From: Sulfuricaulis sp.
GTDB taxonomy: Bacteria; Pseudomonadota; Gammaproteobacteria; Acidiferrobacterales; Sulfurifustaceae
Direction: 5' to 3'
Assembly (NCBI GenBank): GCA_030650525.1
Contig: JAUSDQ010000193.1
Coordinates: 1-48,370 of the forward strand
Length of the DNA: 48,370 nt
Positions 1 through 48,370 of the stretch are shown piece by piece (the stretch's first letter is position 1; every line of letters begins with the position of its first letter). The notes under the pieces were generated by a model. It was not told where the DNA came from, ran no database searches, and saw only the letters and a list, made by a program, of their open reading frames with translations. The translations under genes and the position numbers were made by a program.

Positions 1-346
1 GCGGCGATGGCCGCCCGCTGCATTCTTAGCCTTGGTATGTAGCCACCAAACCCAGTGATTCCATATGAGCGTATCGTTGACACGTTATCGCCTTTCGTGG
101 TCATATTCGTCGTTGTCATATTCGTAGTGCGGTGGTTGTCTGCCCGCGATCTTCCTCTGTAGTGTGCATTTCCGCGCTGACTATTTGCATCGTCCGTTCC
201 GACACTTCGGACTCGCCTCCGCGACGTGAATTTTTCAGAAAATGGAGCTTGGTCACTTAACGCCCATCGTGGTCACGCCAAAGCACCCAAGGCAGTACGT
301 CCGGTATCATTGCGAATTTGACCGATTTTTGCGAAAATCGCCAATC
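1..346. other. Left-end stretch without a recognised gene
   Basis: I see no convincing coding sequence here. The only structure noticed is an 11-bp direct repeat, GTCATATTCGT, at 100-110 and 115-125. The reading frame of the following hydrolase stays open back to an ATG at 242, but residues 1-35 of that longer version are not family-like, so most of this stretch is probably 5' non-coding sequence. Confidence 0.5.
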
Positions 347-1417
347 ATGACTGACACCCCGTTTCAACGCGAGAGGCTTGAGAAGCCGAAACTGATTTAT
401 CCGTTCGAGAAACCCCCCGAAGTGGGCAATGTGCTGAAGGTCGCACCCGGCGTGGTCTGGATGCGCATGCCGCTGCCCATGGCGCTCAACCACATCAATG
501 TCTGGTGCCTTGAAGACAATACTGGCTGGACCGTGGTTGACACCGGCATGCGTACCGACGAAACCCTGGCGGCATGGCGCGCGCTGTTTGCCAAGACGAC
601 CGAGCAGCGCCCATTAACGCGGGTCTTTGTCACCCACATGCACCCTGACCACATCGGCATGGCGGGCTGGCTGACACGCAAATTCAACTGCCGTTTGTGG
701 ATGACCCGGCTTGAATACCTGAACTGCCGCGTGCTAACGGCGGACACAGGCCGCGAAGCGCCCGAAGATGGCGTTAAGTTCTACCGCAAAGCTGGCTGGA
801 GCGATGGAGCCGTTGAAAACTACCAGGCCCGCTTTGGCAACTTTGGTAAACGCATCCATGCCTTGCCTGAAAGTTATCACCGCATCAAGGATGGCGAGGA
901 AGTCAGGATCGGCGCCAACATCTGGCGCGTTATCGTCGGCACCGGCCATTCACCAGAGCATGCCTGCCTCTACTGCAAGGAACTGAAGTTGTTGATTTCA
1001 GGCGACCAGGTATTACCCCGTATTTCTTCCAACGTGTCGGTCCAACCAACTGAACCAGACGCTGACCCCATGCATGACTGGCTGGAGTCATTGGCCAAGA
1101 TCAAACGCGAGGTGCCCGATGATGTGTTGGTCTTGCCATCGCACAACGACTGCTTTCGCGGACTACACGCCCGACTGGACTATCTGGCCGCATCGCAGGA
1201 ACGCACGCTGGATCGCTTGCGCAAGACGCTCAAGGAACCCCGGCGCGCCATCGATGTGTTTGCCGCCCTGTTCGGACGCAGCATTGACGAAACCGACGGC
1301 AGCCTGCTGAACCTCGCCACGGGCGAGAGCCTGGCCTGCCTGAACTACCTGCTGCATCGTGGTGAGATTGGGCGCGAGCTGAATGACGCTGGCGTGGCGA
1401 TGTATCAAATGGTCTGA
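347..1417 (+). CDS. Metallo-beta-lactamase-fold hydrolase
   Basis: A 356-residue MBL-fold hydrolase of the glyoxalase II-like type. The metal-binding HxHxDH motif is visible as HMHPDH at about residues 97-102. Further probable ligands are in GTGHSPEH near 200, SGDQVLP near 218 and the downstream PSHNDC. Cytoplasmic: no signal peptide is seen. The ATG at 347 is preferred over the upstream ATG at 242 because the intervening 35 residues are not MBL-like; the ribosome site is weak for both. MBL proteins of this kind often sit in beta-oxidation clusters, where a thioester or lactone hydrolase role is possible, but the substrate cannot be read from sequence. It is the first gene of the + strand catabolic set and is separated from the next intact gene by a decayed crotonase. 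Confidence 0.85.
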   Translation: MTDTPFQRERLEKPKLIYPFEKPPEVGNVLKVAPGVVWMRMPLPMALNHINVWCLEDNTGWTVVDTGMRTDETLAAWRALFAKTTEQRPLTRVFVTHMHPDHIGMAGWLTRKFNCRLWMTRLEYLNCRVLTADTGREAPEDGVKFYRKAGWSDGAVENYQARFGNFGKRIHALPESYHRIKDGEEVRIGANIWRVIVGTGHSPEHACLYCKELKLLISGDQVLPRISSNVSVQPTEPDADPMHDWLESLAKIKREVPDDVLVLPSHNDCFRGLHARLDYLAASQERTLDRLRKTLKEPRRAIDVFAALFGRSIDETDGSLLNLATGESLACLNYLLHRGEIGRELNDAGVAMYQMV

Positions 1418-1892
1418 CAGATTGCTTTTTAGGTAGGCCAGCCCCAGCAGCGTGAGACACAAACACTTTCCCGAGACAAGTGGACGACACCAACGCCAAA
1501 GTGTGCCGGACTGTTGAGTGTTGCCGTGACTGTTGCACCTTTGTCGCTGATGGCAATCACCATGGCCGGTGGGCTGATTGTCACAGTGCCCGCGTAGAAA
1601 ATTTTCAGGCGCGATTCCACATGGCGCTCGACATCCCTCCTACGACACTTCGACTTACTATTGGCGTCATTTTCCAGGCTCTTCGGCAGACGATCACAAC
1701 GCCAAGCTTCGTTTCCGGAATATCTGAACCAAGAACGTCTGTTACGAGCGTTCCTGCGGCAGCTTAGAGCTCACCCGGATATTTCAGGATTGCTCATGCC
1801 GATAGAAGCGCTGAACTCAGCGCGACACCGCAGGCGTTCCGGTCATGCGGTATGAGACCAATAGAAATGCTTCAGTTTTCGCATCGGGAAGA
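1418..1892. other. Non-coding or scrambled stretch before the crotonase remnant
   Basis: About 475 bases with short open frames on both strands, none of which I recognise. Because the next feature is a crotonase lacking its N-terminal two thirds, this stretch probably contains the junction of the deletion or rearrangement that removed it. I found no intact insertion sequence or obvious target-site duplication. Confidence 0.4.
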
Positions 1893-2207
1893 GTACGCGT
1901 GAAAATTTGGTACTGGTGTCCCCAGTACACCGCTCAGGAAGCGCGTGAATTGGGACTGGTCAACAAGGCGGTTCCGGTCGGCCAGGCGCTCGCCGAAGCG
2001 AAGATATGGGCGGCCGAAGTCGCCGCCATGAGCCCAACCCCGCTCAAGGCACTCAAGGCGTCCTTCAATTGTGATACCGCGCAAATCTTCGACCAAACCA
2101 AGATGGCTTACCTGCAACTCGAAATATGGGGCACGGCAAATGAAGTAATGGAAGGCAAAAAGGCCTTCGCCGAAAAGCGCAAACCTGACTTTTCGAAGTT
2201 CCGCTAA
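1893..2207 (+). pseudogene. C-terminal remnant of a MenB/BadI-type crotonase
   Basis: About 100 residues match the C-terminal third of 1,4-dihydroxynaphthoyl-CoA synthase (MenB) and 2-ketocyclohexanecarboxyl-CoA hydrolase (BadI) relatives. Diagnostic pieces are KIWYWCPQYTAQEA, then GLVNKAVP, and the tail EGKKAFAEKRKPDFSKFR, which is typical of that subgroup. The oxyanion-hole region and the N-terminal two thirds are missing; the frame upstream (1845-1892) has unrelated sequence. The fragment cannot be an active hydratase. In the BadI reading it would belong to alicyclic ring cleavage, which fits the cyclohexanecarboxylate-type ligase at 7.4 kb, but MenB, BadI and other close relatives cannot be told apart from this piece. 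Confidence 0.75.
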
Positions 2208-2224
2208 CATACACGGCGTCGGTT

Positions 2225-2258
2225 TTGGGGGCGGCTTGTTCGCCCCCAACCATTTTTG
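2225..2258 (+). terminator. Rho-independent terminator
   Basis: A perfect 9-bp stem, TTGGGGGCG (2225-2233) with CGCCCCCAA (2241-2249), a 7-nt loop and a T-run ATTTTT soon after. It follows the crotonase remnant stop at 2207 and should insulate the SDR-MaoC operon downstream. Confidence 0.7.
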
Positions 2259-2285
2259 CCGGCGCATCAACAAATTGGAAATGTC

Positions 2286-3158
2286 GTGACGCAAAAGTAT
2301 CGCTCCATCTATCGCCCCGATTTGTTCGCGGGCCAAGTGGCCTTGATCACCGGCGGCGGCAGCGGTATTGGTCGCTGCACCGCGCATGAGCTCTCCTCCT
2401 TGGGTGCCCGGATCGCATTGCTTGGGCGCAAACAAGAAAAGCTGGACCAGGTAAAGGCCGAAATCGAAGCCGCTGGCGGCGAGGCCGACACCTTCGTGTG
2501 CGACATTCGCAACGAAGCTCTGGTCAAAGAAACAGTTGCCGCCGTATTGCGTCGCTTCGGCCGAGTCGATTTCTTGGTGAATAACGCGGGCGGCCAATAT
2601 CGCGCCGAACTGGAGAACATCACGCTCAACGGCTGGGACGCCGTGATACGCAGCAATCTCAACGGCGGCTTCGTCATGTCACGCGAATGTTTCGTGCAAT
2701 GGATGAAGGCGCATGGCGGCGCCATTGTCAACATCGTGATGGACAACTGGTGCAGTACGCCGATGATGGGGCACTCCGGCGCCGCGCGCGCTGGCATGGT
2801 CAACTTCACCGAAACCGCGGCCGTCGAATGGGGACCCTACAACGTGCGCGTCAATGGCGTTGCGCCCGGTGGCATCGCGTCCTCCGGCTTCGACCATTAC
2901 CCGGAAAGCGAACGCGAGTATCTGCGCACTTATGGCGATTCTGTTCCGCTTGGACGAGTTGGCACGGAAGCCGAAACGGCCTCCGCCATCGTGTTCCTGT
3001 TGTCCGAGGGCGCTGCATTCGTTTCTGGCACGACCGTGCGTGTCGACGGCGCAAGTTCCGCCGCCCGACCCTGGTATGCGCTGCCTAAACGCAAGTCACC
3101 GTCTCCCGTTTATGACGGATTTCCGCTATCCAAGTTGCCTGACGTGCTGAGCGATTAA
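2286..3158 (+). CDS. SDR oxidoreductase, PECR-like trans-2-enoyl-CoA reductase
   Basis: A 290-residue short-chain dehydrogenase. The dinucleotide motif is TGGGSGIG and the second SDR motif is NNAGG. Instead of the usual YxxxK active site it has GHSGAARAGMVNFTETAA, very close to mammalian peroxisomal trans-2-enoyl-CoA reductase (PECR) and 2,4-dienoyl-CoA reductase relatives, which reduce enoyl-CoA with NADPH. So enoyl- or dienoyl-CoA reduction is the best call. GTG at 2286 is chosen with GGAA about 8 nt upstream; a TTG at 2256 in the same frame falls inside the terminator tail and is less likely. First gene of a + strand operon with a second SDR, two MaoC hydratases and a third SDR. Confidence 0.85.
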   Translation: MTQKYRSIYRPDLFAGQVALITGGGSGIGRCTAHELSSLGARIALLGRKQEKLDQVKAEIEAAGGEADTFVCDIRNEALVKETVAAVLRRFGRVDFLVNNAGGQYRAELENITLNGWDAVIRSNLNGGFVMSRECFVQWMKAHGGAIVNIVMDNWCSTPMMGHSGAARAGMVNFTETAAVEWGPYNVRVNGVAPGGIASSGFDHYPESEREYLRTYGDSVPLGRVGTEAETASAIVFLLSEGAAFVSGTTVRVDGASSAARPWYALPKRKSPSPVYDGFPLSKLPDVLSD

Positions 3159-3215
3159 GCTAGCCGGGCCTGTTGGCACTTTTTCATTAACTTTCTTCAC
3201 ATTGAGAGACCCCAC

Positions 3216-3986
3216 ATGATCAATCCCATGAGCCTGGAAGGCAGAACCATTGTCGTCACTGGCGCCGGCCAAGGCATCGGCCTGGCAGCGACCAAGGCCA
3301 TCTTCGACCTCGGTGGCTCCGTCGTGATGATCGACATGAATCCGGAAACGCTCGCCGCCGCCGCCACCGAATTCGGTGACAAGGCCCTGCCAATCGCCGG
3401 CAATGTCACCGATTACGACTTCGTGACTTCCGCTCTGGCCCAGGGCGTGGAAAAATTCGGCGCGCTTCACGGCCTGGTGAACAGCGCCGGGATCATCCGT
3501 CCCGCCATGATCGAAAAGATGGAACCCAAACAATGGCAGGCCGTGATCGACGTCAACCTGACAGGAAGCTTCTATTGCCTACAGCTCTTCGGCAAGCATG
3601 TCATCGCGCGCCGCGCCGCGGGCGACACCTCGCCAGCATCGATTGTTAACATTTCGTCCATCGCCGGACGCAAGGGCACCATCGGCCAGATCAACTACAG
3701 CGCGGCGAAGTCAGGACTGTTCGGCCTCACGATGAGCGCCGCGCTGGAATGGGCCAAGCACGACATCCGCGCCAACGCCATCTGCTACGGCCTGGTCGAA
3801 ACCCCGATGACCGAAGTCATACGCGGCGACAAGTTCCGCGACATGGCGCTGGCGCGCATTCCAATGGGCCGCTGGACCTCGCCCGAGGAAGCCGTCAAGT
3901 CGATCTGTTTCCTGGTGTCCGACGCCGGCTCCTACATCACCGGCCAGACGTTGTCGGTTGATGGCGGTACCTTCATGGCGCCCTGA
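3216..3986 (+). CDS. SDR oxidoreductase, FabG/3-hydroxyacyl-CoA dehydrogenase type
   Basis: A classical SDR of 256 residues with TGAGQGIG near residue 16, NSAG near 90, catalytic Ser in NISS and YSAAK as the active-site Tyr/Lys pair; the C-terminal SVDGG is also typical. The family oxidises or reduces hydroxyl/keto groups with NAD(P). Next to two enoyl-CoA hydratases, a 3-hydroxyacyl-CoA dehydrogenase role is the natural inference, but substrate is unknown. It follows the PECR-like gene by 57 nt and precedes the first MaoC gene by 28 nt, so co-transcription is likely. The start ATG at 3216 has GAGAG about 10 nt upstream; a second ATG is five codons in. Confidence 0.85.
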   Translation: MINPMSLEGRTIVVTGAGQGIGLAATKAIFDLGGSVVMIDMNPETLAAAATEFGDKALPIAGNVTDYDFVTSALAQGVEKFGALHGLVNSAGIIRPAMIEKMEPKQWQAVIDVNLTGSFYCLQLFGKHVIARRAAGDTSPASIVNISSIAGRKGTIGQINYSAAKSGLFGLTMSAALEWAKHDIRANAICYGLVETPMTEVIRGDKFRDMALARIPMGRWTSPEEAVKSICFLVSDAGSYITGQTLSVDGGTFMAP

Positions 3987-4014
3987 CCCTCCCTGCCCAA
4001 ATCCAGGATCCGAG

Positions 4015-4881
4015 ATGACCATCGAACTCGACAAGCTTCTCAACTGGCCGTTCAAGGACGTCGTGCAAACCTACACGGCGCGCGACAGCATGTTTTACGC
4101 GCTGTCCATCGGGCTCGGCGCCGATCCGATCGACCGCGACCAGCTTCGCTTCGTGTATGAAAAGGAGCTGGCAGTCTTTCCCACGATGTCTCTGGTTCTG
4201 GGCTATCCCGGGGCGTGGGCCGGGGATCCCGGTTCCGGCATCGATGTCTCCAAGGTGGTATTTGGCGAGCAGCAGATGACCTGGCACCGTCCGCTGGCGC
4301 CCGCGGCCACCATCAGGGCACGCGAGCGCGTGGTCAACGTGGTGGACAAGGGCGAGGGGCGTGGCGCGCTGCTATACGTGCAGCGAGAAATCGTCGATCA
4401 CGACACCGGCGAACCCATCGTCACGCAGGAAGGGACGCTGTTCTGTCGCGCCAACGGCGGCTTTGGCGGCCCCAGCGGCCCCGTCCGCGAACCCTGGAAA
4501 GTCCCCGAACGCGCGCCTGACAACGTGGTCGAGATGCCCACGCTGCCCCAGGCCGCACTCATTTATCGACTCAATGCCGATTACAACCCGCTGCACGCCG
4601 ATCCAGCCGTCGCGGTCGCGGCCGGCTTCCCGCGTCCCATACTTCATGGGCTGTGCACGTTCGCGGTGGCCGCGCATGCAGTGCTAAAAACCCATGGTGA
4701 CATGCAGGCGGGCAACTTGCACAGCCTGAGGGCACGCTTCACAGCGCCAGTTTTTCCGGGCGAGACGATCTCGGTCGAACTGTGGCGAGAGGGTTCTTCG
4801 GTCTCTTTCCGTGCTTGGGTCCGCGAGCGTGACGCCAAGGTGCTTGACGGTGGCCATGCGGTCATCGCCCCGCGGGACTGA
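4015..4881 (+). CDS. MaoC/hydratase-2 family enoyl-CoA hydratase, copy 1
   Basis: A 288-residue double hot-dog protein of the MFE-2/hydratase-2 type. The N-terminal part (YTARDSMFYALSIGLGAD) matches the non-catalytic hot-dog half, and the C-terminal half carries the hydratase-2 motif as YRLNADYNPLHADP near residues 184-197 with the catalytic Asp and His, followed by RPILHGLC. The first position of the usual SGD is changed to NAD. These enzymes hydrate trans-2-enoyl-CoA to (3R)-hydroxyacyl-CoA. ATG at 4015 is chosen because AGGA lies about 10 nt upstream and the protein then begins like its family; the frame is open back to 3958. It is a tandem paralogue of the next gene. Confidence 0.88.
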   Translation: MTIELDKLLNWPFKDVVQTYTARDSMFYALSIGLGADPIDRDQLRFVYEKELAVFPTMSLVLGYPGAWAGDPGSGIDVSKVVFGEQQMTWHRPLAPAATIRARERVVNVVDKGEGRGALLYVQREIVDHDTGEPIVTQEGTLFCRANGGFGGPSGPVREPWKVPERAPDNVVEMPTLPQAALIYRLNADYNPLHADPAVAVAAGFPRPILHGLCTFAVAAHAVLKTHGDMQAGNLHSLRARFTAPVFPGETISVELWREGSSVSFRAWVRERDAKVLDGGHAVIAPRD

Positions 4882-4913
4882 GGCGATAGGCACTCATCCG
4901 AAGCGGAATTTCC

Positions 4914-5771
4914 GTGCCGAACGAACCGATCAATGCCAGACGCCTGAGGGACTGGATCTTCCCGGAAGTGGTCCAGACCTACACGGCACGGGACACCATG
5001 CTGTATGCGCTGGCACTGGGCTTTGGTGCGGATCCCGGTGATCGTCAGCAGTTGCGCCATGTATATGAAAAGGATCTGCTGGCCTTTCCGACGATGGCGG
5101 TGACGCTTGGCTTCGATGGCCCCTGGACGGTACCTGAGTCGGGGATCGATCTGACCCACGTGTTGCACGGCGAGCAGTCCATCACCCTGCACCGCGCACT
5201 GCCAGCGGCGGCAACGGTGCGCTCGCGCGAGCGTATCACCGACCTGATCGACAAGGGCAAGGACGCCATCATCCACAGCCAGCGCCAACTGATCGATGAG
5301 GCGGGCGCATGCATCGCCACGCTCGAGTCGGCGCTGTATTGCCGTGGCAACGGTGGTTTCGGCGGAGCGTCAGAACCCATGCACCAAATGACACAGCCGG
5401 TCCCGGCGCGTGTACCCGACGCCGTCGTTGACATGCCAACGCTGCCCCAGACGGCACTTCTGTACCGGCTCAGCGGCGACTATGCCTTGTTGCATGCCGA
5501 TCCCGATTTCGCCCGCTCGGGCGGATTTGAACGCCCCATCATGCATGGACTCTGCACCTTCGGCATTGCCGCGCATGCGCTTGTCAAGGGCTGTGCAAAC
5601 TACGATGCGGGGCGCCTGAAGAGTTTCCAGGCCCGCTTCTGCGCGCCGGCCTTCCCGGGCGAGACCATTCGCGTCGAGCTCTGGCGGGATGGCGCGCTGG
5701 TGTCGTTGCGCGCCTGGGTCAAGGAACGCGGCGTCAAGGTGCTGGACCGCGGCCAAGCGGTGCTCGCCTAG
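4914..5771 (+). CDS. MaoC/hydratase-2 family enoyl-CoA hydratase, copy 2
   Basis: A 285-residue paralogue of the preceding gene, colinear over its whole length (for example VVQTYTARD, VYEKDLLAFPTM, MPTLPQTALLYRL, HGLCTF). It begins with GTG at 4914 preceded by GCGGAA. The hydratase-2 motif reads LSGDYALLHADP: Asp and His are kept but the conserved Asn-Pro is Ala-Leu. In family structures the Asn shapes the active site, so activity or substrate range may differ from copy 1. It may act on a bulkier substrate or as a partner of copy 1; both are inference. The gap to copy 1 is 32 nt and to the next SDR 50 nt. Confidence 0.86.
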   Translation: MPNEPINARRLRDWIFPEVVQTYTARDTMLYALALGFGADPGDRQQLRHVYEKDLLAFPTMAVTLGFDGPWTVPESGIDLTHVLHGEQSITLHRALPAAATVRSRERITDLIDKGKDAIIHSQRQLIDEAGACIATLESALYCRGNGGFGGASEPMHQMTQPVPARVPDAVVDMPTLPQTALLYRLSGDYALLHADPDFARSGGFERPIMHGLCTFGIAAHALVKGCANYDAGRLKSFQARFCAPAFPGETIRVELWRDGALVSLRAWVKERGVKVLDRGQAVLA

Positions 5772-5821
5772 GTGCCTGTTGGCTGTCACGCAATTTCATA
5801 CTCATCACAACAGGAGTGGCC

Positions 5822-6625
5822 ATGAATCGTCTGGACGGAAAAGTGGTATTGATTACCGGCGCGGCCCGTGGCATCGGTGCGGCAACGGCGCGCGCCATGG
5901 CGCATGAGGGGGCAAAAGTCTGTCTATGCGATATTCTCGACGAGCACGGCAAGGCGTTGGCCGACGAACTCCAGGCCGACGGCGCCGAGGCCATGTATCT
6001 TCATCTCGACGTCACGAGCGAAGAGGCCTGGTCGGCGGTGGTGCTTCAAGCCACACAGCGCTTTGGCGGTGTCGATGTGCTGGTCAACAACGCCGGCATC
6101 TATCTCGGAAAGAGTTTCGAGGAAGCCAGTCTGGCGGACTGGAGACGGCTGTGCGACGTCAACCTGACCGGTGCCGTGCTCGGCATCAAGGCGCTGTTGC
6201 CGAGCTTGCGCGAACGCGCCAAGTCCAGCACCCACGGCAGCGCCATCGTCAACCTGTCCTCCGTCGCCGGCCTGGTCGGCGCGGCGACCGATCCGCTTTA
6301 CTCCTTGACCAAAGGCGGCATCACCCTGCTGACCAAGGCGCTGGCGGTGGACTTCGGCCAGCGTGCTTATCGGGTGCGCGTCAACTCGGTGCATCCAGGC
6401 GCCGTCGATACCGAGATGGGAGCACAAACCTTCGTCGCCCGTGCCAAGGCACTGGGCACGGATGACTTGCAGACCGCGCGCCGCCAGTCCATTGATGCGC
6501 ATCCCATCGGGCGTCTCGGCACAGCACCGGATATTGCACAGGCCATTGTCTATCTGGCCAGCGATGAAGCCAGTTTCGTGACGGGCTCGTCACTCGCGGT
6601 TGACGGCGGCTTCACCGCCCGCTAG
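5822..6625 (+). CDS. SDR oxidoreductase
   Basis: A classical SDR of 267 residues. It has TGAARGIG near residue 13, NNAG near 90, NLSS with the catalytic Ser, YSLTK as the Tyr/Lys pair and the C-terminal SLAVDGGF. ATG at 5822 follows AGGAG by 5 nt; a GTG at 5816 in frame overlaps that ribosome site and is unlikely. Probably a hydroxyacyl-CoA or hydroxy-ring dehydrogenase in the same operon as the MaoC pair. Resembles 3-alpha/20-beta-hydroxysteroid dehydrogenase-like SDRs in general build, but that label is shared by many SDRs and does not fix the substrate. Confidence 0.85.
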   Translation: MNRLDGKVVLITGAARGIGAATARAMAHEGAKVCLCDILDEHGKALADELQADGAEAMYLHLDVTSEEAWSAVVLQATQRFGGVDVLVNNAGIYLGKSFEEASLADWRRLCDVNLTGAVLGIKALLPSLRERAKSSTHGSAIVNLSSVAGLVGAATDPLYSLTKGGITLLTKALAVDFGQRAYRVRVNSVHPGAVDTEMGAQTFVARAKALGTDDLQTARRQSIDAHPIGRLGTAPDIAQAIVYLASDEASFVTGSSLAVDGGFTAR

Positions 6626-6991
6626 AGCCGGCCCGAAGACATCGTTTTTCTCTTCGCTCGATGCAGACGGACTGTGCCGCGCTGCGAACGACTGGAAGGC
6701 TCGACAGTATATTTCGCGCCACCGCTGTCTCTTGACCATGCACGCGGACGCCAACGTCAATGCTCTGGCCACCTGAATCGACACCATCCGCGAGCAAGGC
6801 GCCAGAACTTAATACCAATTAATTTACTGATTACACAACAAAGTTATAGTTTATTAGCGCTTCCAACAATTGCTTTTTGCTTTTATTGCGATTAATGTTT
6901 AGCGCCTACACCACCATTCGGTGACTGGATTCCCAGCTCGCACCGTGACCGCGCCTTGGTCAAGGTCAATAAGGCATCAAGAGGAGATGAC
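6626..6991. other. Intergenic region with an AT-rich promoter-like stretch
   Basis: No gene is seen. Bases about 6808-6900 are strikingly AT-rich compared with the GC-rich surroundings, with several TTATAG/TATTAG-like hexamers. I cannot assign a clean -35/-10 pair. It probably holds the promoter for the small exported protein that follows, and may act as a boundary between the SDR-MaoC operon and the ligase gene. Confidence 0.4.
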
Positions 6992-7285
6992 ATGAGTTTG
7001 AGAAAGCGGGTGTATCGCGCAGCCCTTGCCGGCGTCGCTTTATTCGCTTCCGGCGCCATCATGAACGCGCTGGCGTCAAACGAATATGCAAGCGTGCGCG
7101 GAAAACTCAAGGTGTGCACGTTAGACGGCAATTCAAATGCCCCCACCTTCATCGGCGTAACCAAGAAGGTCGCGGGTTTTGACTTTCCGATCCTGACAAC
7201 GGTCACGCGCATCGAAGGCGACACGGTCATGCCCAGCTCCAGCGAAGTGATGTCACTGCGCGCCGCGGCAACTGCATCGAAATAG
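6992..7285 (+). CDS. Small exported protein of unknown function
   Basis: A 97-residue protein that I do not recognise. It begins at ATG 6992, 5 nt after a strong GAGGAG. The N-terminus is a clear Sec signal peptide: charged LRKRVYR, a hydrophobic core and a likely cleavage after NALA, giving a mature chain of about 68 residues. The mature part has one Cys and is rich in Val, Thr and Lys, which suggests a small beta-rich periplasmic protein. It sits between the SDR-MaoC operon and an acyl-CoA ligase. A periplasmic role in substrate binding or envelope adaptation would be guesswork. Confidence 0.7.
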   Translation: MSLRKRVYRAALAGVALFASGAIMNALASNEYASVRGKLKVCTLDGNSNAPTFIGVTKKVAGFDFPILTTVTRIEGDTVMPSSSEVMSLRAAATASK

Positions 7286-7382
7286 GCACTGCCCCCTCGG
7301 CGAGGCATTGTCAGATGGACATACCACCCGTGAGCGCTGCTTTGCAAAACGAAGAGCAGCCTCCATTGAGAAAGGATTGAAC

Positions 7383-9020
7383 ATGGACTTGAATCCGATA
7401 CTGCCTGCATCCCGCATCGCGGCGATGAAGGCATCTGGCTTTTGGCAGGACCGCGTACTCAGCGATTTTTTCGATCAGGCGGTGGCCGAACATCCCGACA
7501 CGATCGCCGTCGTTGACAACAACAGCCAGACAGGGCTGCGCACCGAGCTCAGCTATGGAGAACTGGCCCGGCGGGTTGACCGCATAGCGCTCAATCTGGC
7601 GCGGCTGGGCGTTCGGCATGGCGACGTGGTCTCATGCCAGCTCCCGGCTTGCTGGGAATTCGTGGCGTTTCACCTGGCCTGCCTGAAACTGGGGGCCGCG
7701 ACCAATGCACTGATGCCCATCTTTCGCGAACGCGAGCTGGAGTTCATGCTGGGTCAAGTCGAGTGCAAGGTATTGCTGGTGCCCAAGCAGTTCCGCGGCG
7801 TCGACTATCCGGCCATGGTCCACGGCATCCGCCACAAGTTGCGGCAACTGACGCACATCGTGGAAATCGGTGGTGACGGCCCGAACTCATTCGCGGCGCA
7901 GCTGCTCAACAACGACGACCTGGAAGATTACCGCGTGCATTTTGCCCGGCCCAGCCCGAACGACGTGATCCAGCTGCTGTTCACCTCTGGCACGACCGGC
8001 GAGCCCAAGGGCGTGATGCACACCTCCAATACGATCCTGAGCATACTCACCACGCACGCGCAACGCCTCGGCCTGAGCAGCCGCGACACTTTTCTGATCT
8101 GCACGCCGATCGCGCATCAGACCGGCTTCGGTTATGGCGTGATGCTGGCGATGTATGTTGGCGGCAAGGCGGTCATGCAAGACATCTGGCAGCCGGAGCG
8201 CGCGGCTGAACTGATCGAAGCCGAGCGCGTCTCGATGATCACGGGTGCCACGCCCTTCCTCGCCGACCTCACCGAAATCGCCTCCCAGCGCCCGCGCGCC
8301 TTTGACAGCATGCGCCTGTTTCTAGCGGCGGGCGCGCCTATCCCGCGGGCCCTGGTGCGGCGTGCCACGGAATGCATGGGCGCCAGCATCATTTCCGGAT
8401 GGGGAATGACGGAAAACGGTTGCGTGACCACCACGGTGCCCGAGGACCCACCCGAAAAAACTTTCGAGACCGATGGGCACCCGCTTCCCGGGACCGAAGT
8501 CCGCGTGGTCGATGACAGCGGCTCGCCGCTGCCACCGAATCAAGAAGGTCGACTTCTGACGCGCGGATGCAGCCAGTTTGTCGGCTACCTGAAGCGGCCC
8601 CATGACAAGGCAAACGATGCCCAGGGCTGGTTCGACACCGGCGACATGGCGCGCATGGATGCCGACGGTTATATCCGCATCACGGGACGCTCGAAGGACA
8701 TCATCATTCGCGGCGGCGAGAACATTTCAGTCGTGGAAGTTGAAGGATTGATCTACCGCCATCCCAAGGTGCTGGAAGTGGCGGTGGTCGCCATGCCCGA
8801 CCCCCGTCTGGGCGAGCGCGCATGCGCCTTCATCGTGCCGCGCGCTGGCGAGAGTCTCACGCTGGCGGAGATCACAGCGTTCCTGTTGGAGCAAAAAGTG
8901 GCGAAACAATACATGCCGGAGCGCTTGGAGATCATCGACGAGATACCCAAAACACCCAGCGGGAAGGTACAAAAATTCCAGCTGCGGGAGATCGCGAAGA
9001 AATTCACTCCGATCACATAG
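7383..9020 (+). CDS. AMP-forming acyl-CoA ligase, cyclohexanecarboxylate-CoA ligase-like
   Basis: A 545-residue ANL-superfamily ligase. The P-loop-like A3 motif TSGTTGEPKG is near residue 203, the A5 motif GWGMTE near 340, the A7/A8 region YIRITGRSKDIIIRGGENIS near 435 and the A10 Lys in PKTPSGKVQKF near 528. The N-terminus (SGFWQDRVLSDFFDQAV, then the FRERELEFML stretch) strongly resembles proteins annotated as cyclohexanecarboxylate-CoA ligase (AliA). It would activate a free carboxylic acid with ATP and CoA in the cytoplasm. ATG at 7383 has AAAGGA upstream; the frame is open back to 7308. The AliA assignment rests on recalled family resemblance, so related medium-chain or aryl acid ligases remain possible. 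Confidence 0.85.
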   Translation: MDLNPILPASRIAAMKASGFWQDRVLSDFFDQAVAEHPDTIAVVDNNSQTGLRTELSYGELARRVDRIALNLARLGVRHGDVVSCQLPACWEFVAFHLACLKLGAATNALMPIFRERELEFMLGQVECKVLLVPKQFRGVDYPAMVHGIRHKLRQLTHIVEIGGDGPNSFAAQLLNNDDLEDYRVHFARPSPNDVIQLLFTSGTTGEPKGVMHTSNTILSILTTHAQRLGLSSRDTFLICTPIAHQTGFGYGVMLAMYVGGKAVMQDIWQPERAAELIEAERVSMITGATPFLADLTEIASQRPRAFDSMRLFLAAGAPIPRALVRRATECMGASIISGWGMTENGCVTTTVPEDPPEKTFETDGHPLPGTEVRVVDDSGSPLPPNQEGRLLTRGCSQFVGYLKRPHDKANDAQGWFDTGDMARMDADGYIRITGRSKDIIIRGGENISVVEVEGLIYRHPKVLEVAVVAMPDPRLGERACAFIVPRAGESLTLAEITAFLLEQKVAKQYMPERLEIIDEIPKTPSGKVQKFQLREIAKKFTPIT

Positions 9021-9286
9021 ACACCGGAGCCTGCAGAACCTTCATCGCCATCCATTTTTCCAGTGCCCATGAGATGGGATGCCGGCGCAAATCATGAAGG
9101 GCGATTGGTGATGGGAACCCAATTGATTCGACGAGCCGTGGTGACGGGTGGGGCGAGCGCGATGCGGAACTACTCAAGCTGATACGCTACTTCAAGAGCT
9201 CGAGCAACAGCGCAATGGGTGGTCTATTCCGGCAAAAAAGGACGTGAAAATGCAGTGTTGCCACGCTTGAGTTTGTTTGGGAATGT

Positions 9287-9943
9287 TCAAATCACCGCGG
9301 GGCGCGGCGACAGTGCCACACCGCTCAGGCTTTGCAATTCCTCGAAGCTCAAGCCTGGCACGAGGTCATAGGCAAGCAGGCCCGCCGACGTAATGTCGAT
9401 GACCGCGAGGTCGGTATAGATGCGGGTGACGACGCCAACGCCAGTGAGCGGATAGTTGCACTGCGCGACGATTTTTGATTCCCCATCCTTGGTCAAATGC
9501 TCCATCATCACCCAGCAGCACTTTGCGCCGACCGCCAGGTCCATGGCCCCGCCTACCGCCGGAATCGCACCGGGCGCGTCGGTGCGCCAGTTGGCCAGAT
9601 CGCCTGTCACCGACACCTGGAACGCGCCCAGCACGCAAATGTCCAAGTGCCCGCCACGCATCATGGCAAAGGAATCCGCCTGGTGGAAATACGCACCGCC
9701 CGACAGCAAGGTCACGGGTTGCTTGCCGGCATTGATCAAATCCCAGTCGATTGCATCCCGGGCCGCTCTCGGACCCATGCCGAGTATGCCGTTCTCGCTG
9801 TGCAGAATGACTTCGCGGTCCTTGAGCAAATGGTTGGCCACCAAGGTTGGCAGCCCGATTCCCAGATTGACATACGCGCCCTCGTGGATATCCTGCGCCA
9901 CGCGCTTGGCAATATGATCCCGCGTCCTCTTCGTGTAACTCAT
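9287..9943 (-). CDS. pcaJ: 3-oxoacid CoA-transferase subunit B, PcaJ-like
   Basis: A 218-residue class I CoA-transferase beta subunit. The catalytic glutamate lies in SENGILGMG near residue 51, and the downstream GGAMDLAVGAK and LTGVGVV are family hallmarks. With subunit A it would transfer CoA from succinyl-CoA to a 3-oxo acid such as 3-oxoadipate or acetoacetate. The start ATG overlaps the stop of subunit A by 4 nt (ATGA), a classic coupled pair. No other beta-ketoadipate genes are in the window, so the natural substrate may instead be a 3-oxo acid from this island. The 266-nt convergent gap to the ligase gene at 9020 shows no recognisable gene. Confidence 0.85.
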   Translation of the reverse strand: MSYTKRTRDHIAKRVAQDIHEGAYVNLGIGLPTLVANHLLKDREVILHSENGILGMGPRAARDAIDWDLINAGKQPVTLLSGGAYFHQADSFAMMRGGHLDICVLGAFQVSVTGDLANWRTDAPGAIPAVGGAMDLAVGAKCCWVMMEHLTKDGESKIVAQCNYPLTGVGVVTRIYTDLAVIDITSAGLLAYDLVPGLSFEELQSLSGVALSPRPAVI

Positions 9944-10632
9944 GCCACCTCCTTGCCTTGGCCGCCGACACGGGGCACGCCGATCACGCGCTGCACGAAA
10001 ATTCCCGGCGTCACGATGACCTCCGGATCAAGTGTGCCAAGCTCGACTGTTTCGCACACCTGTGCCACGGTGCACCTGGCGGCGCTCGCCATGATTGGAC
10101 CGAAATTGCGCGCGGCCTTCGAATACGTCAGGTTGCCCCAGCGATCGCCCTTTTCCGCCTTGACCAATGCAAAATCGCCGTGGATAGGATATTCCAGCAC
10201 ATAAGGCCTGCCGTCGATGATGCGCGTTTCCTTGCCCTTGGCAAGCTCGGTACCGTAGCCAGTGGGCGTGAAAAAACCACCGACGCCCGAACCAGCCGCG
10301 CGAATGCGTTCGGCCAGATTACCCTGCGGCACGAGTTCAAGCTCGATCTTGCCGGCGCGGTAAAGCCGGTCGAACACATGCGAATCTGCCTGGCGCGGGT
10401 ACGAGCACATGATCTTGCGCACGCGCCCTGCCTTGAGCAAGGCCGCGAGGCCGGTCTCGCCGGTGCCGGCATTGTTGCTAACGATGGTCAGGTCGCCTGC
10501 TCCCTGGACAAGCAGCGAATCGATCAGCTCCGTGGGCATGCCCGCGCCGCCAAAGCCACCAATCAGGATCGTCGCTCCGTCCTGCACGCCTTCGATCGCG
10601 GCGGCAAGCGAGTCGACAATCTTATTGATCAT
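9940..10632 (-). CDS. pcaI: 3-oxoacid CoA-transferase subunit A, PcaI-like
   Basis: A 230-residue alpha subunit of a class I CoA-transferase. Motifs include IGGFGGAGMP near residue 25 (CoA-binding loop), SNNAGTGETGLAALL, ELVPQGNLAERIRA and GVGGFFTPTGYGTELA, all characteristic of the PcaI/ScoA group. The ATG at 10632 follows GGAG. It is upstream of and coupled to the PcaJ-like gene. The preceding Bug-type receptor gene ends 101 nt upstream and could be co-transcribed. PcaI versus ScoA versus AtoD cannot be separated with certainty by eye, though the QADSHVF stretch favours PcaI. Confidence 0.84.
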   Translation of the reverse strand: MINKIVDSLAAAIEGVQDGATILIGGFGGAGMPTELIDSLLVQGAGDLTIVSNNAGTGETGLAALLKAGRVRKIMCSYPRQADSHVFDRLYRAGKIELELVPQGNLAERIRAAGSGVGGFFTPTGYGTELAKGKETRIIDGRPYVLEYPIHGDFALVKAEKGDRWGNLTYSKAARNFGPIMASAARCTVAQVCETVELGTLDPEVIVTPGIFVQRVIGVPRVGGQGKEVA

Positions 10633-10733
10633 GAGTCATCTCCATCCGGTAGATTTCAGAAAAAATAGCTCGCCCTGGGATGACCAGGGCGGGCCTGGAC
10701 CTCCACTTCATCCAGGCGTCAAGCTGGGATGGT

Positions 10734-11795
10734 TCACTCCACCATGGCGCCGGATAATTTGACCAGGGGCGCCCATTTTTGAATTTCCGCGTTGATGAAT
10801 GCCGCATAGGCTTGCGGCCCCAGTCCGGCGGGCTCGGCACCAATGCCTCTCACGCGCGCCGCGATGGCTGGATCGGAGAGTGCATTGACAATCTCGAGCC
10901 CCATGCGATTGACGATGGCTGGCGGCGTGCCAGTTGCCGCCGACAGGCCAAACCAGCTGTAGATGTCGAAATCGCGAATGCCGGACTCCTGCATCGTGGG
11001 AACATCGGGATAACTTGCCGCCCGGCTGGCGCTTGTCACGGCAAGCAGCTTGATGGTTCCCGCCTTGGCATGGGAAAAGTACAACGGCAGGTTGTCCATG
11101 GAGAACAGCACCTCTCCGGCCAGAAGCGCATTCAGGTTGGCAGCCGTCCCCTTGTACGGAACGTGGGTAAGTTCGACCCCAATACGCTGGCCCAACAGCA
11201 ATGCGCCCAGGTGCGAGGTGGTGCCCGAACCGGCCGATCCGAAGAACGCCTGCTTGGGATTGGCTCGGATATAGGCAACCAGGTCCGCCACTGAATTGAT
11301 GCCCTTGTCCGCGCGCACAGCCAGCGCGTTCGACAGGGTTGCGAAGCGGGCCACCGCCGGGAGATCCTTGGCAGGGTCAAAGCTCGGTTTGCGGTACAAG
11401 GAAACGCCAATCGCGCTGGGGGCAACGTTGCTCACAAAAAAGGTGTAGCCGTCCGGGGGCGCCTGGTTGGCAATCCCCGCAGCCACCATGCCCCCAGCTC
11501 CTGGGCGATTGTCGATGTACAGGCTTTGCCCCAGGCGTTCGCGCAATCTCGCCTCCAGAAGGTGGATAAAAATGTCACTGGTGCCGCCCGCAGCGCCGGC
11601 CGTGATGATGCGTATGGGCTTGTTCGGCCACGCCTCTTGTGCATAAGCTCCTGTTGCGAGTGTGGCGCAGCCCCATGCGAGCGTTGCCGCTAAAAATTCG
11701 CGCCTGGAACGACTCTCGTCAAGCTTGCCAGGGACGGGGAACGAGGCCGGCTGGTTAGCGGCCCGGGACGCAGGTGAAAAGTCCGATTTCGTCAT
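10734..11795 (-). CDS. Bug-family tripartite tricarboxylate transporter receptor
   Basis: A 353-residue periplasmic solute-binding protein of the Bug/TctC family. After an unusually long N-terminus (about 30 residues) comes SRREFLAATLA, a Tat-like twin-arginine motif, a hydrophobic core and AYAQEAWPNKPIRII, the typical mature start. The family ligand-loop stretches GGTSDIF and RPGAGGMVAA are present. Bug proteins bind carboxylates; many are orphans without TctA/TctB, as here. ATG at 11795 is preceded by AAGGAGAC, which fixes the start; the frame is open to 11828. It may sense or import the acid degraded by this island. Confidence 0.87.
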   Translation of the reverse strand: MTKSDFSPASRAANQPASFPVPGKLDESRSRREFLAATLAWGCATLATGAYAQEAWPNKPIRIITAGAAGGTSDIFIHLLEARLRERLGQSLYIDNRPGAGGMVAAGIANQAPPDGYTFFVSNVAPSAIGVSLYRKPSFDPAKDLPAVARFATLSNALAVRADKGINSVADLVAYIRANPKQAFFGSAGSGTTSHLGALLLGQRIGVELTHVPYKGTAANLNALLAGEVLFSMDNLPLYFSHAKAGTIKLLAVTSASRAASYPDVPTMQESGIRDFDIYSWFGLSAATGTPPAIVNRMGLEIVNALSDPAIAARVRGIGAEPAGLGPQAYAAFINAEIQKWAPLVKLSGAMVE

Positions 11796-11929
11796 GTTAA
11801 TTGTCTCCTTATTTGTGGCAAACGGCATGGGCGAAGGTTACCTTACTCCAGCTTCCTCTTCGCCTGGAATACAACATCGGCGTGCAAACCAGACCCGCGG
11901 CGGCCGCGCGTGCGCACCTCCTGGTGCTG

Positions 11930-12125
11930 TCTCTCGGCACGCCATCTGGCGCCACGCGTGCCACGGACTCGGCCACCATCACCGCCATCGCCACGGCGGG
12001 ATGCTTGTGAGAGCAAGCTTTCAACCTCGAACACCGGTACGTTCTCGCCGTCGCGAATCAGCACATCCTTGGTGCGGCCGTTGATGCGAATGTGACCTTC
12101 GCCGCCCGCGTGATCATGCCACCCG
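11930..12125 (-). pseudogene. Remnant of an AMP-forming acyl-CoA synthetase
   Basis: Read on the - strand, 12107 downward encodes GHIRINGRTKDVLIRDGEN and VPVFEVESLL, the A8 hinge region of an ANL ligase. One extra base near 12005 then shifts the frame, after which the neighbouring frame continues HKHPAVAMAVMVA as expected for the family. Everything N-terminal of the hinge is gone; the SDR gene ends at 12141. The C-terminal catalytic Lys region is not recognisable. It is a dead fragment, closest in motif to the ligase at 7.4 kb (GRSKDIIIRGGEN). Confidence 0.75.
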
Positions 12126-12140
12126 GGGCAGGAATAGGGA

Positions 12141-12899
12141 CTACTGCGCGAGAAAGCCGCCGTCAACCGGGTAATAGCCGCCAGTGACAAAACTTGCGCG
12201 TTCGCTGGAAAGCCACAGCACGGCCTCGGCAATCTCCTCGGGCCGACCCAGCCGGCCTATCGGACTCAGGCCTTTGATGACGTTCAGTTCCGCCGCGGTC
12301 CGACGGCTCAGAATCGGCGTATCAATGTAGCCTGGGCCGACCGCGTTCACGCGAACGCCTTGACTCGCATACTCGACGGCCGCCGCCCGCGTCAGTCCGA
12401 GCACGCCATGCTTGGACGCCACGTAGGGGCCGATGCCGGGCCGCGCTGCTTGGGCCATGACCGATGCCACGTTGACGATCGCCCCGCCGCCCGCTTTCAG
12501 CAGCGCCGGAATCTGCGCACGCAAGCCATAGAACACGCCGGACAGGTTGACGTCGATGAGTCGGCTCCAGTCTTCAAGACTGACATCCGCCAACGACTGG
12601 TAGCTGCCGCTGGGCCCGATGCTGATGCCGGCATTGTTGCAGGCGATGTGCAAGGCGCCAAAAACCTGGGTTGCCGTCGCGACCGCCGCCAATTGCTCCT
12701 CGGGACGAGACACATCAATGTGCTGGTAGATGGCCTTGCCGCCGGACGACGCTATCAATCCGACCGTGCCTTGCCCGCCCTCGTCGTTGACATCAGCCAC
12801 CACCACGTTGGCACCTTCGCGTGCGAAAGCGAGCGCGATGGCACGACCGATGCCAGAGCCGGCGCCGGTGACGAGTGCAGTTTTGTCTTTCAGTTGCAT
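12141..12899 (-). CDS. SDR oxidoreductase
   Basis: A 252-residue classical SDR with TGAGSGIG near residue 11, NNAG near 91, YVASK as the Tyr/Lys pair, and a normal C-terminus FVTGGYYPVDGG. It follows the livF remnant by 10 nt and may have been the distal gene of a transporter-containing operon. The ATG at 12899 has AAGGACC 8-10 nt upstream. Likely an NAD(P)-dependent hydroxyacyl-CoA or alcohol dehydrogenase; substrate unknown. Unlike the transporter genes upstream it looks intact. Confidence 0.85.
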   Translation of the reverse strand: MQLKDKTALVTGAGSGIGRAIALAFAREGANVVVADVNDEGGQGTVGLIASSGGKAIYQHIDVSRPEEQLAAVATATQVFGALHIACNNAGISIGPSGSYQSLADVSLEDWSRLIDVNLSGVFYGLRAQIPALLKAGGGAIVNVASVMAQAARPGIGPYVASKHGVLGLTRAAAVEYASQGVRVNAVGPGYIDTPILSRRTAAELNVIKGLSPIGRLGRPEEIAEAVLWLSSERASFVTGGYYPVDGGFLAQ

Positions 12900-12909
12900 G
12901 GCGGGTCCT

Positions 12910-13644
12910 TTAAGTGATATGCGTCGATTCCGACGGCGTGTGGCGCGTCACCATCAAGTACTTGCGGGCGATTTCCGCGTTTCCATCGCGTTCCGCCACT
13001 GTGCCACAAAACACCGGGTGCCCGCGATCAATCACATCCACGCAGTCCGCACATTCCCGAATCAGTGGCACATGCTGATCGGAAATCAGCATGGCGACTC
13101 CCTTGCTCTTGAGCCGGATCAATGCCGCAATCACCTGCTGCGTGACGACCGGCGCCAGCCGTTCGTGCGGCTCATCCAAAATCAATAGCTTCGGGTTGGT
13201 CAAAAGCGAACGGGCAATCGACAGCATCTGCTGCTCGCCGCCGCTCAAAACGTCGGCCTGGCGTCCATGCAACTCCTTCAGCTTGAGGAAGAGTTCGTAG
13301 ACCGCATCCATGTCGAAAATTCGCGAACGACCCCTGCTTCGTGGTACGGAAAGGTTTTCAGCGATGGTGAGACTGGCAAACACGCGACGATCTTCTGGCA
13401 CGTAGCCTATACCGCTACGGATCACTTCGCGTCGCGGCAAATTGACCAGATTCTTTCCCATGAACTCAACGCTGCCCCGCGTGACGCGAATTTCATCCTG
13501 AACGATCGCGCGTACCGTGCTGGTCTTGCCAGCGCCATTTCGGCCGATCAGACAGACAACTTCTCCCTCGCGGACTTCTAGGTCAAGCCCATGCAATGCT
13601 TAGATATCGCCGTAAGACGCCCACACATCTTTCATCTTCAGCAT
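12910..13644 (-). pseudogene. livF: livF, branched-chain amino acid-type ABC ATPase with in-frame stop
   Basis: The ATPase would start at ATG 13644 (MLKMKDVWASYGDI) but a TAA at 13600-13602 interrupts it; the same frame resumes at once with ALHGLDLEVREGEVV and stays open to the end. Walker A (GRNGAGKTS), the signature LSGGEQQ and Walker B (LLILDEP) are intact. A TTG at 13596 could in principle restart a 228-residue product, but it would lack the first strand and the A-loop Tyr (ASYGDI) that stacks on ATP. LivF normally pairs with LivG, whose gene here is a stub, so the transporter is surely inactive. In Liv/Hba-type systems LivF energises uptake of amino acids or aromatic and alicyclic acids. 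Confidence 0.8.
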
Positions 13645-13770
13645 ATTGCCTCCCCCCGCGGCCACACTCTCGCCAAGATAAATTTCCTGAACGCGAGGAT
13701 CAGCCGAAATTTCGTCTGGACTTCCTTCCACCAGTACAGCACCGCGCGCCATGACCGTGATTCGTGCTGC
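13645..13770 (-). pseudogene. livG: livG C-terminal stub
   Basis: About 35 codons, RITVMARGAVLVEGSPDE and ISADPRVQEIYLGES, are the C-terminal end of a LivG-type ATPase. Upstream of about 13770 the similarity stops and an IS5-like transposase remnant starts on the opposite strand, so the body of livG was lost, probably with livH/livM. The stub abuts the broken livF directly, in the normal livG-livF order. Confidence 0.75.
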
Positions 13771-13803
13771 ACGCCTGCAATCCGCTCTGGGTAGCATTCA
13801 AGA

Positions 13804-14110
13804 ATGCCGCGCATTCATCACAACAGCCACTTCGCGGCACAGGCGCCAACACATGATCCATTTGAACGATCCGTTTTGGTGGGCAGGGGTCGTGGCAATA
13901 CCGGACGCCCCAAGCTCCCGATTGGCCTGATGGCCAGTCTGCTGTACCTCAAGCACAGTTTCAACCTCAGCGATGAAGAACTGCTTGTGCGCTGGAGCGA
14001 GAACATCCTGTGGCAATCAGTGGGGGCGTTGACCCAGCAATTGCCCCTCCCGCTCATGGACAAGCGCCTCTGCCAATCTCGCCACGCATCCTGGACATTG
14101 CAGCGCAACC
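13804..14110 (+). mobile_element. IS5-like transposase N-terminal remnant
   Basis: The frame starting at 13804 contains GRPKLPIGLMASLLYLKHSF followed by NLSDEELLVRWSENILWQ, the N-terminal conserved block of IS5-family transposases (RLMAGLLLLKYMYNLSDE-type). Similarity fades after about 14025 and no DDE domain follows, so only a fragment is left. I could not find terminal inverted repeats. It lies exactly where livG is truncated and 50 nt from the end of a Bug receptor gene, so an insertion and deletion here explains loss of the ABC transporter genes. Confidence 0.65.
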
Positions 14111-14156
14111 GCGGGACTGTTGATCGGCACGACCGGGGTAGGCGTCATTCGTGGTT

Positions 14157-15125
14157 TCATTCGCCGAACTTGACGTTCGTCGTTTCCATGATGGTCTTGA
14201 TATTCTGTGCCTCGCGCTGGGTAATGCGAACCACCTCTTCGGGCCCGGCGGGGTTGAGCGTGGTGCCCATGTTGTGGAACTTCTCGGCCATGCCGGGCTC
14301 GGCCAGCGCCTTCTTCACGGCATCGCCCAGTTTCGCCACCACGTCCTGCGGTGTGCCTGGCGGTGCCCACAGCGCGAAGTTGATGTCCTGGATGTAACCC
14401 GGCACGAACTTGCTGATGGGAACGCCGCCTGGTATCAGCGGCGAGGGCTGGGCCGACGTGACGCCCAGCACCCTGACCTTGCCCTGCCGTATGTATTCCA
14501 TGATGGCGGAGGTCGGCGTGTTGAAGAATATCTTTACTTCGCCCGCCAACAGCGCCTGCAGGGCCGGCGCCGCGCCCCGGTAGGCGATGTTGACCAGTTT
14601 GAGCTTGGTTTCCTTGGCCAGCAAGGCCGTGGCGACTTCCAGCGTCGGGCCGGCCACGCCCATGTCCACCCCGCTTGCTTGCGTGTGCGCCCATTCGACG
14701 AAACTCGGGAAGTCATTGGCGGGCACGCTGGAGTGGGCCAAGAGCACCAAGGGCGTGACCGAGAGGTTGGCGATTGGCGCCAGGCTCTTGACCGGGTCGA
14801 AGCTCGCGTCCTTGGTCACCAGCGGCGCCTGCACCACGGTCGTGATGGTGGTCAGCATCAGCGTGTAGCCGTCGGCCGGTGCGCGGGCTCCGGCCAACAC
14901 GCCCACGGTTCCCGAGGCGCCGGTGCGGTTTTCCACCACCACCGGCTGGCCCAGAATGCCACTCATCGCGTTGGCCAGGGATCGGGTCAGCGCATCGCCC
15001 GTACCTCCCGGTGCGTAGGTGTAGATGATCTTGATCGGCTTGTTGGGGAATTGCTGGGCCTGGGCCAGCGGTGCCAGCGCGAGCAGCGAGGCTGCGAGAA
15101 CGATGCGGCGGCGATTGAATTTCAT
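14157..15125 (-). CDS. Bug-family tripartite tricarboxylate transporter receptor
   Basis: A 322-residue periplasmic binding protein. The signal peptide is clear (MKFNRRRIVLAASLLALAPL, cleavage near AQAQQFPNKP), followed by APGGTGDAL and NRTGASGTVG, the family's two ligand-loop signatures, and the DGYTLML strand. It is the last gene of the operon that begins with the ADP-forming CoA ligase and follows the double acyl-CoA dehydrogenase by 43 nt. GGAGAC lies upstream of the start. An orphan receptor: no TctA/B membrane genes are present. A role in capture of the island's acid substrate is inferred from position only. Confidence 0.88.
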   Translation of the reverse strand: MKFNRRRIVLAASLLALAPLAQAQQFPNKPIKIIYTYAPGGTGDALTRSLANAMSGILGQPVVVENRTGASGTVGVLAGARAPADGYTLMLTTITTVVQAPLVTKDASFDPVKSLAPIANLSVTPLVLLAHSSVPANDFPSFVEWAHTQASGVDMGVAGPTLEVATALLAKETKLKLVNIAYRGAAPALQALLAGEVKIFFNTPTSAIMEYIRQGKVRVLGVTSAQPSPLIPGGVPISKFVPGYIQDINFALWAPPGTPQDVVAKLGDAVKKALAEPGMAEKFHNMGTTLNPAGPEEVVRITQREAQNIKTIMETTNVKFGE

Positions 15126-15168
15126 GGTTGTCTCCTGTTTTACTGGGGTGGGTGATGGCGGGAAAGGA

Positions 15169-17421
15169 TCAGCGCGGAAGGTCTAGCCCGCGCAAGGCGA
15201 TGAGGGTTCGCTGGATTTCATTGGTGCCGCCGCCTATGGTGTACAGCAAGGCATCGCGCACCGCGTACTCGAACACGCCGTCGGCCAGCGCCGATTCGGC
15301 GCCGTCCTTCAGGGTGGCGCCGGCGCCCAGCAAGTCGAAGGCGGCTTCGCTGAGCCGCTCCATCAACTCGCTGGCGTAAACCTTGACCATGGCCGCTTGC
15401 CACACCGGAACTTCACCCTGCTCCACGACCTGGGCTGCCTGGACGGCGAGCAGCCTGGCGGCTTCCACCTCGGCGCCCAGGGCTCCCACGCGGTCAAGCA
15501 CCAGCGAATCCTGCGCCATCGGGCGGCCGTTGCGCGAAGCACCGCCGACATGGGCCAGCAGCCGGTCGAAATAGCCGCGCGCCCGCGCACCGATGGCAGC
15601 CAGCGTGACGCGTTCATACGCCAGCGCGTCCGAAATGACTTTCCAGCCGCCATTGACCTCCCCAATCAGCGTATCGGCCGCAAGCCGCACGTCGTCAAGG
15701 AAGACGATGTTGGCTCGATGGCCGTTCAATCCGCTCATGGGCTGCAGCGTGATGCCGGGGCTGTCCAGCGGCACCGCAAACACACTGATACCTGCCTGTC
15801 GGGCCTGGCTCGGATCGGTCCTTGCCGCCAGCCACACATGGGTGGAAAAGCCAGCCGTCGAGGTGTAGATTTTTTGCCCGCGCACCAGCCATCCGCCGTC
15901 GTCCGTGCGCATCGCCGAGGTCTTGATGCCCGCCAGGTCGGAGCCATGGTCGGGTTCGCTGTAGCCCAAGGCAAACGAAATATCGCCGCGGGCAATGCCA
16001 GGCAGGAAGTAGGCTTTCTGCGCCGACGTGCCAAAGCTCACCAGCGCCGGGCCGATCATGTTGACGGCGGTGTTGTGGAAGGTGACCGGCGCCTCGGCGT
16101 AGGCCATTTCTTCCTCGAACGCCAGATGCTCCAGCGCCGTGCGCTCCTGGCCGCCGTAGGCCTTGGGCCAGGTGATGCCGAGCCAGCCCCGGGCGCCGAG
16201 CTTGCGGCTGAAATCCTGGCGCGCCTTGCGGTGATTCACCGGCAGCGCATGGGTCGCTGGAGGGTATTGGCCATCCCAGTTTTGGGCCAGCCATTCGCGC
16301 ACCTCGCGCCGGAAGGCGTCAACGCCTTCGCTCAGCGCCAGATCGGGCACCGCACCACGCGCCAGCAGGTGCGCGGCAAGGTCCCGGCGCGCCCCTTGAA
16401 CGCCGCCCAGCCGCGTTAGGTCGCCGTGAATGCGGCGGAAGTGGCGCGGCAGTTCGTGCTCGTCCCAAAACGAGACGCCGCCAAAGCCGTGGTGCAGTTC
16501 CAGCACCACCTGGCGCAGCAGATGGCCGGCGTTGGCCGAAGCCACGGCCGCGCCATACCGGCGCCCCGAGGCGTCGGCGCGACCGGCCGCGAGCACCGCC
16601 AGGCGGCAGATTTCCACGCTGCTCAGGCAGTTGGCGAGCTTGTGCTGGATGGCCTGAAACTGGCCAATTTTTTTACCGAATTGAGAGCGCACCTTGGCGT
16701 AATCGGTCAGCAATTCCAGGCCGCGCCGCGCCGCACCCGTCGCGCGCGCCGCCAGCATCAGGCGCGCCAGCGGTGCCAGGTAGGCCAAATCGAGGTCGGT
16801 CTGGATCAGTTCGAAGCGCTCGACCTTGACCCATCGCAGTTGCGCCAGGGGCGGATCGTTCAGACCCGGCGTGGGCGTGACACCCAGGCCGGGCGCGTCG
16901 CGCGCGACGACGGCAATTTCGCCGGGACGCCCTGTCACGACCAGCAGGTGGGTCGCCATGCCGGTGTTTTCAATAAAGGCGGCGCGGCCCTCCAAGGTGT
17001 GGCCAAGCGCGAGCTCGAAGGCGTCCACCTCGCCGCTGTCGGGTCCGAACACCCAGGTGACGGCGGCCTCGCCGCGGCGCAGCTGTTCCAGCAGCGAGGC
17101 CGCGACCGCGCCCTGGGAGGCGCCCAGCGCCGCGTTGGCCAGCACCGCGTCCATCAGTGGAATGGGGCAACTGGCGCGCCCGAGTTCCTGCAACAGCACC
17201 AGCGCGGCGCCCAGGCCCATTTCGGCATCGTCGATCCCGAGCGCGGTCCAGCCCTGGCCCGCCGCTTGCCGCCACAGGCGCAGCATCGCCTGAGCCTGTC
17301 CGGCCAGCGCGACGGCCTGGCCGACGGGCCAATGGGTTTCAAGAAAGCCGCGCGCCGAGTCGCGCACCAGCACCATGGACTCGGACTCAAGCAGCGGTAG
17401 TCGTTTGGAATTCATGTTCAA
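15169..17421 (-). CDS. Double (fused) acyl-CoA dehydrogenase
   Basis: A 750-residue protein made of two acyl-CoA dehydrogenase units, twice the normal size. Unit one (about 1-355) contains LADYAKVRSQ-like YAKVRSQFGKKIGQFQAIQH; unit two (about 365-750) contains FALGYSEPDHGSDLAG, KIYTSTAG and the C-terminal GGGTNEIQRTLIA. Such pairs occur as separate subunits of alpha2beta2 dehydrogenases (for example FadE28-FadE29 in steroid side-chain degradation), where only one FAD site forms per heterodimer; here they are a single chain. It would oxidise an acyl-CoA to an enoyl-CoA, passing electrons to ETF. The start is ATG 17421 or 17415; neither has a strong ribosome site. It follows the NMO-like gene by 19 nt. 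Confidence 0.87.
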   Translation of the reverse strand: MNMNSKRLPLLESESMVLVRDSARGFLETHWPVGQAVALAGQAQAMLRLWRQAAGQGWTALGIDDAEMGLGAALVLLQELGRASCPIPLMDAVLANAALGASQGAVAASLLEQLRRGEAAVTWVFGPDSGEVDAFELALGHTLEGRAAFIENTGMATHLLVVTGRPGEIAVVARDAPGLGVTPTPGLNDPPLAQLRWVKVERFELIQTDLDLAYLAPLARLMLAARATGAARRGLELLTDYAKVRSQFGKKIGQFQAIQHKLANCLSSVEICRLAVLAAGRADASGRRYGAAVASANAGHLLRQVVLELHHGFGGVSFWDEHELPRHFRRIHGDLTRLGGVQGARRDLAAHLLARGAVPDLALSEGVDAFRREVREWLAQNWDGQYPPATHALPVNHRKARQDFSRKLGARGWLGITWPKAYGGQERTALEHLAFEEEMAYAEAPVTFHNTAVNMIGPALVSFGTSAQKAYFLPGIARGDISFALGYSEPDHGSDLAGIKTSAMRTDDGGWLVRGQKIYTSTAGFSTHVWLAARTDPSQARQAGISVFAVPLDSPGITLQPMSGLNGHRANIVFLDDVRLAADTLIGEVNGGWKVISDALAYERVTLAAIGARARGYFDRLLAHVGGASRNGRPMAQDSLVLDRVGALGAEVEAARLLAVQAAQVVEQGEVPVWQAAMVKVYASELMERLSEAAFDLLGAGATLKDGAESALADGVFEYAVRDALLYTIGGGTNEIQRTLIALRGLDLPR

Positions 17422-17440
17422 TTTTCAACGCGCGTCCGCG

Positions 17441-18562
17441 CTAACCCGCGCTCGCCATCTTGACCAGGCGTTCCATGGTGTCGGCGTACTCGTGAAGCAG
17501 CTCGTGCATGACCTGGCGCACGCTGGTTTCCTCGCTCATCGTGCCGATCACCTGACCAGCGGGGGACGAGTAGTAGTCCGCCCGTTGTGCGCGGTCGATG
17601 CGCGCGCGTGCCTCGTGGTACAGCAAATTCTGCAGGGGCGGCATCAGATGTTTCGGCGCGCCCGGCTGCTCCCACGCCTCGGAAAACTTGCTCTTGAGCA
17701 TGCGCACCGTCTTGCCGGTCATGCAGCGACGCTGCACGGCATCTTCCGCCTTGGCCTTGAACAAGGCCGCTTTTTCGTAAGGGCTCAGCTCACTCTCGCG
17801 CGTGCCCAGCCAAAGGGTGCCGCACCAGACGCCTTGCGCCCCCATCGCCATGGCGGCGGCGATCTGGCTGCCGCGGCTGATGCCACCGGCCGCCAGCACG
17901 GTGCCGCCAAATGCATCGACGATCTGGGGCAGCAACACCATGGTGGAGATCGTGCCGCTGTGCCCCCCCGCTTCCGAGCCCTGCGCGACGAGCATGTCGA
18001 CGCCCGCCTCGCGATGGTTCGCGACGTGCTCCACCTTGCCGCACAGGGCGCCGACCAGGATGCCGCGCGCATGAAAACGCGCGACGGTTTCCGCGGGCGG
18101 CGCGCCCAGCGCGCTGACGATGAGCTTGACCTTCGGATGCTGAGCGGCCACCTCAAGCAGCTTGAGCGCGCCCGTCGGCGTGGAATTGCGGCTCTTCTCC
18201 AATAAATAGTCCTGCACCCGGCGCGCCTCGTCCGGCGGCAGTTGCGGGATGCCGGCCTGATCGAGCAGCTCGGCCACGAACTGCTTGTGTTCCTGTGGAA
18301 TCAGGTTCTCGACCGATACCTCGTCTTTCTCGGCGTCCTTGTCATATTTGCCGGGAATGAGCACATCGACGCCATAGCTCAAATCGCCCACGTGCTCGTC
18401 GATCCAGCGCAGCTCGCGCTCCAGTTGTTCGGGCGAGTGCGACACCGCACCGAGGACGCCAAATCCCCCGGCCTTGGTCACCTCGACCACGACATCGCGG
18501 CAATGCGAGAACGCGAATATCGGAACCTCGCATCCAAGACGTCGGCAAATATCGGTCTTCAT
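17441..18562 (-). CDS. Nitronate monooxygenase-family flavoprotein
   Basis: A 373-residue FMN TIM-barrel protein of the NMO/2-nitropropane dioxygenase family. Visible family parts are the N-terminal CEVPIFAFSH and GGFGVLGA, the phosphate-binding VAQGSEAGGHSG (near 205) and LAAGGISRGSQIAAAMAMGA (near 235). In mycobacterial steroid catabolism the homologue IpdC is a flavin-dependent CoA-ester reductase, and NMO-like genes inside CoA-ester operons probably do comparable work rather than nitronate oxidation. That transfer is inference. Gene order (crotonase before, dehydrogenase after, short gaps) supports a CoA-ester substrate. GGGAG lies upstream of ATG 18562. Confidence 0.82.
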   Translation of the reverse strand: MKTDICRRLGCEVPIFAFSHCRDVVVEVTKAGGFGVLGAVSHSPEQLERELRWIDEHVGDLSYGVDVLIPGKYDKDAEKDEVSVENLIPQEHKQFVAELLDQAGIPQLPPDEARRVQDYLLEKSRNSTPTGALKLLEVAAQHPKVKLIVSALGAPPAETVARFHARGILVGALCGKVEHVANHREAGVDMLVAQGSEAGGHSGTISTMVLLPQIVDAFGGTVLAAGGISRGSQIAAAMAMGAQGVWCGTLWLGTRESELSPYEKAALFKAKAEDAVQRRCMTGKTVRMLKSKFSEAWEQPGAPKHLMPPLQNLLYHEARARIDRAQRADYYSSPAGQVIGTMSEETSVRQVMHELLHEYADTMERLVKMASAG

Positions 18563-18597
18563 GCTGTGTCTCCCTTGAAGTTTACAAATCGGCTCAA

Positions 18598-19395
18598 TCA
18601 GCGTCCGGACCAGTTGGGCGCGCGGCGCTCGATGAAGGCGCGCGGCCCCTCGAGAAAGTCGTCGGTGGCGTAGAGGCGCAGGCGCGCCGCCTCGCCGGCC
18701 GCGCGCAACTCGGCTTCGGTCAGGTCGGCGGCACTGCGCGCCAGCGCGACACTTTCACGCACGGCCATCGGCGCGTTGGCGCTGATGGTCTCGGCCAGCT
18801 TGATCGCCGTGTCGCGCAAGGCGTGCGCCGGCACCACCCGCGACACCAGGCCCAGTTGATACGCGCGCGCCGCGTCGATCGGCTCGCCGGTGGCGATCAT
18901 CTCCAGGGCGATGTTGCGCGGAATGGCGCGCGCCAGCCGGTAGATGCCACCGGCCAGGGCCATCAGGCTGCGCTTGACTTCGGGCAGGCCGAAGCTCGCC
19001 GTCTCGGCGGCCACCACCATGTCGCAGGCCAGCGCGATCTCCGTCCCCCCGCCGACCGCGATGCCGTTGACGGCGGCGATCCATACCTTGCTGCGCTTGG
19101 CATGAACAAAGCCGGCAAAGCCGCCCTCGGCGGTGAACAATTTCTCCCGGTTGCCAGCGGCGATTTCCTTGAGGTCGGCGCCCGCGCAAAAAACCTGGTC
19201 GCCCGCGGCGCTCAGAATCGCGACCCGCGCGTCCGGATCAGCCTCGACTTGCTTCCAGGCCCGATCCAGGGCCTGGGTCACATCGCCATTGATGGCGTTG
19301 CGCACCAGGGGTCGGTTGATCGTCACCATGACCACGTGCGCGCCAAGCTTCTCGACCAAGACCGGCGCATCCGCATCGTTCAGTTTCATATTCAT
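18598..19395 (-). CDS. Enoyl-CoA hydratase/isomerase (crotonase family)
   Basis: A 265-residue crotonase. The oxyanion-hole segments are VFCAGADLKE (near 70) and NGIAVGGGTEIALACD (near 115); the acidic residue near LPEVKRSL is kept. The ATG at 19395 overlaps the stop of the thiolase-like gene by 4 nt (ATGA) and has GGAG about 6 nt upstream. The frame stays open on the same strand back to 20358, but that extension is the antisense-like third frame of the thiolase-like gene, not protein. It may hydrate the enoyl-CoA made by the dehydrogenase, or cleave a ring as other crotonases do. Confidence 0.88.
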   Translation of the reverse strand: MNMKLNDADAPVLVEKLGAHVVMVTINRPLVRNAINGDVTQALDRAWKQVEADPDARVAILSAAGDQVFCAGADLKEIAAGNREKLFTAEGGFAGFVHAKRSKVWIAAVNGIAVGGGTEIALACDMVVAAETASFGLPEVKRSLMALAGGIYRLARAIPRNIALEMIATGEPIDAARAYQLGLVSRVVPAHALRDTAIKLAETISANAPMAVRESVALARSAADLTEAELRAAGEAARLRLYATDDFLEGPRAFIERRAPNWSGR

Positions 19396-20900
19396 GACAG
19401 ACTCCATTCGAGCAATTCGCCGCGTCCCGGCTTCACCACTCCCACGGCGCCGATGGGCGAACGCGCGGGGTCGGTCAGGAACGCGATGGCCTCCTGGTCG
19501 GCGGCGGGCACGCGGGCGATCAAGCGCTCGCCGCCCGGCGCGCGCCCGATCACGCTGCCGTGCTGCGGCGCGCCATCCCTGGTGTAGAGCACGGTATGGC
19601 TTTCCACCACGCAGCTGCCGCGATAGTCGGCCAGCACCGGCGGCGGCGCGGCGCGGCGCGCATCGGCGGCGGCCTGCACGCTGAAGTTCTCGCGCGCCAT
19701 CGCATGAGGCGAAGCCTCGCGCGCCAGCACCAACGCGTGATGCTTGGTGACGTGACCCCCTTGGCCATACAGCAGGCCCTTGCTGCCACCGGCGCGCAAT
19801 GCCCGCACCATCGCCGCGACCGCGTGGGTCATGTAGTTGTTGACCGGTGCGCCAAAGAAAGTGAGGCCGCCAGCGACCGTCGGCGCCGGTGCGCGCAGCG
19901 AGGGTATCGCGCGCCGGGCCATCTTCGGCACGCACGGAAAGCAACTGTAGAGTTCGAGCAGATCGAATTCCCCGTCGCCAGCGACCTGGACGGCGCGCGC
20001 CAGCACTTCTTCCATCGCGGGCGAGGATTGCAATTGCGCGCGGCTCAAGACATCGCGCGGCTCGTTGGCGTGCGCGCCGCCCCAGAGGTGGATCAGTTTG
20101 TGCCGCCCGATGCCGCATTTTTCCGCGTGCGCGAGGCTGGTGACGATGACCGCCGCGCCCTGATTGACCCCCGGCTGCGCCATCATCGTTTTCAGGTAGG
20201 GCCAGGCGATCGGCCGGTTGGCGGCCGACGCCGTCGCGATTTCCTCGGCCGTGGCCGCCCTCGGTAACCAGGCGTACGGGTTGGTCGCCGCGACCGCCGC
20301 ATACTCGGCCCACAACGCGGCCGACTCGGCGTTGCCTTCGGCCGGGGTCTGTCCCCATAGATGCTGGATGGCGTTTTCATACAGCGGATAGATGTCCAGC
20401 GGCCGCAGCAGATCGTGCTTGACCATCTCCGCGTGCATGAAGTCGCGCGCGAATTCGCGCGTCCAGTTCGGATCCGGCGCGCTCCACGGCAAGCTGAATT
20501 TTTCGCGTCGGGCCCACTGCACGGTGCGTTCCGCCTCGCCGCCGCATACCGCGGCCACCGTCGATTGGCCGAGCGCGATGCGTTGGGCCGCCTGGTGCAG
20601 GCTCAGGGTCGGTGTCTCGCCGCCAACCGGGCGATAGACGACGCGCGCCGGCGTCATGCCCAGCATCTCGCACAGCGTGCCCGGCAAGTCGCGATAGGGC
20701 CAGGAAAATGAATTGATGACGTCGAGCGAATCGAGCGAGCGAATCAGGTCGGCGCCCGCATCCTGCTGTGCGCGCCTGAGCGACTCGACCATGAGCGCGG
20801 CGGGCTCCAGGCCCTGGGCCAGATCCCGCGGCCGGTTCGTGATCTCGCCAACGCCCACGATCACGGGAATGTGCTCTGACTTGAGATTGACCATGCTCAT
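19392..20900 (-). CDS. Thiolase-like protein, TLP1-type, lacking the nucleophilic Cys
   Basis: A 502-residue thiolase-superfamily protein with an extra C-terminal domain of about 120 residues (after HALVLAREASPHAMARENFS), as in thiolase-like protein type 1. The N-terminus VIVGVGEITNRP is typical. Where true thiolases have the nucleophile (CxSG), this protein has VGGETPTLSLHQAAQRIALG without Cys; a His-containing GQGGHVTKHH is present near 395. So a Claisen thiolysis by the usual mechanism is unlikely; retro-aldol cleavage, another CoA-ester role or a binding role are open. ATG at 20900 overlaps the upstream ligase stop by 4 nt, so the genes are translationally coupled. Confidence 0.8.
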   Translation of the reverse strand: MSMVNLKSEHIPVIVGVGEITNRPRDLAQGLEPAALMVESLRRAQQDAGADLIRSLDSLDVINSFSWPYRDLPGTLCEMLGMTPARVVYRPVGGETPTLSLHQAAQRIALGQSTVAAVCGGEAERTVQWARREKFSLPWSAPDPNWTREFARDFMHAEMVKHDLLRPLDIYPLYENAIQHLWGQTPAEGNAESAALWAEYAAVAATNPYAWLPRAATAEEIATASAANRPIAWPYLKTMMAQPGVNQGAAVIVTSLAHAEKCGIGRHKLIHLWGGAHANEPRDVLSRAQLQSSPAMEEVLARAVQVAGDGEFDLLELYSCFPCVPKMARRAIPSLRAPAPTVAGGLTFFGAPVNNYMTHAVAAMVRALRAGGSKGLLYGQGGHVTKHHALVLAREASPHAMARENFSVQAAADARRAAPPPVLADYRGSCVVESHTVLYTRDGAPQHGSVIGRAPGGERLIARVPAADQEAIAFLTDPARSPIGAVGVVKPGRGELLEWSLS

Positions 20901-23113
20901 GGTGCGCAATCCTTGTAGCTTGCCAAGGCGTCCAGCGCCTCGATCCGATGGGCCGCTGCCAGCAGCGGATTCACCTCCAGCGTGTCGAGCGTCGGCCCCA
21001 ACCCCAGCGCCGCATCGCCGATGCACGCCACGACCAGCGCCAAGGCGGGGATATCGACGGGCGGGGCACTGCGGAAACCGCCCAGCAGCTTGGCGCCACG
21101 CAAGCCGACCAGCATCTCGGTGACGTCTTCGGGCGTGACCGGCAGTAGCCGCAAGCTCACATCCTGGAGCGCCTCGATCCACACCCCGCCGAGCCCGACC
21201 GCGATCACATGCCCCCATTGCGGATCGAGACGCACGCCGACAAAGAGTTCGACGCCCTCGCGCCGCATCGGCGACACCAGCACACCTTCGAGCCGCGCAT
21301 GCGTCATGGCGGCCTTGGCCGACGCCATGATCTGGCGAAAGCCTTGCGTGAGCGCTTCGGTGCCGAGCACGTTGAGCAACACCCCGCCCACGTCGCTCTT
21401 GTGCGCGATGTCCGGCGACGCGATCTTCAAGGCGAGGCTGCCCTCCATCAAGGCGGCAGCGGCCAGGGCTTCCTGTTCCGACCGTGCCAGCACGCTCGGA
21501 ATCACGGGCACGCCAAAGCCGGCCAGATATTCCAGGGCCTGTCGTTCCGAGCGCGGCAAGGGACTGGGCGGCGCTGGCGCCGGGCGGCTCCGCGCTTGCG
21601 GGCGCACGCGCCGGTATTTGGCGGACCAGGCCATGGCGTGGCAAATGGCGCGCATCCCCAGGCGGGTCCCGGCCGGCACGTAGGAGACACCCGCCTGCGC
21701 GATGAGTTCGCGACTCCGGTCGGACACCACTTTGGCGGTATTGCTGAACATGATCGAGGGAATCGCCGAGTTCTTCATATACCGGCCGATGGAGTTGACG
21801 CCCGCCAGGTAGGTGGGCGACCAATCGCCGCTGGCGCCCGTCGGCACGTCGAAAATACAGGCCAGCAGCGAAACGCCCGGATCTTTCGCCAAGACGCTCA
21901 GCGATTGTTCGAACAGTTCCGGTTTCGCCACCGCGATGCCGGTGACATCGAGCGGATTGCCGGGGGTGGCGATGGGGGGGAGAACCGCGCGCAGCGCACC
22001 GAGGGTGTCAGACGCCAGCGCGGGAATGGAGACGCCGTCGGCGTGCGCGGCATCCGCAGCGAGCTCGCACATCCCGCCCGAGAAGGACACCACGCCCACG
22101 CCGCTGCCTTGGAGCGGCCCCACCTTGGCCATGAGATCGGCGGTGAAGATCATCTCCTCGATCGAATCCACCCGGATCAAGCCCAACTGCTGGCATACGC
22201 CATCGAATACCTTGTCATCGCCGACCACGGCGCCGGTATGGGACTGTGCCGCCTTCGCCGTGATCTCCGAACGGCCAATCTTGAGCACCACGATTGGCTT
22301 GCCACGCTCAAGCGCGCGCCGCGCGGTGACCTTGAAGCCTGCCGGGTCGCGCACGCTTTCCGCGAACAGGGCGATAACCCGGGTATCCGGATCGTCCACC
22401 AAATAATTCATGACGCTGGCGAGGTCCACCGATGGCTCGTTTCCGGTCGAGACCAGGCAGCTCAACCCGACGCTGTGCTGATGCGCGAAGTGGGCCATGA
22501 AGTTCGCGACAGCGCCGCTTTGCGAGACGATGCCGATGGCCCCGGCCAGCGGCGGCGTACGCATTGATCCGGTCCAGCAGGCGACTTGGGCGTTGAAATT
22601 GATGAAGCCCAGGCAGTTCGGACCCAGCAGTGCGATGCCCAAACGTCGCGCGGTCGCGAGCACTTCATCCTGCAGCCTCGCGCCGTCGCCGCCGAGTTCC
22701 GCGAAGCCGCCCGCGAGAATCACCGCATGTCCGATGCCAGCGGCGCCTATATCGCCGAGGATGTCCAGCACGGCATCGACGGGTACCATCACCAGCGCAA
22801 CATCCACCGGCTCGCCGATCATCGTGCAACTCGTCAGTGTCTGTTGACCGTGCGCCATGCCACCGCCGCGGCTGACGAGGTGAATCTTGCCGGTGAAACC
22901 CAGGGCCTTGAGATTCCCGTAGGCGGTGCTTGACCAGGTAGAACGGTCGCTGGCGCCGACAAAGACAATGGAGCGTGGTTTGAGCATGGGCGTCAGGTCG
23001 CCCGGGCGTGTCATGGGCTTCAAGCTTGAGCCCCCCGTGTCATGTGTGAGGCGTGGACTGAAACGCCGATCATTGATGTAGGCACCGCTGTCTCCTGCTG
23101 AGGTAGTTGTCAT
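20897..23113 (-). CDS. ADP-forming acyl-CoA ligase (acetyl-CoA synthetase-type)
   Basis: A single-chain NDP-forming acyl-CoA synthetase of up to 738 residues. Domains in order: CoA-binding Rossmann (LKPRSIVFVGASDRS, near 45), ligase flavodoxin domains with the phospho-His loop AAQSHTGAVVGDD (near 290), and a C-terminal ATP-grasp (LKIASPDIAHKSDVGGVLLN, near 595). It makes acyl-CoA from acid, ATP and CoA without pyrophosphate release. The start is uncertain: ATG 23113 has no ribosome site, and ATG 23014 begins just before the conserved domain. First gene of the - strand operon, divergent from the LysR gene. Pimeloyl-, feruloyl- or other acyl specificity cannot be read from sequence. Confidence 0.88.
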   Translation of the reverse strand: MTTTSAGDSGAYINDRRFSPRLTHDTGGSSLKPMTRPGDLTPMLKPRSIVFVGASDRSTWSSTAYGNLKALGFTGKIHLVSRGGGMAHGQQTLTSCTMIGEPVDVALVMVPVDAVLDILGDIGAAGIGHAVILAGGFAELGGDGARLQDEVLATARRLGIALLGPNCLGFINFNAQVACWTGSMRTPPLAGAIGIVSQSGAVANFMAHFAHQHSVGLSCLVSTGNEPSVDLASVMNYLVDDPDTRVIALFAESVRDPAGFKVTARRALERGKPIVVLKIGRSEITAKAAQSHTGAVVGDDKVFDGVCQQLGLIRVDSIEEMIFTADLMAKVGPLQGSGVGVVSFSGGMCELAADAAHADGVSIPALASDTLGALRAVLPPIATPGNPLDVTGIAVAKPELFEQSLSVLAKDPGVSLLACIFDVPTGASGDWSPTYLAGVNSIGRYMKNSAIPSIMFSNTAKVVSDRSRELIAQAGVSYVPAGTRLGMRAICHAMAWSAKYRRVRPQARSRPAPAPPSPLPRSERQALEYLAGFGVPVIPSVLARSEQEALAAAALMEGSLALKIASPDIAHKSDVGGVLLNVLGTEALTQGFRQIMASAKAAMTHARLEGVLVSPMRREGVELFVGVRLDPQWGHVIAVGLGGVWIEALQDVSLRLLPVTPEDVTEMLVGLRGAKLLGGFRSAPPVDIPALALVVACIGDAALGLGPTLDTLEVNPLLAAAHRIEALDALASYKDCAP

Positions 23114-23305
23114 TCATGGGCAGCGCCGAAAAGGCCGGTCGCCGCACTTTCTTTCACATAAAAAACAATTTTTTTAGTGTCTTTTGGTGTTGTTCGCCAT
23201 ATTTCATGGCGTTAAAACAAATTACCACAATTCCATCGGACTATCCGCTGGAACTCGAATTGAACCGCAAGGGCGGTGGATTGACAATAAAGCGTGGGAA
23301 ATGTC

Positions 23306-23326
23306 AACATTGGAGATTCCAATGTT
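23306..23326. promoter_or_regulatory. Inverted repeat in LysR divergent region, candidate operator
   Basis: A perfect 9-bp inverted repeat, AACATTGGA - gat - TCCAATGTT, about 74 nt before the LysR ATG. Just left of it TTGACA (23281-23286) and TGTCAA (23302-23307) form a second spaced repeat, and CGCCAT/ATGGCG (23195-23211) a third. Just right, GGGTTCG (23329-23335) and CGAACCC (23342-23348) could form a hairpin in the LysR leader. LysR-type regulators usually bind such dyads between divergent genes, so control of both the regulator and the ADP-ligase operon is a reasonable inference. Confidence 0.55.
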
Positions 23327-23399
23327 TGGGGTTCGCGAAATCGAACCCGTTCAATCGCTTATTCCCACGAATCCAAGCACCTTCAATCGGACACGACGA

Positions 23400-24371
23400 A
23401 TGGCAAATAAGCACATCGAACTCAGTCTGCTGACCTGCCTTGATGCCTTGATCGCGGAGCGTTCGGTGACGCGGGCGGCCAACCGCCTGCACATGAGCCA
23501 GCCCGGCATGAGCAATGCGCTGGCGCGGCTGCGATCCTTGATCCAGGACCCCCTGTTGATCCGCACGCCTCGCGGGATGGAACTCACGCCTCGCGCCAAG
23601 GAACTGGCGGCCCTGGTCAAGAGCGGACTGTCCGTGATGGAAGAAATCTTCTCGGATCAACGACCGTTCGAACCGGAGCGGGCCGACGCGGTCATCACCA
23701 TCGCCGCATCCGATTCCGTCGTCATGCTCTTGGGCGCTGCCCTGCGCAAGATGCTCGACGCGCAGGCGCCCAAGATTATCTTGATCCAGCGCCCCCTGGT
23801 GCCCGACAACCTGCAACAGTGGCTGGTCGAGGGGGAGTGCGACCTGGCGATCGGCCACCTCATGAACATGCACGACGAGCTGCACGCCACCGAGATCTTT
23901 TCTCAGTCGTGGTGCGCCCTGGTCGGCAAAGACCACCCGGTCATCCGCACGCGCATGAGCCTCAAGCAGTATGTCAATGCCAGCCACGTCATGTTCAGAT
24001 CGCCCTTGACGGCCACCTCGCTGGCCGAGTCGGCGCTCGGCATCGCCCTCAAAAAAACCGGCTTCGAGCGCAGGATGTCAATGACGGTGACATCCATCTT
24101 GATGTTGCCCTATGTGGTGGCCGAGTCCAATTTGGTGGCCACGCTGCCAGCCCGGCTGGCGCGGCACTACGCCACCTTTCTGCCCGTGCGGCTGCACCAC
24201 CTGCCGTTCGACGCGCCGCGCATCATGAACCACATGGTGTGGCACGAGCGCACCCACCGCGTCGGCCTGCATCAATGGGTACGCGACCTGATACGGCAAA
24301 TCGTTCGCGATATCGAAGTTCCGACCTCCTCGCGCCGGTCCTTGCCCACGGAAGTGCGACATTTTGAGTGA
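23400..24371 (+). CDS. LysR-family transcriptional regulator
   Basis: A 323-residue LysR-type regulator. The winged HTH is at about residues 17-45 (RSVTRAANRLHMSQPGMSNA), followed by LIRTPRGMELTPRA, the pattern of the NodD/NahR branch. The C-terminal two thirds is the substrate-sensing domain. ATG at 23400 starts the conserved HTH; the open frame extends to 23184 but that part overlaps the operator-like repeats and is not protein-like. Divergent from the operon headed by the ADP-forming ligase, which is the most likely target. Convergent with the SCP2-type thiolase gene, with 55 nt between stops. Confidence 0.9.
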   Translation: MANKHIELSLLTCLDALIAERSVTRAANRLHMSQPGMSNALARLRSLIQDPLLIRTPRGMELTPRAKELAALVKSGLSVMEEIFSDQRPFEPERADAVITIAASDSVVMLLGAALRKMLDAQAPKIILIQRPLVPDNLQQWLVEGECDLAIGHLMNMHDELHATEIFSQSWCALVGKDHPVIRTRMSLKQYVNASHVMFRSPLTATSLAESALGIALKKTGFERRMSMTVTSILMLPYVVAESNLVATLPARLARHYATFLPVRLHHLPFDAPRIMNHMVWHERTHRVGLHQWVRDLIRQIVRDIEVPTSSRRSLPTEVRHFE

Positions 24372-24426
24372 GAACTGCCCTGCTCATCATGGCTAATTCT
24401 CACCCAATGGCATCATCGTCAATCCG

Positions 24427-25572
24427 TCAGGGATTCTGGTTGGTCATGATGATGGTCCCGGCGGCCGTGAACCACTGGCCGTTGCCGTGGCAGACGGAAA
24501 TCTTGCAATCCTCAACCTGCGCCGGCGCGGTACCGCGAAGTTGGCGGACGCTTTCCTGCAATGCGTACATGCCGTAGTGACCGGAATGCATGTAGCTCAA
24601 GCCGCCCCCGTTCGTGTTCATCGGAAGTTTTCCACCGGGCGCCGTGTTGCGATCCCAGATAAATCGGCCGGCCTCTCCGCGCGGCACAAATCCGAGATCC
24701 TCCAGACCGAAGATCGGAAGGTGCGCGAAGGCGTCGTAAATCATGAGGTGGTCAACCTCGTCATGCGTGATGCCGGCCTCGGCAAAGGCGTCGGCGCCGG
24801 AAATGCGAAACGCCCGCGACGTCGTGAAATCAGCCATCTGACTGATCATGGGCGACTCAACCGATTCACCGGTTCCAAGGATGTAGACCGGCTTGCGCGG
24901 GAGATCCTTGGCGCGCTCCGCGCTCGTCACAATCAAGGCCCCGCCGCCATCCGTCACCAGACAGCATTGCAACATTCGAAATGGATAGGCAACCATCCGG
25001 GAGTTCAGGACATCTTCCACGGTGATTGGCTCCCTGAACGACGCTCTCGGATTGAGCGCCGCCCATTCACGCTGTACCACCGCCACCATCGCCAGTTGCT
25101 CGTGCGTCAGGCCGTAGGTTTTCATATAACGCAGGGCGGGTATGGTCAGCATCGTCGGCGGACCGAAAATTCCGTAGGGCAATTCAAATTGTCCGGCAAG
25201 ACTGGCGGGCGCCGAGACCGTCCGCGTCAAACCGGACCCGGAGCGTCCCGGCTCCCCGTGCGTGATGAGCACGGTCGTGCAATGACCGGCTTCAATGGCT
25301 GCCACGGCGTGACGCACATGCATCATGAACGAACACCCGCCCTGGGTAGTGCCGTCAATCCAATGCGGCGTGATGCCAAGATAGTCAGCGACGCCAGCGG
25401 GCGTCTCGCCCAAAGTGGCGATGCCGTCGATGTCGGACAACTTGAGCCCCGCATCGGCCAGCGCGTTCAGCGCGGCGTCGGCATGCAACTGAATTTGCGA
25501 GGCGTCGATGCGCCCCATTTCGGTGGTCTCGGCCGCGCCGACAATCGCGACGGAATTGCGCTTTCTGCTCAT
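24427..25572 (-). CDS. SCP2/Ltp-type thiolase, candidate retro-aldolase subunit
   Basis: A 381-residue thiolase-superfamily protein of the SCP2-thiolase/lipid-transfer (Ltp) type. Features: N-terminal VAIVGAAETTEMG, the loop TTQGGCSFMMHVRHAVAAIEAG near residue 78, YDAFAHLPIFGLEDLGF near 280, and TNGGGLSYMHSGHYGMYALQES near 325. Its ATG overlaps the stop of a DUF35 gene by 4 nt. In steroid side-chain degradation Ltp2 pairs with the DUF35 part of ChsH2 to form a retro-aldolase; the same pairing here suggests C-C cleavage of a beta-hydroxyacyl-CoA. A plain thiolase role is not excluded since a Cys is present in the active-site loop region. Confidence 0.82.
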   Translation of the reverse strand: MSRKRNSVAIVGAAETTEMGRIDASQIQLHADAALNALADAGLKLSDIDGIATLGETPAGVADYLGITPHWIDGTTQGGCSFMMHVRHAVAAIEAGHCTTVLITHGEPGRSGSGLTRTVSAPASLAGQFELPYGIFGPPTMLTIPALRYMKTYGLTHEQLAMVAVVQREWAALNPRASFREPITVEDVLNSRMVAYPFRMLQCCLVTDGGGALIVTSAERAKDLPRKPVYILGTGESVESPMISQMADFTTSRAFRISGADAFAEAGITHDEVDHLMIYDAFAHLPIFGLEDLGFVPRGEAGRFIWDRNTAPGGKLPMNTNGGGLSYMHSGHYGMYALQESVRQLRGTAPAQVEDCKISVCHGNGQWFTAAGTIIMTNQNP

Positions 25573-25991
25573 GCTCCATCTCCCGTGCGCGCTGGCCGAA
25601 ACTGTGGCAGCGTGATGTTGTCGTCCAGCGTCTCGAACATCACTTCAAGCGGCATGTCGAGTTGCAGTGCTTCGGGTGTTTGTTCGCATTCACGAATGTT
25701 GCTCATCATCCGCGGCCCTTCCGCGAGCTCCACCACGGCAATCGCATAGGGCGCGGAAAAGCCAGGCGCGGCCCGGTGCGAGATCACATAGCTGTAGAGT
25801 GTGGCCTTGCCGCTGGCCTTGAATTCGCTAACCTTTCGGCTACCGCAATGCGGACAAAAAGGGCGCGGCGGGAAATAGGCCTGTTCGCACGCATCACAGC
25901 GCTGCAGGCGCAATTCGTGGGCTTTGGCTCCCTCCCAAAAATGGCGAGTCTCAGGCGTGGGAACTGGCCTGGGGCGTTGGGGTTCAGTCAT
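25569..25991 (-). CDS. DUF35/OB-fold Zn-ribbon protein, thiolase partner
   Basis: A 140-residue DUF35 protein: an N-terminal helix (HFWEGAKAHELRLQRC), a four-Cys zinc ribbon CDAC...CPHC near residues 34-50, and a C-terminal OB fold (GKATLYSYVISHRAAPGF). DUF35 proteins accompany SCP2-type thiolases or aldolases and help bind or channel the CoA ester. ATG at 25991 is favoured by GGAG 9 nt upstream; a TTG two codons earlier is possible. It is coupled by ATGA overlap to the thiolase and sits 62 nt after the acyl-CoA dehydrogenase. Confidence 0.88.
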   Translation of the reverse strand: MTEPQRPRPVPTPETRHFWEGAKAHELRLQRCDACEQAYFPPRPFCPHCGSRKVSEFKASGKATLYSYVISHRAAPGFSAPYAIAVVELAEGPRMMSNIRECEQTPEALQLDMPLEVMFETLDDNITLPQFRPARTGDGA

Positions 25992-26053
25992 TTGCAATCA
26001 CTCCGCGGGGCAAGTTGGTTGGGTGTTCGCCGCAAGCGGCTCTGGCAAGGCCT

Positions 26054-27235
26054 TCAAAGATCATCGGCACGACCAATGATCTCTCGCATGATTTCGTTGG
26101 ATCCAGCGAATATACGTGTCACTCTTGCATCCGCATAGGCGCGTGTGATCGGATATTCGGTCATGTATCCGTAGCCACCATGCAATTGCACGCAACGGTC
26201 AACCACGCGCCCCTGCAACTCCGAGCACCAGAGCTTGGCCATGGCCGCTTGCTCCGCGGTCAGCGTGCCGGCGTTAAGCGCCAACGTGCACTGATCGACG
26301 TATGCCTGGCCAATTTCAATTTCAGTGCGCAGGTCAGCCAACGCATGCCGGGTCGTCTGAAACGATGCAATGGTCTGGCCGAACGCGCGTCGTGACTTGA
26401 CGTAATCCAAGGTCCATTCCAAGGCGGCGCGCGCAGCGGCATGGGCGCCCACGGCAATGGAAAGACGCTCGCGCGGCAGGCTCTCGACCATGTAGCCAAA
26501 GCCCTGCCCTTCCTCGCCCAGCAGATTGGCCACCGGGACCCGAACGTCGTTGAAGAACAGTTCCGCCGTGTCCTGGCCATGCAGGCCCAGCTTTTCCAGC
26601 TTGCGGCCCCGCTCAAACCCTGGCATGCCACGCTCGATGACCAGCATGCTGATGCCCTTGTGACGCTGTGTCGCGTCGGTCTTCACAGCGGTAACGGCCA
26701 GATCGGCATTGATCCCGTTGGTGATGAATGTCTTCGCGCCATTAACGATGTAGAAATCACCCTCGCGCCGCGCCGTGGTGGTAATCGCCGCGAGATCGGA
26801 GCCAGTGCCCGGCTCGCTCATGACGATGGCGGTGATCAGCGAACCCGATGCGACACCGGGCAGCCAGCGGCGCTTTTGTTCGTCGTTCGCATATCGAAGA
26901 AAGTAAGGCAGCGTGACATCGTTTTGGATGTTCAAGCCCATGATGAAAGACTGGGCACCGATGCGGTGGCACTCCTCCACGAGAATCGCGTTGAAGCGAA
27001 AGTCGTCAATACCAATACCGCCGTAGGCCTCGGGAATTGACATGGCGAGAAACCCGTTGTCGGCGGCTTTCTGGAACATCTCGCGCGGCACAATGCCCTT
27101 GCGCTCCCACTCAAGGAAGTGTGGCGCGACCTCCTTGGCAAGAAAGTTGCGTACGCCAGAACGGAACATGTGGTGTTCCTCGGCGAAGATCGTCCTTTCC
27201 ATGATGGCCCGGTTAGACCCATTCGTTGTGCTCAT
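26054..27235 (-). CDS. Acyl-CoA dehydrogenase
   Basis: A 393-residue single-unit acyl-CoA dehydrogenase. Motifs: IPEAYGGIGID near residue 64, the FAD/substrate segment VMSEPGTGSDLA near 130, NGAKTFITNG near 155, RRAFGQTIASFQ near 285 and the C-terminal VRCVQ-like VQLHGGYGYMTEY with FAGSNEIMREIIGR. The usual medium-chain catalytic Glu site reads FAGS, so the base is probably the Glu of LPRERLS near 250, as in isovaleryl- and long-chain enzymes. ATG at 27235 has AGGA about 9 nt upstream; an in-frame start at 27271 lacks one. In the mutase/ligase run; product would be the substrate for a hydratase and then the DUF35-thiolase pair. Confidence 0.9.
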   Translation of the reverse strand: MSTTNGSNRAIMERTIFAEEHHMFRSGVRNFLAKEVAPHFLEWERKGIVPREMFQKAADNGFLAMSIPEAYGGIGIDDFRFNAILVEECHRIGAQSFIMGLNIQNDVTLPYFLRYANDEQKRRWLPGVASGSLITAIVMSEPGTGSDLAAITTTARREGDFYIVNGAKTFITNGINADLAVTAVKTDATQRHKGISMLVIERGMPGFERGRKLEKLGLHGQDTAELFFNDVRVPVANLLGEEGQGFGYMVESLPRERLSIAVGAHAAARAALEWTLDYVKSRRAFGQTIASFQTTRHALADLRTEIEIGQAYVDQCTLALNAGTLTAEQAAMAKLWCSELQGRVVDRCVQLHGGYGYMTEYPITRAYADARVTRIFAGSNEIMREIIGRADDL

Positions 27236-27316
27236 GATGTGATGTCCTGTGTTGAATTGGATTGCAGCCAAGGACCGCTCGAAATGGAATGGTCCGGCGG
27301 TTGTGGGGCTTCGCTG

Positions 27317-29014
27317 TTAAATGGCTGGCTTCATTTGGTTAATCGCCTCGCGCTGCAAGAGGTGGCGCTGTACTTTCCCCGTCACTGTCATGGGGAAAGA
27401 TTCCAGGAATTGGATATGTTTCGGGATCTTGTAGTGCGCGATCTGACCACGACAATAGTCACGAATTTCCTCGGCCGTCGCCACCGCGCCGGGCTTGAGA
27501 CGAATACAGGCCAGCAGCTCCTCGCCGAATTTTTCGTCCGGCACGCCGACAATGCAAGCCATGTCGACCTTGGGATGGGAACTCAAATACTGTTCGATGT
27601 CGCCCGGATGAATGTTTTCGCCACCGCGAATGATGATTTCCTTCAAACGCCCCACGATCCGGAAGTAGCCTTGTTCATCCATGGTGGCGAGGTCGCCGCT
27701 GCGCATCCAGCCTTCGGCATCAATCGCCTCGCGCGTCTTCGCTTCGTCGTTCCAGTAGCCCAGCGTGACGGTGAAACCGCGAAAGCACAGTTCGCCCGAC
27801 GCTCCGACGGGCACCGTTGTGCCCTCGGCATCCACCAGTTTGATCTCGATATGCGGAATGATGTGCCCGGTGGTACCGATTCGCCGCTCGAGCGGGTCAT
27901 CCAGATCAGGAATGGTCAACGTTGCGCTGGACTCCGTCATGCCAAAAATCTGCAGCAAACCGGGCACATGCAGCTCGTCGATCACGCGCCGGCACAGACT
28001 CTCCGGTACCGCCGCGCCGGCGACCAGGCCGGTTCGCAGCGACGACAGGTCAAACTTGGCGCGCTCCGGGTGATCGAGAAGCATCTTGAACACGGTGGGC
28101 ACGCCGTAGATGACGCTGCACTTTTCCTGCTCGATGGCTTGAAGCGCCGCGCCGGGCTCGAACACTTCGCCGGTATAGACAATTTCAGCGCCGAACAGCA
28201 TCGCGATCAAGTTCCCGGTCAACATGCCAAAAATATGATACAGAGGCAAGGGCAAGCAAATGGAATCGCGCTCCGTCAGGCGCATCACCTGGCCGTCGAT
28301 GGCGCCGTTGTTCAACAGTTGATGGTGGCTGAACGTCGCCCCTTTCGGCGAACCCGTGGTGCCACTGGTGAATACGATCGCCACCGGATCGCCGCACTTG
28401 ACTTGCGCCGACAGTTCAAGCAGTCGCCGGTCGTCCCCTCGGGCACCGCTGACGAGCAGATCCTCATAGCAAAAATAGCCCGGCACCGCTTCCTCGCCAA
28501 GATGAATGAGGATCTTCAAGTCCGGTAGACGCGCCGCGCGCAGTTTCCCGGGTTCGCAGGCGGCAATTTCGGGGGCGATGTCGCCCAGTATGGCCAGGTA
28601 ATCACTGCCTTTGAGGCGCTGCGCCGTCACCAGCGCCTTGCAGCCGACCTTGTTCAGCGCGAATTCAAGTTCGCTGGCGCGGTAGGCCGGATTGATGCAG
28701 ACCAGAATAAGCCCTAACTTGGCCGCCGCATGCTGAACCACCAGCCATTCGGCACGATTGGGCGCCCACAGTCCGATACGGTCACCCGGGCGCAGGTCGA
28801 ACCCGCTCAGTGCGATCGCCAAGGCACGCACGCGCCCTGCCAGCTCTTTATAGGTCCATCGAACACCCTGCTGCGGAACGCCCAGGGCCACACGGTCGCC
28901 CCAGCGCTCAACGGTGACGTCAAACGCGGCGCCAATGGTTTTATCCGAAAGGGGAAAATCCCGCGTGCCGACGACGTGGCTTTCCAAAAGCCTTGGATGG
29001 TGCGTTGCGTTCAT
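27317..29014 (-). CDS. AMP-forming acyl-CoA ligase (FadD-like)
   Basis: A 565-residue ANL ligase. FTSGTTGSPKGATFSHHQL (A3, near 205), IFGMTESS (A5, near 355), GWMRSGDLATMDEQGYF (A7) and GRLKEIIIRGGENIHPGDIE (A8, near 460), MTVTGKVQR with the catalytic Lys near 550. It matches the broad AMP-binding/FadD-AcsA group often annotated as long- or medium-chain fatty acid ligase. Activates a carboxylic acid to acyl-CoA. Located between the MeaB gene (66-nt gap) and the acyl-CoA dehydrogenase (81-nt gap), all on the - strand. It is one of three intact AMP-forming ligases in the island. Confidence 0.9.
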   Translation of the reverse strand: MNATHHPRLLESHVVGTRDFPLSDKTIGAAFDVTVERWGDRVALGVPQQGVRWTYKELAGRVRALAIALSGFDLRPGDRIGLWAPNRAEWLVVQHAAAKLGLILVCINPAYRASELEFALNKVGCKALVTAQRLKGSDYLAILGDIAPEIAACEPGKLRAARLPDLKILIHLGEEAVPGYFCYEDLLVSGARGDDRRLLELSAQVKCGDPVAIVFTSGTTGSPKGATFSHHQLLNNGAIDGQVMRLTERDSICLPLPLYHIFGMLTGNLIAMLFGAEIVYTGEVFEPGAALQAIEQEKCSVIYGVPTVFKMLLDHPERAKFDLSSLRTGLVAGAAVPESLCRRVIDELHVPGLLQIFGMTESSATLTIPDLDDPLERRIGTTGHIIPHIEIKLVDAEGTTVPVGASGELCFRGFTVTLGYWNDEAKTREAIDAEGWMRSGDLATMDEQGYFRIVGRLKEIIIRGGENIHPGDIEQYLSSHPKVDMACIVGVPDEKFGEELLACIRLKPGAVATAEEIRDYCRGQIAHYKIPKHIQFLESFPMTVTGKVQRHLLQREAINQMKPAI

Positions 29015-29080
29015 GATTACGCCTTCTTTAGATGCAATTGATAGAGCCGAAGTGAAATTTTTTTCTGGCCGATTCGGCGC

Positions 29081-30127
29081 TTAGCACCGAGGCCGGTCCT
29101 GCCACGCGGCCAGCAGCGCCGCAAGCAAACGTTCCGCTGCCTCATCGGGCGTCATGGCTCCTTGCGTGACCGCTTCGGCCAATATCGGCAAGGAGGCGCT
29201 GGCGCCCTCGGGCAAGGATTGCGCCATCAGGCGTCCGGCGGCCAACCGGAGAATATGCGAGCGGAAACGCTCGGCGCGCCGCTCCTCTTCGCGGCCGGTC
29301 GCGCGCTGCCATGCCAGGAACTCGTCCACGGCATCGCTCAGGGTCTGCACGTCGGCGCCACTGGACGCACTCACGCGCAACACCCGCGGACGCCAGAAAG
29401 ATTCCTTGCTCCCCGCGCCCCCATGACGCCTTTGAACCGATGCATTGGCCCTCATGGCGTCGTGTACCTGATTGCCATCGGGCTGGTTGACGCCTGGCGA
29501 CCCCGGATAAATGAGATCCAGATTGGCTTCGAGATGGCCGGCCACGGTATCGGCGCCGGGCAGATCGCGCTTGTTCACCGCGTAAACATCGCCGATTTCA
29601 AGAATACCCGCCTTGGCCGCCTGAAGCTGGTCGCCCAGCCCCGGAACCGACACCACGACAACGCAGTCCGCCAGCGTCGCGACCTCGACATCCGCTTGGC
29701 CACTGCCGACGGTCTCGACAATGACACGATCAAATCCCAGCGATGCGACGACGGTCACGACATCCTGCACCGCTCGGCTCAGCCCGCCGACATGGCCACG
29801 CGAGGCCAGGCTGCGCACGAACACACGCGGATGCGCGCTGGCCCGGTCCATGCGGAAACGGTCACCCAGTACCGCGCCGCCCGTAAAAGGGCTTGAGGGA
29901 TCCACCGCAATCACGGCAAGCTTTTCGCCCTTCTCGGCCCAATGCAGGGCGAGTCGATCCAGCAGGGTGGATTTGCCAGCGCCCGGCGGTCCGGTCACAC
30001 CGACAACGGGAATATGGCGCGCCATCGCGTAGGCATCGCGCAGAACGGCCTGCGATTCGGGCCGCCGGTTCTCGACCAGGCTGAGCGTCCGCGCGACGCG
30101 CCGTATATCGATTGCGCCGTCTGCCAT
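29081..30127 (-). CDS. meaB: MeaB-type GTPase, acyl-CoA mutase chaperone
   Basis: A 348-residue P-loop GTPase of the MeaB/ArgK family. Walker A is GVTGPPGAGKST (near 44), followed by VIAVDPSSPFTGGAVLGDR, the switch VETVGSGQADVEVA (near 130) and the guanine-specific NKRD (near 183). MeaB loads and protects the B12 cofactor of acyl-CoA mutases. ATG at 30127 has GGAG upstream and lies 4 nt after the thiolase stop, so the two are co-transcribed. The frame is open to 30196, but that part overlaps the thiolase. Its presence in the same run as the mutase subunits supports B12-dependent mutase function here. The switch reads VGSGQ where most family members have VGVGQ. Confidence 0.92.
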   Translation of the reverse strand: MADGAIDIRRVARTLSLVENRRPESQAVLRDAYAMARHIPVVGVTGPPGAGKSTLLDRLALHWAEKGEKLAVIAVDPSSPFTGGAVLGDRFRMDRASAHPRVFVRSLASRGHVGGLSRAVQDVVTVVASLGFDRVIVETVGSGQADVEVATLADCVVVVSVPGLGDQLQAAKAGILEIGDVYAVNKRDLPGADTVAGHLEANLDLIYPGSPGVNQPDGNQVHDAMRANASVQRRHGGAGSKESFWRPRVLRVSASSGADVQTLSDAVDEFLAWQRATGREEERRAERFRSHILRLAAGRLMAQSLPEGASASLPILAEAVTQGAMTPDEAAERLLAALLAAWQDRPRC

Positions 30128-30131
30128 GAGA

Positions 30132-31325
30132 TCACTCCACCTCAACCAGCAAGCCGTCGCCTTGGCCAAATCCGCCGCAGATCGCGGCGACGCCACGTCC
30201 GCCGCCGCGCCGGCGCAGTCCGTTGATGAGCGTCATCACGATGCGCGCGCCGCTGGCGCCCAGAGGATGACCGAGCGCGACCGCTCCGCCATGCACATTG
30301 GTGCGTTGGCGCAATTGCTGCGCCTTGTCAAGCTGGCCGTCGGCCAGCGCCAGCGTGCTGACCAGTGGCGTCGCCGCATACGCCTCGTTGATTTCAATCA
30401 GGTCCCATCCGCGGACGTCGCGTCCGCTGCGTTCGGCGAGTCGGACGATCGCGCTGGCCGGCGTCGATGTGCCGGATGTCGGTCCGCCACAGATCTGCAC
30501 ATAGTCAACAATGCGGGCCAGCGGAAGCAGTCCATTCGCCTTGGCAAAATCGCGCCTGCAAAGTACCAGGAAGGCCGCGCCGTCACTCAGTCCGGGGGCA
30601 TTGCCCGCGGTAATCGTCTGGCCGCCATAGACCGGCTTGAGTTTCGCCAGCTTCTCCAAAGTGGTGTCAGGCCGCGGCGACTCGTCGAGTGTCATCAGCG
30701 TGCTCGCGCCCTTGGCGCCGGACGCTTCCACGCCGAAGGTCTCAAATTCGAAATATCCCGCGGCCTGCGCTTGCGCGTAGCGTTGATGGCTCTGCATCGC
30801 CCAGGCGTCCTGCTGCGCGCGATCAACGCCGCGACGGATCGCCTCGTCGCCGGAAAAGACGGCAATCGGTCGGTCCACCACCCGCCCGCGTATCAGCAGC
30901 GGGTCCTCGGCGGCAACATTGCCGATGCGCGCTCGTTGCCGCGGCCACAGCAAAGGTGTGCGGCTGAGTGCCTCAAAACCGCCGCAAACCACCGCGTTCG
31001 CCTCGCCCAGCCGAATATCCTTGAACCCCATGCCGATCGCGGTCATGCCGGAGCAGCAGGCGCGGTCAATGGCCGCCGATGGCGTTGTCTCCGGCAACAC
31101 ACTGCACAGCACCGCCTGGCGCACCGGCGTCAGCATCGCCGACGAGATCATTCCCACACCACCATAAACGGCGTCGATGGCATCCGCGGCAATACCCGAA
31201 CGCTGCACGGCCATGTCAATGGCCAGCGTTCCCAGTGCCGGACCATCGAATTCCCGCAACATGCCCTCATAGCGACCGAACGGCGTGCGCGCGACCGAAA
31301 CAACCACCACATCATGTTCAGACAT
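30132..31325 (-). CDS. Acetyl-CoA acyltransferase (thiolase)
   Basis: A complete biosynthetic/degradative-type thiolase of 397 residues. The nucleophilic Cys is in DRACCSGMTAI near residue 90, the His in NVHGGAVALGHPLGASGARI near 350 and the second Cys in AICGGFGQGDG near 382. So it can carry out CoA-dependent thiolysis of 3-oxoacyl-CoA in the cytoplasm. It overlaps the upstream ligase stop by 8 nt and precedes meaB by 4 nt. In contrast to the two other thiolase-superfamily genes in the window, it has the full catalytic set. Confidence 0.92.
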   Translation of the reverse strand: MSEHDVVVVSVARTPFGRYEGMLREFDGPALGTLAIDMAVQRSGIAADAIDAVYGGVGMISSAMLTPVRQAVLCSVLPETTPSAAIDRACCSGMTAIGMGFKDIRLGEANAVVCGGFEALSRTPLLWPRQRARIGNVAAEDPLLIRGRVVDRPIAVFSGDEAIRRGVDRAQQDAWAMQSHQRYAQAQAAGYFEFETFGVEASGAKGASTLMTLDESPRPDTTLEKLAKLKPVYGGQTITAGNAPGLSDGAAFLVLCRRDFAKANGLLPLARIVDYVQICGGPTSGTSTPASAIVRLAERSGRDVRGWDLIEINEAYAATPLVSTLALADGQLDKAQQLRQRTNVHGGAVALGHPLGASGARIVMTLINGLRRRGGGRGVAAICGGFGQGDGLLVEVE

Positions 31326-32877
31326 TTTCGGACTCCAGTACGGTCAAGGCCTCGACCTTCAACTTGGGCTTGTCAACCTTGCCGTTGGCATTCTTGGGAA
31401 TCGCGTTGACAAAGCGCAAGCGTCGCGGCGTCTTGAAACCCAACAGGGGTTTGCAGTAATCCACCAACTGGGCGGCCGTCAGCGTCTCACCGGGCGCCAG
31501 TGCCACGAAGGCAATGGGAATCTCGCCCCATTGCGCATCCGGGATACCGACGACCGCCGCCTCCAGCACGCACGGGTGGCTGGTCAGGACAGCTTCGACT
31601 TCGGCCGGATAGATGTTGAAACCGCCGCTGATCAGCATATCCTTGCTGCGGCCCGATATCGTGATAAAACCAGCGTCGTCACAGCGGGCGAGGTCGCCGG
31701 ACCATAACCAGCCGTCCCGCAGCACCTTGGCCGTTTCTTCTGGCAGATTCCAGTAGCCCTGCATGACATGTTCGGAGCGCACCGTGATTTCACCGACCTC
31801 GCCCACCGGCACCGGCTCACCATCCTCGCCGCGCAGCACGACCTCCACAAAGGTGTACGGCCGGCCGATGCAACCCACGCGCGGTGCGGGCTTGCCGGTG
31901 CCGTCATCCGGCAAGAGATGATCGCCCGGACTCAGCGTCGCCACCGTCATCATGGCCTCTGTCAGCCCGTAATTTTGAGTGAGGATGGAACCAAAACGGT
32001 CAAGCGCCTTTTCCAAGGTGTTATACGGTATCGGCTCGGCGCCGTAGCCAATCGCGCGCAGGCTCGACAGATCGAACCGTTCGATATCCGGGTGATTCAC
32101 GATGCGCGTCAGTGCCGTCGGCACGCAAGTGAACACGGTGATGCGTTCGCGCTCGATCGCCTCGAGCAACCCGTCAATCGACGCGCCCTCGACAATGACG
32201 TTGCGCGCGCCGCGCAAATACCAGGGGACAAAGTAGGTTCCGCTGGCGTGGGTGAGCGGACCCACGTGCCCGACCACATCATCGCAACGCATGTCGCGGT
32301 CGATCAGCATGTTGCGATAGAGCGCCGCCCAATTGCGATGGCTCAGCATCACGCCCTTGGGTTTCCCCGAGGTCCCGGATGTGTAGTTGATCGTGCACAA
32401 GTCGTCCGCTTGCGTCAGGGTCGGCACCGGCCCCACCGCTTGCGTCACGCTAGCCCAGTTTTTGCCCTTGATCGCTTCACGCCCATCCACCTGGCACCAC
32501 CACAGTTGTGGCATCTTCTCGGCCAGCACGGAGGCGCGATCAAATGTTGCGCTGTCAAAGAAGACCGCCGAGGCGCCGCAATCTTCCAGAATGGCCGCGA
32601 CCTCGTGGCCGGTAAAACGCATGTTCAAGGGCACGCGCACAAGCCCGGCTTTCTCTAGCGCGAATTGCAGCAACACATATTCCGGCCGGTTTGACATGAA
32701 CAGACCAACTCGGCTGCCGCGCCCGAGCTGTGCCAGCAGGCCGGCCGCGATGGCACTGAACTGGGCATGGAATTGCGCAAAGGTCCAATGTTGATTACCG
32801 TAAGTCAGGCACCCACGCCCTGAAAAATGGCGCGCCGTTTGACTGGCGATCGCACTCAGGGAAGCTACTGTATTCAT
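31318..32877 (-). CDS. AMP-forming acyl-CoA ligase
   Basis: A 519-residue ANL ligase: INYTSGTSGKPKGVMLSHRN (A3, near 165), NYGLTEAMM (A5, near 310), WLWSGDLA (A7) and ISGRSKDMLISGGFNIYPAEVE (A8, near 410), and the C-terminal IPKNANGKVDK with the catalytic Lys near 500. The SGGFNIYP variant is typical of FadD13- and benzoate-/cyclohexene-type ligases. Starts at ATG 32877, overlapping the stop of the B12 subunit by 4 nt (ATGA). The tight coupling to the mutase suggests that the acid it activates enters a mutase route, or that it was recruited with it. Confidence 0.9.
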   Translation of the reverse strand: MNTVASLSAIASQTARHFSGRGCLTYGNQHWTFAQFHAQFSAIAAGLLAQLGRGSRVGLFMSNRPEYVLLQFALEKAGLVRVPLNMRFTGHEVAAILEDCGASAVFFDSATFDRASVLAEKMPQLWWCQVDGREAIKGKNWASVTQAVGPVPTLTQADDLCTINYTSGTSGKPKGVMLSHRNWAALYRNMLIDRDMRCDDVVGHVGPLTHASGTYFVPWYLRGARNVIVEGASIDGLLEAIERERITVFTCVPTALTRIVNHPDIERFDLSSLRAIGYGAEPIPYNTLEKALDRFGSILTQNYGLTEAMMTVATLSPGDHLLPDDGTGKPAPRVGCIGRPYTFVEVVLRGEDGEPVPVGEVGEITVRSEHVMQGYWNLPEETAKVLRDGWLWSGDLARCDDAGFITISGRSKDMLISGGFNIYPAEVEAVLTSHPCVLEAAVVGIPDAQWGEIPIAFVALAPGETLTAAQLVDYCKPLLGFKTPRRLRFVNAIPKNANGKVDKPKLKVEALTVLESENV

Positions 32878-33284
32878 GTTCGATCGCCGTAGCGCTCCAA
32901 GATGTGATTCACAATGTCGTGCACCGTGGTTCCGGACAAGAAGACCTCGGTCACGCCGGCATCCTTCAGTGGCCCAATGTCTTCCTGCGGTATCACGCCG
33001 CCGGCGATCAATCCGATGTCCTTGGCATTGCCTTCGTCAAGCAAGCGCCGCAAACGTGGCAGCAAGGTCAGGTGGGCGCCCGAGAGAATGCTGACGCCGA
33101 CAACGTCCACATCCTCTTCCAGCGCGGCACGCACCACTTGCTCCGGCGTGCGGCGCACGCCGGTGTAGATGACCTCCATGCCGGCGTCGAGCAGACCACG
33201 GGCGATGACGCGAGCCCCCACGTCGTGGCCATCCAGCCCTACCTTGGCAATGAGAACGCGAATTTTCCTTTCAGATGCGGACAT
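32874..33284 (-). CDS. B12-binding small subunit of acyl-CoA mutase
   Basis: A 136-residue cobalamin-binding domain protein. The B12 motif is DGHDVGARVIARGL near residue 18 (DxHxxG, His replaces the lower axial ligand), followed by VSILSGAH (SxL) and GLIAGGVIP (GG). Equivalent to the C-terminal domain of methylmalonyl-CoA mutase or the small subunit of isobutyryl- and 2-hydroxyisobutyryl-CoA mutases. ATG at 33284 lies 10 nt after the large-subunit stop; the frame is open to 33368 but overlaps the large-subunit gene. Works with the large subunit and MeaB. Confidence 0.93.
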   Translation of the reverse strand: MSASERKIRVLIAKVGLDGHDVGARVIARGLLDAGMEVIYTGVRRTPEQVVRAALEEDVDVVGVSILSGAHLTLLPRLRRLLDEGNAKDIGLIAGGVIPQEDIGPLKDAGVTEVFLSGTTVHDIVNHILERYGDRT

Positions 33285-33294
33285 GTAGCTTTCC

Positions 33295-34998
33295 TTAAAA
33301 GTCCGTTGAGGGCTCGAAAACGCCGAAGTGATGTCGCCAGCGCTCGCAGATTTCACCCACCGTGGCATACGCTTTTACCGCCTCGATCGTCGGGGGCACC
33401 ATGTTGGCGCCGCTCAAGCAGGCTGCGTCAATGCCGGCCAGTGCGGCCGCCACGCGCGCGGGGTCGCGTTGGGTCTTGATGTCGGCAACGCGCTGCATCT
33501 GCCTTTGCACCGTCTGGGAATCGATCCGGAATGCCGTGTTCGGCACGTCAGGCGCTTGCGGCCACTTGTTGACCGTGACCCACGGCCGGTTCCCGCTATC
33601 AATCGCGCGCTGGCGCCGCACCGCGCCTTCGGTCATCCATCGCCGGCCCAAACCGGTGCTAATGACAGCCGTCGCGCCGCCCGCTTCCTCGATTTCCCGC
33701 AAGGCGTCACGTATCTGCGCTTCAATTTGATTGGTCAAGGTTTCCACGAAATAGGAGCCGCCAAGCGGATCGATGGTGTCGGTGAAACCGTGTTCATTCG
33801 CGATGATCTGCTGAGTTCGCAAGGCCACCTTGACGGATTGCTCCGTGGGCGTTGAAACCGCCTCGTCAAAAGAAGCGATGTAGACGTACGACGCCCCACC
33901 CAATACATAAGCAAGTGTGCCGAAACCGATGCGAACAATGTTATTGAGTGGTTCCTGCAGCGCCTCCTGACCATGACCGTAAACCGTCAAGCGCAGGGCC
34001 ATGGCCTCGGGGCGGGTAGCGCCGTAGCGCTCTTTCATCAACCGCGCCCAGGTGCGGCGCAGCGCTCGCAGGTTGGCGACCGACACGAAAAAATCGTGCC
34101 GCTCATCCGGAAACATGTGCAGCAATGGCGCGATCTGATCGATGCTGTAGCCTTGCGCCAACAGCAGCTCGATGTAATGCATCGCGTTTGCCAGCGCAAT
34201 GGCGGTCGCTCGGCTGGAACCCGCGCCACCGGCATTAATGTGATTGACGCAAACCGTCATCGGCGACCAATTGGGCGCATGCTCGGCACACCACGCGACA
34301 CAATCCGTCGCCAGCCGGGCCGCAGCCGGCGCCGGAAGGATTTGCGTGCCACGCGCGATGTATTCTTTCAGTGGATCGTTCTGCAGATTGACCGTGTATT
34401 GACGCCAGTCCAGACCACGCCGCTCGCCGAGTACGGCAAACATGGCGAGCACGATCGGGCCAATCGAATTGCCCAAAGTGCCGATGCGTTTTATCTTGTC
34501 CAGCTCAATACCCTCGAACAAGGCCTCCAGGTCGGCCAGCGTGTCGATGGCGACGCCGACCTGCCCCACCTCGCCGGTGGACATTTCATGGTCGGAGTCG
34601 TAACCGCATTGGGTTGGCAGGTCCAGCGCCACCAACAACTGCTCAACGCCCCAGTCCACCAGCGTGCGGAAACGCTTGTTGCAGTCCTGCGCCTCGCCGA
34701 AGCCGGAGTACGCGGAAACAACAAAGTGCTCGGTACGAAACATGCCGGGGCGATCGCCGCGGGTAAAGGGGTACTGCCCTGGAAAGCCAATGTCGTCAAG
34801 ATAAGCCCCCCCACTCTGCGCGACATCCAGAGGCGTATAAAGGGGCTTGACCTTGATGCCAATATCGGTCACGAAAGCGCGCTGCTCGGCCGTTTTTTTA
34901 ACGGCGGGATCGTAGCATTGCTCGCGCCATTTCGTGGCGGCCTCCTCCAGCGCGGCGGCATCCGGCACTTCCACGGGAGACTTGCGAAATTCACTCAT
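33295..34998 (-). CDS. Acyl-CoA mutase large subunit with divergent active-site motif
   Basis: A 567-residue (beta/alpha)8 large subunit, without the B12 domain, of the methylmalonyl-CoA mutase family. Conserved: LVALDLPTQCGYDSDH near 127, VGVAIDTLADLE, QNDPLKEYIARG near 205 and IDPLGGSYFVE near 415. By eye-alignment with P. shermanii mutase, Tyr89 (AYSGF), Arg207 (AARLATD) and His244 (VNHINAGG) are kept. The family signature RGPYPTMY...RPWTIRQY, which contacts CoA, is instead RGDRPGMF...EHFVVSAY, so Tyr75, Thr77 and Arg82 are changed. Substrate is therefore probably not methylmalonyl-CoA but may still carry a carboxylate. ATG 34998 has AGAGG 6 nt upstream. First gene of the large - strand run. 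Confidence 0.9.
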   Translation of the reverse strand: MSEFRKSPVEVPDAAALEEAATKWREQCYDPAVKKTAEQRAFVTDIGIKVKPLYTPLDVAQSGGAYLDDIGFPGQYPFTRGDRPGMFRTEHFVVSAYSGFGEAQDCNKRFRTLVDWGVEQLLVALDLPTQCGYDSDHEMSTGEVGQVGVAIDTLADLEALFEGIELDKIKRIGTLGNSIGPIVLAMFAVLGERRGLDWRQYTVNLQNDPLKEYIARGTQILPAPAAARLATDCVAWCAEHAPNWSPMTVCVNHINAGGAGSSRATAIALANAMHYIELLLAQGYSIDQIAPLLHMFPDERHDFFVSVANLRALRRTWARLMKERYGATRPEAMALRLTVYGHGQEALQEPLNNIVRIGFGTLAYVLGGASYVYIASFDEAVSTPTEQSVKVALRTQQIIANEHGFTDTIDPLGGSYFVETLTNQIEAQIRDALREIEEAGGATAVISTGLGRRWMTEGAVRRQRAIDSGNRPWVTVNKWPQAPDVPNTAFRIDSQTVQRQMQRVADIKTQRDPARVAAALAGIDAACLSGANMVPPTIEAVKAYATVGEICERWRHHFGVFEPSTDF

Positions 34999-35181
34999 AA
35001 ACACCTCTTTTTACAGCGCACCCATGACGCTGTACGAGTTCACGAAAATCACTGACCTCAATTGGGATCGACCACAAACCAGATCCGTAAACGCGCGCAT
35101 CAGGAAAATTGAATACCATATCTCCAAAGAACCACATAGACACCATCTGACTTTTCTAATTGATTGCTAAAAATATCAGCA

Positions 35182-35210
35182 ATAATGGCTGATATCGCAA
35201 TATTTGTCAA
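35182..35210 (-). promoter_or_regulatory. Promoter of the mutase operon (P1)
   Basis: Read on the - strand: TTGACA (35210-35205), a 17-nt spacer starting AATATTGCGATATC, and CATTAT (35187-35182). The -10 lies in the loop of a perfect inverted repeat, ATATCAGC (35173-35180) and GCTGATAT (35188-35195), a good operator. The -35 and first part of the spacer are almost identical to the promoter at 38970-38998. The start codon is about 185 nt downstream. Confidence 0.6.
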
Positions 35211-35327
35211 TATTTTTGGTTGTATTCGTTATTTTTTCAAAAAACTTATGGCCTTGCGTCGATGAATGCCGCAAATTTGAATGGGCCGCGAGGAGATTTG
35301 TTGACAACACCATCGTTGCGCGGAGTC

Positions 35328-35513
35328 ACACACGATGCCCGCCACCTTCAGGCGTTCGAGTTCGGCCTCGTCCATCCTCGGTAAGCCCTTGTATATTTCG
35401 TCGTTGCCTTGGACCAGGATGGGCTGCGTGGGTGCCGCACAGAAGGGTGTATGAAGACCTGTCAACGGCTGTAGATAGGCCCGGCGGGTAGCCGACAACG
35501 TCCATCGAGGCAA
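35328..35513 (-). pseudogene. Probable CaiB/BaiF CoA-transferase C-terminal remnant
   Basis: A - strand stretch encodes PILVQGNDEIYKGL then PRMDEAELERLKVAGIV, which resembles the C-terminal end of class III (CaiB/BaiF) CoA-transferases (GQDNEEVYKGLLG-type followed by an acidic helix and AGV). Nothing family-like is found in a continuous frame upstream, so only a fragment remains. The match is short. The surrounding 35211-35658 holds no intact gene and separates the two - strand runs. Confidence 0.35.
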
Positions 35514-35658
35514 GCATGTACGCTTGGCTCCAAGTTCGGGTGACGGCGTCGAAGGTCTGGGTCAGTTTGGACCCCGGGCCTTCGCTGTTGGCCAAGGCAA
35601 GCTTCGCGCATGGCTTCCCTAGGGTGACTAATTGATTGCCACCGGCTCGTTGAGTGAG

Positions 35659-36747
35659 TCAGTTCGTAACCAGTTCCATGACGTCGGCGATACGATCGCG
35701 ATAAGCCTTCGGTGCGCCGAACAGTTCCAAATTCGTCTTGGCGCGTTTGTAGAAGTAGTGCAAATCGTATTCCCAAGTGTAGCCAATCGCGCCATGCAAG
35801 AACAAGGCGCGATCCGCCGCGCGGACCGCTGCTTCGGTGGCGAAGGTCTTCGCCATCCACGCATGCAGTGGACCGTCCGCCGCCCGGATTTCCATGGCCC
35901 ATGCTGCGTAATAGATACCGGAATGTGCTGCTTCAATGTCAACCAGTATTTCGGCGGCCGCATGCTTGACCGCTTGGAACGAGCCAACGGGAACGCCGAA
36001 CTGCACACGCTCCTTGACATAGGCCGTGGTCATCTCGAGCATGCGCCGCGCCAGGCCTAGGGACTCGGCAGCCACCATCAGCGCGACGCGGGCAGCAATG
36101 TAGGACAAGTCATCGGCGGAGACTGCACCGATCCGCTGCGCGACCGCTCCGTCGAACGCCACGTCCGCAAATCGACGTGTGTGATCGACCAGCCGACGCG
36201 GCGTAACAACCGCTCCTGTAGCGCCCGCTTCGAGCAGCCACAGGTCCCAGCCAGAGGCAGAACGAACGGGGACCATCAGAAAAGCGGCGTCGGATGCATC
36301 AAGTACCAGTGGTACCGCACCATGCAGTTTGTGATCACGCAGCACTACCTCGCCGCCCATGCCATCGACCGGTCGGCCACCAGGCACCACGACCGCCACG
36401 CCGGCACCGTCCTCAATCACGCGCGCTACCGGCTCGATTCCGCCCGTTCCAAGCAACATCAGTGGCAACGCCAAACCAGTCGTCGCCAACAAGCGCCCGG
36501 AGGGAACTGCCGCACGACCGAGCTCTTCAAAAAATAATGCGAGCTCGACCATCCCGCCCCCCTGCCCGCCCGCATCCTCGGGTATGCCCAGCCCGGGCCA
36601 GCCTTGCCGAGCCGAAAATTCATCAAACTCCCCCAGGAGTCCGGCTTCCGCCCAGGTGCGTGTGCGCGTGAGCGGCACGTCGCGCTGCAGGCAGCCGCGG
36701 ATGGCGTCCTGAAACATTTGCTGTTCTTCATTAAAGGCAAATTGCAT
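35659..36747 (-). CDS. Acyl-CoA dehydrogenase, partner-subunit type
   Basis: A 362-residue acyl-CoA dehydrogenase-like protein. N-terminal MQFAFNEEQQMFQDAIRG, LGIPEDAGGQGGG near 55, and C-terminal KERVQFGVPVGSFQAVKHAAAE and LHGAIGYTWEYDLHYFYKRA; the middle FAD-binding region lacks the usual SEPxxGSD. These traits fit the non-FAD-holding partner of heteromeric acyl-CoA dehydrogenases. ATG at 36747 has GGAG 6 nt upstream (a TTG at 36759 overlaps that site). It follows its probable partner by 12 nt. Likely introduces a double bond into a bulky or branched acyl-CoA, but substrate is unknown. Confidence 0.86.
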   Translation of the reverse strand: MQFAFNEEQQMFQDAIRGCLQRDVPLTRTRTWAEAGLLGEFDEFSARQGWPGLGIPEDAGGQGGGMVELALFFEELGRAAVPSGRLLATTGLALPLMLLGTGGIEPVARVIEDGAGVAVVVPGGRPVDGMGGEVVLRDHKLHGAVPLVLDASDAAFLMVPVRSASGWDLWLLEAGATGAVVTPRRLVDHTRRFADVAFDGAVAQRIGAVSADDLSYIAARVALMVAAESLGLARRMLEMTTAYVKERVQFGVPVGSFQAVKHAAAEILVDIEAAHSGIYYAAWAMEIRAADGPLHAWMAKTFATEAAVRAADRALFLHGAIGYTWEYDLHYFYKRAKTNLELFGAPKAYRDRIADVMELVTN

Positions 36748-36759
36748 GTGGAACTCCAA

Positions 36760-37932
36760 TCAAGCCTTGGGCAGGCCGAGAACGCGCTCGGCGACGATAT
36801 TGCGTTGTATGAACGTGCTGCCACCCGCGATACTGGTGCCCCGCGCCTGATAGGCTAACCGCAGCCAGCGACTGTTGGCCCGTGCTGCGTCTGGGTCTTC
36901 CTGTCCCTCGAGCCCAAAACTTGCAAGCGCAAAGTCAGCCATCTCTTCCACCAGCGCGGTGGAAAATAACTTGGCCGTCGACACCGCGGGCCCAGGAGAC
37001 GCGCCCGACGCCATGCCGCTGAGAATTCTTTTGCCGGTCAGACGCTGCAAAGTGGTACGCAGATAAAGATCAGCCATTTTTTGTCGCACGGCGGGGTCCT
37101 CTCCGAGAGGTCGGCCAGTCGCATCCCGACTAACCCGCACCCGGGCGATCAAATCGGTGATCACCTGTTGCGTATTCACGCGTCCGGTGGCCAGCGCAAC
37201 CCGCTCGTAACTTAACGTCGCCATCGCGATGCGCCAACCATCATCAATCTTCCCGACCACACAGTCATCGCCGATCCATACGTTGTCCAGAAACACTTCG
37301 TTGAACTCAGCGCTTCCCACCATGGGACGCAAAGGCATGACGCGTACGCCTTCCTGGCGCATGTCGAGAAGAAAATACGTGATGCCGCGGTGCTTGGATC
37401 CCGGTTCGCCCGTACGCGCCAGCAGGATGCCCCAGTCCGCGATCTGGGCGCGACTGCTCCACACCTTTTGCCCATTGATGCGCCAGCCCTTGCCGTCCCG
37501 CTGCGCTCTCGTTTGCAAGGCCGCAAGGTCAGAACCGGCATTAGGCTCGGAGAACAGCTGGCACCAGACTGACTCGCCTGTGAGGATCGGACCGAGGCAC
37601 CTGCTCTTCTGCGCGTCCGTGCCAAAGTCAATCAGAGTCGGGCCGACCAAACCTTCGCCGAGAATATTTAGCCGCTCCGGCGCACCCGCCTGATCGCACT
37701 CTTCAGCGAAAATAGCCTGCTGTAGAACCCCTGCACCGCGCCCGCCATACTCGCTGGGCCAGGATAGACCCGCGTATCCCGCCGCGTGCAATTGCTGCTG
37801 CCAACGACGCCAACGCGGCAACCGTTCTTCGAGCGACTCCGGCTCCGAGCCCATTGTCGGCACGACACGGCTCAACCATCCCCTAAGGGCAGTGCGAAAC
37901 TCAATATCCACCGGTTCATCGCTGAAGTCCAT
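36760..37932 (-). CDS. Acyl-CoA dehydrogenase, FAD-binding partner type
   Basis: A 390-residue acyl-CoA dehydrogenase. It has WPSEYGGRGAG near residue 62, QLFSEPNAGSDLAALQTRA near 125 (FAD and substrate loop), NGQKVWSSRAQIAD near 152, the likely catalytic Glu in LSYERVALATG near 240 and GGSTFIQRNIVAERVLGLPK at the end. With the next gene it probably forms an alpha2beta2 complex of the FadE26/27 or FadE28/29 kind. Start ATG 37932 is 2 nt past the crotonase stop, with GGGGAG upstream, so the two are coupled. Confidence 0.88.
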   Translation of the reverse strand: MDFSDEPVDIEFRTALRGWLSRVVPTMGSEPESLEERLPRWRRWQQQLHAAGYAGLSWPSEYGGRGAGVLQQAIFAEECDQAGAPERLNILGEGLVGPTLIDFGTDAQKSRCLGPILTGESVWCQLFSEPNAGSDLAALQTRAQRDGKGWRINGQKVWSSRAQIADWGILLARTGEPGSKHRGITYFLLDMRQEGVRVMPLRPMVGSAEFNEVFLDNVWIGDDCVVGKIDDGWRIAMATLSYERVALATGRVNTQQVITDLIARVRVSRDATGRPLGEDPAVRQKMADLYLRTTLQRLTGKRILSGMASGASPGPAVSTAKLFSTALVEEMADFALASFGLEGQEDPDAARANSRWLRLAYQARGTSIAGGSTFIQRNIVAERVLGLPKA

Positions 37933-37934
37933 GT

Positions 37935-38720
37935 CTATCTCCCCTTCCATTGCGCTTGTCTTTTCTCGGCAAAGGCACGCGCGCCCTCAGTCGCGTCCTC
38001 TGATCGACCCAGGCTGTCAATCAATCCTGATTGCCGTGCCCATGCTTCATCCTCTGACCAGTCGATTGATCCACGCACGATATGCTTGGACGTGCGCACC
38101 GCAAGCGGTGCATTTTCCGCGATCGTTTGCGCCAACTTCAGCGCGGTGGCCAAGGCATCCCCCGGCTCGCACAACGCATTCACAAGCCCCAGCGCATAGG
38201 CGCGCTCGGTGGTAATCAGGTCGCCGGTCAATGCCATCTCCATCGCAATGTGGTATGGAACCCGCTTGGGCAAACGAATCAAAGCGCCCGCACCAGCCGC
38301 CAACCCCCGCTTGACTTCGGGCGTACCCATGCGCGCGCCACGCGCCGCGACCAGTAGGTCGCACGACAGAGCTATCTCCAGCCCACCGGCGACCGCATAG
38401 CCCTCCACCGCTGCAATCAGTGGCTTGTCCGAGGAACGCTGGCAAATGCCACCAAAGCCACGGCCGTCGATCATCGGATAAGCCGCGCCCGACGCAAATG
38501 CCTTCAAATCCATACCGGAACAAAAGCCCGACCCTGCGCCGGTAAGAACACCGACCCGCAACCGATCATCGCTATCAAGAAGGTCTAACGCCGCCGCCAT
38601 GCCTTGCGCCAATGCGTGGTTAATCGCATTGCGGGCAGCTGGCCGGTTCAGGGTAATGATCAGGGTATGGTCGCGACGTTCGGTCAAAACCGGCGCCTCC
38701 GCAAGTGCAGTCTTATTCAT
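37935..38720 (-). CDS. Enoyl-CoA hydratase/isomerase (crotonase family)
   Basis: A 261-residue crotonase. Oxyanion-hole segments are GFCSGMDLKAF (near 67) and EGYAVAGGLEIALSCDLLVA (near 105); TPEVKRGLAAGAGALIRLPK near 135 holds the family's acidic catalytic position. First gene of the run that continues with the two acyl-CoA dehydrogenases. Transcription should start at the promoter at 38970-38998, leaving a long leader of about 250 nt without an obvious gene. Likely hydrates an enoyl-CoA; it resembles EchA-type hydratases but no specific reaction can be named. Confidence 0.88.
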   Translation of the reverse strand: MNKTALAEAPVLTERRDHTLIITLNRPAARNAINHALAQGMAAALDLLDSDDRLRVGVLTGAGSGFCSGMDLKAFASGAAYPMIDGRGFGGICQRSSDKPLIAAVEGYAVAGGLEIALSCDLLVAARGARMGTPEVKRGLAAGAGALIRLPKRVPYHIAMEMALTGDLITTERAYALGLVNALCEPGDALATALKLAQTIAENAPLAVRTSKHIVRGSIDWSEDEAWARQSGLIDSLGRSEDATEGARAFAEKRQAQWKGR

Positions 38721-39132
38721 TGTGCGTGTAAGTTCGGATGTACTAGTTGGTCAAATCACGGCGACGGCAAAATGCCGTACGTCGTTACCGTGCCAAATGG
38801 ACGCCGACCAGAAACCCCATGCCTCTACGCCGGCGACTGCACGCTTGAACCGCCTTCGGACAATCGCGCCTGTTTGCCGACATGACGAACATGCTCTCAA
38901 GCCTGCATGCTGCGTTGGCATCCAACATCACCGGACAGACAATCTGCGACAGCCATTGACAACAGTCATATTATTGTCAATATCGCCATATTTGTCAAAA
39001 ATTTTAGCAAAAACAGTGATTTTGTTTCAGAATATCACTTAACTTCGCCAATTTATTAAGGGGTCGGTGAATTCAGAAGTTCATGGGAAATAGCCGTACA
39101 CCTTGCTCAATGGAACAAGCGCCGCCACACTG
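38721..39132. other. Intergenic region with promoter and long leader
   Basis: No gene is recognised in these 412 bases. It contains the promoter for the crotonase-dehydrogenase run at 38970-38998 and otherwise AT-rich sequence (38960-39060). The Lrp/AsnC regulator gene ends at its right border. Confidence 0.5.
38970..38998 (-). promoter_or_regulatory. Promoter of the crotonase-dehydrogenase operon (P2)
   Basis: Read on the - strand: TTGACA (38998-38993), a 17-nt spacer AATATGGCGATATTGAC, and AATAAT (38975-38970), 5 of 6 to consensus. The spacer shares AATAT[T/G]GCGATAT with the mutase-operon promoter at 35182-35210, in the same register. A second TTGACA occurs inside the spacer. The shared element between -35 and -10 is a likely common regulator site. 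Confidence 0.6.
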
Positions 39133-39612
39133 TCATTCCCCATCCGACGCAGGCAGGAATTTGAATTCACGCTTATAGACCTCAAGGATGGCTCGCGTGG
39201 TGACCCTCCGGATCCCCTTTATCTTGGACAATGGTCCCGCCAGGAAGTCGACGAACGCTTCGTTCGTCTGAAACGTCGCACCGGCGGAGATGTCGAATGA
39301 TCCCGTTGTGGTGTAGACGATATACACCTCTTTCAAGGCCGCCAATTGCTGGGATATCTTGCGTATGTACTGCGTTTCAACTTCGATTTCCATCATGATC
39401 CACACAGGATAGCCGACCGTCAAAGGACTGGTTTGCGCAACAAATTCGATAACCTTACCACTGACGAGTCGGTTCAGTCGATGACGAATCGACGACTCTG
39501 GCATTTTGAGATTTTCGGCAATCGCTGTTACCGGCATGCGAGCATCACCATGCAAACATTTGATAATTTCAATATCAGTGTCGTTCAGTTTCAGCTTCTT
39601 TTCCATTTCCAT
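39133..39612 (-). CDS. Lrp/AsnC-family transcriptional regulator
   Basis: A 159-residue Lrp-type regulator: an N-terminal HTH (LNDTDIEIIKCLHGDARMPV then TAIAENLKMPESSIRHRLNRL) and a C-terminal RAM/ligand-binding domain ending LEVYKREFKF. Lrp/AsnC proteins bind amino acids or other small effectors and often control nearby catabolic genes. It is upstream of and in the same direction as the crotonase operon, separated by the P2 promoter region. ATG 39612 or 39606 are both possible. Inferred to control the twin promoters because it is the closest regulator and the sites are AT-rich, but no direct evidence exists. Confidence 0.9.
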   Translation of the reverse strand: MEMEKKLKLNDTDIEIIKCLHGDARMPVTAIAENLKMPESSIRHRLNRLVSGKVIEFVAQTSPLTVGYPVWIMMEIEVETQYIRKISQQLAALKEVYIVYTTTGSFDISAGATFQTNEAFVDFLAGPLSKIKGIRRVTTRAILEVYKREFKFLPASDGE

Positions 39613-40061
39613 TTCCGATCCCCATATTGACTCGGCTCCACAAGTGACTATTTAGGCTCAAGCCTCACCACCAGAAGCGCCATTGGTCATTGTATATAGA
39701 GCATCTGGACTTCCATCGCTTCAATAGATACCTGCCAAGTAGACACTTTGGCAAATACAGCAAGGTATTTTGTTGATGCGCTTGGGTGTGTATGGCGTGG
39801 TGGATGCAAACCCTTTGAAAGGTTTGCGTATGCCAAGAAAGAGTCCCCTCCACATTGACCCGTCTGGCGGGAAAGAGCCCGAGTTGCCGGTCAACTCGAG
39901 CTTACCTCTGACCAGGCTGAGCGTGGCCGATGTGGCGAGCATCGGCAACAGCACCGTCAGGCGCTGGCTGCATGTAGATCCATGCCACCCATTGAAGTAC
40001 CGCTGCTGGAGCTTCGCGCGCGATCTCCAGTTCCAGGCCAAGGGCACACACATTGGAAACA
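39613..40061. other. Boundary stretch between island and core genes
   Basis: No confident gene. On the + strand a frame near 39905-39970 encodes RLSVADVASIGNSTVRRWL, which faintly recalls a MerR/AlpA-type HTH, but the rest is not family-like. GCAAACC and GGTTTGC near 39807-39829 form a hairpin. The stretch marks the boundary of the catabolic island with the core genome. Confidence 0.4.
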
Positions 40062-40087
40062 AAAAACCCCGCCAAGGCGGGGTTTTT
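40062..40087 (-). terminator. Bidirectional-looking terminator of the ompA gene
   Basis: A perfect 12-bp stem with a 2-nt loop, AAAAACCCCGCC (40062-40073) and GGCGGGGTTTTT (40076-40087). On the - strand it ends with a T-run, 43 nt after the OmpA stop codon, and fits a strong rho-independent terminator. Confidence 0.9.
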
Positions 40088-40129
40088 GCCAAACAGTTGA
40101 TGAAGACTGCTTGCTGGCGTTGCCGCCGA

Positions 40130-40795
40130 TTATTTGCTGGCGCGGGTACCAACTACCTCGATTTCCACGCGGCGGTTCTTGGCGCGACCTTCCTTGGTCT
40201 TGTTATCCGCCACAGGTTGCTTCTCGCCCTTGCCTTCGGTGTAAACGCGGTTCTTCTCGATGCCCTTGGACACCAGATAGGCCTTCACAGCTTCAGAGCG
40301 ACGAACCGACAGCTTCTGGTTGTATGCATCACTGCCAACGGAATCGGTGTGACCCACGGCAATAATGACTTCCAGATTGATGTCCTTGACCTTGCCAACC
40401 AAGTCATCCAGTTTGGCTTTGCCTTCAGGCTTGAGAACAGACTTGTCGAAGTCGAAGAAAGCATCGGCTGCGTAGGTCACCTTGGTGGCTGCTGGTGCTG
40501 GAGCGGGCGCTGGAGCAGGTGCGGGAGCAGGTGCCGGCGGAGTTACTACTCGAGCTGGTGCGGGAGCCGGTGCCGGAGCAGGGGCAGGAGCAGGTGCCTG
40601 TGCCACGATGGCGCCATCGCAACCCGGCGCCGCGGTGGCAGGCGTCCAAAAGTTATCGCGCCAGCACAATTCATTGGTACCATTTTTCCAGGTAATGCCC
40701 GTGCTATTGACCCAGTTGTCGATTGTTTGTGCGCCTGCGGCAGTTGCGAGTGCTGCGGCAGCAATCACCATTGCTACTTTGTTTAATTTCTTCAT
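40130..40795 (-). CDS. ompA: OmpA-family outer membrane protein
   Basis: A 221-residue outer-membrane/periplasmic protein. A signal peptide (MKKLNKVAMVIAAAALATAAGAQ) precedes a short N-terminal part with two Cys (CWRDNFW, PGCDG), then an Ala-Pro repeat linker of about 40 residues interrupted once by RVVTPP, then the C-terminal OmpA/peptidoglycan-binding domain from about 108 (FFDFDKSVLKPEGKAKLDD, VGHTDSVGSD, LSVRRSEAVKAYL). It has no 8-strand barrel domain, as is usual for the small OmpA proteins of Comamonadaceae next to gyrA. It probably anchors the outer envelope to peptidoglycan. Divergent from gyrA. Confidence 0.93.
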   Translation of the reverse strand: MKKLNKVAMVIAAAALATAAGAQTIDNWVNSTGITWKNGTNELCWRDNFWTPATAAPGCDGAIVAQAPAPAPAPAPAPAPARVVTPPAPAPAPAPAPAPAPAATKVTYAADAFFDFDKSVLKPEGKAKLDDLVGKVKDINLEVIIAVGHTDSVGSDAYNQKLSVRRSEAVKAYLVSKGIEKNRVYTEGKGEKQPVADNKTKEGRAKNRRVEIEVVGTRASK

Positions 40796-41045
40796 GGTTC
40801 TCCTTTTGGGAAAAAAAGCCGCAGCAGCGCTGCGAATAACTTATAGGACGCTTCAAATGACCATCACCTGAAACGCTGCATTCATTGTGCCACAGCCGGA
40901 TTCACCCTTGAAGTCCAAACAGGCCCGTGGGCATTTCCAGCGCAAAGGCTGCAGATATATTCACTTCGACGTTGCAAAGTCGCAACAAGGCCCGCCCCTT
41001 AGAATCAGGGGTTGCCTTTGACATCGCCTTAGCCACGCGCTCTCC

Positions 41046-43685
41046 ATGACCCAGTTCGCCAAAGAAACCCTGCCCATCAGCCTTGAAGAGGAAATGCGGC
41101 GCAGCTACCTCGATTACGCCATGAGCGTGATCGTAGGCCGCGCCCTGCCCGATGCGCGGGACGGCCTGAAACCGGTTCACCGGCGCGTGCTGTTCGCCAT
41201 GCACGAACTCAACAACGACTGGAACCGGCCGTATAAAAAGTCGGCCCGTATCGTAGGCGACGTAATTGGTAAGTACCACCCGCACGGCGACCAGTCGGTC
41301 TACGACACCATCGTGCGCATGGCGCAGGATTTCTCGATGCGCCACATGCTGGTGGACGGCCAGGGCAACTTCGGTTCGGTGGACGGTGACAACGCGGCGG
41401 CCATGCGTTACACCGAAATCCGTCTGGCAAAGATCGCCCATGAATTGCTGGCCGACCTCGACAAGGAAACCGTTGACTTCGGACCCAATTACGACGGCTC
41501 CGAAAAAGAGCCACTGGTATTGCCAACGCGCTCGCCCAATCTGCTGGTCAACGGATCGGGTGGTATTGCCGTGGGCATGGCCACCAACATTCCGCCGCAC
41601 AACCTGAATGAAGTGGTGGATGCTTGCCTGCATTTGTTGCGCAACCCGGAAGCAACCATTGACGAACTGATGGAAATCGTCCCGGCACCCGACTTTCCGA
41701 CCGCCGGCATCATTTATGGCATCAATGGCGTCAAGGACGGTTACCGCACCGGCCGCGGCAAGGTGGTCATGCGCGCCAAATGTCACTTCGAGGACATTGA
41801 CAAAGGTCAGCGCCAGTCCATCATCGTCGACGAGCTGCCCTACCAGGTCAACAAGAAGACACTGCAGGAACGCATGGCCGAGCTGGTTCATGAAAAGAAA
41901 ATCGAGGGCATCAGCCACATCCAGGACGAGTCGGACAACTCCGGCATGCGTCTGGTGATTGAACTCAAGCGCGGCGAAGTGCCCGAGGTAGTACTCAACA
42001 ACCTGTATAAGCAAACGCAGTTGCAGGACACCTTTGGCATGAACATGGTGGCGCTGATCGACGGCCAGCCAAAACTGTGCAACCTCAAGGATCTGATAGA
42101 GGTCTTCTTGCAGCATCGGCGCGAAGTTGTCACGCGGCGCACGGTTTTCAATCTGCGCAAGGCGCGCGAGCGCGGCCATGTGCTTGAAGGCCTGGCAGTG
42201 GCGCTGGCCAATATTGACGACTTCATCGCCATCATCCGCAACGCGCCGACGCCACCGGTGGCCAAGGTCGAATTGATGGCCAAACCTTGGGACAGCAAGC
42301 TGGTGCGCGAAATGCTCACTCGCACACGGGCCGACGGCGGCACGATCAACGCCGACGACTACCGCCCCGACGGGCTGGAGAAGATGTACGGCATGGGCAG
42401 CGATGGTCTGTACCGTCTCTCCGACACCCAGGCCCAGGAAATTCTGCAAATGCGCCTGCAGCGCCTGACCGGGCTGGAGCAAGACAAGATCGTCGCCGAA
42501 TACAAGGAAGTGATGGGAGAGATCGAAGACCTGCTCGACATCCTAGCCAAGCCGGAACGGGTTTCCAGCATCATCAAGGAAGAGCTCACGGTCATCAAGA
42601 CCGAGTTCGGCCAAACCAAGCTGGGCGCCCGCCGCAGCCTGGTCGAGCACAGCTCATTTGACCTCAGCACCGAAGACTTGATCACTCCGACCGACATGGT
42701 GGTCACGCTCTCACACAGCGGCTACATCAAAAGCCAGCCACTGAGCGAATACCGGGCCCAAAAACGTGGCGGCCGCGGCAAACAAGCCACCGCCACCAAG
42801 GAAGATGACTGGGTCGATCAACTCTTCATCGCCAACACGCACGACTACATCCTGTGTTTCAGCAACCGGGGCCGCCTCTACTGGCTCAAGGTGTGGGAGG
42901 TGCCCCAAGGTTCGCGCGGCTCGCGCGGGCGACCGATCGTCAACATGTTCCCGTTGACCGAGGAGGAAAAGATCACCGTGGTGCTGCCACTCACGGGCGC
43001 GAAGCGCACCTTCCCGCCCGATCAATATGTGTTCATGGCCACGAGCATGGGCACGGTCAAGAAAACAACTCTTGACGAATTCAGCAACCCGCGCAAGGCC
43101 GGCATCATCGCCGTGGATCTGGACGAGGGTGACTTCCTGATTGGCGCCTCGCTCACCGACGGCCAGCACGACGTGATGCTGTTCAGCGACGGCGGCAAGG
43201 CGGTGCGCTTTGACGAAAACGATGTGCGCCCAATGGGGCGGCAAGCGCGCGGCGTACGCGGCATGACGCTCGAGGACGGCCAGAGCGTGATCGCCATGCT
43301 GGTGGCCGAGGACGAGCAGCAAAGCGTGCTGACCGCCACCCAAAACGGTTTTGGCAAACGCACCAGCATCACCGAATACACACGCCACGGCCGCGGCACC
43401 AAGGGCATGATCGCCATCACCCAGTCCGAGCGCAATGGCAAGGTGGTGGCCGCCACGCTGGTGCACGTTGATGATGAGATCATGCTGATCACCGACAAGG
43501 GGGTGCTGGTACGGACCCGGGTCAGCGAGATTCGCGAGCTTGGTCGTGCCACGCAGGGGGTCACGCTGATCGGTCTGGACGAAGGCTCGCAGTTGAGCGG
43601 TCTGCAACGCATCGTGGAAAATGACGCAAACCCGGCGGGCGAAGAGGCCACCGATGAAGGCGACATCGGCAACACGGCGGAATAA
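41046..43685 (+). CDS. gyrA: DNA gyrase subunit A
   Basis: An 879-residue GyrA, full length. The N-terminal part runs [20 protein letters not shown]; the active-site Tyr is in [10 protein letters not shown] at residue 122. The quinolone-resistance region reads [10 protein letters not shown], so E. coli-numbered position 83 is Gln, 84 Ser and 87 Asp. The GyrA box is QKRGGRGKQ in the C-terminal beta-pinwheel. With GyrB it introduces negative supercoils. A 250-nt divergent gap separates it from ompA and should hold both promoters. Codon use is GC-rich as in the rest of the core block. Confidence 0.98.
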
Positions 43686-43807
43686 GCGCGTCTTGCACGG
43701 ACTTCCACGCCCCATGAACAACGCGAAGCCGACCGATCACGTGTGGGCGTTGGTGGTCCGCACGCAAGAATTTGAAACAACCCGCAGCTGAAAAGAGTAA
43801 GTTTCCC

Positions 43808-44890
43808 ATGGCGAAAACTCTCCCAGAATTACGGACCCAGATTGACGCCCTTGATCTGGAATTGCTGGCCTTGTTGAACCAGCGCGCCAGCTTGGCCCAT
43901 GAAGTGGGCGAAGTCAAACGCGTGGATGGCTCGCCGGTCTTTCGCCCCGATCGAGAAGCCCAGGTCATCGGCAGTCTGCAAACCGTCAATGCCGGCCCGC
44001 TCAAGCGCGATAGCGTGGCCGTCATCTGGCGCGAGATCATGTCGGCGTGCCGTGCTTTGGAGGCAGCGCAACGTGTTGCCTATCTGGGTCCGGCCGGTAC
44101 CTTCAGTGAACAGGCTGCTCTCCAATTCTTTGGTTCCAGCATCGAGCATGTGCCCTGCGCCAGCATCGATGAAGTGTTCCGCGCCACGGCGGCGGGCAGT
44201 GCCGAGTTTGGCGTGGTTCCGGTGGAGAACTCCACCGAAGGCGTGATCTCGCGCTCGCTTGACCTGTTGCTGGGTTCGCCCCTGCATATCGTCGGCGAAA
44301 CCAGCTTTCTGGTGCGCCACTTCCTGCTGAGGCTCAGCCCCGCGCTCGATGGCATCGAGGTGGTCTGCGCCCATCCGCAGGCGCTGGCCCAATGCCAGAA
44401 CTGGCTCACCACCCATTTGCCCCACGCGGAGCGACGGGCCGTGTCCAGCAACGCCGAGGGCGCGCGCCTGGCCGCCACCAACCCCGCCTGGGCAGGCATC
44501 GCCAGCGAGCGCGCGGGCAGCGAATTTGGCCTGTACGTGGCGTCGCCGGCAATCCAGGATGATGCCTTTAATCGCACGCGCTTTGCCGTGGTCTGTCTGC
44601 CACAAACCCTGCCCGCGCCAGAGGCGACCGGCAAGGACTGCGTGAGCCTGATAGTTTCCGTCCCCAACCGACCGGGCGCGGTGCATGACCTGCTGAAGCC
44701 ACTGAAGGCCCACGGCGTGTCCATGACCCGGTTTGAATCACGCCCGGCGCGGTCCGGTCAATGGGAATATTTTTTTTACATCGACATCCAGGGTCATCCC
44801 TCGCAAGCCCATGTTGCGCAAGCACTCCAGGAGCTGCAAGGTCTGAGCGCGTTTTACAAAGTGCTGGGCACCTACCCGGTGGGTGATTGA
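43808..44890 (+). CDS. pheA: Bifunctional chorismate mutase/prephenate dehydratase (P-protein)
   Basis: A 360-residue P-protein. Chorismate mutase helix region at 1-90 (LRTQIDALDLELLALLNQRA), prephenate dehydratase from about 98 (YLGPAGTFSEQAA, VPVENSTEGV, NRTRF), and a C-terminal ACT domain from about 280 (VPNRPGAVHDLL, ESRP) for Phe feedback control. It makes phenylpyruvate from chorismate. ATG 43808 has GAGTAAG upstream; a TTG at 43772 in frame adds 12 non-family residues. serC, expected before it, is absent. Followed by tyrA after 81 nt. Confidence 0.96.
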   Translation: MAKTLPELRTQIDALDLELLALLNQRASLAHEVGEVKRVDGSPVFRPDREAQVIGSLQTVNAGPLKRDSVAVIWREIMSACRALEAAQRVAYLGPAGTFSEQAALQFFGSSIEHVPCASIDEVFRATAAGSAEFGVVPVENSTEGVISRSLDLLLGSPLHIVGETSFLVRHFLLRLSPALDGIEVVCAHPQALAQCQNWLTTHLPHAERRAVSSNAEGARLAATNPAWAGIASERAGSEFGLYVASPAIQDDAFNRTRFAVVCLPQTLPAPEATGKDCVSLIVSVPNRPGAVHDLLKPLKAHGVSMTRFESRPARSGQWEYFFYIDIQGHPSQAHVAQALQELQGLSAFYKVLGTYPVGD

Positions 44891-44971
44891 TGGCCCAAAC
44901 TGGAATCTCGCCCGATCCTTCACGACGACACGCCTTGCCCAAGCCAGGTCCCCAATTGATGAGGAAGCAGC

Positions 44972-45844
44972 ATGTTTGAACAACTGGGTCTCATCGGCTG
45001 TGGCTTGATGGGCGGCTCCTTTGCGCTGGCGCTACGGCGTGCCGGGCTGGTCAAAAGGGTGGTCGGTTACAGCAAGTCACCCTCCACCACGGAGCGAGCG
45101 CGCCAGCTTGGCATCATTGACGTCGAGGCCCCTTCCGCGCTGCTGGCCGTCTCGGGCGCCGATATTGTCCTGATCGCCGTCCCCGTGTCGGCCACCGAAG
45201 CCACCTTCAAGGCCATCAAACACCTGGTGACGCCGCAGATGCTGGTCATGGATGTCGGCTCCACCAAGCGTGATGTGATTGATGCCGGTCGCCGTGCCCT
45301 GCGCGAACAACTCGGCTCCTTCGTGCCGGCCCACCCAATCACCGGCAAGGAAGTCTCGGGCGTGGAACATGCGGATGTCAACCTATACACCGGCGCGCAG
45401 GTGATTCTCACGCCGATTGACCGCACCCTTCCGACCCAACTTCAGAAAGCGGTCGATGTCTGGACCGCGCTGGACTGCCGCGTGGTCCAAATGTCGCCCG
45501 AGTCACACGACGCGGCATTTGCAGCCGTCAGTCATTTGCCGCACCTGATTGCATTTGCGGCCATCAACGCCATCTCTGGTCAATCGCAGGGCAATGACTA
45601 CCTGTCGCTGGCCGGCCCCGGCTTTCGCGACTTCACCCGCATTGCCGCAAGCGACGCCAAAATGTGGCGCGACATCATGATTTCCAACCGTGAAGAGTTG
45701 CTGGCGCAATCAAAAATTTTCCAGCGCAACCTCCAGGCGCTGGAACTCATGATCGCCAACAGCAACAGCGACGCCTTGGAGGGCCTGATCGAACAGGCCA
45801 GCCGCACCCGGGCCAACTGGCGCATGGTCAAGAATCAAGAATAA
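44972..45844 (+). CDS. tyrA: Prephenate dehydrogenase
   Basis: A 290-residue prephenate/arogenate dehydrogenase for Tyr synthesis. The Rossmann motif is [14 protein letters not shown] at the N-terminus; [20 protein letters not shown] and HPITGKE (near 129) are family signatures, with the catalytic His in the latter. GAGGAAG precedes the ATG. Its stop TAA overlaps the aroA start (TAATG), so the two are translationally coupled. Confidence 0.95.
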
Positions 45845-47850
45845 TGTTTTCCACCGCATTTCTTGACATCCCGCCGCTCGCGGCAGCCGGTGGCACCATC
45901 GTGCTTCCGGGCTCGAAAAGCATTTCCAACCGCGTACTGCTGCTGTCCGCCCTGAGCCAGGGCACGACCACCGTGCACGATCTGCTGGACTCCGACGACA
46001 CGCGCGTCATGCTCGACGCCTTGCACCAGCTCGGCTGCGGCGTGCGGCAACGCGGCAGCAGCGTCGAAATCGACGGCCTGGGCGGCCAGCCGGGCCAGCG
46101 CAAAGCCGATCTGTTCATGGGCAATGCCGGCACCGCGATTCGCCCGCTCACCGCGGCACTGGCGGTGATGGGCGGCGACTACGAACTAAGAGGCGTCCCG
46201 CGCATGCACGAGCGCCCAATCGGCGATCTGGTGGATGCGCTGCGCCAGCTCGGTTGCCACATTGACTACCTGGGACAAGAGGGTTTCCCCCCGCTGCGCA
46301 TTGGCCAACCCCGCCTGTCGCTGGACGCGCCAATTCAGGTGCGGGGCGATGTGTCGAGCCAGTTCCTCACCGCGCTGCTGATGGCGCTGCCGCTGGTCGC
46401 CCAGCGGGATATTGTCATTGAGGTAGTGGGCGAGCTGATTTCGCGCCCCTACATTGAAATCACGCTGAACCTGCTTGCGCGCTTTGGCATCCGGGTGGTG
46501 CGCGAGGGCTGGCAACGCTTCACCATTCCCGCCGGCAGCCAGTTCAAGTCACCCGGCACGCTGCACATCGAGGCCGACGCCTCGTCTGCCAGCTACTTTA
46601 TAGCGCTTGGTGCGATAGCAACGGGGACGAGCAGTCAAGATAGCATCCGAATCGAGGGGGTGGGCGCGGATTCCATCCAGGGCGACATCCGCTTCATCGA
46701 GGCCGCGCAAATGATGGGCGCGAAAGTGCTCACCGGCCCCAACTGGCTGGAGGTGTCACGCGGCAGCTGGCCGCTCAAGGCCATCGACCTGGATTGCAAC
46801 CACATCCCCGACGCGGCGATGACGCTGGCCGTGATGGCCTTGTATGCCCAGGGCAGCACGACGCTGCGCAATATTGCGAGCTGGCGCGTCAAGGAAACCG
46901 ACCGCATCGCAGCCATGGCCACCGAACTGCGCAAACTTGGCGCCACGGTCGAGGAAGGCGCTGATTTCATTCGTGTGACCCCGCCGGCCTCCCCCTCCGA
47001 CTGGAAAGCCGCCAGCATTCACACCTACGACGACCACCGGGTGGCCATGTGTTTTTCGCTCGCCGCCTTCAACCCGGCCGGCCTGCCCATTCGCATCGAA
47101 GACCCGAAGTGCGTGGCCAAGACCTTCCCCGACTATTTCGAGGCGCTGTTCAGCCTGGTGCAGACACCGGACAGCGCCATTCCTGTGATTTGTGTAGACG
47201 GCCCGACCGCCTCGGGCAAGGGCACGCTGGCAGCGGTTTTGGCGAAAGAGCTGGGCTACCATTTTCTGGATTCCGGCTCGCTCTACCGCATCACCGCCCT
47301 CGCGGCCTCGCAGGCCGGTTTGACGCTGACCGCTTCGGATGAGCTGGCGATTGCGGCGCTGGTTCAAACCCTGTCCATTGAATTCACCGATGGCCGGGTG
47401 CGGCTCAATGGCAGCGACGTGAGCGACACCATCCGCACCGAAGAGGCCGGCATGAACGCCTCCAGGGTTTCCGTCCTGCCAAGGGTCCGTCTGGCGCTGA
47501 TTGAACTGCAACACGGCTTTCGCCAGTTGCCCGGACTGGTCGCCGACGGGCGCGACATGGGAACCATCATCTTCCCCGAGGCCTCGCTCAAGGTGTTTTT
47601 GACCGCCAGCGCCGAGCGGCGAGCGGAGAGGCGCTATAAACAATTGATTTCAAAGGGAATTTCGACTACACTCCCATCTCTTCGCGCTGATCTGGAAGCA
47701 CGCGATGCACGGGATTCATCCCGCAGCGTCGCACCGCTCAAACCAGCGCAAGATGCCCGGTTACTGGACAACTCGGATCTGACGGTTGAAACATCGGTCA
47801 ATCTGGTGTTGGACTGGTGGCAGGACAGACAGCCCTTCAGAGCAATCTGA
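45844..47850 (+). CDS. aroA-cmk: Fused EPSP synthase-cytidylate kinase
   Basis: A 668-residue two-domain protein. Residues 1-440 are EPSP synthase ([47 protein letters not shown]); this step of the shikimate pathway feeds PheA and TyrA. From about 446 it is cytidylate kinase ([20 protein letters not shown], the DSGSLYR CMP site and [12 protein letters not shown] near 565). The linker is only a few residues. aroA-cmk order is the usual adjacent order in betaproteobacteria, here as one frame. It is a common fusion in Comamonadaceae, to my knowledge. The class I motif has Ile in [10 protein letters not shown] where E. coli has Met. Confidence 0.94.
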
Positions 47851-47994
47851 CGGACTAAAAAGCAAAATCCTCTGGATTTTGCGTCGGTCCACACAAGCCT
47901 TCTCGCGCTGCTCAAGCGCACCGCTTGTGTGGTTCAACAAACTAACCCGCGGATAAAACCGCAAATTAAACTGCGGTTCTTACCGCATCAAAAA
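47851..47994 (+). promoter_or_regulatory. Structured rpsA leader
   Basis: The 144-nt gap before rpsA holds several stems: GCAAAATCC/GGATTTTGC (47862-47882), CCACACAAGC/GCTTGTGTGG (47889-47932) enclosing GCGCT/AGCGC, and then ACCGCA (47958-47963), TGCGGT (47972-47977) and ACCGCA (47982-47987). The central TGCGGT can pair with either flanking copy, so two hairpins exclude each other; the downstream one sits 7 nt before the start codon and would cover the weak ribosome site. S1 is known to autoregulate through rpsA leader folding in enterobacteria; whether this leader is related is inference. Confidence 0.55.
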
Positions 47995-48370
47995 ATGTCA
48001 GAATCTTTTGCCGCCCTATTTGAAGAGTCCTTGACACGCACCGAAATGCGTCCAGGCGAAGTCATCACCGCCGAAGTGGTGCGTATCGAACACAGCTTTG
48101 TCGTTGTCAACGCGGGACTCAAGTCCGAGGCCTACGTGCCGCTTGAAGAATTCAAGAGTGACAAGGGCGAAATCGAAGTCCAGGTTGGCGACTTCGTGTC
48201 GGTGGCCATTGGTTCCATCGAAAACGGCTACGGCGACACCATTCTGTCGCGCGACACCGCCAAGCGTCTGGCTTCCTGGATGAGCCTGGAAAAAGCCCTG
48301 GAAACCGGCGAATTCGTCACCGGCACCACCAGCGGCAAAGTCAAGGGTGGCCTGACCGTCTTGGTCAATG
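47995..48370 (+). CDS. rpsA: 30S ribosomal protein S1 (partial, 5' end)
   Basis: The first 125 codons of ribosomal protein S1, cut by the window edge. It reads MSESFAALFEESLTRTEMRP and continues into the first S1 repeat (GEVITAEVVRIEHSFVVVNA, YVPLEEF, VGDFVSVAIGSIENGYGDTI). S1 has six S1/OB repeats and is about 560 residues long in this group, so more than three quarters lie outside. It binds mRNA on the 30S subunit. There is no clear Shine-Dalgarno site, as is normal for rpsA. Confidence 0.97.
   Translation, partial: MSESFAALFEESLTRTEMRPGEVITAEVVRIEHSFVVVNAGLKSEAYVPLEEFKSDKGEIEVQVGDFVSVAIGSIENGYGDTILSRDTAKRLASWMSLEKALETGEFVTGTTSGKVKGGLTVLVN

Follow-up and report, generated by a model that had tools for sequence, protein, structure and literature searches.

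What does the short stretch in front of rpsA contain, and could it control the synthesis of ribosomal protein S1? This question is raised by the 3' end of the window (the whole stretch of 48,370 nt of DNA analysed here), where 144 nt separate two genes on the plus strand. The upstream one is a fused aroA-cmk gene (bifunctional EPSP synthase/cytidylate kinase, 45844-47850), an open reading frame that matched NCBIfam PRK11860.1 with 1213 bits against a cut-off of 943. The downstream one is rpsA (30S ribosomal protein S1, 47995-48370), with its ATG at 47995; it runs off the window, and the NCBIfam 30S ribosomal protein S1 models identify its product as the S1 N-terminus. The leader studied here lies inside the intergenic stretch, directly 5' of rpsA and after cmk, which is also the location of the autogenous rpsA leader of Gammaproteobacteria. 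Together with 66 coding nt it folds at -70 kcal/mol (z = -5.06), and none of 200 dinucleotide shuffles was equally stable. No sigma-70-like promoter was found nearby between the co-directional genes and no sense-strand terminator-like site near the leader, the three such sites found all being on the minus strand. A GTG at 47929 opens a frame (47929-47994) that continues in frame into rpsA. A longer rpsA start from this GTG was considered and dropped, because L032, judged by eye, is out of frame there.

The genome bin holding the window's contig (G000:C188) has a second rpsA, on C240. Over the N-terminus, S1 of same-genus genomes is about 54% identical to that of the window, and some Rhodoferax S1 proteins are 100% identical to it. 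Judged from sequence, the contig is probably a Comamonadaceae contaminant within another organism's bin.

By scanning genome contigs we obtained 80 rpsA loci (L031-L110), mostly from Comamonadaceae; with the window this gives 81 leaders, all distinct in sequence. An SD sequence, called as AGGAA within the last 20 nt before the rpsA start, was present in 52 leaders and absent from 29, i.e. the window and 28 relatives. Positions 47886-47964 of the window form a strongly covarying RNA structure, conserved in evolution and shared by Rhodoferax-like bacteria with their relatives, consisting of a long hairpin (P1), the linker UUCAACAAACUAACC and a second hairpin (P2). P1 (47889-47932, plus strand) has an outer helix (47889-47898 with 47923-47932), a pyrimidine internal loop and an inner GCGC/GCGC stem (47905-47908 with 47916-47919); it is backed by the alignment A1, by pair counts and by independent flips on the tree. 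The single-stranded linker TTCAACAAACTAACCC (47933-47948, plus strand) stands out by near-invariant A1 columns and by enrichment of AAC..AACC, and P2 (47949-47962, plus strand; GCGG-ATAAAA-CCGC) by changes on both sides of all five of its pairs in A1. Fold prediction adds an optional 5' hairpin, P0 (GCAAAATCC/GGATTTTGC, 47862-47882, plus strand); by eye and with no formal count, similar hairpins occur in some relatives lacking an SD and are absent from others.

A1 is a plain, structure-free MAFFT alignment of 25 no-SD leaders over 90 clean columns, leaving out four that carry an insert (L080, L081, L083 and L084). In these four related leaders the insert, of about 13 nt, is on the 3' side of P1 and resembles GGUUCAYACC. 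For the structure as a whole (ten pairs in P1, four in the inner stem, five in P2), 93.1% of the cells in A1 are paired and 13 of the 19 pairs are double-changed. The double-changed cells number 80, compared with 25.8 in shuffles, none of 500 shuffles reaching as high, and sliding the partner by one to three columns lowers pairing to 27-45%. The near-invariant unpaired letters are those of the internal loop and the linker. A tree built from the upstream protein (78 of the 81 rows, three with a cut upstream gene being left out) requires at least 69 orientation flips between purine-pyrimidine and pyrimidine-purine, each of them a change on both sides of a pair: 52 in P1, one in the inner stem and 16 in P2. 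These were counted in a second alignment (A2), using only those of its 79 leader rows that have a tree row. Since A2 was made to fit the structure and nine of its rows come from outside rpsA leaders, the main weight is placed on A1.

A covariance model of the core (R1) found the leader immediately 5' of rpsA in 79 of the 81 sources (E <= 0.067; the exceptions are L086 and L097), and in 54 of the 56 sources outside its training set; the two weakest leader matches, L058 and L078, are near in E-value to the best match outside a leader (E = 0.11). Of seven genomes searched in full with R1, G041, G042 and G043 had the rpsA leader as their only strong match, while the other four gave weak matches only. 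The L110 leader, missed in this search, was matched in that of the 81 sources. In having a covarying, conserved RNA structure 5' of one ribosomal-protein gene it resembles the leaders of S15, S4, L1, S2, S6-S18 and others as a class (PMC10931766, PMC2704228). It differs in that rRNA mimicry is not expected here, since S1 is not known to be a primary rRNA binder.

Anti-SD pairing energies range from -4.2 to -7.0 kcal/mol in the SD set and from +0.8 to -5.4 kcal/mol in the no-SD set, in which L036, L052, L080 and L083 (-5.0 to -5.4 kcal/mol) lie inside the SD-type range. The start in the window pairs with -2.9 kcal/mol, which is also the median for 472 20-mers from other positions in such leaders, and that of E. 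coli rpsA with -2.4 kcal/mol; the window's start is SD-less, as in E. coli. Most SD-type leaders have a further hairpin domain just 5' of the SD, within the last ~70 nt before the ATG. An example at L049:2935-3000 shows a conserved AAAAAC/GGAAACC internal loop and a GCAAUGGUGC-like tip, and ends in the SD. In an alignment of 33 of the 52 SD-type leaders (A3, 31 distinct rows, the 19 left out being partly odd domains and partly near-duplicates), 89.0% of the cells are paired and 11 of 17 pairs are double-changed, with 62 double-changed cells against 13.4 in shuffles and none of 500 as high. At E <= 0.009 the corresponding model recovered 45 of the 52 SD-type leaders, among them 12 outside its training set, and not one of the 29 leaders lacking an SD. 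It found no match below E = 0.2 in 88 rpsA loci elsewhere in the order, and the domain was seen in one of 120 order-level genomes, adjoining the start listed for that genome's rpsA. On the upstream-protein tree the SD and no-SD states need two changes. Most simply, therefore, the Rhodoferax-like lineages of the window would have lost the SD and its domain together, once or twice.

The linker pattern AAC[ACT]{0,4}AACC, which was chosen after seeing the sequences and whose shuffles control for composition only, occurs in 53 of the 81 Comamonadaceae leaders (shuffled mean 9.7), in 32 of 85 other order-level leaders (3.1) and in 18 of 58 more distant ones (1.8). The order-level set derives from 88 Burkholderiales loci, of which two gave no start and one, L121, was removed before the count; in the distant set the ATG closest to the S1 N-terminal motif served as the start, which probably puts some starts too far downstream. 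In 80 leaders the pattern has a density of 4.53/kb, 26 times the 0.172/kb of the flanks. In 89 further sources R1 gave nine matches at E <= 1, one of them firm (L121, E = 0.00016) and the rest weak, some of the weak ones falling in rpsA leaders. In E. coli an AACAACC stands at -58 with a hairpin on each side, i.e. the order hairpin, GUUAAACAACCCC, hairpin, and the window shares this arrangement of hairpins set apart by A/U-rich single-stranded stretches, with a linker of the AACAACC type. R1 gave no match to the E. coli leader (L150) at E <= 1, so common descent is not proven, and a hairpin-linker-hairpin plan common to beta- and gammaproteobacterial rpsA leaders is suggestive only.

Boni 2001, Skorski 2006 and Tchufistova 2003 are the key papers on the autogenous control of rpsA. 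According to passages of a review (PMC10931766), S1 is the autogenous repressor of rpsA, the initiation region of which is specifically folded and has no canonical SD in several gammaproteobacterial families; free S1 competes there with S1 bound to the 30S subunit, and turning the weak SD of E. coli rpsA into a canonical one abolishes repression. We give an about even chance to the leader being the betaproteobacterial counterpart of this system, with a putative S1 feedback site. In that case it would serve both as the rpsA translation initiation region and as an autogenous operator. The 30S subunit would be recruited through its own S1 on the single-stranded linker and the A-rich start region, both of them kept open between P1 and P2, and under S1 excess free S1 would take the same site and block 30S entry, as in E. 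coli. We favour this mechanism because the window's leader fits the review's description in its place, the absence of an SD, the order of hairpins and the linker. The likeness extends to the same gene, the place after cmk, the SD-less start in the window's clade and the succession of hairpin, UUAAACAACCCC-like linker, hairpin and start. The leader differs in its distinct P1 with inner GCGC stem and pyrimidine internal loop, in the missing R1 match to E. coli, and in that the SD-bearing additional hairpin domain is present in most Comamonadaceae; regulation is here a prediction. The 52 SD-bearing leaders of the 81 count against the SD-less E. coli model for those relatives, which, since a canonical SD abolishes repression in E. 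coli, need another arrangement. The four no-SD leaders whose anti-SD pairing reaches -5.0 to -5.4 kcal/mol also speak against it, as does the nested fold predicted for the window (see below). A wider history, which we hold to be possible though rather unlikely, is that the short single-stranded AAC..AACC between hairpins is an old site of S1-dependent 30S entry and feedback common to beta- and gammaproteobacterial rpsA mRNAs, that Comamonadaceae added the SD domain, and that Rhodoferax-like lineages lost it and returned to S1-only initiation.

A different reading was offered in the preliminary description, namely a translational switch in which TGCGGT (47972-47977) alternates between two copies of ACCGCA (47958-47963 and 47982-47987) and toggles access to the start. 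The hexamers are exact and both pairings can form, the downstream ACCGCA ends 7 nt before the rpsA ATG, and two larger stems (P0 and P1) do precede them, as described. Translational control is indeed plausible, given a conserved, covarying, structured rpsA leader; the mutual exclusion is what relatives do not conserve, which also separates the leader from translational riboswitches with mutually exclusive hairpins, for all that the alternative pairing is possible in the window. Nor does the second pairing appear to hide the initiation region: there is no SD to hide, and the mean unpaired probability of the start region is 0.64 in the window, against 0.68 on average in no-SD leaders. The extra hairpin that the third hexamer makes, P2' (TGCGGT-TCTT-ACCGCA, 47972-47987, plus strand), is lineage-specific. 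It occurs in nine of the 29 no-SD leaders, all inside one clade of 18 rows of which the other nine have none, and the third hexamer is absent from the remaining 20, including the window's nearest relative, L032. For the window alone a nested alternative fold, which disrupts P2, is predicted at 97% and lies 2.3 kcal/mol below the tandem hairpins. The cross-pairing is predicted with a probability of 0.97 for the window; of the eight relatives with the hexamer, L042 has 0.60 and the remaining seven do not exceed 0.31; among the nine P2' leaders, a weak test by their number, the cross-pairing has no double-changed pair and the local hairpins have two. P2 is supported independently by the larger leader set. 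When aligned by eye, P2' and P2 are alike (AACC-YGCGG-loop-CCGCA), suggesting that P2' is probably a tandem copy of the older P2; it would then be a later duplication with no conserved role. Because two neighboring hairpins with similar arms already predict three hexamers, the repeat alone is weak evidence of a switch. With its patchy hexamer, its lack of cross-pairing double changes and its low cross-pairing in relatives, a conserved three-hexamer switch was rejected, failing also by the refuting condition that the preliminary description had set for it, and we find toggling by these hexamers barely credible, although the alternative fold favored in this one sequence may be of importance here.

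Other roles for the leader have to be set against S1 feedback as well. A ribosome standby site or constitutive translation enhancer, which keeps the linker and the start open for high rpsA expression and involves no feedback by S1, would fit the start predicted to be mostly open (0.64 and 0.68, as above) and the conserved, unstructured linker. An open site alone needs no P1 with a constrained internal loop and an inner GCGC stem, however, and according to PMC10931766 E. coli rpsA is as a rule under feedback; we regard such a role as unlikely. A role of P1 in processing or stability, as a target of RNase III/E or as a 3' block by which the aroA-cmk and rpsA transcripts are separated and stabilized, seems distinctly unlikely to us: P1 is a long helix, and the genes on either side run in the same direction with no sigma-70-like promoter seen close by, but it is not helix length only that is conserved, the most conserved sequence being that of the internal loop, the inner stem and the linker, and P2 and the SD domain covary as well. 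The leader might also be an operator with a ligand other than S1 alone, such as S1 and S2 acting as a pair, or Hfq together with an sRNA on the linker, whose AAC-rich single strand suits further RNA-binding proteins too. Leaders of ribosomal-protein genes usually have the encoded protein as ligand, however, and in the three genomes where R1 matched strongly nothing comparable turned up at any other gene. This reading seems very improbable to us, even with S2 requiring S1 as companion repressor on rpsB (PMC10931766).

The leader with P1, linker and P2 adds an RNA family that has no entry in Rfam 15. No Rfam 15 family matched the window, and none reached its gathering score in 16 loci of relatives; at E <= 1, ten loci gave only two matches, far below the gathering scores. 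Rfam 15 has no rpsA leader family for the E. coli leader either. Full-text searches, seen as titles and abstract openings and with many journals outside their coverage, returned no description of a betaproteobacterial rpsA leader, and rpsA is absent from the text of PMC7247131 (20 new ribosomal leaders) and of PMC2864571 (104 motifs). S1 lacks a strict sequence preference, and what is said of the way it recognizes its own mRNA is based on leaders from Gammaproteobacteria. Self-recognition can be approached by comparison when a betaproteobacterial leader is well defined and sister lineages differ in having the SD domain. If the reading of gain and loss of the SD domain is true, these lineages would also be a natural test of SD-dependent versus S1-dependent control of the same gene.

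Lastly, a broad search of 200 genomes, in which only 23 candidates per genome are scored, matched 103 at E <= 0.01. Twenty of these matches, mostly low-scoring, were inspected: nine are at rpsA and 11 elsewhere, for which reason 103 is not a count of rpsA leaders, and a wide distribution of the motif in other genes was likewise rejected. Of these 11, nine have a coding stretch in common, which proved to be antisense rpoD in the one identified, L181. The antisense strand of this conserved rpoD stretch (L180-L183 and others) mimics P1 at about 25 bits, which calls for caution in motif searches.
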